Positions 1 to 64,000 of a DNA stretch of 64,000 nt are shown piece by piece (position 1 is the first letter of the stretch; each line of letters opens with the position of its first letter). This DNA comes from Arthonia radiata. Taxonomy: Eukaryota; Ascomycota; Arthoniomycetes; Arthoniales; Arthoniaceae. The stretch is taken from NCBI GenBank assembly GCA_002989075.1, contig PSQN01000005.1, positions 496,001 to 560,000 on the forward strand. The letters run 5' to 3'. The notes below the pieces were generated by a model. It was not told the origin of the DNA and did no database searches. It saw only the letters and a program-made list of their open reading frames with translations. A program made the position numbers and the translations under genes.

Positions 1-2
1 AA

Positions 3-2861
3 CTGAGCCCACCTCATCCTTTGATACCTGTAGATTCAACTCTTCCGGTTGCACGTAGCACCATCATCGGCAGTAGTAAGAAGCGATCACTCTGGGTCAG
101 CAGTGCTAAGCTCGACGAAACCCGCAAGCCGACGAATCACGATTACAGCAGCAACGGCACCACACAATCGTCTGCGGCGGCTACGTTCTCACAGCCTGCG
201 ACCGTTCCAGGGATATCACTCACTGAAAGCGCCGGTTTTCTTGATAGCGTCAAGACACCAAGAGCAGAGACGCTAAACACAAGTTCGATACCAGAACCAC
301 CCACAGAGGCCCCTCCTGAGCAACATAATCATATATTACCTCCAAGACCTCGAACACCATCGCAATCGTTTTTCAGCCGTTTCGACTCTAGGACCGCCAC
401 ACCGCCCTCCGCCGGCCGCTCCGTGCGCTCCAGCTCCATCATGAGCTTGAAAGAGCGTCGCATGCGGACCTTACAGGAGATAGAGAAGAAACATAGACCT
501 TCAGAACAATCCTCAATCCCCTACAATGCGTCGACGCCGGCGCCAAACGAACCCCTTGCGGAGGACACAAAGAATGCACGGTCATCACTTTCTAATACTG
601 CATCGGCGCCTGCAATTTCTCTGTCGAAAGGTACTCAGAACACAAACCCCATTGAGGTCACAGATAATGTCATCACCTCATCGCCGCCACCTCAGAATCT
701 CAGCGTCGAACGACCGCAGGGTGCAGTGAGCGTTCGTCGATCACCCTCTCCTGCCGTCCGTGGGCGCAAAAGTCGTGCTGGTTCTCCGCAGCCACCAGAA
801 TTTCCGCCCTTCCAAGCACAGGACGTGCAAATGTTGTTGCCATTACCTTTGTTTTCAGCTTCTCGCAAGCACTACATCAACCATTTTGAGTACGAGAAAG
901 AATTCTTGCAAGACTTCATCTCCGTTGAGGCCGACCACGTTACTCCTGAGCAGAAAGATCGTGCGCAAAAGATGTGTACTATGTCTTGTGACTTCACCCT
1001 CCACCAGGATCTCATTGGCGATCAGTCGCTCACACAACTATCTCAAGGTGGCTTCAGTTCGACGCAGCTTGTGCACTGGTCTGTCACCATCAGCTCAAAG
1101 TTCCGATTCTTGTCTACACTTTTTGCCTCTTTGAAGAGTTCGGGCCAACAGCGGGCAGTGCTTCTTCTCGTAAAGCCAGGCTTGCCACTCAAGTACGTCA
1201 AAGACTATCTGGAAGGCACAGACGTGTCATTCTTCTGCCCACAGTTCGACAAACATGTCGAGCGACAAAGCTCCATTGATGTCTTGCTGTTGAGTACCGC
1301 GCACACATCTCAAGTACAAGAAGTTCCTAAAATAGATGTCATCATCGGACTTGACGAGACTTTCGATCTATCGCGGCCTGATGTACAGTCGTTGCGAGAC
1401 AAGGGTCAAAAGGACAGCACTTTCAAACCGCCAACCCTTGGTCTCTGCGTGCCACTATCGACGGAACATTTCGTGCGCGAGACACCGGGTGCTATCGACG
1501 ATACAGCGCGTCTGCAATCAGTGCTTTTGCGAGCATGTCAACAACGAGAACGCGCGGGACAGGGCATTAGCGACGCTGACCGCCCGGAAGCCTTAGCTAA
1601 GCACCTTGCAGCTGCCCTTCAGGATCCCACACAATCGTTTCATCTTCCCTCCCTTGACACCTACAAAATTCCACTCCAGGACTCGCCACAGCAATCAACG
1701 CCGTTCCCCAAATCTGCCATGCCCGTCGAAGACACCCAAACAACCGCCTCCACAATCAACACCATAAGCCACAAGCGCGCCGCCCCCGACTCTCCCATGG
1801 ATGCCCTCCCCCACCACCAAAAGCGCCCACGCCCCACGCCCTCCGCACCCTCCCCTAACGCCACCACAGCCACAACAACCGACGACGAACCCACCCGCAT
1901 CACCGACTCCACCCACAAACCCTCCATGCACGCCCACTCCTCCGCCTCAATAACAACGCACACCCCCCGCCTCCGCGACCTCGAAGCCCAGCTCACCGCC
2001 CTCCGCACCGAGACCAAATCCCTCCGCGCGGAAAACACAACCCTCCACCGCACCGTCGCCGTCTACGAACCCCAGCACAAACACCTCTACGACCAGAACA
2101 CCGCCCTAAAAGCGCAGGTCCTCCGCCTCGAGCCGCTGGAAACCCGTCTCCGCGACCTCGCTGAGGCGCGCCTCACGCAAAACCAAACCCTCGTCTCTCA
2201 ACGCGAGCGTATCGCGCAGCTGGAAGCCGAACTTAGCGGTAGCGAAAACCCGGATATTGCAGAGCTAGGCCGACTCCGTGAGACGGCGCGGGAAGTCGAG
2301 GGGATGAAGAAACGGCTCGCGAATAAAGATCGCGATCTCGCGTTCTTCCAGGAGAAGTATCAGGAAGCCTCCACTAATGGTGCGTCGGCGGCGAACGAGT
2401 TGCAGGAATTAAGTGAGGAGGTGGCGGTGATGAGGCCGCGGTTGGCGGCTGCGGAGGCGAATGAGAAGGCGGCGCTGAGGGCTGAGAGTAATGTGGAGTT
2501 TGCGAGGAAGGCGAGGGGCGAGATTCAGCGGTTGAAGGCGTCGCTGGCTGTTCGGGATCGGGAAGTGCAGGGGATGCAGACGCGTACGGAGGCGCTTAGT
2601 AAGGAGAATGAGGAGTTGAAGGAAAGGGTCGGCATGGGGCTTCACACTAGGCGTGCGGGGTCTGCACAGCCGGGGAGTCGAGCGGCGAGCGCGCAGCCTG
2701 GTGAGGGGGGTAATGCGAGGGCGAGTGGCGCATTATTGAAGGCTGCCGCGGCGCATGTTGTTGCGGGAAACAGTCGGAGTGGGAGCCGTGTGGGGAGTCG
2801 GCAGGGAAGTCCGGGGCCTGTGGGGAAGGGGAGGGGTGGGAGAAGTAGGTTGGGGCAGTGA
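3..2861 (+). CDS. HDA1 histone deacetylase complex subunit 2/3-like protein, 5' partial
   Basis: The frame is open to the left window edge and the first in-frame ATG lies about 140 codons in, so the N-terminus is outside the window. The product resembles the class II histone deacetylase complex subunits Hda2/Hda3. These non-catalytic partners pair with Hda1 to form a nuclear repressor complex. From about residue 284 to 550 of the visible part there is a helicase-C-like fold segment with FRFLSTLFASLKSSGQQRAV, VLLLVKPGLPLKYV and IDVIIGLDETFDL, which is the recognisable core. It is preceded by about 280 Ser/Pro-rich residues and followed by a low-complexity linker and a long coiled coil (about 650-870) with many Leu/Glu/Arg heptads. 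This order (core, then coiled coil) fits Hda3. The tail is basic and Gly/Ser-rich. Codon use switches from C-ending to G-ending codons near 2200. Family assignment is from memory of the family; which of the two subunits it is remains uncertain. Confidence 0.75.
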   Translation: MSPPHPLIPVDSTLPVARSTIIGSSKKRSLWVSSAKLDETRKPTNHDYSSNGTTQSSAAATFSQPATVPGISLTESAGFLDSVKTPRAETLNTSSIPEPPTEAPPEQHNHILPPRPRTPSQSFFSRFDSRTATPPSAGRSVRSSSIMSLKERRMRTLQEIEKKHRPSEQSSIPYNASTPAPNEPLAEDTKNARSSLSNTASAPAISLSKGTQNTNPIEVTDNVITSSPPPQNLSVERPQGAVSVRRSPSPAVRGRKSRAGSPQPPEFPPFQAQDVQMLLPLPLFSASRKHYINHFEYEKEFLQDFISVEADHVTPEQKDRAQKMCTMSCDFTLHQDLIGDQSLTQLSQGGFSSTQLVHWSVTISSKFRFLSTLFASLKSSGQQRAVLLLVKPGLPLKYVKDYLEGTDVSFFCPQFDKHVERQSSIDVLLLSTAHTSQVQEVPKIDVIIGLDETFDLSRPDVQSLRDKGQKDSTFKPPTLGLCVPLSTEHFVRETPGAIDDTARLQSVLLRACQQRERAGQGISDADRPEALAKHLAAALQDPTQSFHLPSLDTYKIPLQDSPQQSTPFPKSAMPVEDTQTTASTINTISHKRAAPDSPMDALPHHQKRPRPTPSAPSPNATTATTTDDEPTRITDSTHKPSMHAHSSASITTHTPRLRDLEAQLTALRTETKSLRAENTTLHRTVAVYEPQHKHLYDQNTALKAQVLRLEPLETRLRDLAEARLTQNQTLVSQRERIAQLEAELSGSENPDIAELGRLRETAREVEGMKKRLANKDRDLAFFQEKYQEASTNGASAANELQELSEEVAVMRPRLAAAEANEKAALRAESNVEFARKARGEIQRLKASLAVRDREVQGMQTRTEALSKENEELKERVGMGLHTRRAGSAQPGSRAASAQPGEGGNARASGALLKAAAAHVVAGNSRSGSRVGSRQGSPGPVGKGRGGRSRLGQ

Positions 2862-3153
2862 GAAGGGTAGTAGGAGGGGGGAGAGTTGATGCGAGTGAAG
2901 GTGAGATACGCAGTAATTCGCTGTGAGGCTTCATTTTTAGCACAGAGACATGGAGACGACGGCTCAGGGGTGGGGATGAGGCGGTGAGGTAGAGAGTATC
3001 TACCGCATTTTCGGGCGTTGTGAGACTGTCGATATCAGCCTTAATGAGCATCACGATCTTTTGCAATGACGACTGCGGTGCACTACTGGACAGGGACCGA
3101 ATCCTCCACATGTTGCGAGTAAATGACGGAAGACAGTGTGGCTGATCGTAAGC

Positions 3154-3425
3154 TCGTGGTTCGTGTGTTCTACTGACTGGGTACGCTGTTTGCCTGATTG
3201 ACCAAAGATGAAATGGGCGTCGAATACGACTCATATTGTGTGTGTTCTCTTGACTGCCTATGCTGATTGCATGATCGAGAGAAGCTGTTCTGGGATGTGC
3301 TCACGATTCCGTGGTTTGTGTGTTCTGTTGACTCTCTACGCTGCGTGGCTGATAGACAGACAACAGACGATATTGGGTGTTGAACATAACTTTTGGCTCG
3401 TGCTGACTGTCTACGATGAGCGCAC
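3154..3425. repeat. Degenerate ~77-bp tandem repeat, four units
   Basis: Four imperfect units share a core of the form GTGTGTTC..TTGACT..CTACGCTG. The core GTGTGTTC occurs at 3163, 3240 and 3318, and the matching GCTGACTGTCTACGATG at 3402, giving spacings of 77, 78 and about 75 bp. The array lies in the intergenic stretch 2862-3584, between two convergent genes. No gene was recognised in the rest of that stretch. Confidence 0.6.
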
Positions 3426-3584
3426 GTTCGACCTCAGCCTCCGGATATGCAGAGGTGGCAGCTGCAGCATTGGATGAGCAGCTAACTCCGGCACCTGACG
3501 TCTCAACCTGAACGTGGGTAAATTCCTTGCAGCTTGCGCCCACAGTGGAGCCCAACCGATCGCTGCGCCAGCTGTTTCCACCCC

Positions 3585-4461
3585 CTAAGTATTAATCAAA
3601 TGTGCCGCGCTGCCGCAAAAGATGCAGTGACGGTTGGCTCCACCACGCGGGCCGTGCTTGAATGTCCAGCGACGGTTGCGGCCAGTGCAGGCCGGGTTGG
3701 TGCAGATGACGGGGTTGATGTTACCCATCTTGCGCTCTTCGGCGTCCAACATGGTTTCGAGCGTTTTGGCGCACCCAGCGGCGAGGACCCCATAGCTGTC
3801 CAGGTTCTCGCGGATTGACTCGATCGAGAGCACGTCTTTCACGTGATGCTGGGCTGCCGCGATGGCACTGACAGCCACCTCCAATTCCCGATAGCATTTA
3901 GCTGGCTCTTCGGACGGCGGAGAAGTCAACACTTCGAAGAGGCCTTGCAAGCCCTCAGGGTCGTCCACCATGAGGTTTGTGACTTCATCCTCGAATAGCT
4001 GAACAATACGCGCACGAATGTCAGGAACTTGGTACTTGTCTGCCAAGATGTACAGGTCGATCATGTCGCCTGTGTCGGCGCTCATCTCCATGGGCTTGTC
4101 GTAGAAGAAGTTGATGAGCCCATCGACCGCTTTGGGGTCATCCACAGAGAGATCCAGCACGCGGTCCGAAGCCTCTTTCATTTCGCCAGCGACAGCGCTG
4201 TGAAAGAAATTGCCGCCCTTGGAAGCAAGAATGACGCGGTGGACGTTGAAGGACTTGTCTTGGCACTTGATAGTGAAGTCGGAGAACAGCGAGGAGTCGA
4301 GCATGCTGGTATCATTGATTAGCTCCAAGACCACTGATTGTAGCAAGTCAAACCGAAAGGTCGTCTTACCTAGGCAAGTCGATACTAGCATTGTGTGAGG
4401 TCTTCTGCTTCTTCGCTGGCGAGCCATTGGCGACGACAGTGGCATCTACTGGCTGAGTCAT
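3585..4461 (-). CDS. BTB/POZ domain protein with C-terminal Cys cluster
   Basis: Two exons on the minus strand: 4461-4370 and 4305-3585, joined across a 64-nt intron with a GTAAGA donor and a GCTAATC branch-like site. The spliced protein is 270 residues and starts MTQPVDATVVANG, a Lys-containing, probably nuclear, N-terminus. Residues about 31-105 form a BTB domain (SDFTIKCQDKSFNVHRVILA, then FFHSAVAGEMKEAS). This is a dimerisation and Cul3-adaptor fold. After a helical region the C-terminus has CTNPAC and, about 20 residues later, HCIFCG, which could bind zinc. Fungal BTB proteins of this size are common and mostly uncharacterised. The substrate is unknown. Without the intron the same frame opens with unrelated residues, so the spliced start is preferred. 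Confidence 0.8.
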
Positions 4462-5833
4462 GATGATGTGCTGTTGTTGAAGATTTGGAGGTCGTCAACT
4501 GGAGATTGAGTTCTTGTTGATGTGGAAAGAATGAGATGTGGTTGGGAAATGAAGAGCGAGAGGGGGAGAAGGTTGAGGGTTTTGGTTTGCAAGAGAGGCG
4601 GTAAAGGGAAGGCGCGAGGCAAGTTCGGTCACCTTCAAATAGCTGCCCGGATGGCGAGCTGCTCTGCTCTTTTGGGCTGTTCTATGCGGTACGGGCCAAG
4701 CTGTTTATTTACCTTGATGCTATTCCAGCTCCAGATGACCGGTCTGCGAAAAGGGAGTCCTTAAGTCTCCATATTCTACCCAGCACGGGCGTTTGGCATA
4801 CTACGAGCGTTGACGAGCTTTACCAGCTGGCCAAATGCGGGTATCTGGTGAGTCGCTAGGGCCGTCTCAGGAACGCAAATGGCTTACGTCTAGTATTTGA
4901 GTGCTCACCTCGACAGTTCCTCATCGCTCAAAGGAGATGCCAAGAAAAGAGTGAAATGTGTCACCTTAAGACAACCGAAACGCACTCGTAGATTGATCAT
5001 AAATTCGCACCGAGGCCCTCACGCGTGCGCTAGCGCGAAATTAGGTCCCATTTCGCAGCAGCACTGCGGAGTCGCGAATGCTGTTGTTTTATACAAGAAT
5101 CATCAAAGTGTGCTTCGCTCCGTACAGCAGAGGCCTACGCCAAAGAAGCATTGTTGTTACTTTCGCATCAAGCGTCCAGTCGCGCCGCTCACGCATCATC
5201 GACGGTGCTTGCAATGCTGCCATTCCTCAGCCTCATCCATACTCTTCGCAGATCAAGCTTATGATCTCGTCAGCTCTCAACACGAGACACATACCTCAGA
5301 CATCAAGGGAAAGCGTCCCAGTACAGCATGGTCGTGACAGCTACCGACCGCGCAACCCGCCATCTATACCCGCACAGTGCTCGTATTCCGGCCCCTCATC
5401 CTCCACGTTTCCTGTTTCATGTCTAGAGGCCCCCCAAAATAGCATATACACCCAAGGCGCATTTCCAATGGCTCTTGAGGACACGGTCATCACGAGCGGG
5501 AACGGGGATAAGCATAACGAGCTTTTCGTTAGTTTGCGCCGTAGCCACCAGTGGAGGTGAACAGTCAAAACCCTTCCGTTCGTCGCAAGTCTTTCCACTT
5601 CCGTCTATCGTATAGCTTTTCTCATTCTTTATCAGCTCTGCAGGAGCAAACAATAGCTTGCAGATACGCCGCGGATCCCGTAGGATCGCCTGCGCAGCCG
5701 ACGACACTCTCGTATTGCTCTAAGGCTTACGATTGGGGTTTTAAGGAACAGTCCATTTCTGCTGTCACACATATCTCTCCTTCTTTGACTACTCACATCC
5801 TCAACGAAATCAACCACCGGAAGCCTAGACAAG
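4462..5833. other. Intergenic region without a recognised gene
   Basis: About 1.4 kb between two divergent genes. It should contain both promoters. The open frames here (for example a His/Cys-rich frame near 4900-5340) lack any recognisable family, have no plausible splice partners and look random. A pyrimidine-rich stretch precedes the start at 5834. No repeat was noticed. Confidence 0.5.
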
Positions 5834-6820
5834 ATGTACATCTCACACCTCCCACCCACTGCTCTCGGCGCAACCCTCCTCCTCGCCCGCACAGCCCTAA
5901 CAAAGGACCTCCTCCCCTCCAACGAAGACCTCAATACCCAACCCTCACTCCCCGACGCCGACCCCCTAACCTACCTCATCCCGCGCACGCTCTCCACATA
6001 CGCCAAACGCGTCCCTCAAGCCACCACCTCTTCCACCAGCAACGCCAACAACAACAACAACAACAAACCCACACGCACCGCCCAACCCAACACACGCACT
6101 CACACCTCCACCATTCCCGCCACCAACCCCACACACACCACCACCCCCTCCCACACCACCCACCTAAGCAAAGGCGCCATCGCCGGCATCGTAATCGGCA
6201 TAATCTTCGCCCTCATCCTCCTCCTCGCCCTTGTCGTGTTTACCATCAAATACCGCCGCCGCCGCGCCCTCGGCCGCCCAAACGTAATCGGCCGCATGCC
6301 AACCTGGGAGCCCAAGTCGCCGCCCCCACAACAAGCAGGGGAGGTGATGCACGCAGGCCTGGACGCACACTTGGGTTCACCAGGAGTAGACGGACACGCA
6401 AGGACGCCGGGGGATGTGGTGCCGGTGGCGGAAACGGGGAGGGCGAGGGGCGAGGGATACAGTGTTACGAGGGAGATGGATGGGCGGTCGGGGTATCACG
6501 GATGGGGGGATGAGTCATCTGAGGAGGAGGAGTCGGGGAAAGAGGTGGGGGAGGGGGAGGGCGAGAATGGGGAGAAGGCGAAGAGGGAGGGGAAAGAGAA
6601 GGTAGGGAGTGAAGAGGGGTTGAGCAGCGAAGGCAGCGGGACGAGTTGGGTGGTAGTGGATGGGGAGAGGAGGGAACGGGACAAGTTTGCGGAGTTGGAT
6701 GCGGAGGGGCCTGAGGTGAAGAGGGTGGAGTTGGGGGGCGAGGGGGTTGAGGATGTGGGGAGGGAGGGGAGCAATACGGGGATTGGGACTGCGACGAGGA
6801 CGGGGGAGTTGCATATGTGA
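5834..6820 (+). CDS. Single-pass plasma-membrane or cell-wall-associated protein
   Basis: An intronless 328-residue frame with the layout of fungal type I surface proteins. It has an N-terminal hydrophobic signal-like segment (about 1-23) and a Ser/Thr/Pro/Asn-rich extracellular stretch to about residue 110, including a run of six Asn. One transmembrane helix follows at about 114-138 (GAIAGIVIGIIFALILLLAL), then a basic stop-transfer KYRRRR. The cytoplasmic tail of about 185 residues is rich in Gly, Glu and Lys. This layout is shared by wall-stress sensors and many unnamed fungal proteins. There are no Cys-rich WSC-type repeats, so I do not name it. The coding strand is C-rich before about 6300 and G-rich after. 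Confidence 0.7.
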   Translation: MYISHLPPTALGATLLLARTALTKDLLPSNEDLNTQPSLPDADPLTYLIPRTLSTYAKRVPQATTSSTSNANNNNNNKPTRTAQPNTRTHTSTIPATNPTHTTTPSHTTHLSKGAIAGIVIGIIFALILLLALVVFTIKYRRRRALGRPNVIGRMPTWEPKSPPPQQAGEVMHAGLDAHLGSPGVDGHARTPGDVVPVAETGRARGEGYSVTREMDGRSGYHGWGDESSEEEESGKEVGEGEGENGEKAKREGKEKVGSEEGLSSEGSGTSWVVVDGERRERDKFAELDAEGPEVKRVELGGEGVEDVGREGSNTGIGTATRTGELHM

Positions 6821-7112
6821 AAGCGTGGAGTTCGCTTGCGAGGAAAGCAAGTGGACTGTCATGGCGGGTGCTCAGATGCCCGGGATTCATGGATGACTGA
6901 TGACCATCGGATTCTGTTTGGCTGTTGTACGCTGTATCGTACAAATGCTCGTCTACGCTGAGATATTTATATATGCCTTGATAACGACTTGCCCGCACAT
7001 GCCTCGATACTTTGCCCACCATACACTTTAACGCCCTGCTTATGCTTTTGTTTGAGCAGCCATCTTCCATTTGGATGTCTCTCGTACTTCACGCGCGACT
7101 GATGAATGCGTC
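6821..7112. other. Short convergent intergenic region
   Basis: 292 bp between the 3' ends of the membrane protein gene and the CAF-1 gene. It must hold both transcript ends. No gene or repeat is visible. Confidence 0.4.
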
Positions 7113-8954
7113 TCACGGGTTTGCTGGGACGATCACCCAGCGCTTGTCCGCCTCCTTAGCACCCACACGCGCAGCAACAGTCGAGAGTGTGTCGCTCAAG
7201 ACCGCGTTGGGCACCTTTGGCAGCTTCTTCTTCACGATGGCAAGCAACCCCTGTTTGGTCAGGTCGCTTCCCTCCACGATCTGCTTGAAGTCCTCCAGCT
7301 CTTGGCCGGAAAGCAGGCGCAATTGTTTAGATGGCTTCTGGGGTTTCTGTGCCTTGACGCTGTCATTGCTGACCGCAGGAGGACCTCCATTGATATGGAT
7401 GTTGGGAAGTGGTAGCAGTGGTGGTCGGGCTACCTCAGGCAAGGCCTTTGCGTCGTTTGATTTGGTGTCTACAGGCCAGTAGGCTGTTGAAAATGGATCG
7501 ATGGGAAAGTCGAAAGATACTAGTAGAGTTAGCGTAGAGCCTTCAGCACTGGAGCAGCTAACTACAAACCTGAAAGAGTTTCCATTCGATAGAGATGAGG
7601 GTGGACGGCCATGTCTCGCAACGAGGGAATGAACCTTGATTCTTCGTTCTCCCAGCAAAGTCCACTAGACACGGGCTGCATGTCCCCATAAAGACATCTC
7701 TTTCTTGGGCGTTGAGCATCCTCAGTCCCCTCGTCGTCGAGAAACTCCCCCAACTCCTCGCCATCGGCAAGGCTCTCATCATCGTCTTCTCCTTCGGATC
7801 CCAGCTCTTCCCCTTCTTCCGGCTCCTCCCACTCCGCTTCCGAGTCATCATCGTAATCGAGCTCTTCGCGGATCTCCTTCGTCGGTCGTCGCGCGATTCG
7901 AAGAGCTTCGCTGCGAGTCTTGATCTTCGAAGAAGTCCCAATGTAGGGCGGCCGAACGTCCTGGTGGAAGAAAAGGTACTTCATGGGCTGTTCTTTCAGT
8001 TGCGCGCGTGCATCTGAAGACGGAGACACAGAGTCTCCTGTTAGGTCAACAGGGGCGGACGTTGAGCCATCGATACGCCTGACGAGATCAGTCACTGGAG
8101 TAGGCACCCAGCCTCGCTCAGGAGCTTCCCACGGGCTGAAATCCAGACATTTTGCGAGGTCCTCTGAATGATTATCTTTGGTGTCTGGCGTGAACCAATT
8201 GTCGGCGTCCTGCAAAGCTTTCTGAGTGTATTCCTCGTCCCACGTGAAGTAGTTGGGACGCGCGACAGTAGAATGTGAGGGTGCTGCGAAGGGCAAGAAG
8301 GTTTTGTCGTAGTCAGCAATGACGCGTGGGGGCTTTGAAGGCGTCGCCTGGCCACCTTTCTGATCTTTAATTGCGCTTGCATGGGCAGGCTCTGGGGTAG
8401 AATTGGATGAGACTTCAATTCTTGGTGACCTCTCGAATTGAGGGGAGGGCTTGGGCTTCGCGAAGAATGAGTTGATTCGTGATTGAGCCTAGACGCATCA
8501 GTAAGCCACGACAATGGTAATGCCAGATCCTGTCAGATCTCACCCTCTCCTTTTTCGCCTTCTCCTCATCCTCGATCCGTTTGGCCTCGTCCTTTTCTTG
8601 TTTCTTCAATTCCCTTTCACGCTTCTTCTCTTCCAGGACCTCGTTCTTCTGCCGGCGTTCTTCATCTCGCTTCTGTTTCTCCTCATCACGCCTGGCCTGC
8701 TTCTCCGCTTTCTCACGCTCACGGGCTGCTCGCTCAGTGGGCGTTAACTTTCTCCGCTTGCTTGGCGGTTGTGCTGGATTTGAGGACCCATCTGGGTTCG
8801 CGGGAGCTGGTGTACCGGAGAGAGAAGTCAAGCTACTGCTAACGGTGCTCAAGGTTGGTGACGCCTCTCGAGCTGTGGCAGCCGAAGCACCAGTCTGAGG
8901 CATATCCTGGACGTCCTCCTCCGGAAACGGTCGTTTGAGTTGGGAAGAACTCAT
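7113..8954 (-). CDS. Chromatin assembly factor 1 large subunit (p150/Cac1-like)
   Basis: Three exons: 8954-8544, 8488-7570 and 7519-7113, with introns of 55 and 50 nt. The spliced protein is 578 residues. It deposits H3-H4 behind replication forks as part of CAF-1. Seen in order: N-terminal MSSSQLKRPFPEED; a highly charged KER region (about 65-137, many EKEKR-type repeats); directly at the first splice junction QSRINSFF, a textbook PCNA-interacting PIP box (Q-x-x-I-x-x-F-F). Next come KYLFFHQDVRPPYIGT, the family signature, and a strongly acidic ED region (ELDYDDDSEAEWEEPEEGEE). The C-terminal domain (about 500-570) has LRLLSGQELEDFKQIVEG and ends RWVIVPANP, like the winged-helix DNA-binding end of Cac1. 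All key parts are present. It lies head to head with SPO11. Confidence 0.93.
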
Positions 8955-9296
8955 ACTCGTCTGGAATTGCTCGACGCTGTTAATCACACAATCTTCAGAG
9001 TCCCCATGACGAAACGCATGCTCGGGAGTAGGCACAGAGGACATAACAAGTGACATGCTGGCAACAAGCAGTAAGAAAGCAGTGAGTGCTAGGCACCAGC
9101 AGCGGTGTGCGTGGTTTTTTCGATGTCGAAATGTCGGGAAAGACGCGTCCAAGGCGGAAGTCGCGTCCAGGCGCGCTGACATGGCCGCTAGCCCGAAACG
9201 TCTCATATTCTTCTCCTCCCATCTCAATTGCAACCTTCTGCCCATTGCAAACATCATCTGATCCTTACCGATCGCAGTCAAGCAGTCTTGTTGATC
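8955..9296. promoter_or_regulatory. Bidirectional promoter region between CAF-1 and SPO11
   Basis: 342 bp separate the two divergent start codons, so both promoters must lie here unless the transcripts start inside a neighbour. One gene is expected to be S-phase expressed and the other meiosis-specific. I recognise no firm TATA box or known binding site. Confidence 0.5.
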
Positions 9297-10725
9297 ATGG
9301 AAGATTTCTTCGAAGACACGACGCTGGATGCACTTCCGGACGAGATCAATTCAAGTGTTCTCTTCAAGGTTGAAGAAATGCTCAAGCACATCATGGATGC
9401 CCTTTTCCACAGTGAGCCACTCGAGATCACCCTCAAACAGCGTCCGCGCATGTGGCATCAAAACCGGTCTACGCTGTCTACCGTGCCTGTTCGCTTCCCT
9501 GGTGCTACACCACACGAAGCCTGGAGATTCAGTGTGGTCTATGAATGAAGATGAAATGCACCAACGTGCTGACCTCAACAGCCGTGTATCTGCGAGTCCT
9601 GGAAGCTGTGCATGAACTGCTAATGACAGACAATACGGTGACTAGGAGGTGCATGCTGTTGCTCAGGAATTGCCAAGTCTCTGTACTCATTGCACATTAG
9701 AGACATCTACTACAAGGATCCAGCCCTTTTCGGAAAGCAGTCTGTTGTTAATGAGTGCGTTGACACGCTTGCATTCACACTAGATCAAAATCGCCATGCT
9801 CTGAACGTGGTACGCGTAACGGGCTAGCTTCTGTGAGAGGTGCACTGAGCCTTGCGCCTTAGGAAGCTGCCGCCAAAGGACTGGCGGCGGGATCGTTTTG
9901 CATTGTTGCTGCAGACGGCTCGACAGTCGAAGGCTGCACCGCCAATGTAACGAGATTTCCATGCGCGACCGATTTCAAAGCTGATACAGCGGCAGGGAGT
10001 ACTGATACCCAGACTCAGATCTACAGATGCACTTCACGTCGACGCACCCGCTAAATTAATCGTGATCGAGAAGGAGGTCGGAAGACGCCAGCACCTTACG
10101 AGGTTTTTCCACTAATCTAATACTTTGCAGGCGATTTTTCATAGCATCATAGCATCGAAAGCATGGGAGCAATCATCACATCGTTGCATTATACTCACAG
10201 TGTGTTGTCCTTGCCCTTCACAAGCGAAAGCCATGATTGACAAGACCTGCCCAGGGGAAAGGATATCCAGACCTTGCCAGTCGGGTGTTTTTGAATCAGC
10301 TGTCTGTCGCAACACCGTGCCAATCGGACAAGCCACCAGCAACACACGGTCTCGTCGACTACGATCCGGATGGCGTAAGCATTCTTCTGACCTACAAGTA
10401 CGGATCTTTGAAGCTCGCACACGAGGGCGACGATGCAAGAGCGCCTTTCCTACGGTGGATGGGCTGCCGCAGTGACCAAATCACCGGAAGCACAAATCTA
10501 GGGCAATGCCAGGGTCTCCTGCTTCTAACGCCACGAGACCAGAAGAAAGCTGTGAGCATGCTGAGATGGCCATATATGAGTGAGGAATGGCATGAGCCAT
10601 GTTGGCGTCGAGAGTTGCAAGTCATGCTTATGATGGGATACAAGTTCGAGATTGAGATGGTGGACGATATCGAGAGCCTGCTAAATGAGGGTGATGGTCC
10701 AGGGGGTGCCTATGCTTCATCGTGA
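9297..10725 (+). CDS. SPO11: Meiotic double-strand-break transesterase Spo11
   Basis: Seven exons: 9297-9531, 9582-9648, 9701-9809, 9863-9946, 9996-10076, 10131-10199 and 10255-10725. Six introns of about 49-55 nt were placed by matching the family. The product is 371 residues and relates to the A subunit of topoisomerase VI. It makes the programmed breaks that start meiotic recombination. Visible: RFPGATPHEAWRFTVYLRVL; then RRDIYYKDPALFG with the catalytic Tyr at about residue 105; AAAKGLAAGSF; GVLIPRL; the Toprim Glu in LIVIEKE (about 190); GKGYPDLASRVFL; and the metal-binding DYDPDG (Asp 250, 252, 254). The fifth intron has a weak donor, GTCGGA, but the splice restores EKEAIFHSII as in the family. 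The protein appears complete and functional, which suggests a sexual cycle. Confidence 0.92.
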
Positions 10726-11142
10726 ACGGAGCGTGCCTCAACGTGTTCTTTTGCGCAGCTTCTATTGCTGCGGGTAAGGGCTGACGAAACATGTAATTAG
10801 GCAAGTGTAAGCTCAGACATGATGATTGCTCTATGGATTCTCTGAATAGTACGATGATTACTGAACACGGGCAGGTTTGGGAGTCGGGACGCGCTAAGGA
10901 CACGTCCGAAGATCCTCGGTGGTCCGAGCTCAGGAACGGTTGCTGTGACGTGGGAAAGAATCATCAATCACATGCTTCTGGACCGTTGGGCGTGCATCAC
11001 CAGATCTGAAATACTGCAACCTTGCTGCCAACTCTCCCTGCAAAGCACAACGGTCGTTACGGTCTCCCTCATGACCTTATTCTTCCTCTGACCCGCTCTC
11101 CTCCCCTGCAGCATACATCACTGTCGTGACTATGGACGCAGC
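10726..11142. other. Intergenic region
   Basis: 417 bp downstream of SPO11 and upstream of the lipase gene in the same orientation. It probably holds the SPO11 terminator and the lipase promoter. A pyrimidine-rich segment (about 11060-11110) lies just before the lipase start. No gene seen. Confidence 0.4.
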
Positions 11143-14100
11143 ATGCCATATTCTTCCGACAGTAGCGGTGAAGACCATTCAGAACCTGACCCATCTTCAA
11201 AGACCCTCCTACCCTCGTCGCTCGCATCACTCGTCTCTCTCGTGACTGCGGCGTCATCGCTCACACTACGTGTCGGCGGCTTCATTGGCCATACAGCCAT
11301 CAATGCCGGCCGAGTCGGCTCACTCAGCGGCGTTGAGCTAGGGCGAGCTGTTCTTGAGAGCGTCCTGTTTCGCGCCGGCCAAGATGTAGTCGAGCTCTCA
11401 ACTGGCCGTATTGGGAAGGTCGCCGCTGAGGGCATTTTGGAAAGTGCCGTGAGTGTATTCGCAATCCGTACATGCGAGAGCGAAGTGTCACTAACGAAGC
11501 CCCACAGCTATCCGCCCTTCACAATACCCTGACGCAATCCTCATTCCTAATATCGGCTGGCTTTCGTCTCGGATCTTCAGGTCTCTCTGCGGGCCTGGGT
11601 CTGTCAAGCGCTCTACTATCGACAATCAATGCCGTTCTAGGCGATACAGAGACTTCTAAGGCCATAGCCACCATCATCGTTCTCATCCGACATGAGATCA
11701 AGACACCAGGCACCGGTGTAGAGCGCGTGAACCTTGCAGACGCTTTAGCCGGGTCCGTGGGCTTCGTTTTACTCCAAAGATGGGGATGGGACCGAACAGA
11801 AAAAGCACTAGCAGAGAGCAGCGCTGTGGAGACAGTATGGGATGTTGTGATACTCGATCAAGGCGACGCACTTCTCGAACAACAAACTTCTCTAGTTGAG
11901 GATGTTAGTGGCCAACCGCGCCCGCGAGCAGGGCGGCTTACCCATCTCAACCGGCCTTCATCTTTTATCTCCATGGCGGGAGAAAGCGATTTTGGCGATG
12001 TTTCACCAATTGATGATGGTGTGTCCATAATGTCGAACGAGTCCTCGCGGCTTCACAGCTCAGTCTTGGACACGACCCATCCTGAGAGCGCATTCAAACA
12101 CCAGATTTCCCAGCAGCTGCGGGCTGGGTCCTCTGTTCGTGTTGCGACGCAATCTGTATTGAGAAACACGGTAGCTGTGGAGGTGGAGGGCGAAGGCGAT
12201 TGTAACATTGAAGCTCCGCCTGGTTACAACCTTGTAGCTGTGCAGGGTTCGAATGGGGAAGACAGACCCAAGCGCAAGTTCATCTTTCGAAGCATCAGAC
12301 GCCGAATGAGACGAGGGAGTTTCGATGTGGAGACGCCTGGTCCGGACGAAAGTATTGACTTCTCTTCACCAATGGCTGCCACGCCTTTGGATTCGCTGAC
12401 TCAGCCGTCGGCTTTAATGTCCTCTGTCGATGCGGATCAGGTCACCCAGTTCCAAGGTGCAACAGCTGTGAATGATGCGGGTGCCTCAGACGAGGCACGG
12501 CAGCCATCTGTAATCAAAGCCAACGACAGTCGACCAAGGTCACCACCGAGCCAGCGTCCTGAGAGACGGAATTCTACAGGGGGATACTTCGACGGCGACA
12601 TCGTGCCTGGTATGACAGAAGCGACTACACCAGCGGATGAGAGCAACGAATCGCTTTCCAAGAAGACACAAATCAAGCAGAACATCAAACGTGGCACCTC
12701 TTATGGTAAGCTCATGGAGTTTTGGAACAGTAGCCCTCGACGGCGCGGTAAGAAACCTTTGCCGGATCGTGGACCCATCAAATCCGCAACGATAGACAAT
12801 AGGCCAATGTCGATGTGGCTGTCAAGCCCAGTGCGGCCACCATCGCCAAACATGGTTCGGTCGCCTTGGCCGTCAGGCGCATCCACGCCGCGTCAAAGTC
12901 TCGATATGCGTACTTCAATGGAGCACGAACGTCGCGCGGAAAGTCGCGAAGCCGGTCAACTGAGAGCAGGCCATCGGCGAAAGCCGTCGAGTGTATTCTC
13001 CCTGAAAACAAACCTATCAGAAACGTCTCTGGTGCTTCGTCCGGAAAACCAGAAGCCTTCACGCGAGAACATTGCTCAGAGTCTGGAGCGCAACAACATG
13101 CTGCCTGGTCAATACCCAGTTTCATCCTTCACTAACAACGTCGCGCGCTTTGCGCGGTTTTCAGTGGCTGCTTATGGATCAAAATTCATTCGATTCACCG
13201 GAGCTGCCTCTGATACTCGTCGAGCTCCCAACGAGGAAGGCGGCCCTCTTGATAGGCACCAGTCTTTCACAAGCTATGCTGGTCTTCCTGAGTCCACGAT
13301 CCTTGTCTCGTCATACGTCGATCCCGAGGGTGGCGCTCACATGGAAGGCCACGCCGACGCTGGCATGCCGTTGATACATTACATCTCGCTTGACCATGAG
13401 TCGAAGGCGGTTGTACTTACGTGTCGTGGTACTTTGGGCTTTGAGGATGTCTTGATCGACATGACATGCGATTATGCGAATTTCCTCTGGCGCGGCAAGC
13501 CCTACCAGGTCCATAAAGGCATGCTCGCTTCGGCCAGGCGGCTCCTCACGCTACATAGTGGCCGGATCGTAGCGACTATCAAAGCCGCGCTCGAAGAATT
13601 TGACGACTACGGTCTAATCCTGTGCGGGCACTCACTGGGTGGCGCAGTTTGCAGTATTCTCGGCATGATGATCAGTCAACCCAATCCAGATTTCAGGCCA
13701 GACTCAACGGATTGCTCGGCCTTCATCACAGCCCAGCCGCCAAATGCGCCTTCCATGATAACTGGTGCTAGCAGCTACTCATCCTTCCCGCCTCATCCCG
13801 CGGACGCTCTGGCGCATACTTTGCCTGCCAATCGCCCAGTGCATGTTTACGCGTATGGTCCAGCTGCCACGGTATCCCCCGGTCTTTCTCGTGCCACGGG
13901 AGGGCTCATCACTACGATTATCAATAATGCCGATGTCGTGCCTTACCTATCTTTGGGCAACATTCGCGACTTCCAAGGTATTGCTCTTGCATTCAAGCAT
14001 GATACACAGGATGCCAAGGGTGAAATGCGGAAGCGTGTGTGGGAGAGTCTGCGCAAGTCTATGCGAGACAAGAGCGGTCTCGGCAATGTGGAGGCCTTCT

Positions 14101-14477
14101 TCACGCGAGACTGGTCTGCACAGGCTCCAGAGAAACCTTTCGACGATGAGTGGCCGTGGGCGGCATTGGAAAGCTTGCGAGCCGACCTCAAAGCTCCCAA
14201 GCTATTGCCGCCGGGAGATTGCTTTATCGTCGAACGCAAAGCGGTTCTGCAAAGGTTCGCGCTCACTGACGCTCAGGACGCTGACACGGACCATAGACAA
14301 CCAAGCACGATGCAGCAGGCGAAGAGCTTCAAGCCAGCGTCGCACATTCGAGTCACTCATGTTAAGGATGTCGAAAGACGATTCCTCGAGCTGAGGTTTC
14401 AGTCGAGTATGTTTCTCGACCACATGCCGAGCAGATATGAGAAGATTTTGGAGGCGCTCGAGACGGGCGTGGCTTAG
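11143..14477 (+). CDS. Class 3 lipase, sn1-diacylglycerol lipase-like
   Basis: Two exons, 11143-11448 and 11508-14477, with a 59-nt intron. The product is 1091 residues. The alpha/beta-hydrolase core lies at about 730-930: IHYISLDHESKAVVLTCRGT, FEDVLIDMTCDY, then the nucleophile elbow GLILCGHSLGGAV with Ser at about 811. NADVVPYLSLG is the likely Asp region and FLDHMPSRYEKIL near the C-terminus is a likely His region. This arrangement and size fit fungal proteins related to sn1-specific diacylglycerol lipases. Those release fatty acids from diacylglycerol at membranes. The N-terminus has a hydrophobic stretch (about 25-48), and a Gly/Leu/Ser-rich stretch that may be membrane-embedded follows. 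Some 550 residues of disordered, Ser/Pro/Arg-rich sequence then precede the lipase core, a likely phosphorylated regulatory insert. Substrate is inferred from the family. Confidence 0.85.
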
Positions 14478-14825
14478 TCGAGAATTGGCTGGATGGACTA
14501 CGTAATGAGCATGATGACATGAAGGAACGAAGGACGAAGAATGGGCGAGCATGCGGAGAATCAAAACCACCACCGGCGCTATTAGAAGATACCCACAGAT
14601 CCTCAAATGAGATTTTTATGAATATCCTTCCTCTAAAGCCATTGTCCTGGAGCGCTTTCTGATGCAGACGGATTGACGACTAGAGATTGTCCGGAAAATT
14701 GATAATCCGCTAGCATGTGATTGGCATGCTCAAACGCACAATCGACGTATGTCAGAACCCCGATATTGAAGCGACTTCGCAACGACCCTCATACCAGCGC
14801 ATCGAGACATCAACAACTTGTCAAG
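14478..14825. other. Promoter region of the ribosomal protein gene
   Basis: 348 bp between the lipase stop codon and the L24 start. No coding sequence was recognised. It should include the lipase terminator and a strong promoter for the ribosomal protein, but no specific box was identified. Confidence 0.35.
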
Positions 14826-15723
14826 ATGCGTACATACGACGATACGTTCTCTGGACAGAGGATTTACCCTGGAAAGGTGCGTGTCGCGCCCCGTAGATCC
14901 CACGCAACCGAGATGAGATGGCGGAGTGCAGTACTGCAAAGAGGTCACAAGCATGCGCTTTGAAATCACCTAAACCCCGGCATAGAGCCATCGCAGCGTC
15001 AGAGACATCTATTCTCGGCAGCTCTTTCGCAGTGGCCAAAGCCTAGCAGGACTTTGCCATCTCTCGCCTCGGAATCGCTCGCAACCATCGAACACGCTTC
15101 AGGCGGGACTCAAGCTGACATTCGATCTTTCCTACAGGGAAAACTCTACGTCCGCGGCGACAGCAAAATCTTCCGCTTCCAGAATGGCAAGACCGAATCC
15201 CTCTTCCTCCAGCGCAAGAACCCCCGCCGCATCGCATGGACGACTCTGTACCGCCGAGCACACCGGAAGGGTATCTCAGAAGTACGTCTATATTACACCG
15301 CTCACAACATACCTCAAAATCTCAAAACCTTGGACATCCACTGCAATCCCGCAGAAGACACCCGGCACCCACCCTCAACAGCCCGTATCGACCACATTCA
15401 GACCCGCATCAGCGCTAACAAACTACCAGGAAGTCGCCAAAAAGCGCACACGCCACAAGGTGAAGTCACAGCGCGCCATCGTCGGCGCCTCCCTCGACGT
15501 GATCAAAGAGAAGCGCGCGATGCGGCCCGAAGCCCGCAAAGCCGCGCGCGACCAGGCGATCGCGAAGGGCAAGGAGACGAAGAAGGACAGCGAGGCTAAG
15601 AAGAAGGCAGAGAAGGCGAAGACCGCATCGAAGACCGCGGGCGGACAGGCGAAGGCGAATGTGGTGCCGAAGTTGGGTGCGAAGGGTGGGGCTGGTGGTG
15701 GTGGGAAGGGGAAGGGGAGGTAG
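14826..15723 (+). CDS. RPL24: 60S ribosomal protein L24 (eL24)
   Basis: Three exons: 14826-14876, 15138-15281 and 15430-15723. The product is 162 residues, close to the usual eukaryotic eL24 length. It starts [17 protein letters not shown] and continues [59 protein letters not shown] and [14 protein letters not shown], followed by a Lys/Ala-rich tail. The N-terminal zinc-ribbon-like region lacks the usual Cys pairs, as in many eukaryotic eL24 proteins. The introns (261 and 148 nt) are much longer than others in this window. This is typical of ribosomal protein genes, which sometimes host small RNAs, but I found no convincing C/D box pair in them. Confidence 0.95.
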
Positions 15724-16060
15724 ATTATCGTTGCTGGGCGGTGATGAGGGTGTGAGGGATCAAGGAATGTGATCAGCAGGACGGCTGATGTGGCCGTTGT
15801 CGAGCACAAGCGATAGCCTTGCGAGTGTAGGCTAGCAGACATGAAAGAACCGTGCTCGCAATCAGACACGACTCAGGACAGTTTGTGCACCGTCTCCGTC
15901 CTCTGGCCGTCCTGAACTTCCGCGTGCAGCTTATGAATAGGCATGCTTCGCGCACCATCCGCACTCAAAACACCTTCGCTCCTGCACCAAGCTCGCACCA
16001 ATTGGTGTCTTGCTCGACTAACCAAACTCTTGGCACCACCAAACCGCCCACCCTTCCACA
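15724..16060. other. 3' flank of RPL24 leading into the repeat island
   Basis: No gene is visible. Open frames on both strands here are short and lack family features. The degenerate ~210-bp repeat begins at about 16060. Confidence 0.4.
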
Positions 16061-16690
16061 CGCCGCCAACAAACACAAGCTTACCACCGTGGCATGCGCT
16101 CCCATTGAATCTCGCAGAAAACTTCGAAATCTTGATCAGCTTTTTAGTAGCGTGGAGGGTGCGGTTTTGGTGAGCAGTCTCGTCTGCATACCGCAAAAGC
16201 GCTAGTATCACTAGCTCATCTTTAATTCCTTGGTGCTTACATTGTGGAAGCCAGCGCACACAGTGGAGGGCCACAGCAAATACAAGTCTACTGTAATGGC
16301 ATGCGCTCCCATCAGATTTCGCTGGAAAGCTCGGAAATGTGGTTAGATTCATGATAGCGTGGACGGTGTAGCCTTGGTGAGCAGTTTGTCGATTTTGAGT
16401 GCGGAATGGCGCCAGTGCTGCTAGCGCATGATGGGTGTCTTGGCGCTACAAGTGTACAAACCCAGCGCACGGAGAGAAAGGCCGCAATATATACGAGCTT
16501 ACCTACCGTACTGGCAGCCACTCCCATCAAATTTCGCTGAAATTTCCGAAACTGTAGTCAGATTTTTACTGGCGTTAATAACACGTTCTGGCGAGGCGGT
16601 TTATCAATCTTAGAGTAAAAAGGATGCTAGTGATGCTAGCGTATGCGGAGTGTCTTGGTGCGATCTATCCGCAAAGAAAAGGCTTCGTCG
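16060..16690. repeat. Degenerate ~210-bp repeat, array 1 (three units)
   Basis: Three units share a core of the form TTACCGTACTGGCATGCG followed by CTCCCATCAAATTTCGC. The CATGCGCTCCCAT element starts at 16093 and 16300, and its variant at 16515, so the spacing is 207 and 215 bp. A second shared element, with GCTAG pairs (TGCTAGCG) and GGTGTCTTGG or similar, sits about 130 bp after each core. Units are clearly diverged. The same unit recurs in array 2 at 20.1-21.1 kb. No coding function is apparent. Confidence 0.75.
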
Positions 16691-17140
16691 GAGGAAATCA
16701 CAACATGCATGCTGCCGCTAGCGCTATGGGTTGTGCTTCGCTCGAGGTCTTGAATCTACGGCCGGAGTTGCTCTAGCAGAGTGCAAATGGCAGCCGCAGC
16801 TCTAATCGTTGACGACACCTAATGGCCCTGGATCCTTCAGGTATTTTCTTCCCATACAACTGAGACTGCAAGTGCTACGCACCCGCAGCTTTGCGCGCGA
16901 CTGTGAGACTGTAATCTGACTCAACCGCGACCGGGGCGTCGAGGTAGCCAGTCGTGACCGGTGAAAGCACGATATCTAGGCATCGACATTATCGCATCCG
17001 CCCAATGCTCCGTCGGCGGAACCAGTGGTGGCACGGTGGATCTGTGACGACCGCCGGTAGCTGAAACAAAGGTCTGACATTTGTAAATGAGGTATATCGA
17101 ACCCATACGACACCGGGTGGCTACGCTCCTACTCGGCGTG
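16691..17140. other. Gene-free stretch in repeat island
   Basis: About 450 bp between the first repeat array and the 1.1-kb duplication. No gene, RNA or repeat was recognised. Confidence 0.35.
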
Positions 17141-17617
17141 ACATGACATGTACAAGATATGCTTCACCGCGAAACGGATGCTGACACAGATGTATTGTTG
17201 GTAGAGCGAGCATTCCGCCAGCAGGTTCGCAATAATTCGGCACGTTTCAGAATGTTCTTGTGTCAACGCGCGATGTGTTTGCGCGTGCGAGCCCAACATT
17301 GATGGTGGATTCAAACAGTAGGAGACGCGTATCACAGGAACGCTGCCACCTACGAAACCAACCCAACTATTCCCGACAGCTCGCAACATGGTATCCATAT
17401 GAGACGTGTCAATACTGACCATTCGCCCGGCGCAAAGGATACAAAAGGACGTTTGTTAGCTCCAAGATTCTATGTTTTCTAGCCAGAACACCCTCTACAT
17501 ACCAATTACCCCTCTAGCTTCCAATCTACTTCTACAGCATTCTACGAGCCTCCGCAAATACAACGCAAGCCATCTATTTTAGAACAACCGACCGCTACAC
17601 CAAACCTACGAACAGCA

Positions 17618-17899
17618 ATGCCTTTGAGCACAGAACAGCAAGCTCGTGAAGCTGAACGGCATATAGACACCATGCAAGCAGAATATGACGAGCACACTAC
17701 CAAGTGGAAGGAGCACCAAAGTAAGGGCACGCTGAACAAAACTGGCTTGCACGGAGGCTACGATCAGAAACATGGAGCTTATCATACAGCTCAGCGAGAG
17801 GATTGCAAGTGGGGCATCTTGGGCAAAATTGATCGCTTGAAAGAGCTCGGCCATCACGATCCCGCGAAGCACAAGTTTAAGGTGAGCACATTGGAGTGA
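17618..17899 (+). CDS. Small orphan protein, duplicated unit 1
   Basis: A 93-residue, strongly hydrophilic frame with no Cys before a single Cys near residue 65, no signal peptide and no membrane segment. It starts MPLSTEQQAREAERHIDTMQ, is helix-prone and rich in His, Lys and Glu, and ends near GHHDPAKHKFK. I recognise no family. Support for being a gene comes from its position in a duplicated unit: the second unit has an ORF of almost the same length at the same place with a similar upstream leader. The weak match between the two C-terminal halves (HHDPAKHK versus NHDGHKIE) suggests common origin. It could also be a decayed or non-coding remnant. Confidence 0.4.
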   Translation: MPLSTEQQAREAERHIDTMQAEYDEHTTKWKEHQSKGTLNKTGLHGGYDQKHGAYHTAQREDCKWGILGKIDRLKELGHHDPAKHKFKVSTLE

Positions 17900-18690
17900 G
17901 CATACGCTTGTATATAGCGTCTGAAGCCCTAGGGTTTGATCGCAGGTCTCACAGGCCACCACACTCGTTGAATGGATCAAAGCTAGTTCTTTGCCAAAGT
18001 TTGTTTGACGCTCCAGTTTAATTGCCCGCCACCATAGGAAGTGACTGCGCAAGTGTGATATGTGCAACCATCTGTCTCGTAAGGCGTCCCACGACAATCC
18101 TTTGTATCATGTGTGGCCATTTGCCGGCGCCTCAACGCTGCAGCTGCGGCAGCATATCTACACTTCGATGGAAGCTTGGCTGCTATCATGGTGTACCGTC
18201 ATACTATGTCCCAACATCGGACATCCTCACGACCCATCGTATTTGTGTGAAAATTGGCCCGCAATTAAAGCGTTGTTTCATCGCCGGGCGGATGCTGAAA
18301 CAGATGTGCCACTGGCAGAGCGATGATACTGGCGGATTCGCACTATATTGACATATCTCAGACTGGCTGCTTGCAGGATTGCAGTCCCTCTGCGTTCGTT
18401 GGTCTGAAAACATACTAATAGTAGATTGATCCACCGAGCTGCGGAAATAGCGCAGCTGATGTTGACAGGTCGCAGGAAGGGTTTTATCTGTCAATATTGA
18501 CTATGTGTTCGGTGTAAGAATACTAAAGGACGCCCAATAGCTTCAATCTTTTGTGTCTCTAAACTAGAATACTTTATTACGAACCATCTGCCCCTCCAAA
18601 TTCCAATTCAATTCCATAGCAATCCGCAAATCTCCACAGGGACGTCACAAAACATCGGCATCAGAGTAGCTGACCACTACACCTAATTTA

Positions 18691-18975
18691 TTGACAGCCA
18701 TGTCCGAAAGCTCAGATGATGAAGTCAATGAAGAAGTCAACAAAGTTATACAGGAAGCAAAAGATAACACAAAAAAACACGGCATTCACAACCGCCAGTT
18801 GCAACGTCATTTTGAAGATGGAACGCAAGATAAAGTCCGCCCGGGACACGAAATGACTAATGAGCAGTTCCATAACCAAAAAGGGCAGCACTACAGGTTG
18901 CGCAACGATTCTATCATCGATTTCTTGGAAAGAATGCTCTCAAAGTTCAATCACGATGGTCACAAGATTGAATAA
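18691..18975 (+). CDS. Small orphan protein, duplicated unit 2
   Basis: The ATG used is at 18700; an in-frame ATG nine bases earlier (18691) is possible. The product is about 91-94 residues, starting MSESSDDEVNEEVNKVIQEA. It is charged, Cys-free, helix-prone and has no signal or membrane segment. It is the positional counterpart of the small ORF at 17618 in the other copy of the tandem duplication, and both are followed by a similar 3' flank. Sequence similarity between the two proteins is low and mainly in the last 35 residues. No family recognised. Whether it is expressed cannot be told. Confidence 0.4.
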   Translation: MTAMSESSDDEVNEEVNKVIQEAKDNTKKHGIHNRQLQRHFEDGTQDKVRPGHEMTNEQFHNQKGQHYRLRNDSIIDFLERMLSKFNHDGHKIE

Positions 18976-19310
18976 GCCGTCGTGCACGGAGCGTGATGCT
19001 TGCGCCTGGTGTCTGAGGTCCAAAGGCGTGGCTGTCTGTCCGACTTAAGACTACAATCGTTGAATGAATAGGCAAAGCTGGTTCTTTGCCGAAGATGCTC
19101 TTGGTAACTTTTTCCTACATTCATACAGTCGTGAGATCTTCCCGCACTCACCCGCTGAACTTGTGTCATGTTGGCACAGCTCTTCATCGACCGTGGATTC
19201 TTATCGACACTTCAAGACTGCGGCTGCGACCGATGTACGTGCGCTCTTGTTTAGGTTTTTTGAGCCCTTTGTTAGGATGCGGCGCCAGCATAACCTAACC
19301 TGCCATGGTT

Positions 19311-19660
19311 AGTGTTGTACAAACATATGAACAGCCAATCACGACTGCAGAGTCACGTGACTTGCCAAGACGTGCCAGACGTGCCAGACGGACCAGACCG
19401 TCTGGCAGCCCTGGCAGCTCTGGCAGACCCAGAGCACGAGCCACATCACAGACTATATAGACAGGATGACTATCCACCTCAGTAGATAGACAGGATGACT
19501 ATCCACCTCAGTAGATAGACATCCGTGAATTCAGATTCAGAATTGATATCATCGTTTGATATTAACTCTGAGGTGTTGAACTTGATCAGTTCTTCTTGCC
19601 GTGACGCAACCAGTGAGCTACGAGCGATTCTCGTAAGTATTGGCGCGAGGCAGGACCCTA
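19311..19660 (+). mobile_element. LTR-like fossil with possible primer-binding site
   Basis: A stretch starting TGTTGTACAAACAT contains a CACGTGAC motif, a TATA-like ACTATATAGAC at about 19450, a perfect 29-bp direct duplication and a terminal region. The terminal region is followed at 19641 by TGGCGCGAGGCAGGACC, which begins with TGG as retrotransposon primer-binding sites do. This is the layout of a 5' LTR of about 320 bp plus primer-binding site. No gag or pol frame follows, so at most a solo or truncated remnant is present. Family (Copia or Gypsy) cannot be told. Broken. Confidence 0.3.
19457..19521. repeat. Perfect 29-bp tandem duplication
   Basis: The 29-nt unit ATAGACAGGATGACTATCCA plus nine further bases occurs at 19457-19485 and again, identical, at 19486-19514, followed by the first seven bases of a third copy. 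It contains the small inverted repeat GGATGACTATCC. Being perfect, it is young compared with the surrounding degenerate repeats. Confidence 0.85.
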
Positions 19661-20129
19661 CAGCTACGTCGGCGTGCAAATAGAGCGACCGAGTTCCGAG
19701 AGAGCTTTCCTGTGCGGCCTCAGTACAATCCTCCTGGCTTGTTTACATCACCGGCTGAGTCCTTCGTTTAAGACTCACAGTTTGTCCCTTGCTTCCTTGA
19801 CCTCCCCTCCCGAGTTGGATATCTTGGTGATCATCTCCCTCCCAAGATCATATCACCCTTGGCATAGAATAAGACCAAGCAAAGCGGTTACGGCCGCCCG
19901 GCGTCACACCCTTCTCATATTCGATCACTACATTTGTTGCCTGGGAATGCTCCTCGCAAGCTAAATTAACAGATGAAATATTTCACTCTCCCAAGACCCG
20001 TTGATGCTTTGGTAAACCAAGGTACAGCTGTTCTTACGAAGCTGGTGCCGCTCCTTGGGAGTGCCAGGGGGAGGGGCTAAAAATTTAGCGCATGATTACA
20101 AGAAGTTAAGGGAGAAGTTGATTTCTTGC
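19661..20129. other. Gene-free stretch
   Basis: No recognisable gene between the LTR-like remnant and the second 210-bp array. Open frames are short and low in coding character. Confidence 0.35.
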
Positions 20130-21085
20130 ATAGCTCACACTACATATGCGTGCTTACCGTACTAGCATCCGCTCCCCTCAAATTTTGCTCAAACGCTCGA
20201 ATCTGTACTCACATTCCTCATAGCGTTGGCATTGCGACCGCTGCGCGCAGTTTCTTGCTCTGAGCCAAGAGGCCGCTAAGGATGGGAGCTAAGCAGCTAG
20301 CCCAGTTCGCATCTTTAGATACTCAGAATGCGATTGCTCGCATGGCTTGCACTACAAATACGTGCTTACTACACTGGCATTCGTTCCCATCAAATTTCGC
20401 CGAAAAGCTTTCATCCGCGATAGGAGTTTGTCTGGCGTTGAGGTTGCGTCCGCTGCACGCAGTTTCTCATTCTGAGCGCGTGTAGCCGCTAAGCGCTAAG
20501 CGCTAAGCGCGAGAAGCGCTTGAGGTACTCAGAGATCCTCTCCTACTTGTACCATAACAGTACACTCAATAGGCTGGCCTCCGCTTCCATCGAATTTTCA
20601 CGAAAAGAACTGCTATGAGGTTTTTGAATTAATAGTGTGGACATGAGAGACGTAAGAGCGGTTCTATTGTTGCGAATGCTGCATTGCGCTAGTATGTGGC
20701 GCTAGGTCGCTAGCGCGGCGCAATGTGCAAGAGAATGATCTCTTGCGCAGACTGCACTACAATTGTATGCTTACCGCACTGGCATGCGCTCCCATCGGAT
20801 TTTCACGAAAAGAACTGCTAAGCCATTTTTAAGAGCATGGCGTTGATATGACAGGCGTGAGAGCGATTCTGTCGTTTTCGAATGCTGTATTGCGCTAGTA
20901 ATGGGCGCTAGATTGCTAATGCATTTCCACGCGGAGCTCGCAAAGAACACTATCTCGCAGAAGGCGCACGAAAATTGTATGCTTATTGCATTGGCATGCG
21001 CTCCCATCAAATTTTGGCGAAAAGAACTGCTAACTGGTTTTTGGAAACGTGGTGTTGGTGTGGGAAGCGTGAGAGGGGATCTGTT
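20130..21085. repeat. Degenerate ~210-bp repeat, array 2 (five units)
   Basis: Five more copies of the unit of array 1. The core (CATGCGCTCCCATC or a variant) starts at 20166, 20378, 20578, 20783 and 20995, spaced 212, 200, 205 and 212 bp. The last three units share an extra segment: GAAAAGAACTGCTA after the core, then AGAGCGRTTCT and TGCGCTAGTA. They are therefore closer relatives and probably amplified later. A small CTAAGCG triplet tandem (about 20490-20512) lies inside unit 2. The array ends about 340 bp from the 3' end of the Myb-like gene. Confidence 0.8.
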
Positions 21086-21420
21086 GAATCACGACTGGAA
21101 AGGGTCTAGCGTCATATTTGCATCTTTGCGTGGGTTCTTCTTCAGGAGAGGAATATTCGACAAGAGGACAGAGGGTGAGAATTTCATACTGTCCAGTCGC
21201 AGAGATATGCTAATTGCGTGGCTGGTTTCTTTGATATGAAACGTAGAATTCAGCATACCCGCCAGCAAATATATAGTCTTCCAAGCCAAGTCATATTTCC
21301 GATCACAGATCATCCGCGCCCTGAATCGATATTGCTCGTGACTCGAACAGTTGATATTGCCGCAGAAGGGCAGAAATGCGCTTGTTACAGCTTCCTCCCC
21401 AATGGAACGTGATCCAGTCT

Positions 21421-24400
21421 TCATAAGACACCTCCAGGAAGAGTCGTGCGGACTCTAACGTCGGGCTCGACGGGCTGGACAGTCGTCCACTGCCTCAGCA
21501 GGTCATCCACAACGTCCGCTGGGTCATCGATCACCTGTGGTGCGAACAGAGGGTCCCACTTAGCTGTGCTAGCATTCCTGCTATGCAAGCTGATGGGCGC
21601 AGACTGGGGCGATCGACGCGTTCTGCGAGGGTCAGAGGCTGGGAGCTCTCCACCTGAGCCGTCGACAATGCTGTTATTATTCTCGATGCTTTTTGGAAGG
21701 CTACTGCTCCTTTCCTGTGGTGCAACTACCTTCCCAACGGGCTCTGCGTCACGAATGGCGCTGGACCAGTCCTGTGGAGTATGCTCGATATGATGATGAG
21801 GCGGCTGAGGAGTCGAATGATGGTATTGCGGTGGCGGAGGGGGAAGAGGAGAAGATAGATACGCTGCGCGAGGTGGCGGAAGTGGAGGCCCGAGACTCTG
21901 CGGAGAGGACGCGTATACTCCTGGCGGTGAATGTTGATAAGGACCAGGAGGCCCCCAGGAAGTCGTAATTGGAATACCGCTTACTGAGCACGCGCCAGAT
22001 GGGTCTAGAGTCGCAAGAAACTCTCTTCTATCTGCTCTTTGCGCAAGCTCTGTCTGACCTATGCGCGAATGCATTTCTTTGTCGCAAGCGGCTCGCCTTT
22101 CCAAGACATTCTGGTAATGCAATCGGCATGCAATTGCGCTCTGCCCAGGAACGTACTTCGCAATTTCCTCCCATTTCATGCCTTCGCCACGCAGCGTGAT
22201 GAGCTGGTCATCTTCCTCATCTGTCCATTTGCTCTGCTTTTTAAGCTCTGGCTTGTCAGTGTCTTTTTCAGATACAGGGTTGAGTATTCGTTCCAGCCCA
22301 TGAGGATCCTTGTGCCTAGGTGGCTTGTCTACGTATGTCTCTCCGCCATCAGAATCGTAACAGAAGACTTGGTTGGTGTCCACGCTTTCACAACACCCCT
22401 CAATCTGACCAAATCTGCTCGTAGCAGTAAGGCTAGACTCTTTGGTGCATGTCTGGTCTGCTTCGAGACGTGTCTGCTCCATCTCCATTGCAACTTGCGC
22501 TTGTCGACGCTCAGTCGGCTCTTTCTCGAAATCCTTGGATGCAAATGACTGCGTCCTGTCGGCCCGACGCTGAGCACGATGGTCTCCTCTGGTGACTTCG
22601 GGGTCAGTAACTGCTGGAGACTTAGATCGCGACCGACCCTGCGGTAACGACTCGAGACCGGTTGTTCGCATCTCCTTATGCGCCTTGTTGTTCTCATAAA
22701 GACCGTCAATACCTGAGCCGCTAACACCTGCGACGGCATTTGGCGCACTCTGGCGAACGCGACTCTGAGATCGTTCTGACCTAGGTGCTAGGTTGCTATC
22801 TCGCTCATGCTCTTGAGAGGCTGTTTCGGGAATTTGTGCCTTTCGGGCTGCTACTGTGTTCCTCGCGCGCTTTATCCAAGCCAAATCAGGGCTACGAGAT
22901 CTGTGCTGAGGGACAGGGGTAGCGCGCTGCTCCAAACCCTCACGCCGCCGTTCTTCCCATTCGATCAGTTCCGCGCGACTCGCGGGCGGAGCATCTGTAG
23001 ATCCTATCGTAATCCCTCTGCTATACGATCGAGCTTCACTTTGCACCACCGTTGAGGCTCCGCGTCTTTGTGTAAATCCTCTCCAGCGTGTTTGTTCTTT
23101 TTTCACCATGAATGCGGGCTGATGACCTCTCTTGAGGAGATCATCGTACCACACCAGCGGCCTTTCGTCTTTGCCGAAACAGTGTTCTCGTTCACCAAAG
23201 ATGATCCACAGAGAGTAATCAAAGACTGATCCCTCAATGCGATTTTGGTCGAGTATCTGGCGCAGGACCGAACGGCATCGTGCATTCCTGTCAACTCGCA
23301 AGCTCTTAAAGACTTCCGAGCGGTCGTCTTGTGATGGCTGGTGCGACCTGCTTACAGAGGGAACTCCTGCGTCGAGCGAACTCTTGTCCACGAAGGATTC
23401 GAACGCAGCTGTAGGTGCTGCCGGATGATGGCCCTGAACGAAAGAAGTTGAGTCAGATGCCGTAGGAACTGTCGACTCCGGCGTCAGCTTCATCCTTTTG
23501 GCCGGACCCTCTTCGGCGATCAAATCCTGCAGTGCTCTCTTAGCTTGATGACTTGCGTCGTGGCAGCGATGCAGGCCGTGAAAATGAACACTTGAGCTGG
23601 CACCTAGCTCCTTCTTGGCAGTCTCAATAGCGTCGATAGCATTCTCGAGGTGGTTAATGATCTTATCGAAGTGGGTTGGCTCTGCAGGCGTGCTCTGTTG
23701 CGGATTCTGCTGCGCGAATAACGTGAAGTGGCTCGAGGCTTGTGGGACGGGCGCTCTGCTCCCAAGATGTATAGCAGGACTCGCGGCATTTGATGATGCA
23801 TTGATTTCGACCTTGTCAAGCGCCTTTACAAGCATTTCATACTTCTTGGTGCAATCTTTATTGATCTGCGCGAGGGCTTCGATTTGACTGCGCTGCTCGA
23901 CCACCTCAGCCGACGATTTGCTGCTGCTGTCAGCGATTGACTACGCTTTGTTAAGCTTGGGACCAACTCACTCCTTCAACAGCGTGCGTGCATACTGGAG
24001 CACCTGGAGCATCAACGTGAGTGTGCTCTTCAGCTTGTCAAGATTGCTGCGAATGAGCTCCATACGTTGCTCCTTCAGAGGCCATACGAGTCTTCCCAGC
24101 CTTGAGAATTTGGGCTTTGAAGTATCATCACCTTTCAATGATTGTTTGAGAGCAACATTGATCTCTTCGAACACGTCTCTGCAGCCATTGATAGTATCTT
24201 GCGCAGTCCGCACTGCGTTCTCTGAGCAGATGCTCGAGCCATCCTCGTGCTTTAGGACGTTTGCAAGCTCATTGATTACTGCCGACGTCAAGGACACATC
24301 TTGAGCAATGCTCTTCAGACTCTTATCAGCGCGGAAGGCTGTCTCAGCATAGGTGTATAGCGTTGTGGACAGCTTGAAAAAAGGATCAGATCACCGTTGC

Positions 24401-24495
24401 TCGTTGAAGGGGTCCAAGTGAATATGAACACTGACCTTGATGCCCGCGCTGGCAACGGCAAGTATAGACGCGATGATGCTTAGAGGGTCCGCCAT
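21421..24495 (-). CDS. Large protein with fungal STAND-type N-terminal domain and Myb/SANT-like domain
   Basis: Three exons: 24495-24436, 24372-23972 and 23926-21421, with introns of 63 and 45 nt. The product is 988 residues. The N-terminus MADPLSIIASILAVASAGIK is the hallmark of the helical domain found at the front of many fungal STAND/NLR and related proteins. It continues to about residue 155 and is followed by a coiled coil. At about 368-427 a compact segment (SVFDYSLWIIFGERE, LVWYDDLLKRGHQPAFMVKK) looks like an ubiquitin-like/Ras-association fold. At about 712-765 a Myb/SANT repeat is clear: KWTDEEDDQLITLRGEGMKW, then EEIAKYVPGQSAIACRLHYQ with spaced Trp. The C-terminus is Pro-rich and His-rich. 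Between domains the sequence is Arg/Ser-rich. There is no NB-ARC or NACHT domain. A nuclear DNA-binding or signalling role is inferred. Confidence 0.8.
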
Positions 24496-25379
24496 TGCAG
24501 TTGTATTACACTGCTTAGACCGTCCGGGAATGCTTTGCTGCCCACCAATTCAGCAGACATTAGAGTTGACTGAGGGTCTCGACTGAAATTTGACATTCAG
24601 TCACAGCGTTCGACGTGTTGCTAGCGAGGTGTGCTCCACCATGGCAGCATGAAGACAGTTCAAAAGTGAAGAGGATGGTCTGAGGTCCCCACAGCATGCC
24701 CAGCTGTGTCTAGCCCGTAGACTGAAACCCTTTTCCCAGATGCCACGAGATATCGACGAGGCACTGTAGAGCGTAGAGTGGCATATCTCGCACGCGGCGG
24801 CAAGGGGAAGAAACTGAAATAGAGGAGACGCAAATCAATAAAGCGTAGGACAAGGCTGGCTACAACTGTATACAATTGGGCTCGCTCAACCCGCTGGAGA
24901 GTACTCTGCTGTCGACTTGGAACATGAGCTATGCCTGATAGCGCGCGTAGAGGTCTTTTTATTACAAAAACGAGCTGTTCCAGCGAACACAGCCGCAATG
25001 AGCCTGACGCCTTGTTGCCTCGCACAGGTCGGAGATCGGATACGATATGCGAGCTTTCTTGGTCAGATCTTACTCAATCGTTAGACGCTGCTTTGATATT
25101 TGTGTTTGTCCTAGCCGGAGACTGCGTTCGAGAGTTCCCTCTTACAAGATGAGTCGATAAGGTGAAAAAGCGGATTGGCTTCCGCGCACCCACGGGCACC
25201 CTTGGTGCCTTGGTATGGGTCGGTGTTCGGTGTAGTGACGCCCGAGGAGGATTTGACTGTCGACCTATTGTTGCTAAGGCGCGTGAGGGTGTCTCGAGTG
25301 TCTCGAGTGTCTGCAGAGATCTTTCAACATACACCTGGCCGTCTTCGGCGACACCGTGCCCACGTACCCACTCCCAGCC
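24496..25379. other. Intergenic region with divergent promoters
   Basis: About 880 bp between the start of the Myb-like gene and the start of the cleavage-factor gene. A short GTGTCTCGA direct repeat lies at about 25288-25310. No gene was recognised; several overlapping open frames on both strands lack family features. Confidence 0.4.
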
Positions 25380-26454
<1,075 letters not shown>

Positions 26455-26862
26455 AATGGGTTCAACCGGTCTCATGATACGCCATCGATGCGCTATACAC
26501 CCGACCCAGCTGTGAAACGCGAGGACTCGCCCTTTGACGACTTGTACGCTTGAGATGCGTTCACGAATACTTTGATGGAGAAAAGGGAAAGACGCCAATG
26601 CAATGGCGAGAAGAAAGCCACACAGACGTATGTGATGCCCTTACGCAGCTTGTGCTTGACAAACAGAGGAAGCACAAACATTAAGAGCCGCGCCTGCAAG
26701 AACCGGCTCAGCTCTTGAGTCCCCAACGGCCCTGTCCATCCGGGTACTCACCCAAGCCGACGAGCTATAGAACACGACAACCTTCAGCCCTCTCCAGCAG
26801 TATACCTATAACACTGCTCTCAAGCACACACGCTTAGCATCAAAGAGCATACTCAGATCACG
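26455..26862. other. Intergenic region
   Basis: 408 bp between two same-strand genes. No gene or repeat recognised; it holds the end of the cleavage-factor transcript and the F-box gene promoter. Confidence 0.35.
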
Positions 26863-28092
26863 ATGATCTCCCTCTCAAAGCTCCCCACGGAAATCCTCCT
26901 CCAAATCTTCTCACAACTTTCTTCCTCCTCTCTTACTTCCATCCTGCAACTCAACCGCTCCTACCAGGTCCTCGCGCTCCCCGTCTTCCTTTCCCACCTT
27001 CAGCTCACCACTCTCACGCTCCCTCGCTGCCCCTTGACACTCCCCAGTACCGCCCGTACCGCCAGTACCACCAGTACTACGGATAGCAACACCACCAGCT
27101 CTCCCAACCGCCGGGTGTCCACACAAACCCACCTCCCCCACCTCCGCGCCATCAGCATAACCCTCAACGCTCCCTCCAAGATCTTCACAACCCTCACCGG
27201 CCTGCCCTTCATCAGCCTCTCCCCCTCCGCCCAAAATCCCCAAAACCAGCAAACCTACCTCGGCATCGACTACCTCAACAAAGTCCTTCAATCCAGCCTC
27301 ACCGGGCTCGCTTCAACCCTCTCTTCCAATGCCTCTCTCCTGGGCTCTCTCCGCCGCCTGACTATCTCCGTGCCCGAGCCGCCACTCAACACCTTCGGCG
27401 TCTCCGCTTTCAGCACCACATACGGTTCCGCCCCCAAGATATCTCAACACGCTCTCATCGCCCTTCTACATGCGGCGGGTCAGTGCAGCAATCTAGAGGT
27501 GTTGGAAATCGACACCAACATGTCTGAAGACACGAGCTGGAACGTCGCGAGCGGCGTGGGGTCCAGTTGCAGTAATCACGTGTGCGCTGTTTTCGCTACT
27601 ATGGTGGGGAGGTTGCGGTTGAGGTGTGTACGGTGGAGGAGGCGGGAGGTGTGTGCTGCGCTGTTGGATGGGTCTATGATGAATGGAACAGCAGCAGGAG
27701 GAGGAGGAGGAGGAGGAGGGAGAAAGATGGAAAGACTGGTCCTGGACTTAAGGACGAGGGAGATACAGCGGAGTGGTTGGGATAGCTGGGAGGCGCAGAG
27801 TAGGGAGTGTGGGTGTGTGGGTTGGTGTGTGGGTTGTCTTAAGAGAGCCGAGAAAAGTGGGGGTGGTGAAGGTGAGGGTGAGAGTGACAATGAGAAGGGT
27901 TATGGATTGCTTGATAGGATGGTCAAGGCGGCGACGAGGGTGGCCAAAGGCATGCCGAACGCGAAGGAGGTGGCGGTGGTGGGGTATGAGTGCCCGGAGA
28001 AGGAGCTGGATAATTGGGCGCGGAAGCCTGTAGTGTTTGATTGCTTGAAGGGGACGAAGAGGGCGGGTGAGGTTGGGAACATGGTTGAGTAA
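26863..28092 (+). CDS. F-box protein
   Basis: An intronless frame of 409 residues. The N-terminus MISLSKLPTEILLQIFSQLS is a classical F-box start (LPxEILxxIF), continuing to about residue 45 with LNRSYQVLALPVFLSHLQL. F-box proteins bind Skp1 and bring substrates to SCF ubiquitin ligases. The remainder (about 100-400) has weakly spaced Leu segments such as LRRLTISVPEPPL and NLEVLEIDTNMSE that could be leucine-rich-repeat-like. It also contains a run of eight Gly and a Cys-rich patch CGCVGWCVGCLK. Substrate unknown. The coding strand is C-rich in the first half and G-rich in the second. Confidence 0.8.
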   Translation: MISLSKLPTEILLQIFSQLSSSSLTSILQLNRSYQVLALPVFLSHLQLTTLTLPRCPLTLPSTARTASTTSTTDSNTTSSPNRRVSTQTHLPHLRAISITLNAPSKIFTTLTGLPFISLSPSAQNPQNQQTYLGIDYLNKVLQSSLTGLASTLSSNASLLGSLRRLTISVPEPPLNTFGVSAFSTTYGSAPKISQHALIALLHAAGQCSNLEVLEIDTNMSEDTSWNVASGVGSSCSNHVCAVFATMVGRLRLRCVRWRRREVCAALLDGSMMNGTAAGGGGGGGGRKMERLVLDLRTREIQRSGWDSWEAQSRECGCVGWCVGCLKRAEKSGGGEGEGESDNEKGYGLLDRMVKAATRVAKGMPNAKEVAVVGYECPEKELDNWARKPVVFDCLKGTKRAGEVGNMVE

Positions 28093-28236
28093 TTGCGTCT
28101 GCAAGAGACTGATTTGAAGGCGTTGCGCGCCGAGTAGCGAGCGCTATCCAAGTTGTACAACTCATACGTACCGTTATCCGCAACACCATTACGCCATTAA
28201 GCCATGCATGCGGCATCTAACCTCCACGTCCCCAGC

Positions 28237-30190
28237 TCATCCCTGCGACGCCCTAGCCTTCTGCTTGCCCTTCGCCCTCCGACTTGTTCCACTCCTCGCC
28301 CCAGCCTCCCTCTTCCGCCTCTCCAACATACTATCAAACCCGCCATCATCCTCAACATCCATCCCACTCTCAACAAGCCCCCCTCTGATCGGAAACGTCT
28401 CCATCGCGCTCTCCTCCAACGCCTTCACCAACAATTCATTCGCCATCGAATCCATCGGATTCACCGCCAACGCCTCATGCAACGTCGCAATCGCATCCAC
28501 CACCCGTCCATTATCACTCACCATGAACCCGCTCGCCATCTCCTCCTGCCCAGACAGCTCAAGCAGACAGAACGCCTTCGCCGTGAACACGCCTGCGTCC
28601 CTCTGCCCCTGCCCTGTCCTCAATACCTCATCAAAACACCCCAAAGCCTCTTCAAACCGATCAGCCCGCCTGTACGCATGCCCCAGATTCACACGCGTAG
28701 CCGTATATGCGCCCTCCTCCGCGCCAATGTCCTCGGCAATCTGCAACGCCGCATTGAAGTGTGCGATCGCCCGCTCGATCTGGTTCTCATGATACAGCAC
28801 CACGCCCATCTCGTTCAGCACCAGCGGGTCCGTCGTGCACAGGCTCAGCGCCACGCTCAGAAACTCACGTGCGAGCCCCATGTTCGCGTTCTGCAGACTC
28901 TGCATACCCAGGAATAGCTGCGGGAGGTGCGTACCTTGGAACAGACGCGCAGCAGTGGAGTACGCGGAGATCGCCTGGTCGTGCTCGCCCTCCGCCGCGA
29001 ACGTATGTGCGAAGCCGATCCACGCAGGGCCGAAGTGCGGGTCCATCATACTGGATTTCGAGAAGAAGCGGCGGGCCTCGACAATCTTGCCGATGGTGAG
29101 GTAGTACGTCGCGACGGCGAGCCAGGCGCGTGGGTCGTCCGGGTGGCGGGCAGCGACGTCGTGCGCGAGGAGGAAGAGGGCGTTTTTCTCAGCGAGCTCG
29201 TGGAGGCAGGCGACGTGGATGGGGAGCGGATCGAGGGCGTCGGTGTCTTGTTCGAGGATTTGCGTGGTCAATGCCAGGGCGGAGCGGAAGCGGCATTGTG
29301 TGAAGAGGAGTTCCGCGCGAGACAGGAGGATGTCAGGGTTCGAGGGGAGTTTGTAGTGCGTGGCGAGCGTTTCGACGGCGTGCGTGAATTGCGCGGGGTT
29401 TTTGTGTTTGGAGAGGCGGGTGGTGTAGAGGTGCTTGAGGAGGTCGGCGGCTTGCGAGGTGGTGTCGCGGGCTTTGGAGGTGGAGTGGGTGGTGGTGTCG
29501 AAGTCGAGGGAGTCGAGGAAGTTCCACTCTTCTTCGGGGGACATGAGGGAGTTTTTCATGAGGGCGTCAAAGGCCTCGAAGCATTGGACGTCGATGCGGA
29601 CGGCGTCTATGTAACATTGCTTTGCGAGATCGAAGGCGTTCTGTTTGGCGTGGCAGAGGCCGCGGAGGTATGCCATGCCTGATTCCCAGCGGATGACGGC
29701 CTTGGGGTCTGAATCTTCTTGGAGCGACTGTTCCCCATTTGTCTGAATCTTCGATAGGTCTCTGCCTTGTTTGAGCGATCCATTGCGCGAGTGAACGTCT
29801 CCGCCAGCTGTGAACTTGCGGCGGCTGTTGTGCTTGGACTCGATTAAATGAGGAGGCGTGCGCTCCCCAACGGTTGCCAAAGCCTCCTCATACTTGCCTT
29901 GCTTGACGTGACAATGTGCAGCGAGATATCTGCATGCGAGACTGCGCTCGATCAGGTCATGATTGACCAGAATACGATATGCGCGAGAGTAGTTCGCATT
30001 GTCAAAGTGGAGATGTGCTAGTCGAGAAGCGTCCGCATCGCTGCCTGGAATATGGTCAGCATCTTCAAGGCATGCTTCATAAGAAGCCCATACTTGTCAA
30101 AGCCAGGACCTTGTCGCCGACGAAGATGGCCGTCTCATACTGGTTCTTGCGGGCAGCGTCTTCGCGCCAGTCGCGTAAGTATTGGTCCAT
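28237..30190 (-). CDS. CDC16: Anaphase-promoting complex subunit Cdc16/APC6 (Cut9-like)
   Basis: Two exons, 30190-30094 and 30044-28237, with a 49-nt intron. The product is 634 residues, close to human APC6 (about 620) and fission yeast Cut9. It is a TPR scaffold subunit of the APC/C, the ubiquitin ligase that triggers anaphase. The start MDQYLRDWREDAARKNQYET is followed by ANYSRAYRILVNHDLIERSL and YLAAHCHVKQGKYEEAL. The family signature is LRGLCHAKQNAFDLAKQCYI then CFEAFDALMKNSLMSPEEEW. Tandem TPRs run to about 560, for example PAWIGFAHTFAAEGEHDQAI, DPLVLNEMGVVLYHENQIER and AYRRADRFEEALGCFDEVL. The C-terminus is basic. Coding codons shift to G-ending toward the 3' end. Confidence 0.93.
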
Positions 30191-33100
30191 GAATGGGATA
30201 GGGTGTTCGCGACATTGATGAAGCGAACAAGAGCCACGTGTACTCTGCTATCGTCGACATGAGCACGACATTCGAGGCAAGCGCGTGGTTGCACCTGCGA
30301 TCTGCAATTTGGACTTAGTGATGCGCGAATGACGACTTCTGGAGAAAACAGTGCCACAATTGCCCCGCACCAACCCTCCCGCCGCACTAGCGCGATTTGC
30401 GCACATTGAAATATCTTCGCTGCTCCGCAACTTTTCTCTTTCTTTCTTCAGCGACTTTACGTGAGTACCACCCACACCCAAGCTTCAATCATCATAGAAC
30501 ATCACTGACAACCCTTCCACAGTTCATAGAATCAATTCTATAGTAAACGTCCTCTTCTGAGCTCTTTACCTGAGCCACAGAATCCCAACCTGGATGATGA
30601 CGCGAGATCCTCAGCGCCCTGGAGTGAAACGGCCATTGGCCATGCTCTCGTTCCACGCCGGCTGCCAATCGAAAAGCTGAAGCTTCACGGCTGACGCGAA
30701 GTAGAGGCTGGCGAGAGAGTGGTGATGATCTCTACCCTTGTGGATGTTTCAGTTCGCTGGCTCCGCATGGGCGGGCGTTGATGGAAGATTCTGACAGGCA
30801 CTTGACCATGACAACTTGTGTGAATTTGTGACATACTGGGCATGTGGCATTGATGGTACTGATGATGGAAGACGTTGGCGTTGGCTTGGTTTTGATGGCT
30901 TTGGAGCAAAGTTCGCTTGGTGCGTCCCGTGCTGATGTTGGCTACAGCGCATCAAGAGCGGTCCTGACTTTGGGTGCGCTTACCACAACCTTCTGTAGAT
31001 GAATGCAATGAGCTCCAGCTCTCTTTCTCTCATCACCCGTGCCTTCTCTTCAGCGTCCGTGTCAGTCACGTTTCGCCGCTGCTCGCCAACCTGAAAATTT
31101 CAACGTCGGACTTCGTCACGATGATCACAACACAATGGAGGATGCGCCACAAGAGCAACGACGCTATCGCTATTAAGTTAAGTAACGACATGGACGCTCA
31201 CTCACAGCCTTCATCTCCAAGCACATTTGTCGATCGTCGCCAGTTGCGTCGAGACCGCTACTGAACGAGTTGAGCTCCATTCTCAGTGTCATCCGGCGGA
31301 TTCTATCATGTACATGCCATTTGTTACGCTCCCAGCCTAAAGTCGCCATCTTTGGCAGCCGCGCATCCTGCCGAACGTCAATGGGTCCCTCACCATTCAA
31401 AAGTCACGACCGCAGGCAACCCAGTACTTCGTCACTGGAGTCGATCTTGGCGTCCCGACCTTCAACATTACCCCCAAGGAACCCGCTAGCAATGCAAAAA
31501 GTCGAGATGCACGGCGACAGCTTCACGTAGGGTTTGTAACAGCGCTCTCGGGATGAACACCATCGACATGGCTGGAGAGATTAGTGTCTCAAGCAAAACG
31601 GCGGTGAACCTATCACATCCAGAAACTGTTGGTTGTCAACATGGACATCAAACACAGCACAAGAGGAGAGGGCACTGCAACACGATCTTAGTGAGCCCGT
31701 TGATAAGGAAGCGTTGAGGAGGATGCCATGGATATCATCCAGATACAGCAATCTTAAATACTAACAATGAAGACGGAGGAAATTACTGACTCCTCGAACG
31801 ACACTGCGCTGCTTCACGGGGTTGACAACGTTCCAGCATTGCATACCAGCACTCCTACACCTATGTTCACTTCTTCAGTCATCGGTCTGTGCAGCTTAGG
31901 TTTGCCCCCTCAGCAGCTCATGTCTCAGTCGCCATGAGAAGCCCAGCCGTGGTCTCGGATACCCAAGCCCATCGCTTGCGCCACAATCCCGTCCGTCCTC
32001 TGTCCGCACTGTCCGTCAACGACGTCAAAACATACTCTTCGGGCCTCCTCAGCTGCCCTAGCCTGCCTGTATTGTCGCAGCCTCTTCGCGTTGGCCCCAG
32101 GTCCGGCAGAGGCTTCCTTCGTCCGCACACCACTCCAAGTCATAGCTCGTCACCGCACCCTTCGAGGTTCACCGCGTCATGTTCAGGAGGTCGCATTCAC
32201 CACTCCTCTGAACAAATCCTTGGCGATCTCGAGATGCAGCAGGCCTGTACTACCGTATCGCCCCACGTACAGCTCATCCTCAGCTGCTTGGTCGCATCCG
32301 CATCTAGTCGTCCATGGAGACGCAGAGAAACATTGGGCTCGTCACCGCTGTGATGCGCCGCCACAAAGCCAGGTTGTTCTGGGCGCGCGATGACGCTTAA
32401 GCAACAGTGAAGACATTGCAGCATGCCGTAGTATGAGTTGAGGCATTGGGTCGCGTCAATGCTGCTAAACGCTAAGAAGGTGAAATGGCGGCTTGAGTGG
32501 TCGGCCTGAGAGGGTAAGTTCGTTAGGAATGAACTAACACGGGCGATATGAGGATCGATACAGTGTATGTCAAGATAGCTCGCCAGCCTATCGCATTGCT
32601 GGCAATTTTAGGTGAGTCGAGCGTCTGAGCCGGCCTCATCTTCCTCTGGAAGCGTTGCTGCCGCTGAACAGTTGGCATCGCGCGTCAGACGTGGGTCCGC
32701 AACCCCCTCTTGCTGGCCAGTGCATAAGCTCTGTGAATGCCGGTCTCGTCATGTAATGCTTTCTGTTTGTGTCAGAGTACGATGCCAGTGGACGATACAG
32801 TCACTACGACGCTTGAATTATCATGACGCCTCAGCCTATGCTCGGGACTCTTTCTTCTCCCGAATGCCGCGCAAGAGCTGAAAAGCTGCAAGGGAAGGAG
32901 ATCAGAGAGACTGCAGGCTCCTTTGTATGTGCTTTTAGGCTCTGTCAATGGACACTTACTTGACGACGCAGTCGCTGTGTGTGTCGGAACATGATTCTTT
33001 CAGCAAGACGCGTAACCTCCAGACTATTGAGCGTCAACTCAGAACTCTTACTTTGTCCAAATCATTACAGAAGAGGCAAATAGCCAGTGTAGTAGCCAGC

Positions 33101-34100
33101 AATAGAGACGACTCTCTCCTTCACGTTGTACAGGCTCGGATGTTACTCAATGGCTTCACGCACGCACATCACGCAAGTCAAGCTCAGCACAATCCCCACA
33201 CACATAAGATGCAAACCCGCCAGACCCGCCAATCCCAAAATCAATGGGACGCCTTCGCAGCATGAGCGACATACCCAGTCCCATCATAGATTTCCTATCA
33301 ATTATCACTTCCTCCTATTCGCACCTCTAAGCCTCACCAAGCCATACACTTGCTCCCGCTCTTGTCTCCGTCACTCGTGCGCCGCTTACTGCGCCGCAAT
33401 CACATCCACCTTCTGCAACCTCTCGCGAACGCTCCGGTCCCCGCCACTCACTCACGAAGACGCACAGATCCAGTGGGGTTCCTACATATCGTGATGTGGC
33501 AGTAGGTGACGAGAGTCGGTAGTGAGGCTGAGAAGGTGAGCCAGTGGACCCGGTCGATGATTCTGAGTGAGGTGATCGGTGACGGGGGTGGGCGGGCCAA
33601 GCTGCGCGGCAACTTTGTTGCGGGCATGAGGAGAAAGTCGACAGATGTAAGAGCGCAGAGAGGCGCCGTGATGGAGACGAGAAGGGATGAATTGGTAGAA
33701 CCAATGCACGATGGGGGTTTCGGGGAAGAGGCTCTTCGACAAACGGTGAGTGAAGGCCACGTGAGTCTGCAGCAGCCAAAGGGGCTACTTAGTAATCTGT
33801 ACGGCCTACGTGGAGTGTCTGTGCTCGGTGTCGTGCGAGACTGGTGCTGCAGAAGTTGTTCTGAAGCCGCTGCTGCTGTTTCTCAGGTAAGTAGTGTCGT
33901 GGGAGAAGCCGGCTGCTGTGCAAAGTGAGTGAGATTTAGCCCTTGCCTTATCCCGCTTGTATTTGATTTGCAGCTAACATTCGCTAGTCCTCCAGCCTCG
34001 CGTGCTAGGTGAATATACAGCAACTGGTGTGCTTGCGTTGCTTAGGAAAGCAGCTGAGGTGCGCGGGCAGTTCGACGTCTTGCCAGACGACCTATTCTGG
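30191..34100. other. Gene-poor region without recognised genes
   Basis: Almost 4 kb on which I could support no gene. Many overlapping short frames occur on both strands, but none shows family motifs, a consistent codon pattern or a convincing splice chain. Around 30475-30525 there is a splice-like pair on the plus strand (GTGAGTACC donor, CTTCCACAG acceptor) that could belong to an untranslated leader. A short frame starting at about 31769 (MKTEEITDSSNDTALL) is only 57 codons long. The region may be decayed sequence. Confidence 0.4.
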
Positions 34101-34109
34101 GGGTTGAAG

Positions 34110-35235
34110 CCATAGCTGACAGCTGCTATACCCTGTGGCGCTCACAGTGGAGAGTATCCAATAGGGTTACAGCAGCTGGCGGCATTTTGGTCATTCTGAA
34201 TGACACTCCGTGTTCATCGGCGCGACGATGTCGTACCAGTCTGCTGACGCCGGCATGTGTGCGCGTGACTGGCTGCTGCTCGCCGTGTCGCTTACGGTAC
34301 GGGCTATTTGGTAGGATCGTAGCAGCCGGCGGCATTCTGATCGCGAAAAGATCGCATTCCGTGGCCACCGGCACGATGGCATTGTGCCAATCTGCTTGCG
34401 CCAGTGTGTGGGCTTGCGACTCGCTGTTTCTGCCCACTCTGCCACTCTGCGGGGACTTGAAGAAGATCGCAGCTAAAAGCACGTTTTCGAGATGTCTGGA
34501 TCGCTGCCTGAATTGATCAAAACGGAGGTGTCTTACTGTTTATACGCTTTAGAGAGTAGACCCTTGGCTAGCTGCTGCTGTGCACCATGCAAAGCCTTCG
34601 CTAAAGGTACAGGGGAAAGTGTAACTTTAAAATGTCTAGATTACTGCTTTAAACTTATCAATACGGAGGCGTCTTACTGTTCATGGGCAGCGGAGGGTAG
34701 GTCAAGTAGCTAGCTGCTGCTGTGCACCGCGCAATGTTTAGAGGAGAACGTTAGAGCAGTATGCCGCTTTCAATAGTCTACATCGCTGCTTTAGACTCAT
34801 CAATACGGAGACGTCTCACTATTCATACGTTTGGGGGGGCCAGATGCATAGCTAGAGGCTGCTGGGCACTACGCAGATTTTTAGAGAAGATCGTAGCGGA
34901 AGGCACCTTTTCGAGTTGTCTAAATCACTGCCTCAAATTCACGAATACAGCGAGGTCTTCTCATTTGTGCTCACCGAAGGATGTATTCCAAAGCTAGCTG
35001 CTGCTGCGCACTGCGCCAAATCGTTGGAGAGGCGAGAGCAGTACGGCTTGCGCGAATCATCCCTGCCTACTGTGAGAAGAGCGTGTACAGCTAGCTGCCG
35101 CTCGGTATCATGCAGAAGTTTCGAAAAGAGAACAGCGGAAGGCAATGTTTCGACTGTTTGAATTACTGCCTCAGACTCACTCAAGCGGAGGCGCCTTCCT
35201 ATTCATGCACTGCAGAGGGCAGATCCATAGTTGGT
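34110..35235. repeat. Degenerate ~141-bp tandem repeat array
   Basis: A core of the form ATCAATACGGAGGCGTCTTA, followed by TAGCTAGCTGCTGCTGTGCAC about 50 bp later, recurs. The ACGGAGG element lies at 34522, 34663, 34805, 34947 (variant) and 35184, spaced 141, 142, 142 and 237 bp. Each unit also has a GTCTAGATYRCTGC-like segment before the core. Two units of a related kind, with GGCGGCATT at about 34178 and 34328 (150 bp apart) and GTGTGNGCNTGNGACT, precede them. Units are degenerate. The array ends at the 3' end of a small F-box-like gene. Confidence 0.75.
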
Positions 35236-35257
35236 TGTCTGCTGTCACCCTCACCGT

Positions 35258-35650
35258 TCAAGCCTCCTTCAGTGTCTTCTTCTCTTCCTTCGCGCTCACG
35301 AATTGATCGAACCGCGCCATAGTCCTCCTGATAAACATCGCCGCCCAATACCGTGCCAGCTCCTCATCCTCAAACCGCCGCATGATAGCGGTTTGGCGAG
35401 CATACCAGACGCTGGCAACGCTCGCGTATTGATGTTTCAGTGTGCCGAGCGTGAGGCGCAAGAATTCATGGTTGACGCAGAGGAGGCGGTGGACTACGAA
35501 GCCGTATGCGTCTGTGGAGGGTTCGCTGTCGTGGAGGGAGCTGACGAAGGCTGGATTGAGGAGGTGGCGGATGATCTTGAGGAGGATCTCGTTGGGCAGG
35601 CGAGGCAGGGGTTTTGGTGGGATGGTGGGGTTGGTGAGTTGATCGGACAT
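35258..35650 (-). CDS. Small F-box-like protein
   Basis: An intronless frame of 130 residues starting MSDQLTNPTIPPKPLPRLPN. The segment LPNEILLKIIRHLLNPAFVS has the LPxEILxxI start of an F-box. The rest (HRLLCVNHEFLRLTLGTLKH) resembles the end of an F-box, followed by a helical tail. It is far shorter than ordinary F-box proteins and has no substrate-binding domain. It belongs with similar short proteins at 36.3, 60.8, 61.5 and 63.7 kb. Function unknown. The acceptable codon use and the clear start support a real gene. Confidence 0.6.
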   Translation of the reverse strand: MSDQLTNPTIPPKPLPRLPNEILLKIIRHLLNPAFVSSLHDSEPSTDAYGFVVHRLLCVNHEFLRLTLGTLKHQYASVASVWYARQTAIMRRFEDEELARYWAAMFIRRTMARFDQFVSAKEEKKTLKEA

Positions 35651-36314
35651 TTTGGGTGAGCTGTTGGGGCTGTTGGGTGCGTCGGAAATTTTCAGTGGCG
35701 TCGGTGGCGGTGATAGTCAGCGATGGTGCTGGTTGATATAGGCGGTAAGCGAGGTGAGCGTGGAGAAGAGCGCGGTGGCGATGGTGAGGGGAGAGTGGCA
35801 GAGCTTGGATTGGGAAAGTGGAAGCGAGGGGATGACGTGGGTTCTGGGGTGGGTGCTGCTCACTTTCACTATTGTTGATGCGTCACTTGGCCAACAGGAT
35901 GTTAGTGTTGTCTAGCCGACGGACCTTTGCAGACCTTCATGGAATAGGGGCTAGGACGACGCCACTCGATGAGACGGATATATGTCAATGCTTCTTCGTC
36001 CATTGCTAGGCTACGTGTCTGCTGTTAAGGGGGAGGGTCTTCGAAAGAAATCGATTGACGAGTCAAAGGGCAAGCCGAGAGACAACGGTTGCCATCCCAC
36101 GACAGTGATTGTCTGATCCGATGTGTAAAAGAAGATGAAAGTTACATCAATTCATCTGGCTGGTAAAGCTGCCCTGACCGTTCCTTGTCTACTCTCCACG
36201 CCTTCGCGACTCACCGTTCCTTGCTGACACATGCTCTCGATGGTTGTGTTGATTATACTTCCCAGTTGAAGTGTTGTTTCCTGCTCGTATGATCTCCCGC
36301 CTTGCTTCTCTCGG
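35651..36314. other. Intergenic region
   Basis: About 660 bp between two minus-strand small F-box-like genes. No gene or clear repeat. It should contain the promoter of the downstream gene at 35650. Confidence 0.35.
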
Positions 36315-36848
36315 TTAGATCCAGCGCATTAAGCTCCTTGCTCGTCGACTCCAGTCTGGCGGTCTGCCATCGCCGCGGTCTCCGTCAATGGTTCTGCTGA
36401 TCCTTTCACTAAGCTCGCAATACTCGCCATATCTCCAGCTATGTCCCCTCTGAGATATGAGTTGTCGTCGGAAGATTTGATCGGTGGTCGGGTCCCGCTC
36501 TTGTCCTGTCGCTGCCCAGAAAGTGCGAGAACGATGATCTGTTTCTTCATAGGTGCTTGAGCAATATCCAGATGATGCCGCAATGTTTGCGTGCAGCATG
36601 CAAAGCAGGTTGTCATCGCTACACATAGCGCACACTAGATCCCACAGCAACTCCGAGTACTCACCATAGACGCTCCAGGTGCTCTCCTGGGGCAAAGCGT
36701 TCAGAAAATCATCCTCAAGGGTCGTGTGGAATATCTCGAGGATCAGCTCGTTTGGGAGCCGAGAGATGCGTTTGGCTATGACTTCGATACGGTCCCATTT
36801 GGCGAGACTTTGGGCGACCACCTCGGCATCGGCTTCAGAGAGATTCAT
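36315..36848 (-). CDS. Small F-box-like protein
   Basis: A 177-residue frame from the ATG at 36848 (MNLSEADAEVVAQSLAKWDR). A longer in-frame extension upstream looks like leader sequence. The segment ISRLPNELILEIFHTTLEDD gives an F-box-like start. The remaining 130 residues contain YGEYSELLWDLVCAMCSDDN and a second YGEYCELSERISRTI, a short internal repeat. It has no known substrate domain. It is one of several small proteins in this window that begin with the same LPxE helix. Function is inferred only as a possible Skp1-binding protein. Confidence 0.55.
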   Translation of the reverse strand: MNLSEADAEVVAQSLAKWDRIEVIAKRISRLPNELILEIFHTTLEDDFLNALPQESTWSVYGEYSELLWDLVCAMCSDDNLLCMLHANIAASSGYCSSTYEETDHRSRTFWAATGQERDPTTDQIFRRQLISQRGHSWRYGEYCELSERISRTIDGDRGDGRPPDWSRRARSLMRWI

Positions 36849-37583
36849 GTTGTTGGGAGTTGATGAGAGAGTAATGGAAAGAAGTTCTAGGTCCGAAGAA
36901 CAACGTGACGACACTAGCGTCAAACCATGATTTAAAATGCCACGTGAATTTGGCGGTGGAGGTCCCTCACCGCCTCGTCTGCTCCCAGCGATGGGAAGTC
37001 GGAGCTTTGCAGGAGCTTTCAAAGGGTACTCGGCCTCAGATATTCGAGCAGCGCCAGGGACTTAGTTAGCAAACAGGCACAACCAGGCTCGTTGCGAATA
37101 TGTCTGGTTGCTGATCAAGGAATGATTTCGACAGATAGTCCGAGGTGATCCGATCACTTTTCATGCACGGTCGCTCCTTCCCCCACTACGCGTCGTGGCG
37201 ACTCTGCCCCATCATTGCTGTCTAGATATGCCTCTTCAATGTCGATCACCGGAACGGAACCGCGAATCTCTTCTCGAAACCTTTCTCGTCTGGAGCTCTT
37301 GCTAGTAGTCGACATTTGCCACTGCACCACCAAGGCATTTTATGCAGCTACAATCAGTCCGCGGAGTCCTCCGTTTGGTATCAGCGAAGCCATTGTCAAA
37401 ACTCGCTTTCGCTCTGTGGCTGCTTGCACCGTCCTTTTTGGCGTTAATTGGGACTCGTCGAGTGCAAGGTGCTTGGAAGACGTCACACGTTAGACTTTGC
37501 ACCTTCTGGACTTCTGTGGAGGCGACTTTCTTCAGAGCGGTGAACGAGTGTGAACTAGCTCGACGACTGCCATCGTGACGGTC
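36849..37583. other. Intergenic region
   Basis: 735 bp with no recognisable gene, between the small F-box-like gene start and the 3' end of the asparaginase gene. Short frames at 37215-37580 have no family features. Confidence 0.4.
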
Positions 37584-39316
37584 TCATGAGAGGGCGCCGA
37601 ACGGCGACTTTGCTTCAAGAACCGGCGAGACATGAGCACCAGCGCCCTCAAGCTCGTTGACAAATTGCTCGTTTGCTCGCTCCATTGCAAGCTGCAAAGG
37701 CGTTTGCTCGTACTTGTTTCGTGTATGTACAGATGCTCCCCTCTTCAGCAGGTCTGTGATGATGTTGATTTTGGGCCCGACTGCTGCCATATGCTATGCA
37801 ACCGTGAGTAAGTCTCGAATCAGATATAGTCAGCACACTCACCAAAGGCGTATTGCCGTCCTCATCCACATCATGCAGCCCGACGCGCTCCTCTCTACTC
37901 ACCATCATCTTGTACACCTCGAAGTCGCCGTCGTCGATCGCAAGCTTGAGGGCCGCAACGTGCGCTCTTTTGGGTGTCACGTCAATCTGGTTTGGATGTG
38001 TGAACTCGGTGGCCTCTTGCTCAGTCAACTCGCCCCTGTAGTCTCGAGTCATTTCTCTCGCCACCCAGTTGGCGTCTTTGCCATCCTCCAGGCTCAGCAG
38101 GTAGGCCAGCTTTGTTAGCGCGGCTTCAGTAGTCATGTCATAGCCGAGCACGACGCCAATGCGCTGCATCGCAACTGCCGGTGCGTAGAGTGGACTCACA
38201 TTGCCACTGAGGCACTGCGTCACGTTCACGATGACGATCCCTCGTTCGACAGCCGCAGCGAGTTCCTTCATCAGAGCCTCATCACGACCTTTTGGGGCGT
38301 TTCCCGCTCCAAAAGTCTCCAAGACCAGACCACGGAGCCCAGGCGCTGTCAGCACAACATGCAACATACCTGCTTGGATGCCGGGAAACAAGCGCAGGCA
38401 CGCCACTTGCGCAGTGTCGAGACCTTTGTTGAGTGTGACGGGTCGAACAGTCTGCGGCCTAAAAACAAGACGCCAGAAAACTCGAGCTCCGGCAGAAGAC
38501 ACTGTTGCCAACGGGAGATGATTGGGAGAACCGAAGGCGCCAAAGTCAGTAGCACTGATCTTCGTCGAGCGATTGCCGCGGAAGAGGTGATAGTTGAAGT
38601 ACAGAGTGACCTCAGGTATCGTGAAGTGACCTATCTGGATGAGCTCTCATCAAGTCAGTATCTGTGAGGCGCAGGACATACCAGCAATGATCAAAGCTCC
38701 AAGAAGATTGTCCGTAGCATCAGTGCCAAGCTCAGACATAGCAGCTTGACTGCCCGTCAGCACGACTGGCTTGCCAAGATCTGAGAGCATGAAGCTGAGA
38801 GCAGACGCGGTGTACGCCATCGTGTCTGTGCCGTGCAGCACCACGAAGCCATCGAAAGCCCTGTAGTTCCAGATGATGAGCTCTGCAATCCTATTCCAGC
38901 TTGCTGCATCTACAGCACTGCTGTCCAATAGCTCCTCGAATTCATAAATGCAGTATCGCGTGTACCGCTTGTGCTTGCTCAGCGGCGTTCGCAGCGTCCT
39001 GGCTTCCGTATGGTGTCCACCCGGGTGGTCTAAAATAGGCACAGCGGCCTGGTTGCTACCATCGTTGAACGACGGTCGTGGTATCAAGCACTTCTCGGCA
39101 AAGTCCTCGGCCTAGAAGAAACGTCTCAATGCGCTACCGGGCCCAAGAACAAGGTGGGCAACGCACTGGCTGCAGGCCGTCCTCAGTGGGAACCATCATG
39201 ATCGTGCCGCCAGTAGCGAGGACAAGGACGCGCGACTCTGGATGCTGCATTGCTGACGCCGAGGCAGCATGTTTAGCTTTATCTGGCGATTTAGCTGGCG
39301 ACATGGCTGGCGACAT
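37584..39316 (-). CDS. Type I L-asparaginase with C-terminal ankyrin repeats
   Basis: Four exons: 39316-39167, 39111-38682, 38630-37843 and 37793-37584, with introns of 49-55 nt. The product is 525 residues. It hydrolyses asparagine to aspartate and ammonia in the cytosol. The N-terminal catalytic core is shown by VLVLATGGTIMMV (nucleophile Thr at about 38). FDGFVVLHGTDTMAYTASAL follows with the second Thr/Asp motif, then LSDLGKPVVLTGSQAAMSEL and GNRSTKISATDFGAFGSPN. The C-terminal third carries ankyrin repeats (HVAALKLAIDDGDFEVYKMM, DEDGNTPLHMAAVGPKINII, NKYEQTPLQLAMERANEQF), as in animal and fungal 60-kDa lysophospholipase/asparaginase-like proteins. The third intron falls exactly inside an ankyrin repeat and its removal restores GNTPLHMAA. 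There is no signal peptide. Three alternative in-frame ATGs lie near the start. Confidence 0.92.
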
Positions 39317-39850
39317 GATCCGATGCAGATATTTCAATGCCCGAGTCCGTCTTATCGGTTTCGAAACGCTTCACTGGTTGATCAACTCGGCAATGAAGCT
39401 GACTCTACATCGTAGCCATAGAGACTTCTGAGACGAGTGTTTATTGGTTAATAAATCGTGTCCTTTGGAAGTATCAATCTGGAGAAGAAAAGAGGACAAG
39501 ACTGGGCACGGTGGCACGGTCACGACATGTTCGGGCACAGTGCCAAGAACAACGCATTTCGACAGCCGCATGCAATTGTCATCTTTCAGGTCGGCAATAA
39601 GTATAAGATAATCATGAATGCTAGATCAAAAGTCCACAACGGCCGCCATGCAAAGTACATATATACAGCCGGTACAGCATGCCATGCTGCTTCATGCGCC
39701 AACGATGAGCACATGTCTATGAGACATCAAACGCCCTCCTTTTTGTGCCTCAACAGCGCCGTATCGCCGTCGTCATGCATATCGAATGTGCTACATCGCT
39801 CGTTGCCGTCGTTAAAATCAGTCAGTCAACGTCACAGGTGCTCCAACAAG
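39317..39850. other. Intergenic region
   Basis: 534 bp between the asparaginase start and the 3' end of the deubiquitinase gene on the same strand. No gene recognised. Confidence 0.35.
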
Positions 39851-43528
<3,678 letters not shown>

Positions 43529-44193
43529 GGTGAGCTAAACCTGAGGGTGCGGAGAGAGCAATCCACAGGTGATGATTTCAAGGTGCGCCACTGGCGCTTT
43601 GGGGCCGGGATTGGTCAGAAAAAGATGCCGCTTGTGTGTATCTTACAGTACGTGAAAGCGAAAAGTCGACATCTGGGTTGCGGCACCTAGGACTTTGAGA
43701 GTGCGCGACAAGGAAGGAGCGAGCTGCAGAGGGAGATGGCGGGTGTGCTGAGTGGGGTAAGAGACGCTGTGACGTTCAGGTGTAATGCCCGCACACCGGA
43801 TGGAGACTGAGGTATGCTGTGAGGGCGCAAGAGCAAGTTATGGAAGCTCTTCAACACGGCGCGCAAAAGAAAGGTGCAGAGGTGATGTATTTTGGTTCCA
43901 CAAACCAAACGAGCAGTTGCCTTGACCGAGCTCGCGGATCGTCAAGAATTCTGAAGTCATTTTCCTCACGTGATTCTATCTCCGCAAAACGCCGGCACTT
44001 CTTTGGTCCCAATGTCACCACCAGTCACACCAGGCACATGCATTATGTCCCAGCAGTCATGCGGGAAACATGAAACCTTGCGCGCTATCATGATGGCTCA
44101 CAATGACAGCCTTTTGCCTTTTTCCACTGGGAGTATGCATTGAGCGCCAGCTCGGACAGCCGGCGGTGCTTCGTCCAGCACTGCTCGGCGGAA
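43529..44193. other. Divergent intergenic region
   Basis: 665 bp between the starts of the deubiquitinase and kinase genes, expected to hold both promoters. No gene recognised. Confidence 0.4.
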
Positions 44194-45662
44194 ATGCTTT
44201 GCAGGATGCGTGGATTGCGACTACATCAGCACCAGGTGCCATATCGACTTGCAACGCCCAGATTAGACGCCCAGACGGTGCAGAGACCTCTGAGGCAAAG
44301 CTCGACAGTCAGCAGGCTTGCGGCCACTTTGGATGAGTACGAACAGCCGCTCCATCGCCCGTCTACTCAAGCTGAGCTCCGTCATCTAGCTGGGTAGAGA
44401 GGGAAGCTCGGCCAGTGTCTTTGAGACAGCTTACGGTCTTTGGTCGCTCCCTCACCGAACAGCGTTTGTTGAGCTCGGCAAACTACATACGCACCGAGAT
44501 TCCAACCCGGTAAGTTCAAGCTGGCCTCTGATAGAGCCTGTGGAGTTGGTGCTAATGTAGGCGACATAGGATTGCGCATCGGCTTCGTGACCTTCAGAAC
44601 CTTCCGTACATTGTGCTGACCAACCCACACATGTCCCACGTGTATGATATATACTACAAGACTTTCGAAAGCCTACGGCGCATACCTGAGGTCAAGACAT
44701 TAGAAGACAATGACGCCCTCTGCAAGCTGGTCCATTCGAATCTACGGCAAGGCTTGACAATCATACCGCGCCTTGTCATGGGCGTCTTGGAGACTCAGCA
44801 CAAAGTAGATGCGGAGAAAATGGACGGTCTCATGAACATCCTTCTGCGCAGTCGTATCTCACGTCGAGTGATTCTGGAACAGCATCTTGCACTAACGGAG
44901 ACGTTTCATTCGCCTTGGTTTTTCGCGGGCTCAAAAGCAAGTGAGAATCAGACGGATTTTGTTGGCGAAGTCCTCTTGCGCTGCCATATCAGAGCCTCCG
45001 TGCAGCGATGTGCAGCTGCAGTCGAAATACTGTCTAGGCAAGCCTACGGGCCTGACATTCAGCTACCACAAGTGCGCATTTTGGGCCACACCGACGCCAC
45101 ACTGACTTACATTCCCAGTCACCTGGAGTATATTATTGGCGAGCTATTGCGCAATTCATTCCAGGCTTGCATCGAGCAGTGGCGCGACAAGCATTCAAAG
45201 CCGCCGCCGATCGAAGTATTGATTTGCGAGGCTCCTCAACATGTTATCCTGAGGGTGTCCGACCAAGGAGGTGGCATACCACAGAGTATTCTACCCTACC
45301 TATGGTCCTTTACGAAGGGACCACGACGCCAGGCGCGATTGGCAAATCTTACCAAAGTCCCTGAGTTGGCAGCGACCCTGGAAGAGCTCCGCGTCCCAGA
45401 GACCGAGCGCCTTGCAGCAAACGACCAGCTTCCCGAGCACAAACACGATCCTGACACATCTTTGAGTTCCTTGACGGGCAGACCACCAAATTTGAAGCTG
45501 GGCATTGGATTGCCCATGAGTCGGAACTATGCTGAGTTTTGGGCGGGTTCATTGGAGTTACACAGCCTTGAAGGCTACGGCGTCGACGCGTTTCTCCAGA
45601 TTTCTAAGCTCGGCAACAAGAACGAGCAACTCGTCACGCGAGCCCTGATGGACGCTGTCTGA
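44194..45662 (+). CDS. Mitochondrial 2-oxoacid dehydrogenase kinase (PDK/BCKDK family)
   Basis: Three exons: 44194-44336, 44390-44509 and 44570-45662, with introns of 53 and 60 nt. The product is 451 residues. It phosphorylates and inactivates a mitochondrial pyruvate or branched-chain dehydrogenase E1. The N-terminus is Arg/Ser-rich with almost no acids, fitting a mitochondrial presequence. The conserved entry follows (DWVEREARPVSLRQLTVFGR, then YIRTEIPTRIAHRLRDLQNL and VLTNPHMSHVYDIYYKTFES). RISRRVILEQHLAL carries the regulatory His. The GHKL ATP fold has N-box ELLRNSFQACIE (about 279), G1 SDQGGGI, and G2 LGIGLPMSRNYAEFWAG (about 398). The first splice was chosen because it joins TLD to DWVERE as in the family. 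An ATG four codons downstream is an alternative start. Pyruvate versus branched-chain specificity cannot be told. Confidence 0.9.
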
Positions 45663-45714
45663 ATTCTGTTCCACGGCTTTGCGTTGATGAGAGTTTTTCT
45701 CGCAGCAGCCAATC

Positions 45715-46671
45715 TCATGCCGGGTCCGAATCAAGCTCACTTCGATAGGGGATCGAGGCTTGCGCTCCAGACTTTTGCACCGACAAAGAAGCCACTTGAT
45801 TTGCGAAATGAACAGCCGATCTTAGAGTGTCTGTGTCCGGCTGCGCCTCGCCACACTCGGTCAGAAACGCAGCATACGCACCTACAAAGGTGTCGCCCGC
45901 TGCTGTGGTATCAACAGCTTTGACACGATGAGCTTGAATGGTGTCACCGCGTTGGTGTCTGTCGGCTGCACTCTTCCAGTACACACCACTTGCACCCAGT
46001 GTGATGACCACATACTTGACACCCTTGGTCATGAAGACGTCAGCAACCCGATCTAACGACCCGGTAAGATCTTCTTCCCGCACTCCGGAGAGAGTGGCAG
46101 CCTCGGACTCGTTGACGATCAGATGGTCTATTGAGGAGTAGCAGTCATCAGGTAGTGGTGTTGCAGGGGCTGGATTCAGCATTGTCACCTTGCGCATGGC
46201 TTTGGCCTTTTTGAGTCCTTGCGTGACTGTTTGGAGAGGGAGCTCGAGCTGAAACAAAACAATGTTCTCTTCGACGTTATGGTCCAGCTCGACGTGTTCG
46301 AAGTCTACTGCGTCATTGGCGCCGGGCGTGAAAAGTATACGATTCTCACCACTGGCCTCTTCTACAATGATGACTGTGATTCCAGTCTTCTGGCCGTGAA
46401 AGAGCTTGACGTTGTCACAATCAATGTGCTCAGCCTGGAGCTGTTTCAAGCTGTCATGGCCGAATTGATCCTGGCCAACGGCACCGACCATTCTCACCGA
46501 GGCCTTGGACCCTTTCAGCAGGCGCGCGCAGGCCACGGCTTGGTTGGCTCCTTTCCCGCCATTGCCGACATGGAAAGAAGAAGCCTTTAGAGTCTCGCCT
46601 GGTCCCGGGACGCGAGGGGTCGTAGTGACAAGATCAACATTAATAGATCCGACCACTTCAACTGGATGCAT
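45715..46671 (-). CDS. Ribokinase (PfkB family)
   Basis: An intronless 318-residue frame, the usual ribokinase length. It phosphorylates D-ribose at O5 in the cytosol. The N-terminal signature EVVGSINVDLV is followed by GNGGKGANQAVACARL, the substrate-binding PfkB box 1. AGDTFVGAYAAF near residue 260 is box 2, in the context KAVDTTAAGDTF that includes the anion hole and catalytic Asp. ITVIIVEEASGENRILFTPG and LLNPAPATPLP-like segments (here MLNPAPATPLPDD) are also family features. All expected motifs are present. The gene is convergent with the kinase gene: the two stop codons are only 52 bp apart, so the transcripts probably overlap. Confidence 0.93.
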   Translation of the reverse strand: MHPVEVVGSINVDLVTTTPRVPGPGETLKASSFHVGNGGKGANQAVACARLLKGSKASVRMVGAVGQDQFGHDSLKQLQAEHIDCDNVKLFHGQKTGITVIIVEEASGENRILFTPGANDAVDFEHVELDHNVEENIVLFQLELPLQTVTQGLKKAKAMRKVTMLNPAPATPLPDDCYSSIDHLIVNESEAATLSGVREEDLTGSLDRVADVFMTKGVKYVVITLGASGVYWKSAADRHQRGDTIQAHRVKAVDTTAAGDTFVGAYAAFLTECGEAQPDTDTLRSAVHFANQVASLSVQKSGAQASIPYRSELDSDPA

Positions 46672-47327
46672 CCTTGGTGACTGTGTACGCTATGCTAGAT
46701 GATGTAGCAGGGACGGCACTTGACAGGATGTGCACGTGCAGTGTCACTGTCTTGCAAGTTGACATCGATATTGCGAAACCGGGCAAGGAGTGGCTACGAA
46801 GCTGCAAGCAGGAGAGAGGCGACGTTAGGCTGATACAGTCGAGCCAATGCGGGCGGTTTGGAAGGGACGCCGGCAGCCAGTCAGTCGCGTGGGACGCGAG
46901 GTCATTTGTGAAGGCGCGTGGGACCCTTGCCATACACCCTAACCCTGACATCTTTTTGGGTGGAGGGGCAACGAAACTGGCGCGCCAGCAACACGAACGC
47001 GTCCGCAGAAAGCGTCCTTGCATGCCTTAGCCTCTCCATCCTTTCCAACCTTGTTTCTCCCGCAAAATTGTGGGCTACGCCTCGTCCTGTTCGAGTTTCT
47101 ACTCCTCTGTCAGGCTTCCTTCTCCCCATTCTTTGTTCGTTGACATTCATCCCACAACTATTTCACTAGTCAACAAACACGCTCCTACAGTTATTGTTGA
47201 CCAACTCGGAGCCTCACATTCTTGATACACAGAGCAGTCAAACATCCTCTTGATGAGCCATTGACTACCGAATATCTCGATATTCTTTAACGAAGCCACG
47301 CGTATTCGTCGCCATAGGCTGTATACA
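46672..47327. promoter_or_regulatory. Divergent promoter region of ribokinase and KEN-box protein genes
   Basis: 656 bp between two divergent start codons. A long pyrimidine-rich stretch (about 47030-47260) precedes the plus-strand gene, common in fungal promoters. No specific operator recognised. Confidence 0.4.
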
Positions 47328-48667
47328 ATGGCCTCAGTCCAGCGCCAGCCTTTTGGGGAACTTGGAGCATCACGCCTTCAAGGACTCACCTCACAGAAGA
47401 ACTGCCAGAATGGTATGGGAAGAACCGCCATTGGAAGTCTTGCTGTCCCGTTCTTGTAAAGCTTACCCGTCATTCAGCTATCTCAGACGCCCTTACCAAC
47501 ATCGCTAAACCATCCTTGTTCAAACAACCACATGCTCCCACTCAGATGAAGCGTCCTTTCACGCCAGCAGATGATGACTCGGACGGGGATACCGAGAACC
47601 AAGACCCTTCACTATACGCGTCCAAGGGCTCCAAGGGCTCGAACGGAACACCATCCAAGAAGCTTAAGCTGAATGTTGTCCCCCATTCACTATCCACGTC
47701 CACTCTCAACAAGCCAGCTACACCAATCTCTCCACTCTTCGACAAGTCCATGATCACACCCAATGCCTTCTCCGTCAACACTACCAGCGGTGCGAATTCA
47801 GCTCCTGCTGGCCGCTCGCCAAAGCACAAGCGAGTTGGTCTGCTCGGCAAGAAGCGCTCGTCCATGTCGCCCTTCAAACGCGTCAACCCTCCCACCTTCG
47901 CCTCATCATCTCGTGGCGGACTGCCGTTCTCCATCGATGCTGCCCTAAATGGCACCTTCTCTTCGTCCAGACCAACTAAGCCTAACCCCACGCCGACTGC
48001 CGCTCCGACGTCCACTCCTTTCGCCAAGCCAGTCGCTCCTGCCAAAGCCGCGACGATCGAAGAATCCATGCCGTCTGGATGGTTCTTCGACATCCACGAA
48101 GACACGCCCGAGGAAGAGGCCTCGAACCTCATGGAGCACTCTACAGGCATCCTCGACATCTCATCGGACGACGAGGCCAGCCCTCGAAAGAAGGATGATC
48201 GAGGCAAAGAGAATATTCCGCCCGCCGACGAAGCTTTTGGCAATAGCAACGGTACAGAGGGTGCGCAGGTTGCTGGTGGGAAGCTATCCCGTCGTCAGGA
48301 CCCCGACGCGATGAAAGACGTCGGCGAAGAGCGCTCACCGCTTGACCCTCTTAACGCCGAGGAGTTCTACGGCAAGGGGTTAGATGCCACTAGCGTTGAG
48401 GTCGTCAAGCCTGACGCTGAGCACGACGTCGAATGCAAGGAGCAAGTGGAACCACCCGCCACCTCTGCCACTGTGCCGCTTGCCAGCTCAGATGGACAAG
48501 CTCTGGCCCAGGACGAGCACGACCACCCACGTGAATTGGGTGAGGCTTCAGCAAAGCCTTTCGATGCTATCTCGCACTCGCTGGACCATGAAGCTGAGGA
48601 AGGCGGTGAACGTGACGCTACATCTGCGTTCGAGATTGCCGTCGACAATGACTGTGCTGAGGCATGA
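47328..48667 (+). CDS. Disordered nuclear-type protein with KEN box
   Basis: Two exons, 47328-47412 and 47478-48667, with a 65-nt intron. The product is 424 residues, starting MASVQRQPFGELGASRLQGL. It is almost wholly low-complexity, with Lys/Arg-rich patches such as PSKKLKLN and LLGKKRSSMSPFKRVNPP and an acidic C-terminal half. Short conserved-looking islands are LPFSIDAALNGTF, GWFFDIHEDTPEEEASNLME, HSTGILDISSDDEASP and RGKENIPPADEAF. The last is a consensus KEN box with the downstream Pro, the degron read by the APC/C with Cdh1. I do not recognise the family; it looks like a conserved fungal nuclear protein. Cell-cycle control is inferred from the KEN box alone. The splice was placed to join KNCQN to AISDALTNIAKPS. 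Confidence 0.7.
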
Positions 48668-49385
48668 GTGTTCGCTGCGTTCACTTACTTTGTCATTCTA
48701 CCCACCTCGTATTCCCTATCCTCGGATCTACTATCTTGGAAGGCGTTTGAACGCTTATAGGTGGCCATGATGGCCCCATCGTCCATTGTACATATTGGGT
48801 ATCAATAACATCACCGTTATCACGGCAGAGGCGCATTACGATTTCGACATGAGTACGCACTGGGTGACCGAGCATCCACATTATCGTTGGCCCCACTACC
48901 TCGTAACGGATGCCGCATTCGCTTGTACTCATGACTCCGAAATTCACAATGATGAGCTATGCGGCGCACTTTACTGCAAGATTCCTGCAGCCAAGGACAT
49001 GCGGAGAGATCTGACAGCCACGCGCTGACTGGTCGTCTACGCGTTTGAGAGGAAATGCGACGCTAGAGAGTTCGGGACGGTGGAGTTTGACGCAGGGACG
49101 AACAGATGGGGCGGCTCGTCAAAGATTCCGCGCGCGGCGTCAAAGTCTCATTCGCGGGAAATTAGTGTGCCATTGGCAGCGTGGCGAATTCCCGGGGCGC
49201 TATACCGTTTCTGTCTGTTACAGCACTAAGGTAGGACGCTGTCCGAAGCAATGTACCGGTTTTCGCTACATGGCTGCATGATTTCCAAGGTGCTGTGCCT
49301 CGTTTAAAGCTCCTGCCATTTCCACTTTCTGGTGTGGTGGTTGGAGTTTTCCTTGTTTTCATTGTTAAGAGTAGCCACCGTAGTC
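48668..49385. other. Intergenic region
   Basis: 718 bp, no recognised gene. An open frame at 48786-49028 lacks an ATG and has no family match. Confidence 0.4.
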
Positions 49386-51176
49386 ATGAAGCCGAGCATG
49401 AGAAACACCAGCCTCTGGCTTTCCCTTTCTTCTGTGCTTCTGCTAGCAAGCCAATTAACTTTGGCTGCGCCGGCTACAAAGCAATGTCGGTGCTTTCCAG
49501 GTGACGCGTGCTGGCCATCACTGCAGACTTGGTCTGCATTCAACGACACTTTAGGAGGTGCATTGGTACCCACAGAGCCATTGGCTGCGCCTTGCCATGA
49601 TGATAGCTTTGCGCCGTACAATGCGGAGCAGTGCCAGACGTTGCAAGACGGATGGTTGCAGCCGCAGACTCAGTGAGTGCCCTGCCTCTCCGCACTACTC
49701 GAGACTCTAATCAGACTGACGCTGTGAAGCTACGATTCATCGTCGTCCATCATGGCGCCCTTCTTCGCGAACCGAAGTTGCGATCCGTTCCTGGACCGAT
49801 CCCAGCAATGTGTGATTGGCACCTTTGTGCAATATGCAGTGAATGTCACGAAGCCTGAGCAGATCTCACAAGCAATAGCATTTGCAACTGAGAACAACAT
49901 CCGTCTCGTCATCCGCAATACCGGTCATGATTACAACGGCAAGTCTACGGGTGCAGGCGGCCTCGCAGTCTGGATGCACCACCTCAGAGATATCGAGTTT
50001 GTTGACTACGACTGCCCTGGCGAATACACGGGCAAAGCCATCAAGATGGGCGCTGGCGTGTTGGGCATTGAAGCGTACGAGGCGGCCCACGAGCAGGGTT
50101 TGGCCGTTGTCGGCGGCGAGTGCCCTACTGTTGGAATCGCTGGCGGCTACACTCAAGGCGGTGGTCACTCTGCACTCGCGTCCAAATACGGTCTGGCTGC
50201 TGACCAGACTTTGGAATGGGAAGTGGTCACAGGCACAGGCGAGCTCGTCAAGGCGTCTCCCAATGAGAACTCTGACCTTTACTGGGCTTTGAGCGGTGGT
50301 GGTGGCGGCACCTACGGCATCGTGGTATCTCTAACCTCGAAAGCTCACGGAGACATTCCCGTGTCCAGTGCGAACCTCACATTCACTAGTGACGGCATCA
50401 CCCAGGACGAGTACTATAAAGCTATTGAGACCTATCACGCCTCGCTCCCGCCTATGGTGGATGCTGGCGTCATGAGCGTGTGGTATTTCACCAACGCATC
50501 CTTCTTCATCTCCCCTCTCACTGGTCCTGGCGTTACTGGCGCACAGCTCACCGAGTTCCTCAAGCCTCTCACGGATTATCTCGACAGCATTGGCCAGAAT
50601 TTCACTGTGGTCAACCGCGAGTTTGATACCTATCTCGACCAATATCAAGCTATGCAAGCGCCCATCGACGTTGGTATCGCGCAGTACGGCGGCCGGCTCA
50701 TTCCTCGCTCCGTCGTTGAAACAAACAACGAAGCTCTGACAAGCGCCTACCGCAACATCACATCGAACGGCGCTCAATTCATCGGTGTAGGCGTAAACGT
50801 CGGACCCAAGACCGTCGGCGACAACACAAACAACGCCGTCAATCCCGCCTGGAGAGACGCTCTGATCGACACCGTCATCACCACGCCCTGGAACTTCACC
50901 GCGCCTCTCGACGAAATGATCGCGAATCAGGAGAAGATGACAAACGAATACCTCCCACAGCTCGCTGCGCTGACTCCCAACGGTGCATGCTACCTCAATG
51001 AGGGCGACTTCAGGCAGCCAGACTGGCAAGACGTCTTCTATGGCCCAAACTACGACAAGCTGCTTGCGATCAAGAACAAGTACGATCCAGCGCACATGTT
51101 CTACGCCATCACGGCGGTGGGCAGCGAGTTCTGGGTACCGGACACGGACGGCAGTGGCAGACTCTGCATGGCATAA
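49386..51176 (+). CDS. Secreted FAD-linked oxidoreductase, berberine-bridge-enzyme type
   Basis: Two exons, 49386-49672 and 49730-51176, with a 57-nt intron. The product is 577 residues. An N-terminal signal peptide (about 1-30, LWLSLSSVLLLASQLTLAAP) directs it out of the cell, and many N-glycosylation sequons follow. The PCMH-type FAD domain shows NNIRLVIRNTGHDYNGKSTG with the flavin-linking His. GGECPTVGIAGGYTQGGGHS gives the Cys used for a second covalent flavin bond in this family, then SKYGLAADQTLEWEVVTGTG. The C-terminal BBE segment has CYLNEGDFRQPDWQDVFYGP and YDKLLAIKNKYDP. Such enzymes oxidise sugars, oligosaccharides or secondary metabolites with oxygen. The substrate here is unknown. 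There is no biosynthetic cluster around it; the neighbours are a receptor and a hemicellulase. Confidence 0.9.
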
Positions 51177-52710
51177 GCGCCTGTTCTAAGAAGTGATTGC
51201 ATTTCAGCGGGCTGGGCATCTACGATCTTTACATATGCACATTGTTGCACATAGCATCCAGCTCAAAAGCTTCACAGCAATCCAATATTACCACACTTCG
51301 ACTGCTATCGATTGGGCCTTTTTTCGTGGTCACATCTCAACAACCAATCATGACTTGGGAATTTCAGCCCGCTAGCCATCCGAGTCTCCCGAATCTTACC
51401 ATTCCCGAGTACGAATCACAAAAAGGCGCAATCCAACCACTGGCAGCGACAACCTGACAGGCCAAGCCACATGTCACGCCACCGCACGCAATCTGGCCAT
51501 CCGAATGCGACCTTCCGGAGTGTGTCAGTGAAACATGCCTGACAGCAGCGGCTTGGCTGGCAGCTTGGTACTTGGCACATAAGCTGCAACCGGCTGAGCT
51601 GACAACCGAGAGTGCCGCAGGGGAACCGCAAGGCACCATGAAAAAGGCGGAGACAGTGCGTCGAAAGCAATAACGCATTCGGTAATACGGCCACGGACCT
51701 GCATATGCGCATAACCGATTAATAATGACTTGCAGTAAGATCGAGTCCACACGCATTAATCTCGCGGCGGAGAAGCGTCCGCGTGGAGTGCACGCCAAAA
51801 GTCTCGCTGATCGAGTTGAAAACGCCGTGGATGAGGCTTTGAGCTTTCGACATTTCACTTTGACCTGCTCGACGTTGTGCGGAAGACTGATGCGAGGACG
51901 GTGCCAAGGTAAGTAAAATCGTACAGTTGCAACCTTGCAGGGTAGGGTAGCGGGCCAGGCGAGTGGAAATGATCCCCGAGGGTTCGTTTTCCCGAAGCGG
52001 CTTAGAGAGCAGCCACAAGTGGAACGCTAGCGAGAAGATGAGCCTCCGCGCCCTTTCCGAGCCAACCGGGCGCTGCCGGCACCAACTCTCGGATTGACCG
52101 CTTGCAACTTGCGCCATCCTCTTCAGTAACTATTAACGACGGTTTTTGCAGCACGGTTGGGAATGCTCCGAATACTGAGCTCAGAGTCGCAACGGACTCG
52201 CTGAAATTGGCGCTCGAAGATTGTGGCAGTATTTCATCTACTCGTTGACGAAAGATGCGAGTAAGAGCCGGCGATTACTGCCTGGTTATGGATGCGTCGA
52301 CTGCAGTATGCAAGCCGCAAACTCGCTTCACGCATTCGGCAGAAGAATTGCCAGTGGCCTTGCCCTGTAAGCTTCTTGTTCAGGCTAAGATATATTTCCG
52401 AGTCTTGACTCACCAGCCAACCACCGTCGCCCGTAGGGGCGATCATCTTCCGCATCGCAATCTTGACCCAGGGGGCGCCCTTGATCACACTGCGACTCGC
52501 GTATTTGCAAGCTAGCCACTTCGACCGGCTATCAACTCTGTTGAGCACGAGCATGTATCTCTGAGGTTTCAGTGCCTCATTTTGGCCCAGATACACACTC
52601 CACTTTAATATGCAGTGACCGGCATCCGTGACATCTTCTGCGGCCTTCGCTGCTTTCGTCTGACAGCTCAATGACAGGCGTCCGTACACCTGGGACGAAC
52701 TCGCGACACG
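51177..52710. other. Intergenic region without a supported gene
   Basis: About 1.5 kb. Minus-strand frames at 51719-52117 and 52234-52722 are long enough to notice but have no family features. The second lies right up to the divergent receptor gene. Nothing else recognised. Confidence 0.4.
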
Positions 52711-54274
52711 ATGCCAGATCACTCACTCACTGTGGGCTGGGTGTATAATTTGACCGATCCTAATGCCACGTCCACTGCTGCCAGGCTCATTATCGTCGCT
52801 CTTGTGTTCTCAACGCTCGCATGTCTGGCTGTCGGCTTAAGATTCTGGATCCGGGCACGATCCGTTGTGGGACTCGGCTACGATGACGCTGCGGTGCTTT
52901 TGAGCGCGGTGGGCTGCATATGTTGCACAGCAGGCGGACTATTGCTGATCAAAATCAGGTACTGGGAGCAGTCTACTCTGGTCTAAGTATCTACCGTCAG
53001 TACTCATCAGCTATCAGAAGCAAATCAGGGGTGTGAATTGACTGACCCAGTATCTAGAGACGCGATGGGGTCAAGCGCTCGATGCCCAGTACTTCCCTGC
53101 GCAAAACATCATTAAATTCGGCAAGGTCAGGCACCCCTCTATCTGATTGCGCGGCGGCAATCGACACGGATTTGGAGCTCATAGTACGCAGGTACAATAT
53201 GCCGGCGGACCGACATATTGCATCGCATTGCTCGGCTTCAAACTCTCGCTTTTGGCATCGTACTTCCGACTTGCCAGCGTCTCGAAATGGTACAGGGGCG
53301 TGCTTTGGACCATAATGGCGATGGTCATCGCGAATCAGATCGTCTTCGCGTTTGTGCTCTCGTTTGGATGCCGACCGGTCGCAAAGCAATGGGACCAATC
53401 CATCGAAAGCGGCTCGTGTATCAACACCGTGGCTTCGTACTTTGGTGAGCAGCTTATAGTGCGTCGAAGTTGACGCACGCATGCTAACAAAGCCGTCGCA
53501 CAGCACTCGCAGGAACCAGTCTTGGATTCGATGTCATAGTTATTGCTCTTCCCTTTCCTGTGCTGTACCGGCTGCAATTGGACTTACAGAAGAAGGTCCG
53601 TCGTAATCCCCTCTAGCATGCCGCAATCCCACCACACGTGGCCGTCATTACTGACTTCGCAGCAGCTTACCATCGTCGCAATGTTCGCACTAGGCTTCTT
53701 CGTCACCGCCATCCAAATCGTTCGCATCTTCACCATCGCTAACCTGAAAACTTACACCAATTCCAACGCCATCATCAACTGGTCCATCGTCGAAATCAAC
53801 TTGGGTGTCATCGTCGCCTGCATCCCCACCTACGGCGTTCTCCTCCGCAACATCGCTCGCAAGCTACCCGCAAGATTCCAGCCTTCCTTCGCGCGCTCAC
53901 GGAACACACCACACTACGGTGGCGGCTACGAGCTGCAAGGGTCAAAGAAGAGTTCAAATCTACTGGACTCGCAGTCACTGGACAGCAAAGCCTTGAGTCC
54001 AGTAAGGCCGGCGCATACGACGTCAAAAGCGCTGTCAAGCCCCACTCATGCCTACAACGTATCCCATGGTAGGCTAGGAGAGAGCACAGAGCACATCGTA
54101 CCATACAATGCGCAAAGAGGAAGTGACGAGATAATTATGACGAGGGATATCGTCGTCACGAATGAAGAGAGGTTGAGGCGGCAGGCCAGCGAAGGCGACA
54201 TCAGTGAAGAGAGCATGCCGCGCGGGCAAAGAGGATGGGAGGTCGTCGGGCAGGAGCCACGAGCAAGGACTTAA
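52711..54274 (+). CDS. Fungal rhodopsin-like (PTH11-related) integral membrane protein
   Basis: Five exons: 52711-52980, 53051-53125, 53192-53444, 53504-53595 and 53663-54274. The product is about 433 residues. Seven hydrophobic segments are visible, starting with LIIVALVFSTLACLAVGLRF after an extracellular N-terminus. Conserved family pieces are NIIKFGKVQYAGGPTYCIAL, LGFKLSLLASYFRL, SLGFDVIVIALPFPVLYRLQ, IVAMFALGFFVTAIQIVRIF and WSIVEINLGVIVACIPTYGV. These define the fungal rhodopsin-domain family that includes PTH11-type receptors, thought to sense surfaces or ligands. There is no CFEM domain. The long cytoplasmic tail is Ser/Arg-rich. The first intron has a weak donor (GTCTAA), so the first loop is uncertain. 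The last acceptor is a tandem CAGCAG. Confidence 0.82.
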
Positions 54275-55020
54275 AGCACCATGATCCAAAAGTTTTGTGT
54301 AGTCCTTTCGATTTCGCTTCGATGACGACTTGTATAGAGGATGTCCAAAGATATCTGAGGACGTGTACGATATTGTGTAGTGCTTTAATGATACTCATGA
54401 CAAAAGGGGCGCTGTCCCACTGACTCGGATGCGACGCACCAAGCTGTCTGCAGGCGCACGCGTCTGGCATCTATTCATTCACCGGAAGCAGCAAGAAACG
54501 CCAACAATAAGATTATGGGGTTTCCACGCCGCTCCGAGTCTGCGAGTATTCGTATCGACCCAGGCTACCATCGTTCACTCTGTTGACCCTGTAAGCGCAT
54601 CGACGGGTACTTCAAGCTCTTCGCGCATCTGCCCCTTTGTTTCCCCAGGCCCCTCTGTACTCCTACCTTCTCTCTATACTGATGAAACGCACAACTCATA
54701 AAATGTATCGCATATCCAAGAGGACACTGTGTGGCTTCTAGATATTAGGATCGGCTGTTTCTCGGCCGTAGCTGCCCCATTGGCTTTCCGGCCATCACCA
54801 GTCCACCGACCTGCCTTTTTCAACGGCCACCCATGTATACTCATCCTAGAAGAACAGTAAGGATGCCCCACAACTCCTTGCGGACCGACGGGTGTGTGGA
54901 CGTGATCAGAAATGGCGACCCACGTGTCCACCGGCCACTCTCCCTCAGGTCCGACGAGGGCGGCACTCATAAGCAACTCAGTTTTCCCTGAGTCAAAGTA
55001 CAGGCGAGGTTGTAGAGGTA
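54275..55020. promoter_or_regulatory. Promoter region of the GH115 gene
   Basis: 746 bp upstream of a secreted hemicellulase. Two matches to the carbon-catabolite repressor CreA consensus SYGGRG occur on the minus strand, at 54643-54648 (CTGGGG) and 54866-54871 (GTGGGG). The motif is short and matches are expected by chance. I saw no GGCTAAA-type XlnR site. Confidence 0.25.
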
Positions 55021-58000
55021 ATGAGTATGTACTTGTCGAAGGTGTCAGCTTTGCTGCTTGCCAGCGCCGGCTTGGTGAAAGGATTGGGCCAGCAGCCGAT
55101 CGTGAGTTTCCAGCAATGCGCAGGGTGTGTTGATTTCAGCAACCCACGCATCGTCGTCGACTCGAGTGACTTCTACGGAGTTCAAAGAGCAGCAAGCGAT
55201 CTAGCAGCCGACTTTGGAAGAGTCACTGGCCGCAATGGCACGTTCGTGAATGGCACAACGCCCAGTCCATACGCACCCATTGGATCCAACAGCTCGTACA
55301 TCCCTACGTACTCTAATGGTACCGGAAGCTCCACCATCATCGTTGGCACACTCGGCAGTGGTGGTATGATAGACCGTCTTGTGCGAAGCGGCGTGCTCGA
55401 TGTTTCGCAGACCAGTGGGAAATGGGAAGCCTTTCAGACGCAGCTCATCAGAACGAACATGTCATCAACGCCAACACTGGTAATTGCTGGCGCTGACCGC
55501 AGGGGTAGTATATACGGCGTTTATGACATCTCTGAGCAGATCGGCGTCTCGCCCTTCTACTACTGGGCAGATGTCAAACCTCAACCTCAAACCAGCATCT
55601 ACATGCTCCCCACACCGAAGACGCAGCTCTCGCCCTCCGTGAAGTACCGCGGTATCTTCATCAACGACGAAGCGCCCAGTCTGACGGGCTGGGTGAATGC
55701 CAACTTCCCCATGGGCCAGTACGGACCCGGCTACAACCATGACTTCTGGTCACTGGTCTTCGAGGTGACGTTGAGGTTGCGTGGTAACTACATCTGGCCG
55801 ACGACATGGAACAGCATGTTCTACGTGGATGATCCGCTGGATCCGATTGTGGCAGATCAGTGGGGGCTCGTGATGGGGACGAGCCATACGGAGCCAATGA
55901 CGAGACAGACGCAAGAGCAAAACAAGTTTCTTGATGGGCCTTGGGACTGGTCGACGAATGAGCAGAATGTTGCGGAATTCTTCCGGGAGGGCGCGGAGAG
56001 GACGCAGAACTATGAAACACTTTACACCATGGGCATGAGGGGGAACGGCGATGCGGCTTCGCCTACGCTCAATGCGACCTCTCTGCAACAGATCATTCAG
56101 GTGCAGCAGAGCATCCTAAGTGACACCTACCCCGATCGAGCTTCACTACTTGACACGCCTCAGATGTGGTGCTTATACTCAGAGGTTGGTGGATACTATC
56201 AGGATGGCCTCCAAGTGCCAGACGAAGTCACAATCCTATGGACCGATGACAACTTTGGCAACGCGCGCCGCCTCCCTATGGGCGATGAGGTCGGACGCCC
56301 TGCTGGCTCTGGCCTCTACTACCACATTGACTTTGTAGGGCCAGCTCGTGACTACAAGTGGATCAATACTGTCTCCTTGCCGAAGACGTGGCAGCAACTC
56401 ACCGCGGCATATGACCGTGACGCTCGACAGATATGGATTCTCAACGTCGGTCATCTCAAAGGCTACGAAGAGCCGATCCAGATGTACATGGATATGGCCT
56501 ATGATATTACCAAGTTCCAACAGCCAACCAGTATCCAGACGTGGCTGCAGATGTGGGCTACGCGAGAGTTCGGTGCCAATGCAGCCAATGCGACTGCAGA
56601 TGTCATGTTTCGCTACTCGCAGCTTGCTGGTTGTCGCAAGTACGAAAGCGTCGATCAAAACGTCTACTCTCCTACCAACTACAATGAGCTCGAGAACGTG
56701 ACGGCGGCATGGACAAGCCTCCTCAATGATGCAACAGCAATCTATCAGTCCCTGCCAGCCGCTCAGCAAACCTCATTCTGGGAGATAGTCCTTCATCCAG
56801 CAACGGGCGCTGCAAACCTCCACAACCTGTACCAGGCAGTCGCTCTCAACAATCTCTACTCATTCCAGCGCCGCACCAGCACCAATACATGGGCACAGAA
56901 AGCCCTCGACTACTTCGCCGCCGACCACGACCTCCTCGTCCAATGGGACAACCTCCTCGACGGTAAATGGGCGCACCTGGTCGACCAAACGCACATCGGC
57001 TACTCCTACTGGCAACAACCCATGCGGAACACACTCCCGGGCCTCAACTACGTCCAAGTCCCCGAGACATCCCTTGCCGGACCCATGGGCGTCGCCGTCG
57101 AAGGCAGCAACGCCACCGTCCCGGGCGACGACCAGTTCCACACACTCTCCTCGCAGACCCTCACGCTCCCACCCCTCGACCCATACATGCCCGCCCCGGC
57201 CAACCGCTGGATCGACGTCTTCTCCCGCGGCCACACCGCCTTCGACTGGAACGTCACCACGAACGCCACATGGGTGACCGCATCCCTCACGTCCGGCAGC
57301 ATCGACACCGCCGCCAACAACACAGGCGACACGCGCCTCTACGTCTCCGTGCCCGACTGGTCGCTCGTACCTTCCGGCTCATCAATGGTTCAGATGAACT
57401 TCTCCGGCGCAAACGGCGACTACGGCACGCAGTACGGCGCGCCCGTCGTCATGGTGCCTGTGAACAACACTGCCACCCCCGCCGGCTTCTCCGGGTACGT
57501 CGAAAGCGACCGCTACCTCGCCTTCGAAGCCGAGCACACCACTGCTCCGTTCACCAGCAGCTCCACTGCCAACCTGACCGTGATACCGGGATTCGGGCGT
57601 ACGCTAAGCGGCGTTATGCTCTCGAACGCCACCAGCCCCGTTCAGGTTCCACCAGACGCACCGAAGTTGACGTACGTGTTCCACACCTTCACCACTCCCC
57701 GGAACAGCACCGCGAACATAACCGTGTACATGGGCGACGCGCAGAACACGGATACGGACCACCCCATGCAATACGCGATCGCGGTGGACGGCGAGGCGCC
57801 GCAGATCGTGCAGCCGGTGCCGAGTACGAAATTAGGTGTCTTTGCCGGAAATTGGAATAACATGGTTATTAATGCGGTGTTGGCGAATACGACGGCCCAT
57901 AGAGTGGAAGCGGGGAGCCATGGGTTGGGGCTTTGGATATTGAATCCAGGGTTGGTTGTTGAGAAAATTGTGATTGACCTCGGGGGCGTACGATTGAGTT

Positions 58001-58032
58001 ATTTGGGGCCGACTGAGAGCGTGAGGGTGTAG
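55021..58032 (+). CDS. Secreted GH115 xylan alpha-1,2-glucuronidase
   Basis: An intronless frame of 1003 residues, the usual size for family GH115. It starts with a signal peptide (MYLSKVSALLLASAGLVKG, about 3-22) and has many N-glycosylation sites. GH115 enzymes remove (4-O-methyl)glucuronic acid from xylan, including internal residues. Family features: SIYGVYDISEQIGVSPFYYW, VKYRGIFINDEAPSLTGW, LRGNYIWPTTWNSMFYVDDP, WGLVMGTSHTEPMTRQTQEQ, the loop VTILWTDDNFGNARRLPMGD and WILNVGHLKGYEEPIQMYMD. The C-terminal part is a beta-rich region with YLAFEAEHTTAPF and ends SYLGPTESVRV. Codons in the middle are strongly C-ending and become G-ending near the 3' end. It probably acts with other secreted enzymes on plant hemicellulose. 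Confidence 0.93.
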   Translation: MSMYLSKVSALLLASAGLVKGLGQQPIVSFQQCAGCVDFSNPRIVVDSSDFYGVQRAASDLAADFGRVTGRNGTFVNGTTPSPYAPIGSNSSYIPTYSNGTGSSTIIVGTLGSGGMIDRLVRSGVLDVSQTSGKWEAFQTQLIRTNMSSTPTLVIAGADRRGSIYGVYDISEQIGVSPFYYWADVKPQPQTSIYMLPTPKTQLSPSVKYRGIFINDEAPSLTGWVNANFPMGQYGPGYNHDFWSLVFEVTLRLRGNYIWPTTWNSMFYVDDPLDPIVADQWGLVMGTSHTEPMTRQTQEQNKFLDGPWDWSTNEQNVAEFFREGAERTQNYETLYTMGMRGNGDAASPTLNATSLQQIIQVQQSILSDTYPDRASLLDTPQMWCLYSEVGGYYQDGLQVPDEVTILWTDDNFGNARRLPMGDEVGRPAGSGLYYHIDFVGPARDYKWINTVSLPKTWQQLTAAYDRDARQIWILNVGHLKGYEEPIQMYMDMAYDITKFQQPTSIQTWLQMWATREFGANAANATADVMFRYSQLAGCRKYESVDQNVYSPTNYNELENVTAAWTSLLNDATAIYQSLPAAQQTSFWEIVLHPATGAANLHNLYQAVALNNLYSFQRRTSTNTWAQKALDYFAADHDLLVQWDNLLDGKWAHLVDQTHIGYSYWQQPMRNTLPGLNYVQVPETSLAGPMGVAVEGSNATVPGDDQFHTLSSQTLTLPPLDPYMPAPANRWIDVFSRGHTAFDWNVTTNATWVTASLTSGSIDTAANNTGDTRLYVSVPDWSLVPSGSSMVQMNFSGANGDYGTQYGAPVVMVPVNNTATPAGFSGYVESDRYLAFEAEHTTAPFTSSSTANLTVIPGFGRTLSGVMLSNATSPVQVPPDAPKLTYVFHTFTTPRNSTANITVYMGDAQNTDTDHPMQYAIAVDGEAPQIVQPVPSTKLGVFAGNWNNMVINAVLANTTAHRVEAGSHGLGLWILNPGLVVEKIVIDLGGVRLSYLGPTESVRV

Positions 58033-58180
58033 TTGTAGGTCCTTCGAGATGGGGGTTAGATAGGGCGGTTCGTAGAGGAATCTGGCCTTCTGTTCCTGCA
58101 TCACTTTCCTGATTGGGAAGTCGCGTATAGATCTCTCAATCTCAGTTGACGTCCTCCATTCCTCCCGTCCCACCTCGCTC

Positions 58181-58525
58181 TCACCTCTCCTCCCATGCAT
58201 GCGCCAACCGCCAATACACCCACTGCAATGGCCACGAAGTCCAGTAAACAGCGCCACCCGCTAGCACAGGTACCACAAAGCTTAAACACTCTGGGATCGA
58301 GCGGACGCACTCGGGTCCGTCTGTGTACAGCGCCCTGGTCAGAAGCACAGTACCCTCAACCAGCCATACGAGGAGGCGGTAGAAAAGAATACAGATGGCG
58401 TAGAGTAGAGACTTGAGACCTTGGAAGATGGCTGAGGGACTGGTGGTGTGATATCGGAGAGAGGCGATGAAGCGTTCGTAGCGCGGGTTGCAGTCGAAGG
58501 AGCGGGTGTTCAGACGGTTGAGCAT
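58181..58525 (-). CDS. Small membrane protein
   Basis: An intronless frame of 114 residues with good codon use, convergent with the GH115 gene (stops 148 bp apart). After a hydrophilic, Arg-rich N-terminus (MLNRLNTRSFDCNPRYERFI) there are two hydrophobic stretches, SLLYAICILFYRLLVWLVEG and LSFVVPVLAGGAVYWTSWPL. Together they suggest two membrane helices. The Arg-rich N-terminus could be a mitochondrial presequence. No family recognised. Confidence 0.5.
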   Translation of the reverse strand: MLNRLNTRSFDCNPRYERFIASLRYHTTSPSAIFQGLKSLLYAICILFYRLLVWLVEGTVLLTRALYTDGPECVRSIPECLSFVVPVLAGGAVYWTSWPLQWVYWRLAHAWEER

Positions 58526-58689
58526 TGTTGTGTGCTGTAGACTCGAGAGTTACATGGATGGTAGAGTGGAGGATGATATGAAGAGTAGGGGAATGGATGA
58601 GAGGGGGTGTGCAGGTGAGTTATGTAGGGTTTCTTAAGAGGTTGCCTGGACTCGGCCCCGAGCCTGCCTTGTGAATGTTCGAGTCCATC

Positions 58690-59245
58690 CTTCAGAGGTT
58701 GCTTGGAAGAGTGAATATTAGACATGGGATATGATCTTAATTAGGTTCGGCAGCTTCACGCCGGTGGTGTTGTCGTGGATTGCAGGGTTCCAATGTGTTC
58801 GCGGTAGCTTGTCGCTGCTGTTGCTTCCCGTTCGGATAGAACCTTTCACTGCAAAAGATACAGCACAGCCGAGAAGATGAAGAGTTTCTCCTTTCGAGTT
58901 CATTGAGTTGCGCGGGCGGAAAAGCGAGAAGATGGCGTCGTTAAGCATGTTCCTGTTTGCCTGAGCTGGGAGGACGTTTGGAAGGGTGAATATCAAATAT
59001 GAGATATGATCCTGACATGGGTTGGCAGCATCATGCTGGAGTGCTGGCGGTGATTTGGAGGGGTCGACTGTGCTTGTAGTAGCTTGTCGCTGCTGTCGCT
59101 TCCCGTTCGCCTGGACCCTTTTTCTGCAAAAGATACAGCACAGCTGAGAAGATAAAGAGCTTCTCTTTTCGAGTTTGTTGGGTTGCGCCGGCGCAAGGGT
59201 GAGGGGATGCTGTCATCATACAGGATCTTATTCGCCTGAGCTGGC
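58690..59245 (-). repeat. Direct repeat pair A, ~275-bp units
   Basis: Two adjacent diverged copies, about 58690-58970 and 58971-59245. Shared landmarks GCAAAAGATACAGCACAGC start at 58851 and 59126, an offset of 275 bp. GTAGCTTGTCGCTGCTGT and GAATAT..ATGGGATATGATC also match. Read on the minus strand both copies keep an open frame with LSCAVSFAEKGS versus LGCAVSFAVKGS and both stop at the same point after IISH. This may be remnants of a duplicated gene. Confidence 0.7.
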
Positions 59246-59284
59246 TCGGTATGGATGCACGCATGCCTGTGTCTATAGAACGGA

Positions 59285-59750
59285 GTATTTGTTGTGATCG
59301 TTTCGAAGATCTCATTCTGCAGCAAATACCGAAGTTGAAACGTGTTCAGTGTTGGATCCTGTAGCGTCGCGCCGGCGAAAGAGCAATGGAAACGAACATC
59401 TGAGACTGCGCTGGATATGGTGTCGACGCTCTTACCTCGAGTCTTGTAATGAGCTCTAAGACCAAACGTGGGAGCAACAGCCAGGGCTCGCATTGGGATC
59501 AGGATTGAACGCAGCCTTGGTCGTGTCTAATATTTTCGAAGATCTCACTTACAGCAAGCACCGAAGTTGAAGCGGGTTCAGGATTGGGCCAAAGGGCGTC
59601 GCGCCGGCGTAAGAGCAATGAAAGCGCGCATCTGACACTGGTCTGCATGCAGTGTCGACGCTCTTACCTCGAGCCCTTATAATGAACTCGAGGAGTAAAC
59701 ATGAGAGCAATAGCCAGGGTTCGCATTGGGATCAGGATCGATTCAAATCT
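59285..59750 (-). repeat. Direct repeat pair B, ~232-bp units
   Basis: Two adjacent copies, about 59285-59515 and 59516-59750. GTCGCGCCGGCG occurs at 59366 and 59598 and TCGCATTGGGATCAGGA at about 59490 and 59722, both an offset of 232 bp. GTGTCGACGCTCTTACCTCGAG is also shared. On the minus strand both begin ATGCGAACCCTGGC or ATGCGAGCCCTGGC, so they could be two copies of a first exon whose continuation is repeat A. Confidence 0.7.
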
Positions 59751-59810
59751 CCTACGCCAGTGGAGTGGCAGGAAGACAGTATCTGATCTGTATTGACCCC
59801 CTACGCTCTC

Positions 59811-60512
59811 CTAGCGCTGCGAAACCGAGTCCCCAGGATGCACATCGATAGGACGCACATACGGAATCTGCGGATCCACTGCTGGTGGGTTCGAAAACCT
59901 CCTGTTCCAGTGGTCCTCCCAAGCCGCCCTCAAGTCCCTCTCCAGCTGCTGCATAGCCGCGTCACTGGCCATAGGATTCCTCCAATTGCTCGACGCCGGC
60001 ATCCTGCCTTGCATCGGCTGCGTCATGGGCGAGTTCGGGGCCGGGTGCCTGGCTGTAGTCGTCAGGAATGTAGGTGTTCGTGGTGTGTCTGCGGCGACGT
60101 GGGTTTCGGGCAGCGACATCCAGGCGCAGACTCGGGCCTCGAGGGCCTCGCGCGTCTCATGGCCTTCTTGCTTGGGCGGAGTGTTCAGTTCCTTGGGCGG
60201 GGTGTTGCGCAATGGCGTCGCCTTGGGTCGCTTCTCCACCCTCATCGGCTTTGCTGCAGCTGGATTGCTGGTCTTTGGAAGCCACATGCTCAATTTCCGG
60301 CGCCTGGAGGCCTCCTTCTTCTTCTTCCTGTACTCAGGACTCTCCCACTTGAGGTTTCGGAAAGTCCACGGCTTCTCAGCTGTGAGCTGAGGGTGAGGGT
60401 GAGTAAACTGCTGCGGGGGCTGTTGAGGGGTCGCGCCGCTGAATTGAGGCGGAAATTGTGATTGCTGGAACGATTGCAAGACTGGTGGCGGCTGAGGTTG
60501 AAGGTGCGCCAT
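59811..60512 (-). CDS. Hypothetical Pro/Gln-rich protein
   Basis: An intronless frame of 233 residues with start MAHLQPQPPPVLQSFQQSQF. The first 40 residues are Pro/Gln-rich. A basic central island, WTFRNLKWESPEYRKKKKEA followed by SRRRKLSMWLPKTS, could be a nuclear-localisation or nucleic-acid contact segment. The C-terminal part contains MQQLERDLRAAWEDHWNRRF. There is no recognised domain. It is divergent from the small F-box-like gene at 60765, with 252 bp between starts. Gene status is supported by the ATG, the uninterrupted frame and the ordered islands; function unknown. Confidence 0.5.
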   Translation of the reverse strand: MAHLQPQPPPVLQSFQQSQFPPQFSGATPQQPPQQFTHPHPQLTAEKPWTFRNLKWESPEYRKKKKEASRRRKLSMWLPKTSNPAAAKPMRVEKRPKATPLRNTPPKELNTPPKQEGHETREALEARVCAWMSLPETHVAADTPRTPTFLTTTARHPAPNSPMTQPMQGRMPASSNWRNPMASDAAMQQLERDLRAAWEDHWNRRFSNPPAVDPQIPYVRPIDVHPGDSVSQR

Positions 60513-60764
60513 ATCGAGGAAGCAAGAGCAGAGGCAGAAGGTGAATGATGATCGAAATCCAGAAAAAAACCGTCAAATCGGAGCGGTTGCGGAAATTGAA
60601 GGGGTGGCGGAGCGGAAGGGAGTGGAGGAGAAGCTCGAGGTTGTCGTGGATACGAGGCGCTTGGCAAACATGACATGAGCATCGTCACCTATCACCAAAT
60701 CTGCCTCAGCACGAATCCAACCACATTTGCCATCCCATTCTCAGCAGCTACACTATCTTCCTTC

Positions 60765-61079
60765 ATGTCGGACTCAGCGCCCAATGCGGCCATTGCGCTG
60801 GCGTCGACGGATTCAGACGAGCGAAAGCTTCCTACACTACCTCCAGAGATACTCTTGAAGATCTGTGCTGATTTCATCGACAACACCTACTACGACTATA
60901 TTGAAAAGTTCGTGGCCAACAACCACAATCATGTCAACCGCCTCAAGTCGTGCCTTAGGAAAAGATTGTCCGGCGAACCACTCAACATCGATGATGAGAC
61001 GCAATATGCGCACATTGCCAGCGCAGGGGATAGCGGGCATGAATTGAACAGCGCCTCCTCTCTGGCCCCTATTCCTTGA
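60765..61079 (+). CDS. Small F-box-like protein
   Basis: A 104-residue frame from ATG 60765 (MSDSAPNAAIALASTDSDER); an in-frame ATG 90 bases upstream (60675) is possible. The segment LPTLPPEILLKICADFIDNT is F-box-like, followed by VNRLKSCLRKRLSGEPLNID. This second motif is shared with the neighbour at 61509 (LHRLEGCLTKKLTGVPLSTP), so the two are paralogues. This copy lacks the long C-terminal part of that neighbour and may be truncated, or its second exon may be missed. Its last 30 bases resemble fragments at 62850, 63174 and 63458. Confidence 0.55.
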   Translation: MSDSAPNAAIALASTDSDERKLPTLPPEILLKICADFIDNTYYDYIEKFVANNHNHVNRLKSCLRKRLSGEPLNIDDETQYAHIASAGDSGHELNSASSLAPIP

Positions 61080-61508
61080 GTCCCAATCAATTTATAAGAA
61101 TGCGTAGCTGCTGGCGCGCAAATGGAGGCATAATACACAGGTGAGGCATGCCAGCTGCCACAAATCCACCCAAGGTTCGCACAGCAAAGTCGAGGGGAGG
61201 GAGAAGGAGCCGCAGAAGCTCAATAAGCTCCAGAGCAGAGGCGCGGCTGTACATACTAGCATAGAATAGCGAGACAGGACACCGACTCTGCAGCTCTGCT
61301 GTACTCGAAGGTATCTCTCCGGTGCCGCGAATTGGCGAGGCGGTACCCTTTCTCCAGAGGTAACTGGTGCATCACAACTAATTGGGTTAGCGCTTCAAGT
61401 CGTTTCCCAATCGACAGACGTGTGTTTACGTCCTCTCAGCTTCTTTCTCCTGCAGCCATTCGCAGTGTTCAGCTCCTCTTGTAGTCCTCCAGTACTGTCA
61501 TCGCTCCA
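61080..61508. other. Intergenic region between paralogues
   Basis: 429 bp without a recognised gene. It contains the promoter of the gene at 61509, with a pyrimidine-rich stretch (about 61420-61500) before the start. Confidence 0.35.
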
Positions 61509-62784
61509 ATGGCGTCGCGTATCTCAGGAGGGGAAGAGAACCCCACACTCCCCACACAACTGCTCTCACACTACACCACCGCATTCATCAACGACGCATA
61601 CGCTAACCATCTTACTGAGATCTCCGCCGGCCACGATGACATCCTCCACCGCCTCGAGGGCTGCCTCACCAAGAAGCTCACTGGCGTTCCTCTTTCCACT
61701 CCAGACATGTCCGATTACTTGAGCTTTTTCGGCGGATCAGGTGAGCCTGCTCTACCGATGCTGAAGCTTCTTCAAGCCGCTAATAGTCAAGTATAGAGGT
61801 CGCAGTCGTCCGTGAAAGCCGCCCGTACGCTTCGCTGTTCTTTCCTGGCCAAACGCTGTACATCCCGATCCAACCAAAGATGCTCGAGCTTCCCCGGCTG
61901 CCTGAGCCAACTCATCGCTATTCGGACGAGGCCATCAATCTTGTCAGCACCTACCCCTCCCTCCACAATATGGTCTACTGGCATGCAAGAACACAGTACG
62001 GCGGCATCACCGTATTTAGCGAGGATGACGCGGGAATGGAGGGCAGTGGAACGCTCGAGGCCTTCGAATTCGCTGAGGTATGTCTACAGCCCCTGCCCTG
62101 ATCTTTCAATTGTTTCTGGAAGGCAATCTAGCAGCTCAAGAGGAGGTGTTGTTCAGATACGGTCGTCCTGAAAGCAATACACACTCGCGCGTGTGCTGTT
62201 TGTGCATCATGCTAACACTTCAGGCTCTAGGTATGTCTACAGCATCTACACTGGTTCTCCTATCCTTTCTGGAAGGCAATCCAGCACCTGAGGTAGACGC
62301 ATTGACTGAATACTTTCAATTCGGAAGCAAATCAATCTCGCGCGTGTGCTCTTTACGTACCATGCTAATACCTGCGTTTTAGTATATGTTACGAACCTAC
62401 CTGCCGCTCCACGAATTCATGGCTTGTCAACGGGCGCGTCTCGACAACCGCGTGGCGATGGAGATGAAGGGTGAGCTTGACACGGTGGTGGCAACACTGG
62501 GACCCTCACTCCCGCAGCACCCATCAGCGCTTCAGCAGTTTCGCCAGTACGACGACCCAGTATATGAACGGGATGAACTGCAAATCTCTGGCGATGATAC
62601 CGACGAGGAGGACGAGGGTGGAGTCGGCTGGGCGACGGCGCTGCAACGACGCGCGTACAGTGAAGAAGAGGAGAAGGAGGAGGGAGAAGAAGAGGAGAAG
62701 GAGGAGGGAGAAGAAGAGAAAGAGGGTGAGGCAGGCTGGGCCACAGCTCTCCAACAGCATGCGCGCATGCGACATGCATGGTGA
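61509..62784 (+). CDS. F-box-like family protein with acidic repeat tail
   Basis: Three exons: 61509-61740, 61797-62077 and 62383-62784. The product is 304 residues. The N-terminus has LPTQLLSHYTTAFINDAYAN and HRLEGCLTKKLTGVPLSTPD, paralogous to the protein at 60765. The middle exon is well ordered: EVAVVRESRPYASLFFPGQT, LYIPIQPKMLELPRLPEPTH, SLHNMVYWHARTQYGGITVF. The last exon has YMLRTYLPLHEFMACQRARL, then WATALQRR, a Glu/Lys/Gly repeat of about 25 residues (EEEKEEG units), and a second WATALQQH. Removing everything between 62078 and 62382 joins AEFAE-type sequence to YMLRTY in phase. That 305-nt intron is itself a tandem duplication. Function unknown. Confidence 0.65.
62078..62382 (+). repeat. 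Tandemly duplicated intron with AG|GT junction
   Basis: The intron consists of two diverged copies, 62078-62230 (153 nt) and 62231-62382 (152 nt). Both start GTATGTCTACAGC, share TTTCTGGAAGGCAATC and CTCGCGCGTGTGCT, and have GCTAACAC or GCTAATAC branch-like sites near the end. Both end in TAG. Copy 1 ends CTCTAG directly followed by the GTATGT of copy 2, leaving no exon between them. Only removal of both copies keeps the reading frame as predicted. Confidence 0.8.
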
Positions 62785-63740
62785 CATGCAGGCATTAATG
62801 AGACAGCACAAGAGCATGGCGTGAATAAAGCCGCTCGCGCTCTGGATCGACAGTGCCTCCTCCTTGGCTTCCCTTCCATTGGCCCGATTCAATTACCAAT
62901 ACTGCGTGATATCTGTCACTACTCATCCAAATCAAGTCCTTTCAGACTAATCACGAGGGTAGACTGCTCGTAGGAAGGCAGGTATGAGAGAGAGTAAAGA
63001 GGGATGATGCGTTGACATCGTTTCGACCGCCGATTGATCCACGCCTCGTCCCTGGGTTCTCTACGACTTGATTCAGACAACATCTCCAACCTCGTAATGG
63101 CTGTCAGTATGATAGGCGAGTGAAGACAAATAGCCCAGCAGTACCTGTGAACGGAGCCGAAAACGCTTACATTAAGCAATGCCTCCTTTCTAGCTCCTAT
63201 TCTGCGCGTTTCAATCAAATTGTGAGGTTCAGTGGCGGCTGTGTTCGATTCTTGAGATCAACCTCGAAGGACAGCACAGCAATTGTGTGTGTACAGACCG
63301 CCTCGAACTCGAGAAAAACCGCGGCTCCTCCCTGGCTCGCATTCCGCGCGCTTGAGTCCTTGAGTAAAAATTATATTGCAGCTCCGACATAGGTTTCGTT
63401 CAATACCGAGCGACAGTATAGCAGAAGTCTGTGCGCCGAGCATCCCCAGTGGCACATAAGCAATGCCTCTCCCCTGGCGACTCTCCGGTGTGTCTTGAAT
63501 ATTGACTAAACGAGTGCAGTAGCTCGAACATCCGAACTTTGCGTATCTTGCCCGGGGCTCGACTAAGGACTTTGCTGAGGCTTGCGATGCGCTTCTCACC
63601 TCTGCTCGGCAATCTACGTCATTGGCTTCAAACTGTTTCCTCATCAAGAGCTTCTAACCGCACACAGCACCTGAAGATCCCGGCCCCGTTTCAATTATTT
63701 CTTCGAAACTCATAAACAGCGACCGATATCCAACAGCGAT
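62785..63740. other. Region with gene fragments
   Basis: About 950 bp with no intact gene. It holds three fragments resembling the 3' end of the small F-box-like gene at 60765, with the shared element CARTGCCTCCTYYCTGGC or similar. They start at about 62850, 63174 and 63458; the parent copy is at 61047. They probably mark decayed tandem copies. Confidence 0.5.
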
Positions 63741-64000
63741 ATGGCTTCGCACAATCGCAGAACGAGAAAGCTCCCCAACGAGATCACCACCCAGGTTCTA
63801 TCAATTTACCTCGCCGATGTCTTTGAGTACGACAACACAACCCTCCTTGAGCCAACGGCAACAATCCGCTGCCATCTCGTAGAAAGCCTGGAGTACTCAC
63901 TAATAATCCAAGCCCAGCAAAATCCTGGCCATCCAACAAATCCTCATCCTGTACTTCAGCCGTTCGCGACCGGGCTCGGCCAACGACCAGGGATCTGCCC
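63741..64000 (+). CDS. Small F-box-like protein, 3' partial
   Basis: The frame opens at ATG 63741 (MASHNRRTRKLPNEITTQVL) and is still open at the window edge, 86 codons later. LPNEITTQVLSIYLADVFEY matches the F-box-like start of the other small proteins in the window. RCHLVESLEYSLIIQ follows at the position where the relatives have RLKSCL or RLEGCL. The rest lies outside the window. Confidence 0.55.
   Translation, partial: MASHNRRTRKLPNEITTQVLSIYLADVFEYDNTTLLEPTATIRCHLVESLEYSLIIQAQQNPGHPTNPHPVLQPFATGLGQRPGIC

Follow-up and report, generated by a model that had tools for sequence, protein, structure and literature searches.

The predicted gene at 61509–62784 of the window (the whole 64-kb stretch of DNA that was analysed) carries between exons 2 and 3 two homologous sequences that lie head to tail, are noncoding by codon bias and each hold a full set of splice-like elements; the frame runs on to the stop codon of exon 3 only when both are removed (Table 1). 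The pair is likely a doubled intron. In the explanation that we favour, at slightly better than even confidence, exons 2 and 3 would once have been parted by a single ordinary U2-type intron of some 152 nt; this would have been copied head to tail, in place and long ago, each copy would have kept its full set of splice signals, and the two would most likely be removed one at a time, whichever goes first, alongside a parallel route that excises all 305 nt in one step. Were copy 1 to leave first through the TAG at 62230, the donor of copy 2 would come to stand directly at the exon, and the remaining reaction would be a recursive (ratchet) step. Transcription and splicing of the region, these routes of removal and a doubling in the DNA itself are what we infer.

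Table 1 Predicted exons and introns of the host gene, and conserved blocks within the two intron copies
Feature	Position	Strand	Remarks
Exon 1, predicted	61509-61740	+	Codon score +0.198 bits/codon in own frame; other five frames negative
Intron 1, predicted, 56 nt	61741-61796	+	GTGAGC...TAG; alternative acceptor CAG 61805 also in frame
Exon 2, predicted, ending ...GCTGAG	61797-62077	+	Codon score +0.193 in the frame continuing exon 1
Intron copy 1, predicted	62078-62230	+	GTATGT donor 62078, GCTAAC 62211, TAG acceptor 62230; earlier CAG 62223
Block A in copy 1	62113-62136 (partner 62266-62289)	+	Columns 36-59, 22/24 identical
Block B in copy 1	62184-62201 (partner 62337-62354)	+	Columns 107-124, 17/18 identical
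Micro-exon GCTCTAG, 7 nt	62224-62230	+	Would arise if CAG 62223 were the acceptor; frameshift, 203-aa product
Intron copy 2, predicted	62231-62382	+	GTATGT donor 62231 adjoining copy 1, GCTAAT 62364, TAG 62382
Exon 3, predicted, acidic repeat and stop codon	62383-62784	+	Codon score +0.150; other five frames negative

The host gene was delineated by codon usage, with a codon table whose training set was nine long open frames from the window, none of them an annotated gene. The positive codon frames of the three exons join exactly when intron 1 and the 305 nt are removed, giving a predicted product of 304 aa; among the other frames of exon 2, one minus-strand frame scored +0.05 and the remainder were negative. 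A Pfam search assigned the predicted protein to no family at E up to 1. Its residues 1–70 share 33% identity (E about 1e-11) with the product of a frame starting at 60765, and this resemblance supports exon 1 as predicted. The frame itself (60765–61079, 104 aa), whose start is similar to host exon 1, looks like a truncated relative, and it is uninformative on the pair because it stops short of the corresponding place. Within exon 3, a 24-nt tandem repeat at 62662–62725 encodes the acidic stretch, which lies between two GWATALQ motifs.

The initial annotation had described two head-to-tail copies of about 152 nt at 62078–62382 and had named similarity no better than chance as an outcome that would refute it. 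A MAFFT alignment of copy 1 (153 nt) with copy 2 (152 nt) spans 153 columns and contains one gap of 1 nt; of its 152 ungapped columns, 104 are identical, the remainder being 30 transitions and 18 transversions (K2P 0.43). The local alignment score of the copies is 73, whereas 2,000 dinucleotide shuffles reached at most 29, so the similarity lies beyond chance and the description stands. By blastn, 62076–62218 matched 62229–62371 at 70% identity (E = 5e-13 in the last 3.5 kb, 1.7e-10 in the 64-kb window), the match beginning two bases 5′ of both donors with the AG common to both. The homology proper starts at the donor and is strong as far as the branch element; the final 12 alignment columns, 11 of them ungapped, hold 6 matches, a weak 3′ end, and similarity alone does not establish that the copies correspond as far as the acceptor. 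As adjacent homologous units, the copies have the form of a tandem DNA duplication. The pair was listed neither by Tandem Repeats Finder nor by an ungapped repeat finder run at default settings on 61500–63000. No third copy was found in the 64-kb window, either by blastn (next best E = 0.31) or with a profile built from the two. Intron 1, exon 2 and exon 3 were also considered as sites of a further copy or of a remnant turned into exon, and this was rejected, with scores not clearly above those of shuffles; the strongest candidate, the opening 40 nt of exon 3, was equalled by 43 of 500 shuffles, and intron 1 resembled the two copies no more than its shuffles did. A structured intronic RNA was likewise rejected on the basis of Rfam, fold stability and covariation: the pair has no Rfam match at the gathering level, and the single row returned at the permissive level (E = 9.8) is no better than chance, the fold stability of the copies is unremarkable (z of +0.50 and -0.78), their consensus fold energy was equalled in 28 of 400 column shuffles, and the four double changes in that fold were reached in 112 of 400. 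The repeat finder listed no inverted repeats in the pair, and a tRNA search returned none.

Each copy has the GTATGT, GCTAAY and TAG elements that the initial annotation had assigned to it. With GT, branch element and YAG in place, a codon score that is negative in all six frames and an open reading frame on removal, each predicted copy has the features of a U2-type intron. Of the six splicing outcomes followed in silico, removal of the full 305 nt was the only one to reach the stop of exon 3 (304 aa). Retention of copy 1 or of both copies leads to a stop after 178 aa, retention of copy 2 to a stop after 192 aa, and retention of copy 2 after use of CAG 62223 to a stop after 223 aa. The earlier proposal that the frame survives only if both copies are removed thus applies to the full protein, but not to frame arithmetic, since copy 1 (153 nt) or 62224–62382 (159 nt) could be retained in frame by length, yet stops precede exon 3. 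Removal of copy 1 first, of copy 2 first or of both in one step would give the same mRNA; recursion is therefore permitted, not required, and recursive splicing at the pair is possible.

The choice of acceptor in copy 1 bears on whether there is a zero-length exon, as had been proposed. Such an exon would exist if TAG 62230 is used; CAG 62223, which had gone unmentioned, is the first acceptor after the copy 1 branch, and its use would abolish the zero-length exon and leave a micro-exon instead. This competing site counts against the zero-length exon of the favoured explanation. A crude intron finder, whose output does not amount to a gene annotation, returned 11 candidate introns (median 65 nt); it picked CAG 62223 for copy 1 and CAG 61805 for intron 1, and copy 2 was unlisted. 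From the branch A, the acceptor lies at 15 nt in copy 1 (TAG 62230) and 14 nt in copy 2, compared with 8 nt for CAG 62223; counted from the end of the branch element, the TAGs of copies 1 and 2 follow after 11 and 10 nt, and CAG 62223 after 4 nt. Three Lipomyces introns shown in part of PMC7138796 have 7, 10 and 12 nt between these elements, and the short branch distance would, by analogy, speak against use of CAG 62223. The pair also has the order of elements expected of a ratchet point, an acceptor followed by a donor inside an intron (TAG/GTATGT at 62228–62236). The proposed AG/GT ratchet point is accordingly present as a juxtaposition, but the string itself is at chance level (YAG + GTRNGY was seen 13 times against 11.5 expected on both strands of the 64-kb window) and CAG 62223 competes with it. 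What makes the juxtaposition meaningful is the duplication together with the full element set of each copy, not the string.

Use of CAG 62223 would also allow an alternative last exon, in which copy 2 is kept and a 223-aa isoform results, an outcome compatible with the doubled-intron explanation that we nevertheless consider hardly probable. It has in its favour that, once copy 1 is spliced to CAG 62223, the reading frame meets no stop in copy 2 before the TAG acceptor of that copy, and that a forward frame of 100 codons, which begins at the ATG within the first donor and extends as far as the final TAG, is open, a length reached in some forward frame by 48 of 2,000 shuffles; in the first 74 ungapped columns, moreover, third positions differ slightly more than the others (9/25 versus 6/24 and 5/25). 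Across the whole alignment this third-position excess disappears (12/50, 13/48 and 13/49), and the codon score of the 100-codon open frame is negative, at -0.06 to -0.15. The lack of a third-position excess over the whole alignment and the negative codon scores of both copies led us to reject a coding tandem repeat.

The copies could instead be no intron pair at all but a tandem repeat, noncoding and diverged, that separates two genes, the first ending near 62098 and the second starting at the ATG at 62386, with splice-like ends that arose by coincidence. The in-frame ATG three bases into exon 3, the five other apparently noncoding duplication clusters of the window and the chance-level frequency of AG/GT strings speak for such a repeat. 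It would leave to coincidence the intron-like positions of donor, branch element and acceptor in both copies, the conservation of the donor region in 13 of 13 columns and of the branch region in 10 of 11, and the fit of the frame, and we judge an intergenic repeat to be very unlikely.

A doubled intron raises the question of how the second copy arose. A plus-strand self-comparison of the window (E up to 1e-4) detected five further tandem-duplication clusters, at 16067–16564, 20120–21086, 34461–35249, 58695–59244 and 59301–59741. Codon scores were at most 0.05 in six pairs examined from the five clusters and three single copies were open in one minus-strand frame; by these scores the clusters are likely noncoding. 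Two other duplications diverged much like the pair, with 63 mismatches, 42 transitions and 2 gaps in one and 39, 26 and 2 in the other, against 48, 30 and 1 here, a common style of few gaps and about two thirds transitions. Because the window is rich in local duplications and holds no other copy in its 64 kb, a local event is favoured as the simplest origin of the doubled intron. In Zymoseptoria tritici, intron duplications other than those of introner-like elements (ILEs), tandem ones included, account for <1% of single intron gains according to the portion of PMC4457414 that treats them, which counts against local duplication. Local duplication by itself gives no account of boundaries that fall on splice sites. 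The beginning of the intron faintly resembles that of exon 3 (TATGTCTAC/TATGTTAC), a resemblance that could have guided the duplication boundaries but lacks significance, with scores as high in 43 and 65 of 500 shuffles.

As judged from the K2P distance of 0.43, the duplication event is old, not fresh, and the phrase 'snapshot of intron growth' in the initial annotation overstates its recency. Repeat-induced point mutation was rejected as the cause of divergence, as there is no CpA excess: by next base, changed C residues number 5 each before A, C and T, and 3 before G.

Of the clusters, those at 16067–16700 and 20120–21090 are arrays of about 3 and 5 related units of about 205–212 nt, whose common core approximates GGCATGCGCTCCCATCAAATTT; they have neither an Rfam match at the gathering level nor a clear coding frame. 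At 34461–35249 lies a diverged tandem array with a spacing of ~140 nt, in which the pair examined has stops in all six frames. A 275-nt unit is duplicated at 58695–59244 with no spacer and 77% identity, and beside it, at 59301–59741, is a duplication at 233-nt spacing (81%); both are apparently noncoding or decayed.

Insertion would offer another origin, in which the copies are two ILEs of one family and the second landed at the AG/GT where the last bases of the exon meet the donor of an intron already present, with no local duplication involved. We regard this as rather unlikely, though insertion at GAG/GTATGT would produce exactly the observed layout. ILEs are described as long beside regular fungal introns in the relevant part of PMC4457414 and as preferring AG/GY sites in work cited in PMC8469720, and the conserved interior blocks of the copies could be the consensus of an ILE family. 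However, exon 3 starts with TA, not with the GY that ILE insertion would want, and although PMC8469720 describes fungal ILEs as structured, the copies have neither an unusually stable fold nor an inverted repeat among those listed by the repeat finder. No other copy was found in the 64 kb, a weak point given that, by our own estimate, about one or none would be expected even with hundreds per genome. Neither terminal inverted repeats nor target duplications are reported for ascomycete introners in PMC9860276, and the absence of such marks therefore cannot decide an ILE origin.

The interior of the copies is conserved as a mosaic. Outside the donor and branch regions (columns 14–128), 74 of 115 columns are identical, and these include two nearly identical blocks (A and B in Table 1) of 24 and 18 columns, whereas identity around them is about 50% (11/22 in columns 14–35 and 23/47 in columns 60–106), a poor fit to plain neutral drift. 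The longest identical runs in columns 14–128 are of 16 and 14, and a second-longest run of at least 14 occurred in 15 of 50,000 permutations; the block limits were chosen post hoc from the alignment, and the permutation test spans the whole interior. With up to 3 mismatches, the 16-nt core of block A and block B each have two sites only in the window. Neither an RNA family in Rfam nor an unusual fold explains the mosaic, which could come from constraint, from partial gene conversion or from descent of both copies from a family consensus. A stronger version of the doubled-intron explanation seems to us unlikely: the intron would have been doubled whole, both copies would still work as introns and enclose a genuine zero-length exon, each would be spliced independently of the other and in either order, and selection would hold both blocks in both copies, giving the pair a role beyond its removal. 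A match to the block A core in a viral contig (L001) was taken as a chance match: blastn shares 21–22 nt, and the profile spans 44 nt with an E of 0.00029 that is not independent, L001 having been chosen for containing that core. It sits in an open frame of 193 aa that reaches the locus border without ending. Further scans of viral and prokaryote collections gave 0 matches, and as these collections are not fungal, the zeros mean little.

Among known systems, intron gain by tandem genomic duplication is reportedly a process in which a new intron is made from duplicated exon sequence containing AGGT, whereas here an existing intron would have been doubled whole. The likeness is that local duplication is linked to intron content (PMC4974935, in part). 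Stwintrons, characterized in sections of PMC7138796 as complex intervening sequences of two U2 introns that undergo consecutive splicing in fungi, include the types [D1,2] and 'sensu lato'. The same sections report that in Lipomyces starkeyi a stwintron is removed by one step and by two steps, both of which occur, making this the nearest working analogue, with two introns at one place and one or two reactions; the Lipomyces introns are nested with abutting donors (PMC7138796), however, and the pair here is not nested. In contrast to a stwintron, the pair has the complete donor of copy 2 lying beyond the end of copy 1, and its units are similar over their length; since the second donor is whole, the pair lacks the interrupted splice element of a strict stwintron ([D], [L] or [A]). 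Like ratchet points, the pair has an acceptor followed by a donor, and a first removal would restore the exon donor; ratchet points, as presented in portions of PMC8605326, PMC6110457 and PMC5126111, belong to long introns of fly and human, whereas this intron is 305 nt, would be a product of duplication and is indifferent to order in its product. The copies resemble the ILEs of Dothideomycetes in being sequence-similar introns, long for fungi and equipped with splice signals, but the ILE pairs given in part of PMC4457414 (n = 4) lie 145–626 bp apart, whereas the copies here are tandem and exon-free. A limited literature search over titles and abstract openings found no report of a doubled whole fungal intron with a zero-length exon.

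If spliced as proposed, the locus would be a compact natural test of nearest-site pairing, which yields two small introns, against pairing across the 305-nt span, and of whether intron doubling alone can create recursive splicing; it would also mean that duplication at the DNA level can lengthen an intron without exon cost. The likeness of the two halves shows that both parts of such a complex intron share their descent. From the sequence the claim is a modest one, and what is new here are the five other duplication clusters of the window and the two near-identical interior blocks. Elsewhere in the window, 30515–30799 matches the fungal U3 small nucleolar RNA (Rfam RF01846, 126.9 bits); this match and the gene content point to a fungus as the source, and we would guess at an ascomycete. 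Near the host gene, a regional self-comparison showed short degenerate intergenic repeats of borderline significance (E 0.01 to 0.44) at 61048–61105, 62850–62907, 63173–63221 and 63457–63469.
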